In this document: positions 1-30,384 of the stretch, piece by piece
How the letters are laid out: each line of letters opens with the position of its first letter
How positions within the stretch are numbered: position 1 is the stretch's first letter
Assembly: GCA_003024175.1 (NCBI GenBank)
Contig: MDYQ01000288.1
Span: forward strand, 1-30,384
Source of the DNA: Planoprotostelium fungivorum
Lineage: Eukaryota; Evosea; Variosea; Cavosteliida; Cavosteliaceae
Length of the DNA stretch: 30,384 nt
Direction: 5' to 3'
Program-made: the position numbers and the translations under genes
Notes under the pieces: model-generated
The model's input: the letters and a program-made list of their open reading frames with translations, nothing else
Told to the model about the DNA's origin: nothing
The model's database searches: none

Positions 1-61
1 CCCCCTAAACCCTAAACCCTAAACCCTAAACCCTAAACCCTAAACCCTAAACCCTAAACCC
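1..61. repeat. Telomeric repeat array, CCCTAAA type
   Basis: Eight head-to-tail CCCTAAA units (the first carries two extra C) followed by CCC. The C-rich strand runs 5' to 3' inward, which is the orientation of a true left chromosome end. The complementary repeat TTTAGGG is the plant-type telomere, also found in several protist groups. The array is short, probably because the assembly stops there. Confidence 0.96.
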
Positions 62-1070
62 ACCATCTACTCGGTACCACGACACCAAAGACAAAGCCAG
101 CAACAACAGCGACACGACCCACAATTGTTGTGGAAGAAGGAGTCAGAGAGCAATAAGACTTTACTGCCCAAAGGCCAACAACCCAAAGAAGTCGACTGCC
201 ACGCAAAGGAAAATATGTCACTGATTACTCGCGGCAAGAGTAAGGAATTATAAACGATACGGAATATTCGTATCTCCACAAATCTTCCAGCAATCACCTA
301 TACACAGCTCCTTCACCATTGTCGCATCACTCTTTGTCATCACTCAAATTCTTTGTATGGTAGGGTGTCTTGTATTTACAATAGCATCCAATTGTATTCC
401 AGTTTCTCTAGGGTGCTGATGTCTCGCCACTGTCCCATTAGATCTTCAGCCGCTCCACAATTGAAATTGCTCATCAGCAAGATCAATACAATGAAACTAC
501 CCTCCTGGTGAAATCAGCCATAAGTTTCTCACCCAATAAGCACGCAGAGTGGTGAGCGGCAGCCTTCAATGCCGCATCCATTCGAGACATGGCCTTCCAT
601 CGTCAGAAACACGACTGTCGGTCAAGTATGTTTTCGTTTTTCTCCGTATTGCTGGTTTACATGAGCCTGCGTCGTAACGCACCTGATAGGTGAAATAAGT
701 GGGGGACGAGAGGAGGTTGAGATCTGTCTCTGAAGGACTGTAGGATATTTGGTGATGAAGACTGGGAGTCTAAGATTGGGCTTGAATCTGATCAATTGAC
801 TGATGGATTCCGTATCTTCAGTATGATTCAAGGAAGATATTTGCTGCGTCATTCAATCAGACAACCGATTGCACGGATATCCTGATAAAAGAGAAACGAA
901 ACCATGGTCGATATCCATTCTTGGATGAGAAAGTTATTGCGGTGGTGCACCCAATTTTTCGTTGTAAAACGCAAATTTTCAACACAAACCTCTGAAGCAA
1001 TCAAAGGTCTCGAAGAGGACTCCAGAAGGCGTCCGTGCTCCCTAAGTCAGTTGGTCTCTCTGTGAAGATA
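62..1070. other. Subtelomeric region without a convincing gene
   Basis: About 1 kb between the telomere and the first gene. Reading frames here are short (76 codons or fewer), lack recognisable motifs and cannot be joined into a longer product with plausible splice sites. A minus-strand stretch at about 500-590 could encode a small Ala/His-rich peptide starting MSRMDAALKAAAHHS, but nothing supports it further. No tandem satellite or transposon sequence is evident. Confidence 0.5.
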
Positions 1071-1074
1071 TACA

Positions 1075-1083
1075 TATATAAAG
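1075..1083 (+). promoter_or_regulatory. Probable TATA box of the mutase gene
   Basis: TATATAAAG lies 101 bp upstream of the ATG at 1176. Transcription starting about 30 bp downstream would begin near 1105, on top of the earlier in-frame ATG at 1107. This favours 1176 as the translation start. The call rests on motif and position only. Confidence 0.45.
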
Positions 1084-1175
1084 AATAAGAATCGTGCTGG
1101 TGTAAAATGTTCGTTGTGGATGAAGCTCAATCGATTGGTCTTTACTTTTGTGTTTCCAACCGATCATCGCAAGAC

Positions 1176-4100
1176 ATGAGCGGCCTAAGCGGTCTCCTCA
1201 GAAAGCCTCTGACAAATGTCCAGAGTAGAATCTCTCTGTCCCAGCGTCAGGGATCGAGATTAAGACCTACGCGAAACTTTTCGACCCCCATTGATGGTGA
1301 AGCTCAGAAGACAGACAACCTTCTGTACGAAGAATGGAAGAAGATGGCATCGAAGGAGCTGAAAGGCACAAACATCGACACTCTCACTTGGAAAACTGGA
1401 GAGGTGATGTCGATAGCATCACAATCACCGACTCATCTCACAAACAGGGTATAGACATCAAGCCCATCTATACCGCACAGGATGTCTCCCCCAACATCAA
1501 AAATGAGCTGCCCGGTCGATTTCCCTACACTAGAGGTCCCTACGCCACGATGTATACCCATCGTCCTTGGACCATCAGACAATACGCCGGTTTCTCCACC
1601 GCTGAAGAGTCCAATGCATTTTATCGCGCAGCCCTCAAGGCAGGACAGAAGGGTCTATCAGTGGCCTTCGATCTGGCTACCCACAGGGGTTACGATTCGA
1701 ACCATCCCAGAGTGAAGGGAGATGTGGGTATGGCCGGTGTAGCCATCGATAGTGTGGAAGACATGAAGATCTTGTTCGACGGCATTCCCATGGACAAAGT
1801 GTCCGTGTCGATGACAATGAACGGTGCCGTTCTCCCCGTCCTGGCCATGTATGTCGTGGCTGCAGAGGAACAGGGAGCCAAGCAGAAGGATTTGGCGGGA
1901 ACGATTCAGAACGATATCTTGAAGGAGTTCATGGTGAGACATCTCCCATCATTCCATACACGATCATGATGGATGGGAATGATGAAGAGACTGAAGAAGA
2001 GAAAAGGTCAGGAACACTTTCATCTACCCTCCAGAGCCATCCATGAAGATCATCTCCGACATCATGGGATACACGGCGAAGAACATGCCCAAGTACAACT
2101 CCATCTCCATCAGTGGATACCACATGCAGGAGGCTGGTGCGAATGCTGTCTTGGAGCTGGGATTCACCATCGCTGATGGTTTAGAATACGTAAGATGTGG
2201 TCTGCAAGCTGGTGTCAGCGTCGACGAGATCGCTCCCAGGTGACCTATCTCCTCAACTCAATTGAATGTCATCTCGATCTCTCATCAGACCATCCCGTCC
2301 CAATCTCATCTTAGTCCCAATCTGATCTGAACAGATTCTCCTTCTTCTTTGGAATCGGAATGAACTTTTACATGGAGATTGCCAAGCTCCGTGCAGCACG
2401 TCGTCTGTGGGCCAAGTATGTCAAGGAGAAGTTTTCACCCAAAGACGAGAAGTCCCTCTTGCTTCGTACTCACTGTCAGACCTCTGGTTGGTCTCTCACT
2501 GAACAAGATCCCTTCAACAATGTCATCAGAACCACCGTAGAGGCCATGGCCGCCACTCTCGGTGAGGATAGATCATCACCTCACTCTTCACGATCATCAC
2601 CTCACTCTTCATGATCATCACCTCACTCTTCATGATCATCACCTCACTCTTCATGATCATCACCTCACTCTTCACGATCATCACCTCAGCCATCAACACT
2701 CATCTCCACGATCAACAAGCACCATCACCGACAGAAATCGAACGTTCGACTCACACAGGAACAGGAGGAACACAATCGCTACACACCAATGCCCTGGATG
2801 AAGCCGTAGGTCTACCCACCGAATTCAGCGCCAGAATCGCCAGAAACACTCAATTGATCCTGCAAGAGGAATCAGGTCTACCCAAGATCGTCGATCCGTG
2901 GGCCGGATCTTACGCCATCGAAGCTCTGACGGATCGTCTATACGATGAAGCCGCCAAGATCATCGAAGAGGTGAGTTCTCCATCTACAACTCGTTCGAAT
3001 GCATGATGCGTGTGATTCGGTCTTTCTTCGTGATATGAAATGGACTGAAATGTGAACAGGTGGAGGGCCTGGGAGGTATGGCCAAGGCCGTGGGAGAGGG
3101 ACTGCCCAAGAGAAGAATCGAAGAGAGTGCAGCCTACCGTCAGGCCAAGATCGACTCCAAGGAAGAAGTCATCGTGGGAGTGAACAAGTACAGATTGGAG
3201 AAGGAGGACGCCCTCGAAATCCGTGCCATCGACAATGCTCTCGTTCGATTGGCTCAGATCAGGAGATTGGACAAGATCTACCAGTCACGTGATAAGCAGA
3301 AGGTACAGCAGGATTTGGACGCTCTCACGCACGCTGCAAAGACGGGAGAGGGTAATCTGTTGGCTCTCGCCATCCAGGCTGCGAGGGACAGATGTACCGT
3401 AGGTGAAATCAGTGACGCGATGGAGAAGATCTATGGAAGGTGGAAGAGATTCACATTCGCGTTGGCGGGAGATTGATCGTTGTAGATACAAGCCTGCGTA
3501 CAGTCTGATCAAGGGAGCGTACAAGTCGGCCTACAAGGGTGTCGATGAGTTGGATGAGGTGAGGTTTCATTGGAATGAGAGGGTCTGACGCTGTGGATAG
3601 GTTCTCAAGGAGGTGTCGGCCTTCTCGGAGGCTGAGGGTAGACCACCGCGTATCATGGTGGCTAAATTGGGACAAGACGGCCACGACCGTGGAGCCAAGG
3701 TGACAAGTGTGAATTGGGCACTCTTGACGATTGGAAGGTCATTGCCAGTGGTTTCTCTGATCTCGGATTCGATTGTGATATCGGTCCTCTCTTCTCTACT
3801 CCTGAAGAGGTACCCATCATCATCATCATCATCGTTTTCCTTTTTTCATCACCAACTCTGATGTCTGCATACACAACGAATGAGACTGAAGGATGAATAG
3901 GTAGTCCAACAAGCCATCGATGCTGATGTCCACGCTTTAGGCGCCAGCTCCCTCGCAGCCGGACACAAGACTCTAGTCCCTGAGGTGATTGTGTCTGTCA
4001 TCCCTCCTCTCAATCGTCAACAGGTGGCAAGACTTCTGAAGGAGATGGGAAGAGAAGACATCGTGCTGATCTGTGGAGGAGTCATCCCAGAGCAAGACTA

Positions 4101-4271
4101 CCAGTTCCTCCACGAGAGGGGAGTCGATCTCATCTTTGGTCCTGGTGAGATGATGATAAGATGGGAGATCGTGGAGCTGAAGAGAGGACAGGAACGAGGA
4201 TCACAGACGCAGCGAGAAAGACGTTGAGCGAGATACAGAAGAAGAAGGGAAAGAGAGCACCTGCTCAATAA
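1176..4271 (+). CDS. MUT: Methylmalonyl-CoA mutase, mitochondrial, 12 exons
   Basis: Adenosylcobalamin-dependent isomerase converting (R)-methylmalonyl-CoA to succinyl-CoA at the end of propionate, odd-chain fatty acid and branched amino-acid breakdown. Exons: 1176-1403, 1448-1933, 2007-2239, 2335-2561, 2765-2970, 3060-3439, 3486-3558, 3601-3699, 3738-3809, 3901-3984, 4024-4144, 4192-4271. All joins keep frame and give 762 residues, close to human MUT (750). The N-terminus ([18 protein letters not shown]) is Arg/Ser-rich with few acidic residues, a mitochondrial presequence. The substrate-binding barrel is recognisable from [12 protein letters not shown] and [13 protein letters not shown] through GYHMQEAGA and [11 protein letters not shown]. 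The C-terminal B12-binding domain has [10 protein letters not shown], whose His is the lower cobalt ligand, and [10 protein letters not shown]. An upstream in-frame ATG at 1107 would add 23 residues, but the downstream start fits both the presequence and the TATA position. Stop TAA 4269-4271 lies inside an AATAAA signal. Confidence 0.96.
2571..2688. repeat. 21-bp minisatellite inside mutase intron 4
   Basis: Five complete copies of a 21-bp unit starting GATCATCACCTCACTC (2571-2591, 2592-2612, 2613-2633, 2634-2654, 2655-2675) plus a 13-bp partial copy. Copies differ only at the last base (C or T). The array lies within intron 2562-2764, which at 203 bp is by far the longest intron of the gene. 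The unit is a multiple of three, so it reads as an artefactual heptapeptide repeat HHLTLHD in one frame. Confidence 0.93.
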
Positions 4272-4272
4272 A
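4267..4272 (+). terminator. AATAAA poly(A) signal overlapping the mutase stop codon
   Basis: The final codons read CAA TAA followed by A, so AATAAA spans the stop codon. The next gene starts 87 bp downstream, so the 3' untranslated region must be very short. Confidence 0.6.
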
Positions 4273-4358
4273 GACTGACGATGGACAAGACATGTGTTCC
4301 GAAAAAGAGGCCCGAATGATACTGCGTTTTGTCAGGACAAACAAACAGCGGAGACACG

Positions 4359-7309
4359 ATGAGAGATGGAGGTCTACGTGTTCTCTTCTTCATAACTCTC
4401 TTTGGAATCTGTGCGGCCTCTCTCGGCTGTCGATGGACGAGCGCCTCTGACGGTGATTTCAATCAGATGGAAAACTGGTCTTGTGGAAGGGTCCCGAAGA
4501 AGGGGGATGAGGCTATCATCGACTCTGATCTTCAGGTCACGCTGAATCAAGGGTCTATGATTACTTTAGATTCTGTCTTGGTGTCCAATAGGTGAGTGCC
4601 TGATACTGACACACATTCTAAACTCGTAAGCTCAACCTTGCTCGTTTTCGGGGCGCTCCATTTGTTGTCTAACGATGGAGTCACTGTGTCTAGCGATTCT
4701 ATCTTGATAGTCAATTCTAGCGCTTCAATCACGGGTAAGATTGTCAGTTCTCCTGTTCATTGACATTAAACAGGTGCTGCAACTGCACAAAATGTAACCA
4801 TTTCGAACAGTGGCACCATGATTGTCGATGGAGGCACGTTACAGTCCGTTAGTATTGTCAATCTGGGAACTGCGCAGCTGACTGGTGCAACATTCGATCC
4901 AGTGTCCGATATGACCAAGTTCATACACAATGATCTTTCGGGAATATTGAACATCGTCCGTGATGACATTTTGAATGCATCGACCATACCGACTCTGATT
5001 AACGATGGTCATATGCACATCTCCAACTATCAGTGAGACATGATTCAAGTGACAAAGAATCTAACCCAGAGAAGAGCATCCGCGATCTATAATCTCCATT
5101 CCTCTGGAGTTATTCTCATCGACAACAGCCTCTCTCCATCCACAGATGAAACCACCATTCGAGGTTCGTCATCTTCTAATCATTTTTCTCTCATCATACG
5201 AACAATAAGGATTGTCACTCAACAGATGTATCACAGGTCAATGGAAAGTGAGTGGAAATTTGACCTGCGTCGATGAGGTGGAGATCACATCCAGTTTGGT
5301 CCTTGAAGACAGCTCTGTTGTTCAGATCACCCACTTAACAGTCTCTGAGATTCACGTTCATGAGGTATCTCCTCCGTCGAGTTGCATCATCACACCATCA
5401 TCTCCATCCATTTCTTTCTCTCATCACCCTCCATCATCACATGTCATGGTGTGACTCTTGAAAGGGAGCTTCGATCCAGATCGACCGATTGGATGTCACC
5501 ACAAACGGAAGATCAACCTGGGAGTCTCATCTACAACCTAATCAGCTGACCATCGGGATCGGACATCATTTCAATTGGACAAAACCAGTTCAGATCGAAT
5601 CCATCCTCACTGAACAACCCTCTAGCTCTCGCTCAATCAGCAAGACCACACTCTACTTACCTTCATCTGTGTGTTCTCATCGACATCATCACCATCATCA
5701 CGTGATCTCATGTCTAAACGAAGAAAGGTGAACGTGAGTCTGTTGGTGTTGAGGGGCGTACAATTGGTCATCCCCGATGACTGCACTGTCATCATCAACC
5801 AAGACAGTATCTTTCAGAGTGTCAACATCACATCGAAGGGAAAGGCCAATCTCTCTCTGGGAGGGTGAGAGATACGAGAGGATTCCATCTGAATGAAATG
5901 CAGAGCGATTGTGGTGACCGGGTGGATCCATCTGGGAAGTGAAATGACGATGATCGTGATGGAGGATAGTGAATTGGAGATCTCTCAAGACACCTCAATC
6001 AAGGGAGATAAGGATTCCAAGTTGATTGTACACAGAGCTACCGTGGACGTTCGTCAAGTGGCCGTCTGGGTATTTACATCTCTCTTCTTCTCTCCTTTCT
6101 TTCCATGTTGGATGAATCGAATGTGAATTGAAGAGAGACAGAGTGTCACGACGGAGATCTACAGGGGCGTCATCATCGTGACGTTAGAAGGTGAGATAAC
6201 GAGGAGAGAGTGGAGATTGAGAAGCGTGTAGAGAGACCACCTTCCATTCCCATTGTGGGGGCGAACAACATGACCATCTCGAACGACAGTGTCTTTGACA
6301 TCAAATTGAACCAAGAGATGAAGAGCATCACCATCGTATCCGGTAACGTCACGTACAACAGCTCGCACCTCGTTCCAGCTTACAGACCTTGTCTGCTGCC
6401 CGGGAGAATCATTCAAGGTGATGTGTTCTCCGATATCAATATTCGGCGTAGAATGGCTGAAGGAGAAACAGAGAAACACGGTCTAGTCTTCGAGGCGGGC
6501 AGACCTGATCTACAACCTCCCACGGATCTGAAAGTCAGGCGCACGACCAAAAATCTCGAGTTCTATTGGAACGAACCGATCTATGCCGAACAATGCCACT
6601 CTTCCATCAGCATCATCAGGTGAATTGGAATCGATATAAAGTGATTGAGAGAGTACCAGATACGAGATCAGGGGCAACAAGAAGACGTGGACCTGTGACA
6701 TCGACGACGATCAACAGGCACACGCCAACATGGAATATCCCATAGAACCCACCGAGACCTCACCTGATCCCACCGAGTGAGGACCATTCGAATGCACGGA
6801 AAGAGTGAGACATTCCTCAGGTACACCGTGGTGGCTGTGGGGCAATCCTTTGATGATATGACCTACGAGAGCAGACCCAGCAACACGTTCGTCTTCCCTC
6901 CTTATCCCACTCCAACGGTATGTGAAATCTTCATCATCGATTCACTTTTATACATCTGATGAGCACGTTCTCTATTTTACCTGATGATGGAGAATGACAT
7001 CGTACAGACGAGTAGCAGTACCCACACGAAGAATCCCACCAACACGTACACGCACAAAACGAGGTTGACGACGACGTCGAATGAGTACGAGGACAACAGT
7101 GACAACGGAATATGGAAGCTGTACATCGCCCTCGCCTTCTTGGGTGAGAGGAGAATCGTTTCGATGTCGGAGGACTGAACAGAATAGGAGCGGTGTTGTT
7201 GTTGGTGGTGATCGTGGTCATTGCCATGAAGCTCAAGTCAAAATCGGACGAGAAGAAGATTGTTCAGCATCACCTCTTGGTGAACGAAGGAGGAGAAGAT
7301 TTCGATTGA
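4359..7309 (+). CDS. Type I membrane surface protein: beta-helix-like ectodomain, FN3-like module, one TM
   Basis: No named homologue recognised. Exons: 4359-4591, 4631-4734, 4774-5032, 5072-5163, 5237-5364, 5465-5668, 5728-5864, 5904-6069, 6142-6190, 6232-6619, 6660-6776, 6821-6917, 7008-7143, 7188-7309; together 743 residues. The acceptors at 5072 and 6821 are the least certain. The N-terminus MRDGGLRVLFFITLFGICAA is a signal peptide. It is followed by a motif of the form W-x-NWSCGRVPKKGDEAII, reminiscent of G8/beta-helix modules, then about 400 residues of short Ser/Thr/Val/Ile-rich strands with N-glycosylation sites. A region from PPTDLKVRRTTKNLEFYW to YTVVAVGQSF looks like a fibronectin type III domain. 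A Ser/Thr-rich stalk, a hydrophobic span (ALAFLGAVLLLVVIVVIAM) and a tail of about 25 residues starting KLKSKSDEKK follow. Likely an adhesin or receptor at the cell surface. Function is inferred from architecture only. Confidence 0.82.
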
Positions 7310-7343
7310 TGTATAAAGAATGAGAAGTTCATCCTCTCCTCCA

Positions 7344-7349
7344 TTTATT
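7344..7349 (-). terminator. Poly(A) signal of the 7411-10022 minus-strand gene
   Basis: AATAAA on the minus strand, 62 bp past the stop codon at 7411-7413. It lies in the 101-bp gap between two convergent genes, and no AATAAA is visible for the plus-strand partner. Confidence 0.6.
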
Positions 7350-7410
7350 TGCCACGAGGCAACGTCCACCCACAGCGTCTCGCGAGGAAAGCCCTCAGAG
7401 AGAAATGCGA

Positions 7411-10022
7411 TCACACTACGACGATTCCTCTCTGTTGCTGCTGGGAGAGCTTGATCAACAAGCTCCAATCCATCGTGGGTGGTCCCTGCAGGGACGACAG
7501 GAAGACGGACCTGAGGTTGCTGCAGCTGTACTCCACGAATTGGTAGCTGTCCCTCTTGTCGATCCAGTACACTGACCGCTTGATCTTCATTCCGGATGGA
7601 TTATTCGTCGCGTAGAAATAGCGCTTGACCAGGGCCCTTACACACTTCTTCGTTCCTTGACTCGACTTCCAGTAGTAACCGTCGTCATTCAGCGAGGGTA
7701 AAAACTTCCCCTTGTAAGGATAGGCAAAGGTCCAATTGTCCGCCTTGATCATGTCGTCTGTACTTGTGAGTTTTCGTGTCTCTCTGTTCTCTCGTTCTCT
7801 CACTCACCCGTAAGTCTAAATCTCGTTTCGAAATAGATCTTACTGAGATACATCTCTAGATCTGAGGTTTCTTCGAGGTAGTCGAGGCAGTGATAGATCA
7901 TGTCCCACCACTGCTCTCTGTCGTACATCTTGTTGTAAGAACTGACCCTCTCGGGCCCGTAGTGCACCGGATGCTCTCTCTCTTCCCTCCTGTTCTCCTC
8001 TCTCCTCTCTCCTCTTCCTTCTTCTCCCCTCTCCTGCTCTCTCCTCTCCTGTTCCCTTCTCTCCATCTCTCTCTCTGAATGTTCCACCAGTTGGTTCATC
8101 TCCGAGAGGGAGGACAGTCCCTGCTCGATCAACTCGATGTCCACGATGTCTCTCGCTCTCTTTCCGATTCGATTCAATACATTCAAGGCCGTATCCAATC
8201 TGGGCTTCAGCGCTGAACGTTTCAGTCACCATCTCTCTCGATTCCCTTCACCTTGAAACACACACGAAGCCATCTCCTTCATCCCCAGACTGATCTGTGA
8301 CAGACGAGCCCTGTCTTCCTCTGAGGTAAATCAGCCATAAAACGAGAGAATTCGAAGCTTCACCTGCAGTGAGAGGATCGGTTTGGAGATAAGAGAAGAA
8401 CAAAACGAGATTGGGGATGACCTGTGTCGGTGAGAAGTATAGGAGAGGTGTAGAATACCTCTCTGACAGAGACGTAAAAGGTATTTCTGACGGGGGAAGT
8501 GACTTGCAGGGAAGAGACATCGGCTTTCGATTGGAGGTGATGATTGATCTGATCGAGGGTCTGTTGTGCGGCCTCTCGGGGTACTAGAGTCCCCAGTCCA
8601 ACGTCCACTGGATCCCTGATGGACTCCTGTGGAAATTGTGTCCAGTAGCTGCGAATGGTGGGGTTGCACCTCAAGATGGTGAGGTTGTTATCTGATATCT
8701 GGCACAGGTGAGATGATGAGAGGGTGTTCTTTCCATATCACATCGCTGATTGAAATGTACATATGACTGGTGTCGAGGACGCTGTTGAGTGATTTGACGG
8801 CTTTGAGGCGAACGAAGATGTATTTCTGATCTCCAACAGTTCTCAGCTTCAATCTGTACATTGTCATCCGACAATGTTGAACGGATATCAGTCTCACTTG
8901 ACTCTCTTGTGTATTGATGGAATGTAGACCTTGGTATGTTCTCCTGTGACCCATGTGTTCTGAACATGAGTCCGGAGCAGATTGGTTGTCTCATTAGATA
9001 TCTGACTATCTCAACGAAGAAAAGACATCAAGGTACCTTTTCCCATCCTGAGCCCAGTATCTGTGTGGCTGATTCATTACAAATGTAGACCACCAACACT
9101 CCTGAGTGCGCATCTTGCCGAAAGACAACAGTTGGACTGGTAGAACCTCTTAGATAATCCTCCCATGTCTGCTGCATCTTCTTTTTGATACGCGCTGCCA
9201 AGGCGTGAGTTAGTACGTACTGTGCGTCTGCGAGGCTATACCACTCCCAGACCGTCTGTATTTCGATGAAATCTCCGTAAATTTTGCCTCTATCTCCTGG
9301 GAGATTCTCTTCGCACAAACTGTTGCGACGTTCTGCCTCTTTATTGTATCTCACAGCAGCACCTTCTCTTCTCTCTATTTAATAGACCCGTTCCTTCTGT
9401 CGGTGCATTCCTCTCCTCTTCAGAATCTGTTCTCTTCGATGATGCTGACGTTGAGTGAGTGCGCCTCGCTCCCTCCCGTGGACCCTGTTCTTCTGTTTCC
9501 TCTTCGTATCTCGCCTGTAACAGCGGTAGTCTTTCAAACCGAGAGACGGTCATTCCCGGGTCATTATCAAAGTCCTTCGGAATCACGTGTGTGTGCTGAT
9601 AGAGTCAGCTGATATGCTGACTCAAAGATTTCGAGATAGACTCAGAAGTGCGTACCTGGATACCCTTCCACTCTTCATCGTTCCAATACTCCAATGATGA
9701 AGGTTCTTCGGTCACCTTCTTTGGATGATTTAATTTCTTCTCTGCATTCTTGTGAGCAGAGAATGCATCCAGGATCATCACCCAAACGTCTGATGTATTC
9801 TTTCGAGCTGAGCATTCGACGCTTTCCGGGTTCTAAAGGTTCACTCGGTCGTAACAGTGGCACGTTCTTTGCGAATCCTCTCTCGTCCCTGTCGATGTCG
9901 TCTCCACGGAATCCATCTGATTCAACCTTCTCTTGTATAAAAGGCACGACAGTTGACCCTACCAATGCGTCAAATTGTGAGGGAGGAAATAGAGAGTCAG
10001 CTTGCTCCTTTGTGAGATCCAT
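7411..10022 (-). CDS. Unrecognised 725-residue protein with a CG-1-like C-terminal patch, 11 exons
   Basis: Exons in reading order: 10022-9782, 9741-9656, 9595-9363, 9319-9037, 9001-8898, 8853-8742, 8698-8459, 8421-8364, 8320-8252, 8212-7808, 7757-7411; every join keeps frame. The N-terminal 190 residues are charged and probably flexible. The middle third is a folded mixed region (for example FIEIQTVWEWYSLADAQYVL and YIFVRLKAVKSLNSVL). Next comes a helical Glu/Arg-rich coil (REQERREQERGEEGRGERRE, about 8020-8080). The last 120 residues include NDDGYYWKSSQGTKK, KRYFYATNN and RSVYWIDKRDSYQFVEYS. The order DGxxW...YxYA...RSxYW...VxY resembles the C-terminal half of the CG-1 DNA-binding domain of CAMTA transcription factors, but the N-terminal half is not evident and CG-1 normally sits at the N-terminus. 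A WRKY/GCM-like fold is a weaker alternative. The gene is divergent from the Fcf2 gene, with 87 bp between start codons. Confidence 0.75.
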
Positions 10023-10109
10023 GATCGGATGATGTGTGAGTCTCAATTATTCGTGCCTGCTGGGAAGCGGAGGCGAATCACATCAGTATATCACCACACG
10101 GCAGTAGAC

Positions 10110-10624
10110 ATGTCCAAACTCAAGTTGGACTATTCATTGATAGACAACATCGAGAAGGGAAACCATGTTGACACCCAACACACATTGAGGGAGGCAGCCA
10201 TCGAGAAGCAGAAGAACAGAGTAAAGACGACGGGAAAAGGATGGTTCGACATGCCCCTCCAAACCATAGACTCTGCAGATCTTGCTGTGATTAAGGCCAG
10301 AGAGGATCTGAAGAGGAAGCGTCCCACGAAGGGAGATGAGAAACCAAAGTTCAGACAAGTGAGAGAATCTACAGCTCGAATTGAAGGATCATTGTGATTG
10401 ACTCCATTCAGATCGGAACAGTGGTCGATGATGCACTGAGTTTCTACAGTAGCAGATTGACTAACAAACAGAGGGGACACAGTCTCACCGATGAATTCAT
10501 GAGAGACGAACAATTTTTGTCCAAGATGGAGAAGAAGCAGCAGGGTATCAAGAGAAAGAAGAAGGAGGTAGCGAAGAAATATTCCTCTCTCAAAGAGAAA
10601 CCAATGAAGAAGAAGAAACGATAG
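10110..10624 (+). CDS. FCF2: Fcf2-family pre-rRNA processing protein, 2 exons
   Basis: Nucleolar factor of the small-subunit processome, related to yeast Fcf2 and the C-terminus of human DNTTIP2 (TdIF2), needed for early 18S pre-rRNA cleavages. Exons 10110-10358 and 10412-10624 join in phase 0 (53-bp intron) to give 153 residues. The diagnostic blocks are all present: KGWFDMP at about residue 47, then across the intron IGTVVDDALSFYSSRLTNKQ, then TDEFMRDEQFLSKMEKK. The C-terminus is a basic tail ending KPMKKKKR, suited to a nucleolar protein. The protein is short because it lacks the long N-terminal extension of the animal homologue. It is convergent with the methyltransferase gene, 112 bp stop to stop. 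Confidence 0.92.
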
Positions 10625-10714
10625 GTGAGTGTACACACATTGACATCATCAAGCTGATCTGAGCAGTCCTCCACTCTTTTTCTACTGAAAGGAATGACTG
10701 TAGGACGCCAGCGA

Positions 10715-10720
10715 TTTATT
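10715..10720 (-). terminator. Poly(A) signal of the methyltransferase gene
   Basis: AATAAA on the minus strand, 17 bp beyond the stop codon at 10737-10739. Position and orientation fit the end of that transcript. Confidence 0.65.
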
Positions 10721-10736
10721 TTCAAATCAACATGTT

Positions 10737-11672
10737 CTATAAAAGATCGTCCTCGATCATGACTTGACCCAATGGTGAACGAATGATACATGGGATCATC
10801 ATCATCTTCTCCTTCACGCCTTTCTTCCAGTGCACAACAAGAATGGGAAAGACATCATCCCCTCCTCCGTTTCCTTGTCCAACTGATGTCATCAGTTTAG
10901 ACATGAACCGTCGCGATGGACGCACCCGAAAGCTAACCTTCACCGAGACATCGACAAAACCTGCCTTGTGCAAGAGATCTTCCATCTCTTCCACGTTGAT
11001 TCCGTGTCTCTCTACACCTTCCATCTTATCTTTTGGATGGAACAGTTCAGAGTGTGTCGTCTGTGAGGATGAGAATATGTTCGCGGATGGTGTCCACCTT
11101 TTGGAAATCAGAGATGGCAATGTGTCCTCCGGGATGAAGTAGAGTGTGAGACAGGTGGATGGTCCCGTACATGTTGGGTATGTGATGGAATACCAAGTGA
11201 GAAGCAACAAAGTCAAACCTGGATGGATCAACACCAACACGGCTAACACAGCGCACCTCCGCTGGTCTTGTGGAAGTTGGTCTTCTCTCTCGAGTAGCAC
11301 TTCTACTCCATCTATATTCGAATACTGCTCCTTCTTCTTGTTGAATGCTGATATCATCTGTGAAGAAGGATCTACACCCAGAATATTCTTCACACGGGGT
11401 GACAATCTCATCGATAGAAGTCCCGTGCCTGCGTCGAAGTCATCAGGAGAAATGAATCTGAGTGGAGCCACTCACCACAACCGATCTCGAGAACGTTCCA
11501 CTGTGAGGCAGACGATAACGGGATCGAAGATTGGATCGCTTGATAAGCCCTCTCTGCGGCCTCTACGTGTTTGGGATTATCATCCCACTGCTTTGCTTCA
11601 TCATCAAAGCGATTCTATGAGAAATTACGTTGGTCGTGTTATGGGTCTAACCTTCTTTGGTTCGATGTCCAT
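10737..11672 (-). CDS. Class I SAM-dependent methyltransferase, 5 exons
   Basis: Exons in reading order: 11672-11652, 11614-11476, 11428-11257, 11218-11098, 11060-10737, giving 258 residues with consistent phases. The first exon encodes only seven residues (MDIEPKK). Introns are 37, 47, 38 and 37 bp. Motif I is LEIGCGTGLLSMRL (SAM-binding Gly loop, interrupted by intron 2), then GVDPSSQMI (acidic post-I residue binding the ribose), FDFVASHLVFHHI (motif II-III) and LLHPGGHIAISDF (post-motif III). This is the methyltransferase type 11/UbiE-like fold. A central insert GVERHGINVEEMEDLLHKAG precedes the final strands. The methyl acceptor cannot be told from sequence. The last 25 or so residues after HWKKG are not characteristic and could in principle be altered by a further intron. 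Confidence 0.88.
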
Positions 11673-11691
11673 TCCGTCTGATCGTGGCTTG

Positions 11692-11706
11692 TATATAAAT
11701 CACGTG
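11692..11706 (+). promoter_or_regulatory. TATA box plus palindromic E-box in a divergent promoter
   Basis: TATATAAAT (11692-11700) directly abuts CACGTG (11701-11706). The pair sits in the 105-bp gap between the divergent methyltransferase start (11672) and the HECT-A start (11778). The TATA element points toward HECT-A, 78 bp upstream of its ATG, similar to the spacing at the mutase gene. The E-box is symmetric and could serve both genes. This is an inference from motifs. Confidence 0.4.
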
Positions 11707-11777
11707 ACGATGGAGTTTTGCTTGTACATTTGAAGATCATCTGGTTGTAGTTCTTCGCAGGTTTCCGATTTGAGATC

Positions 11778-14700
11778 ATGTCATCATTTGGTAGATCGAC
11801 CGAAGAGATGGGGTAAGTTTGTCCATCTTAGATATGATATTAGAAGTCATTCTGATCATCTCAGTGAACTGCTGAGGATAGGTGATGAGCCAACCATCTT
11901 CTGGCATGATCTCAATGACGCCGATCCTTTTGACAGCAGCCAGTGAGCGTTTTGTGATTCATGCGACATCCAACAAGCTGAAACAAAACAGACTCGATGT
12001 TTCAGAGGATGATTTGGCCCTCCGTTTGATGAAAATTCCATTCCTCCAAATTCAACAGCTTCTGAACAGTTTTATACAAAATCCAGCCGGAGTGTAATCG
12101 TAACGTGATGATCTTCTCTCATTTGACTCAGGTTGACACAGGAACAGACGGAACACATACATTCCATCACAGAATCGCTCCGTGAGTGTATGCCCAATCT
12201 GATCGACGTCAATTTCAATGGTACAACCAATATAGATGCCTTTCGCTTTCTGTTGGGTGAGGTCATGCACTTTCTTCCCCTTCCACTCTGCTTCTCTTTC
12301 CCTTTCCAATCGGCTCCTCATCACTCCTCAGAGAAAATGAATCTCGTGTGGTCGTTTGGTATGCGTCAGCTCGAAATGGTGGCTCAATCCTCAAAATGGA
12401 CCCCCATTCGCCCGGAGGAAAGTACATCTTACTTCACCATCTACCTATATGTCTGTAGATCCACCACAGATCTAACCCAGAGGTTGAACGATTCAGCGAG
12501 TATCACCAGGATGTATCTCATCCTTCACATCTTACAACTGAGAACCGTGTCGCGGGAGGATGACATCACGGTGAGGAGAAGGAGAAGAGGGAGCTGATCG
12601 ACGCATCAGTTGCTGATGCAACTGGCGAGTCAGTTGATACCGAATACACAAGAGCTGATGGATGTTTCGAACCGCATGAGTGAAGACATCTTCAAGATTG
12701 ACATGATCTTCAAATACAGTTCGTTCTCTGAGGCAGAATTCAGCGTGAGTTGATTCTTTATTCAGATGAATGACGAACCACAGAACATGTCCCAATGTCC
12801 ACTCCTCGCTCTCATCAGTCAACACGATTTAACCGACACAGTACGACTCATGACACCCATTTATTCTCTCTTAAAACAATGTATGGAGGACACGATGAAC
12901 CAGATGGAGAGGGAGGACATTGACGAGGAAATGAAGTACAATTACAAGTACGCTCTGCAGATCACAAAGGTTCTGGACAGAAAGGAAGTGACGATCCATC
13001 CTTACGATTTGAATCACATGCTACCGTCATTCAACAGAATGATAGACGCTGCCATCACAGTGAGATCATCTCACACCATCGAATCTGAACGAGACAGTAC
13101 GTCGAGGATGGAAAGGATCAGCAGAAATTGCTCGAAATCTTGTGGTATTCTCCATTACAGATCTGCAGCTTCATCCTGTCCCGGTGTGAACACTGTTGGG
13201 AGATATCATCACTCTCTGTCATCGACGCCATCGATGGGTTTCGCAGCCGCCTCGTCGCACTGCTAAGTCGCTTACCTTCCATCTTAGATTACGATGAGAA
13301 AGAAAAGAACGAGAAGGTGGACTTCTTGTTATCTCTCGTTCGCCGTTCATCACAACGCATCTTATCGGTGAGTTTATTCTATCTCATAAGATCTCTCATC
13401 TTGTCAGGGTATCGTCAGAGAAATGATGCAGCCAGCGAGCATGCTGAATCTGTCGAATGTATTGATGGAACACAACGAGATGACACACGAAGAAAAGAGA
13501 TTCATACGACAGCTGACGACCCAACCGGAAGATCAAAGCGAATCAGCCATACTCCTGCACTCCACCTTGAGAGGAAAGAGATCGATGGGAGGATCTGGCT
13601 TGGATCTGATCGATCGGAAATGTATCTCCATCATTCTTCAGGTGAGAGGCGTGTCCCTTCACACCTCAATTCTTCACAGGCATGCAATTTGGTGGGTGAA
13701 GCAGTCAGATTTGGTAGGATTCTCTCTGCACGTCAAGTTGCTGAGCCTTCAGCACCTCGATTGAAATGTGTTTGGACGATGGCAGAAAAGTACAAGTCAT
13801 TTATGATGGCGGAACACCACCGATGTATGGCAGAGGAAGACCATCAGGGGTGAGATGAGAAGGATATGATCATATCTGAATGAGATAGAAACGAAAAGAA
13901 TTTGACGAAGGCACACGCACTGCTCGATTTATTCCAAACTCAACTGAATGGAGAAAAAGGAAAAGAAGAAGCAAGCGAAGGAGAAGAAGGAGGAGAGGAA
14001 GAAGAAGAAGGAGAAAGAGAAGAAGAAGGAGAAAGAGAAGAAGAAGGAGAAGGAAAAGAAGAAGCAGAAGAAATAGAGGGAGAAGGAGAAGAAGGGGAAG
14101 GAAAAGAAGGAGAGGAGAGAGAACAGAGGAGACGAGGAGAGAACCAATTCAAACGCGTTGGATCAGAGAATACACCTCGTAACGCAAAGAGGACCAAGAG
14201 ACAAAATAGGAGGGAGGAGGAGGAACGTAGAGAAGAACAAACGGTTCTAAATGAAGAGGATACGGTATTTCAGATGAATGTGTAATCGAATGAGAAGATG
14301 AATACGATACAGTTTGGGGCCATCACCGAGAAGGACAAGAATAGAGGAGAAATCATATTGGATCATCTCATCAAGTTGAAGGACGTCTCACTGGCGTCAG
14401 AGGTATTGAAAGAGATGCAGAAGAGTAGGACAAAGAGATGGTCGATCATCGAGCGAATCATGAAATCGACCTCTCTGAGACAAGAGGCCACACACACTCT
14501 CGAGAGTGGGTCTCTCTCATCGATATCTATCATTTCATCGTTGATGACATCAGCTCCGAATCGAGAGAGAGAGGCGAAGGAGAGAGCTGCACAAGATCTG
14601 CTGGAAGCGATGAAACGTGACAAACTCTCTCATCAGTACGAGGCCTTCACGTCTTTCGTGAAACTCTTTGTGAATGATGAAGAGAAATTGAATGAGCTCT

Positions 14701-17700
14701 CTGAGCTCTTGTCTTCAAAGAAAGAAACAAGTGAAAAGCCAGCGAGTGAGGATGTTCTGTCTGTACACTCTGATAGATCGAAGATCTGCTTCTCTTCATG
14801 AATGTGAAGACTACGAGGTTTCTGTTATCGATATTGGGAGAGCAGACCGTGTTGACGTCTCATCAGGTGTGATTTGATAGATGATTGCCATCCATTGACC
14901 ATCCATCGCATCGATTGACGAAGGAGCAGGAGAAGATCTGGATCGATCTGATCCATTCGTTTCAATCTTCAAGGGATGAATTCATTGCAGAGGGTACATC
15001 TGAACGCAACTTTTACTGGACATTGCAGGCTTTACAGAAGATCATGATAGAAACGGTGAAAGTATTACATGTGATACTCGATTCACAGAGACTACAGAAG
15101 ATCTATCCTCAGCTGGCTACAGTGTTTCCCATTGTCGATACACTGCACGATTCTCTCATTCAGCTGATATCATCCGCCAATCATTCACCTCGATGCCTCT
15201 TCTCACTCCTGATCATCATTCGTATCGGCATATTGGAACGAGACTTTAACGATTTCTACGTGGCTGATCGCTGCAGAAGATTGAGAGAGATCTTGAACGC
15301 CTCACGCCTCGACATCGAGCTGAAGATCTCGTGAGAATCATTCCATTCCATCTACTCTATCGTAGGATTTCCTCTCATTCATCGATTGAAATTGATTCAA
15401 TCTGCCAGTCGATTAGAACACAATTCACGAGACGGTACAACCGTCTATCACACTTATCAAGATCTCATCCTCTTCTTCCGTCACGTGGTGAAGAACGAAA
15501 GAATGAAGAAGCCAATGGAGGACATGTGTTCAGATATCTTGGAACGATGTGTGGAGCAGTGGAAGGAAGAGGACATCACGTACGCTCAATTTGTGACGAG
15601 TCTGATGGGTGGTCACATCACTCACCCTTATCGTTCGGCAAAGTAGAATCATTCATCATGTCCTTCCTGACGCACCATCAGATTATACACTCGAAGATTT
15701 CACGAGAGATATGCCACGAAGACGGGTTACATCCAATCCATAGAAAAGGTCGAATCGAAGGGAAAGCTGTTGGACCAATTCATCACCACAGGTGGGCACA
15801 TCGTACCAAGCCGAGAAGTGGTTTTCCACACCGACATCGCAGTGAGAGAAAGAGAAGAGAGAAACAAGCTCACGATGATTCAGAAGTCGTACAGATGCGA
15901 TGGAGAGATGTTCAGACGAGTTGGACTGTCTCTGATGAAGATCATTCATCGTTACTTGGCCCTCTCTGAGAGGCAATTGATGGAAGGAAGGCTGTTCATC
16001 TCCACCATTCGCTGTGTACGATCTCATCTGGAGTCGGTGGGTGGTGAGGTCACCTTCACCGTCTTACGACAAGCCTTCGATCAATTGGGGCAAGGTGAGA
16101 GGATCTACTTTGGACATCATGAATGAACTCCACAGAATTCGGAGTGGCCTTATTGAACTACGCTATGAGTACGATGGAGACACCCAGTGTGTTCGCATCG
16201 GACGAAGCTCATTCGGTTCATCTGATCACTCGCTCTTACATCTCACTCTGCGATTCCACCCAACTGCCTGGAAGAAACCTATCACTTGAGCCTACATCAA
16301 GTCCACCTCCTGAGCCGGAGTGAGTCTTAATTCCATCGTTGTTGAATGGATTGAATCTTTTACAGCAAGGAGAAGGGGCGTCGTTCCATCGATCGATTCA
16401 TAGAAGACCTACGACAATCGAAAGCAGGTGGTGACCGCGTCGGTAGTTCAGCATTCCGGTCGAGATATTGCAGCTTTTCAAGAGACAACCGTCCTCACAC
16501 GTGGAACATACCAATCAGTGAGGTCAATGCACTCTGCGGTGCTGAGATCTATGGCTTTAATGGAGAAGACTACGGAGAATGTCATCGAATCGTGGGGACT
16601 GCTCAATTCGATGAGAATTCGGTGGATATCATGATCTTGTCCCTGGATCGCACGAATGGTTCATTCTCTGTGAGGTTCCTCTACGACTGTGATGTGAGAT
16701 ACCTCACCTTCGTTTCGACTGATGACCTCAGATGGTTGGAGCAGTGGGATTTTATGAATGCGTGAACACGGATCAAATATTAGCCAAGAAGAAGCAGGGT
16801 CTTCTGATGCCTCCGGAGATCGTCAAGAGAGAGGTGGATGAACACACGGAGAATTTGGGAAGACACGCTGCGAGGTCCATCATGTATTCTATCATCGCCT
16901 TTGCCTTCGAAGATGAGAACGTCAATCGATTGATCGCATTCCCTCTGTTTTACGAAAAGGTGATCATGTGAGAAGGAGAGGATGTAATGTGATGAACAGA
17001 TGAGAGAGGAGATCATTCCATTGATGAGGCTGTACAGCAATTCGATCATCAAATTACCTGTGTTTTCGGTGGCCTTGGGAGTGCATTCGTCGGACAAATT
17101 ATCTACCACCTATTGCTCGGATTCCTTCCAATTTCCGTGGGAGTTTTCACTCATTCATTCCTCCTCTCACCTTCGTTGACTCTCTTTCATCTTATATTCT
17201 TCAGTGAAACAATGACTGTGGGCAGAGGCTTTCGGGGTATCCTCTCGACCATGTTATCTCAAGAGAAGTTCAAGTGAGTGTTCATGAATGTGAACTGTGA
17301 TACCATGTAGAGAGAAGCTCCTCCACGATGTGTGTGATGCCATCGAGGGAGATGCAGAGATACCACCTCTACATATCTTTGAGGACGATTACCTGATGAC
17401 TTTCCCTTCCAAGGTGATAGAGAGGATGAGAGAAGGCTAACGTAGGAATAGGATCTCTATGATGAACACTACGAGATCAGCGTGCCTTGGTGTGATGAGA
17501 TCGCTCTAAGACATTTGAATTTCTCGTGAGATTTCACGTTACGTACCTCACTGACATCATTAGTTATGCGTGGTATCTGATCGAGATCGTCTTCCGGGGA
17601 GATGTGCTTCTCTTCTCTGATTTTTTACGATTTACTGTTACGCTGGAGAGTTTCTTTCAATACGAACGACCTCATTTTCCATCTGTCATCTCTTGGCTGA

Positions 17701-20601
17701 CGAAGATCTACGAACATCAAAAGAAGGTAAGACGTGCAAAGGAAGACAAAAGACACCTCTGACTCATCTTTCAGACACCAGGCATGGGTGATGATCATCA
17801 GTTGTGGTCAGTAAGATGCCAGAAGATCCTCACTCCACCTTGGCTGAGTGCATACCGAGACATTCGTCACCCAGCCATGATGTTATTCGCACGATTAGCC
17901 TATACCATCGGTCCGCAGCACATGAGGTGAAGAGAATGAGGATCTATGGTTGAACTCCTCAGATTGGGCGGTGATTTCATGTTTGCCGTTCACCTGTTAG
18001 GACTACTCGTTTACTTTGAGGAGAATACGATGGAGAAGTGGATCGAATCCCCCGCGATGAACGCACATCATCTGTATCATGATGTCACAGAGATCAGATT
18101 GGATCCCATCACTAGGATGCTCCGTTTTCAAGTCCACTTCTCATCGAGAATCGAACTGTCGTGGGTCAAGAGAACCAAGATCGAGATGATTTATGTATGG
18201 CATTTAATGGATGGACTCGACTGATTCCATCAAGGATGAATGTATGGATGAGAGTAGACAGAGTGCTCACATCGATTTGAACAAGGGAAGTATCCAAGCG
18301 GTCGATGCCAAAACGATCATCATCACCAGGAATGATAGTGATGACATCAACTCTCCCATACAGTGTAGTATCAGGCCTGAAACCGAAACGTGAGTCATAC
18401 CATCGAACTCGACTCAACGTTCGAAAGGAATGAGATGCAACTCGCGTTGAGTTTGTTGAAGAATTCGGAGAGCCCACTGTTTCAGCCTGAGGATGATGAG
18501 AAGATGCAGACCAAGTGAGAGAATGTGTTCATTCTCATCTCATAATGTTCAGGGAGCAGAGACGACTACTCGGTAGTTTGCATGTTCAAGCCAGGAAGTA
18601 TGCTTGGAAGCAGCTCTTCGAGGTATTGAATGAGATGTGGTTTTATTTCGCTCGCCCCGACGATCATCCGTATCTGGCTGTCGTTTCCGCAGAAGAAAAT
18701 CCATTCAAAAGGGTGATCACTTCTCCTTCATCTTCACACGACATTTCAAATTGAAGATGGAACAGATCGAGAAGATTATTCAGAGACAGCCATCGACTGC
18801 GATGATCATCATGAGAGGCATGAAGAGGAACATCTTGAAAGAACTGAGGGTGAGAGAAAGATCTACACCGTATGTTCACATCGACAGCCCTTCGAAGGCC
18901 GTGGAGCTGCTCGAGAAGATGAAATCGAGAACGAAGAGAATCAGCCCCAGATTTCCTTTGAAATCGACCGAGGAGCGATGAGAGGTAAAGAGAGAAGGAG
19001 ACGTGACATTGAAGAACATCAGGGGATTCTCTCTTCAATCAGTTGATGTTCAGCCACGATCGAGAGGTGGAATTCGAGTACGATGGTTTCTCCAGGCCAT
19101 TCAGAATCAAATTCTTGGGAGAGGGATCGATCGATCAGGGTGGACCATTCTGCGAGCTGATGACAGGTGATGTAGATCTATGTGTGTGTGCTGAGATCGA
19201 TATGTAGCCGTAGCGACAGAGATTCAATCGGAGGAGCTTTCATTGTTCGTCCCCTGTCCAAATTCTGTCAATGAGGTCAGAGCTATTTTAGGAATCGTAC
19301 ATGCGGTTTTAGGGTTTAACGATGGAGACCAGGTGGGAGAGAATAGAGAGAAGAACGTACCCTCCACGAGAAGAATAGCACGCGGTGTGTGGCGATTCAT
19401 CGGTAATCTGATGGTACGTTTGATTCAAATCGCTCTCATCGACAATCCACAGGGATACGCCTATAATCACAGTCTCAGTCTCCCTCTCGAATTAGCCTCT
19501 CTCGTGTGGAAGAAGATCGTGTGCGAAGAGGTGAAGGGAGAAGAGAAGAGGATATTGAACGACTCAGGTCGATCGACTTGATTTGAGAGACATCGATATC
19601 AATGGTTATCACATTCTCGAATCGATCGAGAACATAGGTGGAACCATCTCATCACACATCATCACGTTCGAATGGAGATTGATGTGGAATAGATCGAGAA
19701 GGAGTGAACGATGATGAGACGTTTCAGAAGGTGATGGGTGGGATGACTTTCACGACGGTAGATCACGAGGGACAAGAAGTGAATCTCGTCAAGAATGGTA
19801 ATCACAAGCCAGTCACGTGAGAGGAATGATTCGATGACACGCATTCATATGGAGATAGATTCGAGAATCGAAGAGAATACTGTAAGGCCTTAGAGCAGTA
19901 TCACCACCTCAAGTACGACGATGCGATCGATGAGATGAGGAGAGGATTTCACCAGACAGGCCTCTGTCTTGCATCCATCAAACTCAGATGGTTCCACATC
20001 GAGAAGAAGTGAATCTCTTCTACATCTCTTTCTCACTGAATATCAGGATCTGTGGAGAACGACTCATATCTGTCGATCGAATTCAGGTGAGAGTTCATCA
20101 GAATCATTTCCACTGACATTATCAGGCGATCACAGAAGTGAAGATTCACGATGATATGGCAGACATGTTTTGGGATGTGGTGAGAGATCCACACTTCTTG
20201 TTGTTCACTCTCAGTAGCTGAGATCGATGAACAATGATGAACTGACACAATTCCTTCGTTTCACATCGGGGAGATCGAGGTGAGACGTCGTTGTGGTTCA
20301 CGATGGATAAACTGTACAGGCTACCGATAGCTGACCACTGGAGACTTCACCTCAACTCATTCGAAATCGAAGGGAATCCCGATGAATACCTCCCCGTCTC
20401 ACGTATCCTACCCCTACTACCTTTCATTCATTTGATTCACATCGATCGATTGTCCTTGACACTGAAGATACTTGTACGAACACACTGGACCTCCCTGTGT
20501 ACTCGAGCAGACAAGTGATGAAGGAGAAGTTATTATACGCGATACACAACTGCCACAGTATTGATACGGACTTCAACATCAACGCAGGGGCAGAGGTATA
20601 A
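11778..20601 (+). CDS. HECT-A: giant HECT E3 ubiquitin ligase, HERC1/HECTD4-type HECT domain
   Basis: Accepts ubiquitin from an E2 on a catalytic Cys and passes it to substrates. Traced exons: 11778-11812, 11865-11942, 11992-12093, 12132-12256, 12332-12421, 12470-12570, 12610-12744, 12784-13059, 13098-13367, 13408-13641, 13680-13849, 13889-14279, 14313-14745, 14784-14866, 14924-15330, 15409-15642, 15682-16094, 16136-16319; the rest continues in the same style to 20320-20402 and 20468-20601. The protein is roughly 2,300-2,450 residues (my estimate). The long N-terminal part is helical, has no named domain I can assign, and contains a poly-Glu linker. The C-terminal HECT domain (about 18.5-20.6 kb) has [83 protein letters not shown] and the active site LPVSHTC, then [11 protein letters not shown] and IDTDFN. 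These blocks match HERC1/HERC2/HECTD3/HECTD4-type HECT domains better than NEDD4-type ones. The domain looks intact. Confidence 0.88.
13940..14150 (+). repeat. Purine-only low-complexity stretch encoding a poly-Glu linker in HECT-A
   Basis: About 200 bp of almost pure G/A on the plus strand (GAAGAAGAAGGAGAAAGAG-like repeats) in exon 12 of HECT-A. It encodes a Glu/Gly/Arg-rich acidic linker between two conserved helical segments. It stays in frame. Minus-strand Ser/Phe-rich frames across it are shadows. Confidence 0.85.
19276..19332 (+). other. HECT-A intron holding an interstitial telomere-like 11-mer
   Basis: Intron of 57 bp between ...PNSVNE and GENREKN of the HECT domain; copy B has an intron at the same point. 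It contains TTTAGGGTTTA at 19308-19318, one and a half units of this chromosome's own telomere repeat. The intron is a multiple of three with no stop, so retention would add 19 residues without breaking the frame. Confidence 0.6.
20403..20467 (+). other. U12-type-like intron before the HECT-A catalytic Cys
   Basis: The 65-bp intron starts GTATCCTA, matching the U12 donor consensus RTATCCTTT in its first seven bases. TCCTTGAC at 20453-20460 matches the U12 branch consensus TTCCTTRAY, with branch A at 20459. It ends in AAG. It splits the His codon of SHTC (phase 1). The flanking exon 20320-20402 is 83 nt, the same as in copy B. Confidence 0.65.
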
Positions 20602-20643
20602 ACCACAAATGCTCTTTTACGCTTAATGCTTGATATAACTTGT

Positions 20644-20649
20644 AATAAA
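20644..20649 (+). terminator. Poly(A) signal of HECT-A
   Basis: AATAAA 42 bp after the stop TAA (20599-20601), inside the 88-bp gap before the ATG of HECT-B. A TGAGTCA motif at 20658-20664 is the only other element noted in the gap; no TATA box is seen for HECT-B. Confidence 0.65.
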
Positions 20650-20689
20650 TGAACGACTGAGTCAGTGATCGGTTTCTTTGGGCAAAAAA

Positions 20690-23600
20690 ATGCCTCCATC
20701 TACAACAGAGGGGTCAATCTGTCGGGTTCTAATCGCACGACACATGAGGTATGTTCAATGTGAACATCTGGAAGTTGAACAGATTCACAGTGCAGATACT
20801 CTCCTATTTAGGATCGGAGATGAACCTGCCCTCTTTACAAAATATGGTGAAAACCATCAACTATCAGGTCGATTCAAATGGAGCAATGGAAGGTGATGTT
20901 AAATTCAGTTCTTCATTTTGACGAAGTCAGGATTTCTCTCTTAGACGGAATCCCAGGCCGTTGGTTCCCAGCAGAGATCCCGGTCAACATCGTCACATCA
21001 TTAAACCATAAAGAGGTGGTGATCTTCTTGCGAGATATGTTACAAGATCTCTCAAAGACGTGAGTCACGAGGAACATGCAACCCGATCGAATCATCACAG
21101 GTTGGAATCCGGACAATCGTCCGAAAGGTATCTGGAAATTCGCAAGAGGCTCTCAGTGTGGCAAACAGAGGAATCTTCCGAACACAATTTGTCTCACTTG
21201 GATGTCTTCTGCTCCCTGATCGGTAACCTTCACACTCTCATCTGGCTCGATTGTTCATCGTCGCAGACATCATGGAGTCCAGATTGTCCGAGATCGAATC
21301 TACCATCCTCAGGACACACATCGACATAGACAGTGACACGTACTGTCCGATCTATGTTCGCGTTGAGATTCTCAGCCTTCTGTTGAAAGAGGATGTACCC
21401 CCTCAAGTTAGAGCGAAATCAGCTTCCGCTCTCATCGCTTCTCATCTATTGATGTTCTGGTGCTCTGTGCATGAGAGATACACAGAGCAATATGGCAGAG
21501 TGAGTGTCCTCTGATCATCAGTGTCTGATCGCTCGACAGATCATCGACGAGTTGATGAAACGCATCGAGGGGGAGAAGAAGGGGGAAGAAGATCCATCAT
21601 ACGATAGGATGAGGAGAGACGTGGACACGATGAGAATCTTCTGGGGTCAATCCATCGACAGCGAGAGATGCGTGAGATGTCGATCATTTTCATCGATGAT
21701 TTAATTCTATCTAGGACGTAGAATCGATTCTTCTTGCATTTGTACTCAAGAGAGACACGAATGGGGCCGTCCCTCACTTCATTTCGTACCTGGATAGATG
21801 TACTCATCTCACTCTGGGTGACATCAAGGCGAGAAGCATCGGTACACAGACGAAGAGGATGGGAAACATGATCTTACATGTCGTGCAAACATTTGGACGA
21901 ATCTGTCTCGGGGTGAAGAAGGCAATGTTATCTTCTGTCGTATCGATCATTCGAGGTGCGGTAGAGGTGAGGGGTGGGCGTAGAGAGAATCGTTTGATTA
22001 TCTGCAGTGTCTTGGAGGCAATCGATTTCCTTCCATCAATGAACAATTTACGCTGCTTGAGATCTTGTATGTATCATCACTGAGAGCTTCACTTTATTAT
22101 TTTATTGATGCTTCGGAGAATGGTGATGATCATGTCCTATTCGGTTCATGTATTTACATCATCGAATCGATATATCAACAATTTCCACTCATTCGATAGC
22201 AGATGAGTTGAACCAAATCACCTCGCTCTCGTCTCGTCTCATCGATCAGATGCCTCTGATTCTCAATAAAGAGATGAAAGACGTTCGGGATGGACATACT
22301 GATGAAGAAGGAGACGGACCCAGTTTGATTCTTCTCATCCATCGATTGTCCAGCCTTCGTTTATTCCGGGTGAGTGGATATCTCGTCGGTTGATATTGAT
22401 TCAATTCACCATAGAATTACATGGATGGAATCAGAGAGCCCAACAACCAAACGGATTTGGCGAGCCTCTATCGTTTGGGAGAGAACGCTTCAGTGATGAA
22501 GGAGGAGGAGGAATTGTTTCTACAACAGCTGAGCAAGCCTGAAGCAGGAAAGCCCACAGAAGTTCCATCCATCGCCCTTCATTCTATGTTGAGGAAGAAT
22601 CGAGCCATGGGTGGTGCAGAGCTCGATGTCATCGATCGCAATTGTATCTCCATCATGCTTCAGGTAATGTCCTCATCATAGAGAAAAGGGTATTGAATGA
22701 AACAGGGGTGTGGTGTGGTAGGAGAGGCGGTGAATTATGGAAAGACTCTGTTACAGAACACCGCGAGACACGATGCAGTACCTCCCAGAGTGGAGCACAT
22801 CTGGAAGATGGCTGATCGTTACAAGACTCATCTGTTGCAGAGACGACAACAGTTGAAATCTGAAGGCAACTTACAAGGGTGAGACGTTATTTGAATGATG
22901 TCTAGAGATCATTCACTCATCTTAACAGGATTGAGGACATGATGAAGAGATGTTTGGAATCATTCGATTTTTTACGATCGAAATTGAAGAAGAATGAGAC
23001 ACACGAGAAGGCAATCACTAGCACCACAGAGTCAGCACCATCTCGCCCGGAAGAAAAGAAACCACTCAAGAGAACGATGACAGACTTTGATCCACGTACC
23101 GTGAAGAAGATGAAATCCATACAAGTCCATCACGAACTAAAGAGGACATCTCACAGCACTGTGTTACCCAAAAGGCCAAGCGAAGAGAGAGAGAAGACAA
23201 AGAGCACCATCATGAAGAGAACAGGCTCCGTCTTTTCATCCGTACAGAGGTGGAAGAAGATGACGACAGACAGTCTCAAAGAAGATGAGTCACCGATGCA
23301 GGTGACATTTCATCGAAATATGGCGTGATGAAGCGTACAGTACGGCACGGTGACGGAAGAAGACACGGAAGTGACAGATACCATACTAAGGTATCTTCTC
23401 AACCCGAAAGATAATCTCTCGATCGAACAAGAGCTGGAGAATTGGAACGCATCGTTGATAGAGAGAGTGAACAACTACAATGGATTAGAAGAATTATTGA
23501 GGAGGGAAAAATTGGACTCGACTCTGAGTTTGATTCTTGAGGAAGAGGACTACAAACTGACCACAAAGAGACCCAAGCAAGGTGAAGATGCATTAAGATT

Positions 23601-26600
23601 TGTTGCAATCGTATGGGCATCTGAGATGCGCAGTACCAAAGAGAGAACAAGAGGCAAGGGACAGATTGAGTCGGACCTTACTACACATCATGAATGCCAA
23701 AACCAATGAATTGACACTGCGATACAAAGCTTATGGTTGCCACATGGAATTCTTCTCAGGAGAGGATAGGGACGTGCTCCTTCGTTATGACTCTGTGAGA
23801 ACGATGGAAGAAACAGAGGAACCAGGTGATCTCTCCACCAAATTGTGATCTGATCTCACCGAAACAGATGTCATCCTATTCATGAAGATTCAGACCATCA
23901 AGATGGCACTCAAATTGGAGGGAGAACATCCTTCATCGATTCAAGTGATTATCTCAACGCATTCCTTCATCTCTCTGTCCATCTCCATTACCAACAGATC
24001 CATTCATATTGAATCGTGATACAGAGGGAAGCGTGGGAGGCTCTTATGAAAGAGTACGAGAAGAGATGGAAGGAATACAGTCAAATGGTAGACGAGGAAG
24101 AGATGAGATACGAGGGAAAGACGGAAGAACAGAGGAAAGAAGAGATGATAGAGAAGAGACTCTTCTGGCTTTGCGATGCCATCCAAGACATCGTACAGAA
24201 CACCGTGAGATGCGAAGATGTCACAACACATCGTGACGAGTCATCAGATAATCAGTTCAACTCTGGTTCAATCTTCATCGAAAACGATTCACGATAGTCT
24301 ACTTCAACTAGTACGTCTTTCTTGTCACTCTCCTCGCTGCATGTATTCACTCTTGTACACTCTGCGAGTGGCAATCGTAGACAGAGGCCTCGATGTATAT
24401 TACACCTCAGACAACTGTCAACCATTACGAGACATCATCTCTGCATCGATCGACATCATCTCTCTACAATTGAATGATCGGTGAAGGGTCAATCGAAAGT
24501 GAATCTGACGTATCACAGAAACGGAAAGCTCATCAACGATGCAACCTCTCGATATCACTTGTTTCAAGACATCGTCGTTTTCTTTCGTGGAGTCATGTTG
24601 TCACTTCAAGTGAAGGAGAAGGTCGATCGACTGTTTGAGGATATCATGAGGAGGTGCACGGAGGAATGGAGAGAAGAAGACATCGCTGCCGCTCACCTGG
24701 TGACCAGTGTGATGATGGGAAATATCACATGTCTGTATCGCTCGAGCAGGTGAGGCAGCATGAAACGAATCGATGATGAATTAGAACAGTGTAATGTTGG
24801 CGGAATTCTACGGGGGAGAATTCAAGAGGGATATAGTGAAGGAGATCACCGGGAATCACCAGCATAACCTTCAATTCAACGATGGTACTATAACTTCGAT
24901 TGATCGTTACAAAGTGACAGCCTATCTCCCAGTGAGTCGACATTCTACCTCTATATCAACAGGATGCATCGTTGACTCATTCTCCCTCAGATCAGCTATT
25001 CATACGATGCCAATCTGTTCACCAAAATTGGTTTGTACATGATGAAAATCTTACATCGATATATGGAGAGAGATAAGAACGCCATGGAGAGCAGACTCCT
25101 CATCACGACCATTCGATCCATTCGCTCTCACTTTGAACGATTAGATGGTGACATCGTCTTCTCTGTTCTGCAGCAAGCGTTCGATTCTCTGGGAGAAGGT
25201 GATAGTCTCACGTTTTCACTTTAACAAGATGCAGAGTTTGGAGTGAAATGGTTGGAATCGAGTCTGAAACTCATCAAAACACCCACCGTTTACCAGTCAG
25301 ACGAAGAATTCTGCCTCAAGATCGCTTTGGGGCATCTTTTATCCCTCTCCGATTCTTCTCATCTCTCCGCGTGCCTTCAATTCACTCCACCTCCATCTCA
25401 GTACGCTCGTCACGATGTAGATATCCTCTCACACGATTTAGGAAGAGAACACAAGATAGAGTCGTGGAAGAATTCTTATCTCAGGTGAAGACAGAAGAGG
25501 AGACGGTGTCATTCGATGACAAATACATACGACCACCCGTACCCATCCCACACACGTGGAGATGGACCGATCGGGAAGACAAGAACATCATTGGTGCCTT
25601 CTCAGACGATTCAAGTCATCGAGTTCTCTCCACGAATACATCAACCTATCGTTCGTGGTATCTGGACCGTACAACGGGTGTATCTCATTACGCAACAGGG
25701 GAGGTGAGACTATGAAGTTGAATGAACGCTAAATCCACGTACAGTTGGACAGATTTATTGGACGGTATGATATCTTCAATGACGATCAGGCCATCGAGAA
25801 GACACCTCACGGTCTGTTGAGAGACATGGAAGACGATATGAAACAGATTTCACAACACACTGAGAATCTGTGCATTCTGGCATTGAGAGGCATCATTCAT
25901 TCCATCATGTCACACGCTGTGAATGATGAGAACGATCTGTCTCGATTTCCTTCTTTCTTCGCAAAGGTGACAAATGAGATGAGAGAGTGTTGATGATAAG
26001 CAGATGAAAGATAGCCTGATCCAGAGGATGAGACTGTACGGCAATTCTACGATCAATTTACCTATGTTCTCAGTCAAATTATTTGAGAGAGAAACGTTCA
26101 TCAGCCATCTCGAGAGCGCATACAGCTCTGATGTTTTGGAATTCATGTGAGACTTTTCCGCACAATTGCTTTGGTTAAAACTGTACCAGAGGCGTGGATA
26201 AAGTGGGCAAGGGTTTCCACAAGATGATCTCCCGCATCACCTCTACTGATGATATGTTCATGTGAGTACAATTTGGCATCATCACGGTGACGTACCATAG
26301 GCAGCGATGGATCGATGACTTGTGTGATGCACTACAATGTGATCCACCCACCCCAGCATATGTCGAGGAGAATCATTACATCTATACTTTTCCATCAAAA
26401 GTGAGGACTTGATTCAACCAGTAGCAGTAAAATGATGGAGAACAGAGATTGGAAACCGCACAAAAAGTAGAATCAACAGCTGCAACTGAACTCACCATTC
26501 CATGGTGTGACGAGATCGCTTTACGTCACATGAATTTCTCGTGAGTTGCCGAGTTACGTACGGTGGTTGAAAGCCATAGGTACGTCTGGTTTGTCTTTGA

Positions 26601-29600
26601 ATCTGTATACCAGGGAGACTTTCACCCATTTTCAAAATCTACGAGATTGACAGAATGCCTGGAAAAATGGTTTACATCCAAATCGGAGAGGCCGCACATC
26701 TATCCAGTGATCAAATGGTTAACTTGCATCTATGGCATTCAGAAGGTGAGCATGAAGATCGAACACATCTGATGTGTTATCATAGAAATCCCTCGATGTC
26801 AGTGAGGAAGTGTGGGAAGAGAGGAAGAGGATGATCATAGACATCCCATGGATGGACGAAGAGAAAGACATGCGCGATGCGAGACACCCCGGCCTGATGT
26901 TGTACTCACGATTGGCCCTGACGATCTCTCCTTCCATCAAATTTGAGCAGTGAGTCTTCCTTTCATCGTAACTCATCTGAGTGAATCAGGTACGGCGCGT
27001 TACATGCAACGAAACTGTTGAGGGTGTTGGATTATTTTGAAGACGGCACGGCCGAGGGATGGGCGAATGTATTCTACGGCAAGTTTGTCTATCCCACAAG
27101 TGAGGAGATCTACCTCGATCCATCGTCTCGGGAGTACCACATCGACATCATCTCGAGCATCGAAGTCGAAATCGAGTGGACGGTTTCCACTCGCATCACC
27201 ATCATCTACGTGAGTTGCTCGATATCGATGGGATGTGACATCACGTGTAGGAAGAAGGGAAAATCGATTTACATCCGAATCAATCCGGTCGCATGACTGT
27301 GATCCGTCCGAAACGCATCGAGTTTCGAAGAGATGCAAATCAATCGGAGGCAGATATCGAATCGCCCATCACTTGCAATTTCAGTAGGTTCAGTAGGCTG
27401 TCTTCCGCGCCCCTGTGAGTTCAGATCATCATGATCGCATCGAGATACAACTGTCGCGGGTTGATTGACACAATGTGCAGAACGATAGAACAGACCGTGG
27501 AGGAACTGAAGGGAATGAACGAGATCACACTCGAAATAGATGAGAAGATGCAAATGAAATCATACAACGGGTGAGACGAATATCTTGAATGAAATCAAAT
27601 GATGGATCTGAGGATGAAATAGGAAGGTGATGAGAGGGTGTAAGAATTCCCTTCAGGTGATTTGTGCGAGACACCGAGCATGGCGTCGACTCTTCTCTTG
27701 CATCCGCTCCCTCTGGTTTTTCTTTGCAAATTCTGATCCACATCCATATCTAGCCGTCATACCTGATCGAGAGAATGTGTTCAAGAGGGTAAGTAGACAT
27801 CAAAAGAGACATCGTGAATCCATCGCATCACAGACAATGTATATCGACTGACGAGCGATAGGTGGAGAAATTACTCTACAGACAACCCAATAGAGCTCTG
27901 CAGGAATTTATGCAGCTCAACATTCACTTGCGATGGAGAGAGGACGAGGTGATGGAAGATTGTGGATCGATTCAACTGAAGAGAGGAGGTGGAAGCGGAA
28001 TACACGACCGAATCAGACGCGGAGGATGAGTATGAAGAAGCTGGTTATGACATGCCCATTGATCGAAGGATCACTCACGGTACATCGTATGACCAATGAG
28101 AATGTTCATCTTCAGCAGAGAAGTCTCTGTTGGATCAGATGGCAGAAATACCTTTAGTGTGTCATTACAGTGATAGAGTCAGACCGTTCAAAGTTATTTT
28201 CGTGGGAGAGGGATCGATTGATCAGGGAGGGCCTTTCAACGAATTGATGACAGGTGAGAATTGATCCAATGTGTAGCCAATCTGTCTGTCATCATAAACG
28301 GAAGACCATGAATTGCTGATATGAAACAGGAGTGAGTGAAGAGATGCAATCGACCCAATATCCAGTGTTTGTACCCTGCCCTAATGCTGTCAATGAGGTA
28401 ACGTGAAGATATCATCACAATATCGACTGAAACAGGTGGGAGAGAATAGAGAGAAATATGTGCCCAATGTAGAAGAAACAACTCACTGGAATGTCATTGG
28501 CAAGATTATGGTCCGTCAACTATTCTCCTGTTATAGTGCTGAACATGACAGGGCTACGCCTACAACCACAGTCTCAGTCTTCCTTTTGAATTCCCCCCTC
28601 TTGTATGGAAGAAATTAGTTGGCTCAGAGGTGGAATAATGATGGAACTCATTGATGGTGATCTGAATTGTTGCAGGTAGATCGAAATGATTTGAAGGCAA
28701 TTGATGTGATATGTTACCAGAACATTGAGATGATTGAAAATATCCGTGAGATATCCATATCAGTGCCCAATGAGATGACATCAGACAGAGACACAAGGAG
28801 TGATCAATGATGAGATGTTTCAAGAGGCTGTGGGAAGCTTGACTTTCACCACCATTGATTGTAATGGAAAAGAGGTGGAAGTGGTGAAAGGAGGCAGAGA
28901 TAGGAAAGTCACGTGAGTGTGAAGGAGTCCTATATGTGGACTGAGAGGTGCAGATGGGATAATCGAAAAGAATATTGTAAAGCAGTGGAAACCTATCACT
29001 TATCACAGTATGACAAGGCACTCCTCCCAATGAAAGAGAATTTCTATTGGACAGCCAAATGTCACACTGGCATCAGAATCAGATGGGATGCTGTAGAGAG
29101 AAGGTATGCTCTCATCCATCATCACAGAGTCAAACTCTTGAACTGATCACGGCAGAATCTGTGGAGAGAGGACAATTTCAGTTGATCTATTGAAAGTGAT
29201 GATGCAATCAAGATTAGCAGCAACTAATGAATGCAGGAGAACACACAAACAGAAGTGGATGAGAGGGTGGAGAATATGTTTTGGGATGTGGTGAGTTGTT
29301 GTGTGTACCATTGATCTCACACAATTAGATGGGATCACTGAGTAATGATCAACTGATCCTATTCCTACGCTTCACGTGGGGTAGATCCAGGTGAATATAT
29401 ATCAGTGACAACGTGTGACATTGATAGGCTGCCAACCACTGGTGGATGGGTATTCACAATTTCACCTCTCTGTGTAGACAGTGACCCTGACAGCTATCTC
29501 CCTGCATCTCGTATCCTTTTCTGTCCCCTTGATTTCTCTTCTTGAATCTTTAATTCTGATCATACACCTGTTTCAACACATTAGATCTACCTAGCTATTC

Positions 29601-29694
29601 TGAAAAATCAATCATGAAGGAAAAACTGCTGTATGCAATTTGTCACTGTAGGACTATTGACACTGACTTCAATGTCAATGAAAATGATGGATAA
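20690..29694 (+). CDS. HECT-B: tandem paralogue of HECT-A, giant HECT E3 ubiquitin ligase
   Basis: Starts [13 protein letters not shown]; after a 42-bp intron (GTATGT..CACAG) it reads [15 protein letters not shown], aligning with ELLRIGDEPTIF of copy A. Homology continues throughout: [20 protein letters not shown] (A: LLHSTLRGKRSMGGSGLDLI), [50 protein letters not shown] and the HECT blocks [77 protein letters not shown] and [11 protein letters not shown]. Intron positions are shared at several places. The linker that is poly-Glu in A is basic here (KKPLKRT, RTVKKMK). An acidic stretch ([18 protein letters not shown]) precedes the HECT core. The catalytic TCF lies just after an unusual intron, so activity depends on its splicing. 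The full exon list was not completed; no disabling frameshift or stop was found in the parts I checked. Confidence 0.85.
29511..29563 (+). other. U12-type-like intron with a non-AG acceptor at the HECT-B active site
   Basis: The donor GTATCCTTTT is a full match to the U12 consensus. ATCTTTAAT (29546-29554) resembles the U12 branch motif, with branch A at 29553. To rebuild [11 protein letters not shown] the next exon must start at 29564, making the intron end in CAT, 10 nt after the branch. The only AG nearby is at 29583-29584. Using it stays in frame but drops seven codons, including the catalytic Cys. Confidence 0.6.
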
Positions 29695-29968
29695 TAAGTC
29701 AATGCAATCAAAGCAATGAGGATAAACAGAGAAAAGGACAATCATCATCTAATTGCTGCATGCTACCAGAAATTTGCTCAAAATTGTGTAAAAAAACACC
29801 ATTTGTTATTTGGCCCAATCACCACAACCTACCATCAGATGACCCTAACAAAGTCAACAATGAAGAACCAAAGTTTCTTGTTCTACTACCATCAATTTTT
29901 CAAATTGACAAAAGATTGATTCATCATATTTGTTAGGACAGAAGCACTGTTCAAAAACTAGACATGTT
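29695..29968. other. AT-rich non-coding region after HECT-B
   Basis: Noticeably more A/T-rich than the rest of the window. No AATAAA follows the HECT-B stop; AATAAG overlaps it (GGATAATAAG). A 67-codon frame at 29716-29919 has no features of a real protein. Confidence 0.5.
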
Positions 29969-30047
29969 AAGGGTGGTGGCTAAGAGGCAGGAATTATATG
30001 CAACATTTTCTAAATTGCATTTTGGTCTCTTAACACTATAGGATGAT
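29969..30047. repeat. Direct repeat R1 (79 bp)
   Basis: Begins AAGGGTGGTGGCTAAGAGGC and ends CTATAGGATGAT. It recurs 152 bp downstream with only two differences (tatatg/tatacg and aattgc/aatcgc). Confidence 0.95.
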
Positions 30048-30120
30048 CGCTTAAGCACTCCCAGAATCAGAGCTGAATGGCTTCTGCTGTTCAGCTTTTT
30101 GTAAAAATCATCACCAAGAG

Positions 30121-30199
30121 AAGGGTGGTGGCTAAGAGGCAGGAATTATACGCAACATTTTCTAAATCGCATTTTGGTCTCTTAACACTATAGGATGAT
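30121..30199. repeat. Direct repeat R2 (79 bp)
   Basis: Second copy of R1. Its last nine bases (TAGGATGAT) are also the first bases of the large inverted repeat that follows, so the two repeat families overlap and probably share one mobile origin. Confidence 0.95.
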
Positions 30200-30384
30200 G
30201 CATTATGCTCTGAAAGTACTCTATGTGCTGTTGGATTGATTTTTTTAAAAGTTTTTTGGTACTCATGGTGATGATTTTTATAAAAAGCTAAACAGCAGGA
30301 GCGATACCAAGAGTACCACAAAACTTTTCAAAAAATCAATCCAACAGCACATAGAGTACTTTCAGAGCACAATGCATCATCCTA
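30191..30384. mobile_element. Foldback (inverted-repeat) element at the window edge
   Basis: Left arm 30191-30268 and right arm 30307-30384 are inverted copies of 78 bp with about four mismatches, both starting TAGGATGATGCATT when read inward. The 38-bp loop contains TTTTTATAAAAA. The loop region 30262-30302 is also inverted relative to 30081-30121 (GCTTCTGCTGTTCAGC..), so an older nested copy flanks it. The structure resembles a foldback or MITE-type non-autonomous transposon. No transposase is encoded, and the right edge coincides with the window end, so the true boundary is unknown. Confidence 0.6.

Follow-up and report, generated by a model that had tools for sequence, protein, structure and literature searches.

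A minor-spliceosome intron with GT-AT ends probably preserves the catalytic cysteine of a HECT gene in Planoprotostelium fungivorum

Introduction

The HECT-B gene of Planoprotostelium fungivorum raises the question of whether splicing decides if a HECT E3 receives its catalytic cysteine. The window, by which we mean the whole stretch of DNA analysed, comprises positions 1-30384 of contig C246 in an assembly of 36.86 Mb and 471 contigs; the organism may be Protostelium aurantium, which NCBI lists as Planoprotostelium fungivorum. The window carries a tandem pair of HECT genes, copy A at ~13.4-20.6 kb and copy B, here called HECT-B, at 22.5-29.7 kb. Two codons 5' of the catalytic Cys of HECT-B, a His codon is interrupted by an intron (29511-29563) that ends in AT, and the first AG lies further downstream. 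An earlier note on this DNA had proposed that the choice between these two ends yields either an active E3 or an inactive, possibly dominant-negative pseudo-E3. The present analysis argues instead that the AT end is probably the one in use and that it keeps the Cys.

Results

The HECT-B gene and its active-site intron

Homology comparison pairs the exons of the two copies one by one, with 26-78% identity (mostly 35-75%) in the aligned pieces. The HECT-B model covers the C-terminal ~1760 codons with 37 introns, the N-terminal start lying outside it, and the modelled part of copy A has 33 introns. Ends other than GT-AG occur in one of the 33 introns of A and in two of the 37 of B, among them 29511-29563. 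No internal stop is present over the ~1760 codons of the HECT-B model, in which stop avoidance is built in, and in A and B alike ~7 kb of modelled frame passes with no forced frame break. Two more introns labelled 'U12' by the automatic model, 17237-17295 in A and 25421-25533 in B, account for the other departures from GT-AG and were disbelieved; the stretches concerned align poorly. Past the 3' end of HECT-B, at the end of the window, a 79-nt inverted repeat (30191-30269 and 30306-30384, 95% complementary) is accompanied by a direct repeat of 91 nt (29969 and 30121), and together they look like a repeat element. Elsewhere in the window, runs of HDHHLTL and IITSLF in overlapping frames at 2541-2801 point to a tandem repeat, flanked by frames that presumably resemble methylmalonyl-CoA mutase.

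When 29510 is joined to 29564, the product matches Pfam PF00632 with 189 bits and its catalytic Cys aligns with those of E6AP and HECTD3. The closest solved structure to the HECT domain of HECT-B is HECTD3 (E 5.3e-40); compared over this domain, HECT-B and human HECTD3 (PDB 9r85) share the C-terminal IDTD motif and a Cys at the aligned place. Given this join, HECT-B has the hallmark of a HECT E3, the domain with its catalytic Cys, and may be an active ligase. The coordinates of the region are collected in Table 1.

Table 1. Features of the HECT-B active-site region and the corresponding intron of copy A, in window positions
Feature	Position	Strand	Basis or remark
HECT-B gene, modelled part	22496..29694	+	Exon-by-exon homology to copy A and gene model
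Exon preceding the intron	29428..29510	+	Ends at phase 1 of a His codon (...YLPAS H); frame as in copy A
U12-type intron, GT-AT ends, 53 nt	29511..29563	+	Donor and position common to paralogs; no internal AG
Minor-spliceosome 5' splice site GTATCCTTT	29511..29519	+	9/9 to consensus RTATCCTTT
Most probable branch motif, ATCTTTAAT (branch A at 29553)	29546..29554	+	7/9 to TTCCTTRAY
AT acceptor	29562..29563	+	10 nt from branch A 29553 (9 nt past motif); paralogs have AG here
Last exon	29564..29694	+	Begins (H), ends at stop TAA
Catalytic Cys codon TGT	29569..29571	+	Aligned with Cys of E6AP (1c4z) and HECTD3 (9r85)
First AG downstream	29583..29584	+	21 nt past 29563; in frame; use would remove TCFNTLD
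Copy A intron, same position, U12-type, GT-AG, 65 nt	20403..20467	+	Homologous position, gene model

From 29511 the sequence of B reads GTATCCTTTTCTGTCCCCTTGATTTCTCTTCTTGAATCTTTAATTCTGATCAT, then AC ACC TGT TTC AAC ACA TTA GAT (H T C F N T L D). The possible joins were translated. The 29510/29564 join gives SHTCFNTLD and the whole C-lobe, and it requires an intron ending in CAT, in line with the AT end given in the earlier note; joining 29510 to 29585 gives SHLPSYS and loses TCFNTLD, and translation bore out that the AG at 29584 is reached in frame at the cost of the active Cys. Use of the AC end (29510/29566, GT-AC) loses the frame, and GT-AC pairing is described as disfavoured in minor introns (PMC3584512, section 4). 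Retention of the intron leads to a premature stop. No AG occurs anywhere within its 53 nt. A junction shifted by 2 nt (29512/29566) would define an AT-AC intron (ATCC...CATAC) encoding SRTCFNTLD, with frame and Cys kept and a proper AC end. However, such a shift cuts 2 nt within the consensus donor and loses the His that spans this junction in the related genes A, C259 and C154, and its probability is negligible.

The donor matches all nine positions of the minor-spliceosome consensus (taken from PMC8199999), so the 53-bp intron and its perfect U12-type donor stand as first described. The branch motif, called good in that description, is better termed fair: it matches 7 of 9 positions and is one of three that do so, the others being CCCCTTGAT at 29525 and TTCTTGAAT at 29539. 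When the intron body is shuffled, 8.5% of the shuffled sequences also contain a 7/9 match suitably spaced from the acceptor. What makes the HECT-B intron more than chance is the placing of its donor at a position common to paralogs. Past the likeliest branch motif, TCTTTAAT, the AT lies at 9 nt, the AC (29565) at 11 nt and the AG (29584) at 30 nt. Measured from the other two candidates the AT lies at 16 or 30 nt, beyond a range of 5-10 nt, and the short branch-to-acceptor distance holds only with 29553 as the branch. The ends of the intron are GT-AT, so the canonical GT-AG or AT-AC feature is absent.

HECT paralogs at the same intron position

Pfam HECT matches define 16 C-lobes in the genome, the near-copies on C173 and C377 being counted once, and the active-site region of all 16 was read by eye in translated frames. 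In four of them, A, B, C259 and C154, an intron interrupts the His codon after its first base. In copy A the intron reads GTATCCTACC...TCCTTGACACTGAAG/AT with the boundary TGAAG/AT ACT TGT, the ordinary AAG at the same codon position that the earlier note had reported. C259 (L120) has a U12-type intron of 125 nt (GTATCCC...TTTCCTTGACGATAGAAAG/AC, boundary GAAAG/AC ACT TGC), and C154 (L122) a U2-type intron of 39 nt (GTGAGCC...CTGACACATGCAG/AC, boundary TGCAG/AC ACA TGC). All three are of the same phase and encode the His across the junction, and in each of them an AG ends precisely at the position that T occupies in B. Judged from these sequences, the simplest history would leave the boundary of B at 29563/29564 and change only the last intron base, G to T. 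A tree of ten HECT C-lobes was also built; all seven inner branches are open and its pieces were hand-joined, so it carries no claim, and the G to T history is beyond its power.

The region is uninterrupted in 10 of the 16 C-lobes. On C174 (L003) and C414 (L119) a U2-looking intron lies within the catalytic Cys codon itself (TG/GT...AG/T TTC AA). The shared His position holds a U2-type intron in C154 and a U12-type intron in A, B and C259, which amounts to a change of type or an independent gain.

Both the branch and the acceptor of B are weaker than those of A and C259. This could reflect a real damaging mutation, the intron being poorly spliced or mostly retained and copy B losing function or being kept low, and introns with non-canonical ends are reported often to splice less efficiently (PMC3584512, section 4). 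Decay of this kind sits poorly with the perfect donor and with ~1760 codons and 37 introns free of internal stops, even though the model avoids stops, and we regard it as unlikely. The presence of G at the corresponding base in all three intron-bearing paralogs would equally be expected if the true base at 29563, or that of another allele, were G and the intron an ordinary GT-AG minor intron. Searching the assembly for a second copy with 29300-29700 returned the locus itself only, a search that is no proof of absence, and the assembly thus gives no second reading of 29563. On the other side, the unbroken frames modelled in A and B speak against a base error, and the branch of B is off consensus too, as expected of real drift. 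An error or allele at this base seems to us quite unlikely.

Minor spliceosome and minor-intron-like sites of the genome

The same assembly contains genes for U12 (E 6e-12), U6atac (2e-12) and U11 (6e-12) RNAs, all above the Rfam cut-off, and the branch-pairing stretch of U12, UGAGUAAGGAAAAUAA, agrees with the Rfam consensus. No U4atac gene was found: a search of the assembly gave two weak matches below cut-off, and the one of them examined further, L018, scores as U4 (88.9 bits). The sole U6atac gene above cut-off (L002 1501-1623; G000:C4:75292-75414, minus strand) carries UGAAgCCGAGAGAAGG in place of the UGAA.AGGAGAGAAGG of the Rfam consensus. This stretch of U6atac pairs with UCCUU of the donor, and the donors of the genome are still RTATCCTTT despite the altered stretch. 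Another place with GAGAGAAGGTTGGCA is found on C192.

Minor-intron-like sites were surveyed genome-wide with the pattern TATCCTT-N18-48-CCTTRAC, which gave 105 matches against 25 for the reversed pattern used as control. From the 100 of these 105 places that were listed, 90 sites were cut out and 10 dropped as repeats of matched letters. The base before TATCCTT is G in 45 of the 90, A in 36, T in 6 and C in 3. Distances were counted to the first AG (or AC) ending at least 5 nt past the branch Y. An AG ends 5-10 nt past this base in 44 of the 45 GT sites, compared to 16 of 45 at control distances of 35-40, and an AC does so in 34 of the 36 AT sites, compared to 15 of 36. These counts indicate that the genome has minor sites of both the G type and the A type, with acceptors held within a narrow distance of the branch. 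Among the GT sites the modal branch-to-AG distance is 9 nt (19/45), and in none of the 45 does the first AG lie beyond 18 nt. Scoring the acceptors by frame proved too weak to pick one per site, and the distance counts alone were retained.

An AT falls within 5-10 nt in 21 of the 45 GT sites and is thus common by chance; its presence alone says little, and the weight of the argument falls on the lack of an AG and the comparison with the paralogs. The sample is limited to perfect CCTTRAC branches, so it may not describe introns with weak branches. A second pattern, built on the branch of HECT-B (GTATCCTT-N17-47-CTTTRAY), gave 11 matches, HECT-B included, against two for its reversal, and an AG is in range at 8 of the 10 others. 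Altogether 52 of the 55 GT sites read have an AG in range, and no further GT-AT minor intron was confirmed among them; the three with no AG at 5-10 nt (L049, L114 and L118) have branch-like motifs, but none of them was confirmed as an intron. The share of AT-starting sites in the survey, 36 of the 81 GT-or-AT sites (L019-L108) in a sample chosen by pattern, exceeds the human AT-AC share of 24% given in PMC8280824. For Protostelium aurantium, 265 minor introns are reported in PMC10639083.

Permitted ends and the downstream AG

Canonical ends are usual for minor introns and do not define them, the donor and branch sequences being what does so (PMC3584512, section 4). According to PMC4176328, a U12 intron with a 5' G splices to a 3' G or T, G being preferred. 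GT-AT is among the ends listed for human G-type minor introns in PMC8280824, and GU-AU appears as one of the rare minor-intron ends in PMC8199999. The optimum distance from branch to acceptor is placed at 11-13 nt in section 4 of PMC3584512. Set beside these published ends and distances, the AT of HECT-B is an allowed ending, located where an acceptor would be expected.

The 21 nt that use of the AG would remove have diverged in the manner of protein-coding sequence. Over their seven codons B and A have three identical, three synonymous and one changed; B compared with C259, and likewise with C154, has two identical, three synonymous and two changed. The C-terminal piece scores 74 bits against Pfam HECT with the seven codons and 38 without them. 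Divergence of this sort suggests long coding use of the 21 nt, their codons having probably served through most of the period after duplication; the pattern is silent on present use, and the change to AT could be too recent for it to bear on.

Use of both ends, 29563 (AT) and 29584 (AG), would give an active E3 together with a Cys-less, possibly dominant-negative form. Beyond the in-frame AG, whose spacing arises by chance one time in three, such a switch has little support. Canonical neighbours are often found next to non-canonical splice sites of human and fly (PMC4176328 and PMC4528330), and Table 3 of PMC4528330, which does not label the introns as U12, gives a similar alternative splice for all 14 annotated GT-AT introns of the fly. 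However, PMC4528330 also names U12 introns as exceptions to this pattern of nearby alternatives. The likeliest branch A is separated from the AG at 29584 by 31 nt and the other branch candidates by 38-52 nt; past the likeliest branch motif this AG lies at 30 nt, a distance at which the first AG is seen in 0 of the 45 GT sites, compared to the modal 9 nt of the AT. A weak hairpin in the predicted fold (29558-29561 and 29563-29564 with 29582-29587) would shorten the path to this AG, but it would pair the AG itself. Folding of 29511-29610 is moreover not unusual (z 0.61), 151 of 200 shuffles folding at least as well. The proposal that splicing decides between an active E3 and a pseudo-E3 is therefore not supported: AT is an allowed ending and, from the likeliest branch, falls at the modal distance, the AG lies at 30 nt, the paralogs share the boundary and the 21 nt look coding. 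We consider such a switch very unlikely.

Discussion

Observed directly are the sequence, the common position and boundary of the intron, the genes for three minor-spliceosome RNAs, the acceptor distances in this genome and the coding-like divergence of the 21 nt. The choice of branch, splicing at the AT junction and the efficiency of that splicing are inferred. The conserved boundary is probably the one in use, minor splicing at GT-AT ends keeping the Cys of HECT-B and only the last intron base having changed. The U11/U12 particle would bind the strong donor GTATCCTTT together with, in all likelihood, the branch TCTTTAAT, after which 29510 would be joined to 29564 by the minor spliceosome. 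The resulting mRNA would encode the complete S-H-T-C-F-N-T-L-D and thus an intact HECT-B, with the splicing efficiency of the GT-AT intron probably somewhat lowered. Among the rival explanations that remain, decay of copy B comes first, a base error or allele second and the switch third.

A lowered efficiency might also be put to use. Output of HECT-B could be tuned by a deliberately weak minor acceptor: the abundance or condition of the minor spliceosome would then set the amount of Cys-complete HECT-B, the rest being retained or made Cys-less through the AG at 29584; we hold this to be highly improbable. The HECT-B intron is close to GT-AG U12-type introns of the G subtype, with which it shares the donor, the position and phase of the paralogs, the distance from the likeliest branch and a host with U11, U12 and U6atac. 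It differs from them in its last base, T instead of G, and in its 7/9 branch. With the GT-AT minor introns reported from human and from mutational work (PMC8280824, PMC4176328 and PMC8199999) it has the terminal dinucleotides and the U12 donor in common; unlike them, it lies in a HECT gene of a protist-like genome, and its splicing is predicted from sequence. Full-text literature searches on GT-AT and minor introns listed no report of this intron, which is weak evidence that it is new. GT-AT minor introns are a rare known kind, of which the HECT-B intron is likely a new example in a HECT gene.

One genome here offers a natural experiment at a single HECT position, which holds a U12 intron with GT-AG ends in A and C259, a U12 intron with GT-AT ends in B and a U2 intron with GT-AG ends in C154. 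The 12 other HECT C-lobes have no intron there, and two of them have one a few bases on, in the Cys codon. As a caution, the lack of an AG next to an active site does not by itself imply an inactive isoform. The locus bears on how far the minor spliceosome tolerates change at the last intron base and on the drift of minor introns.
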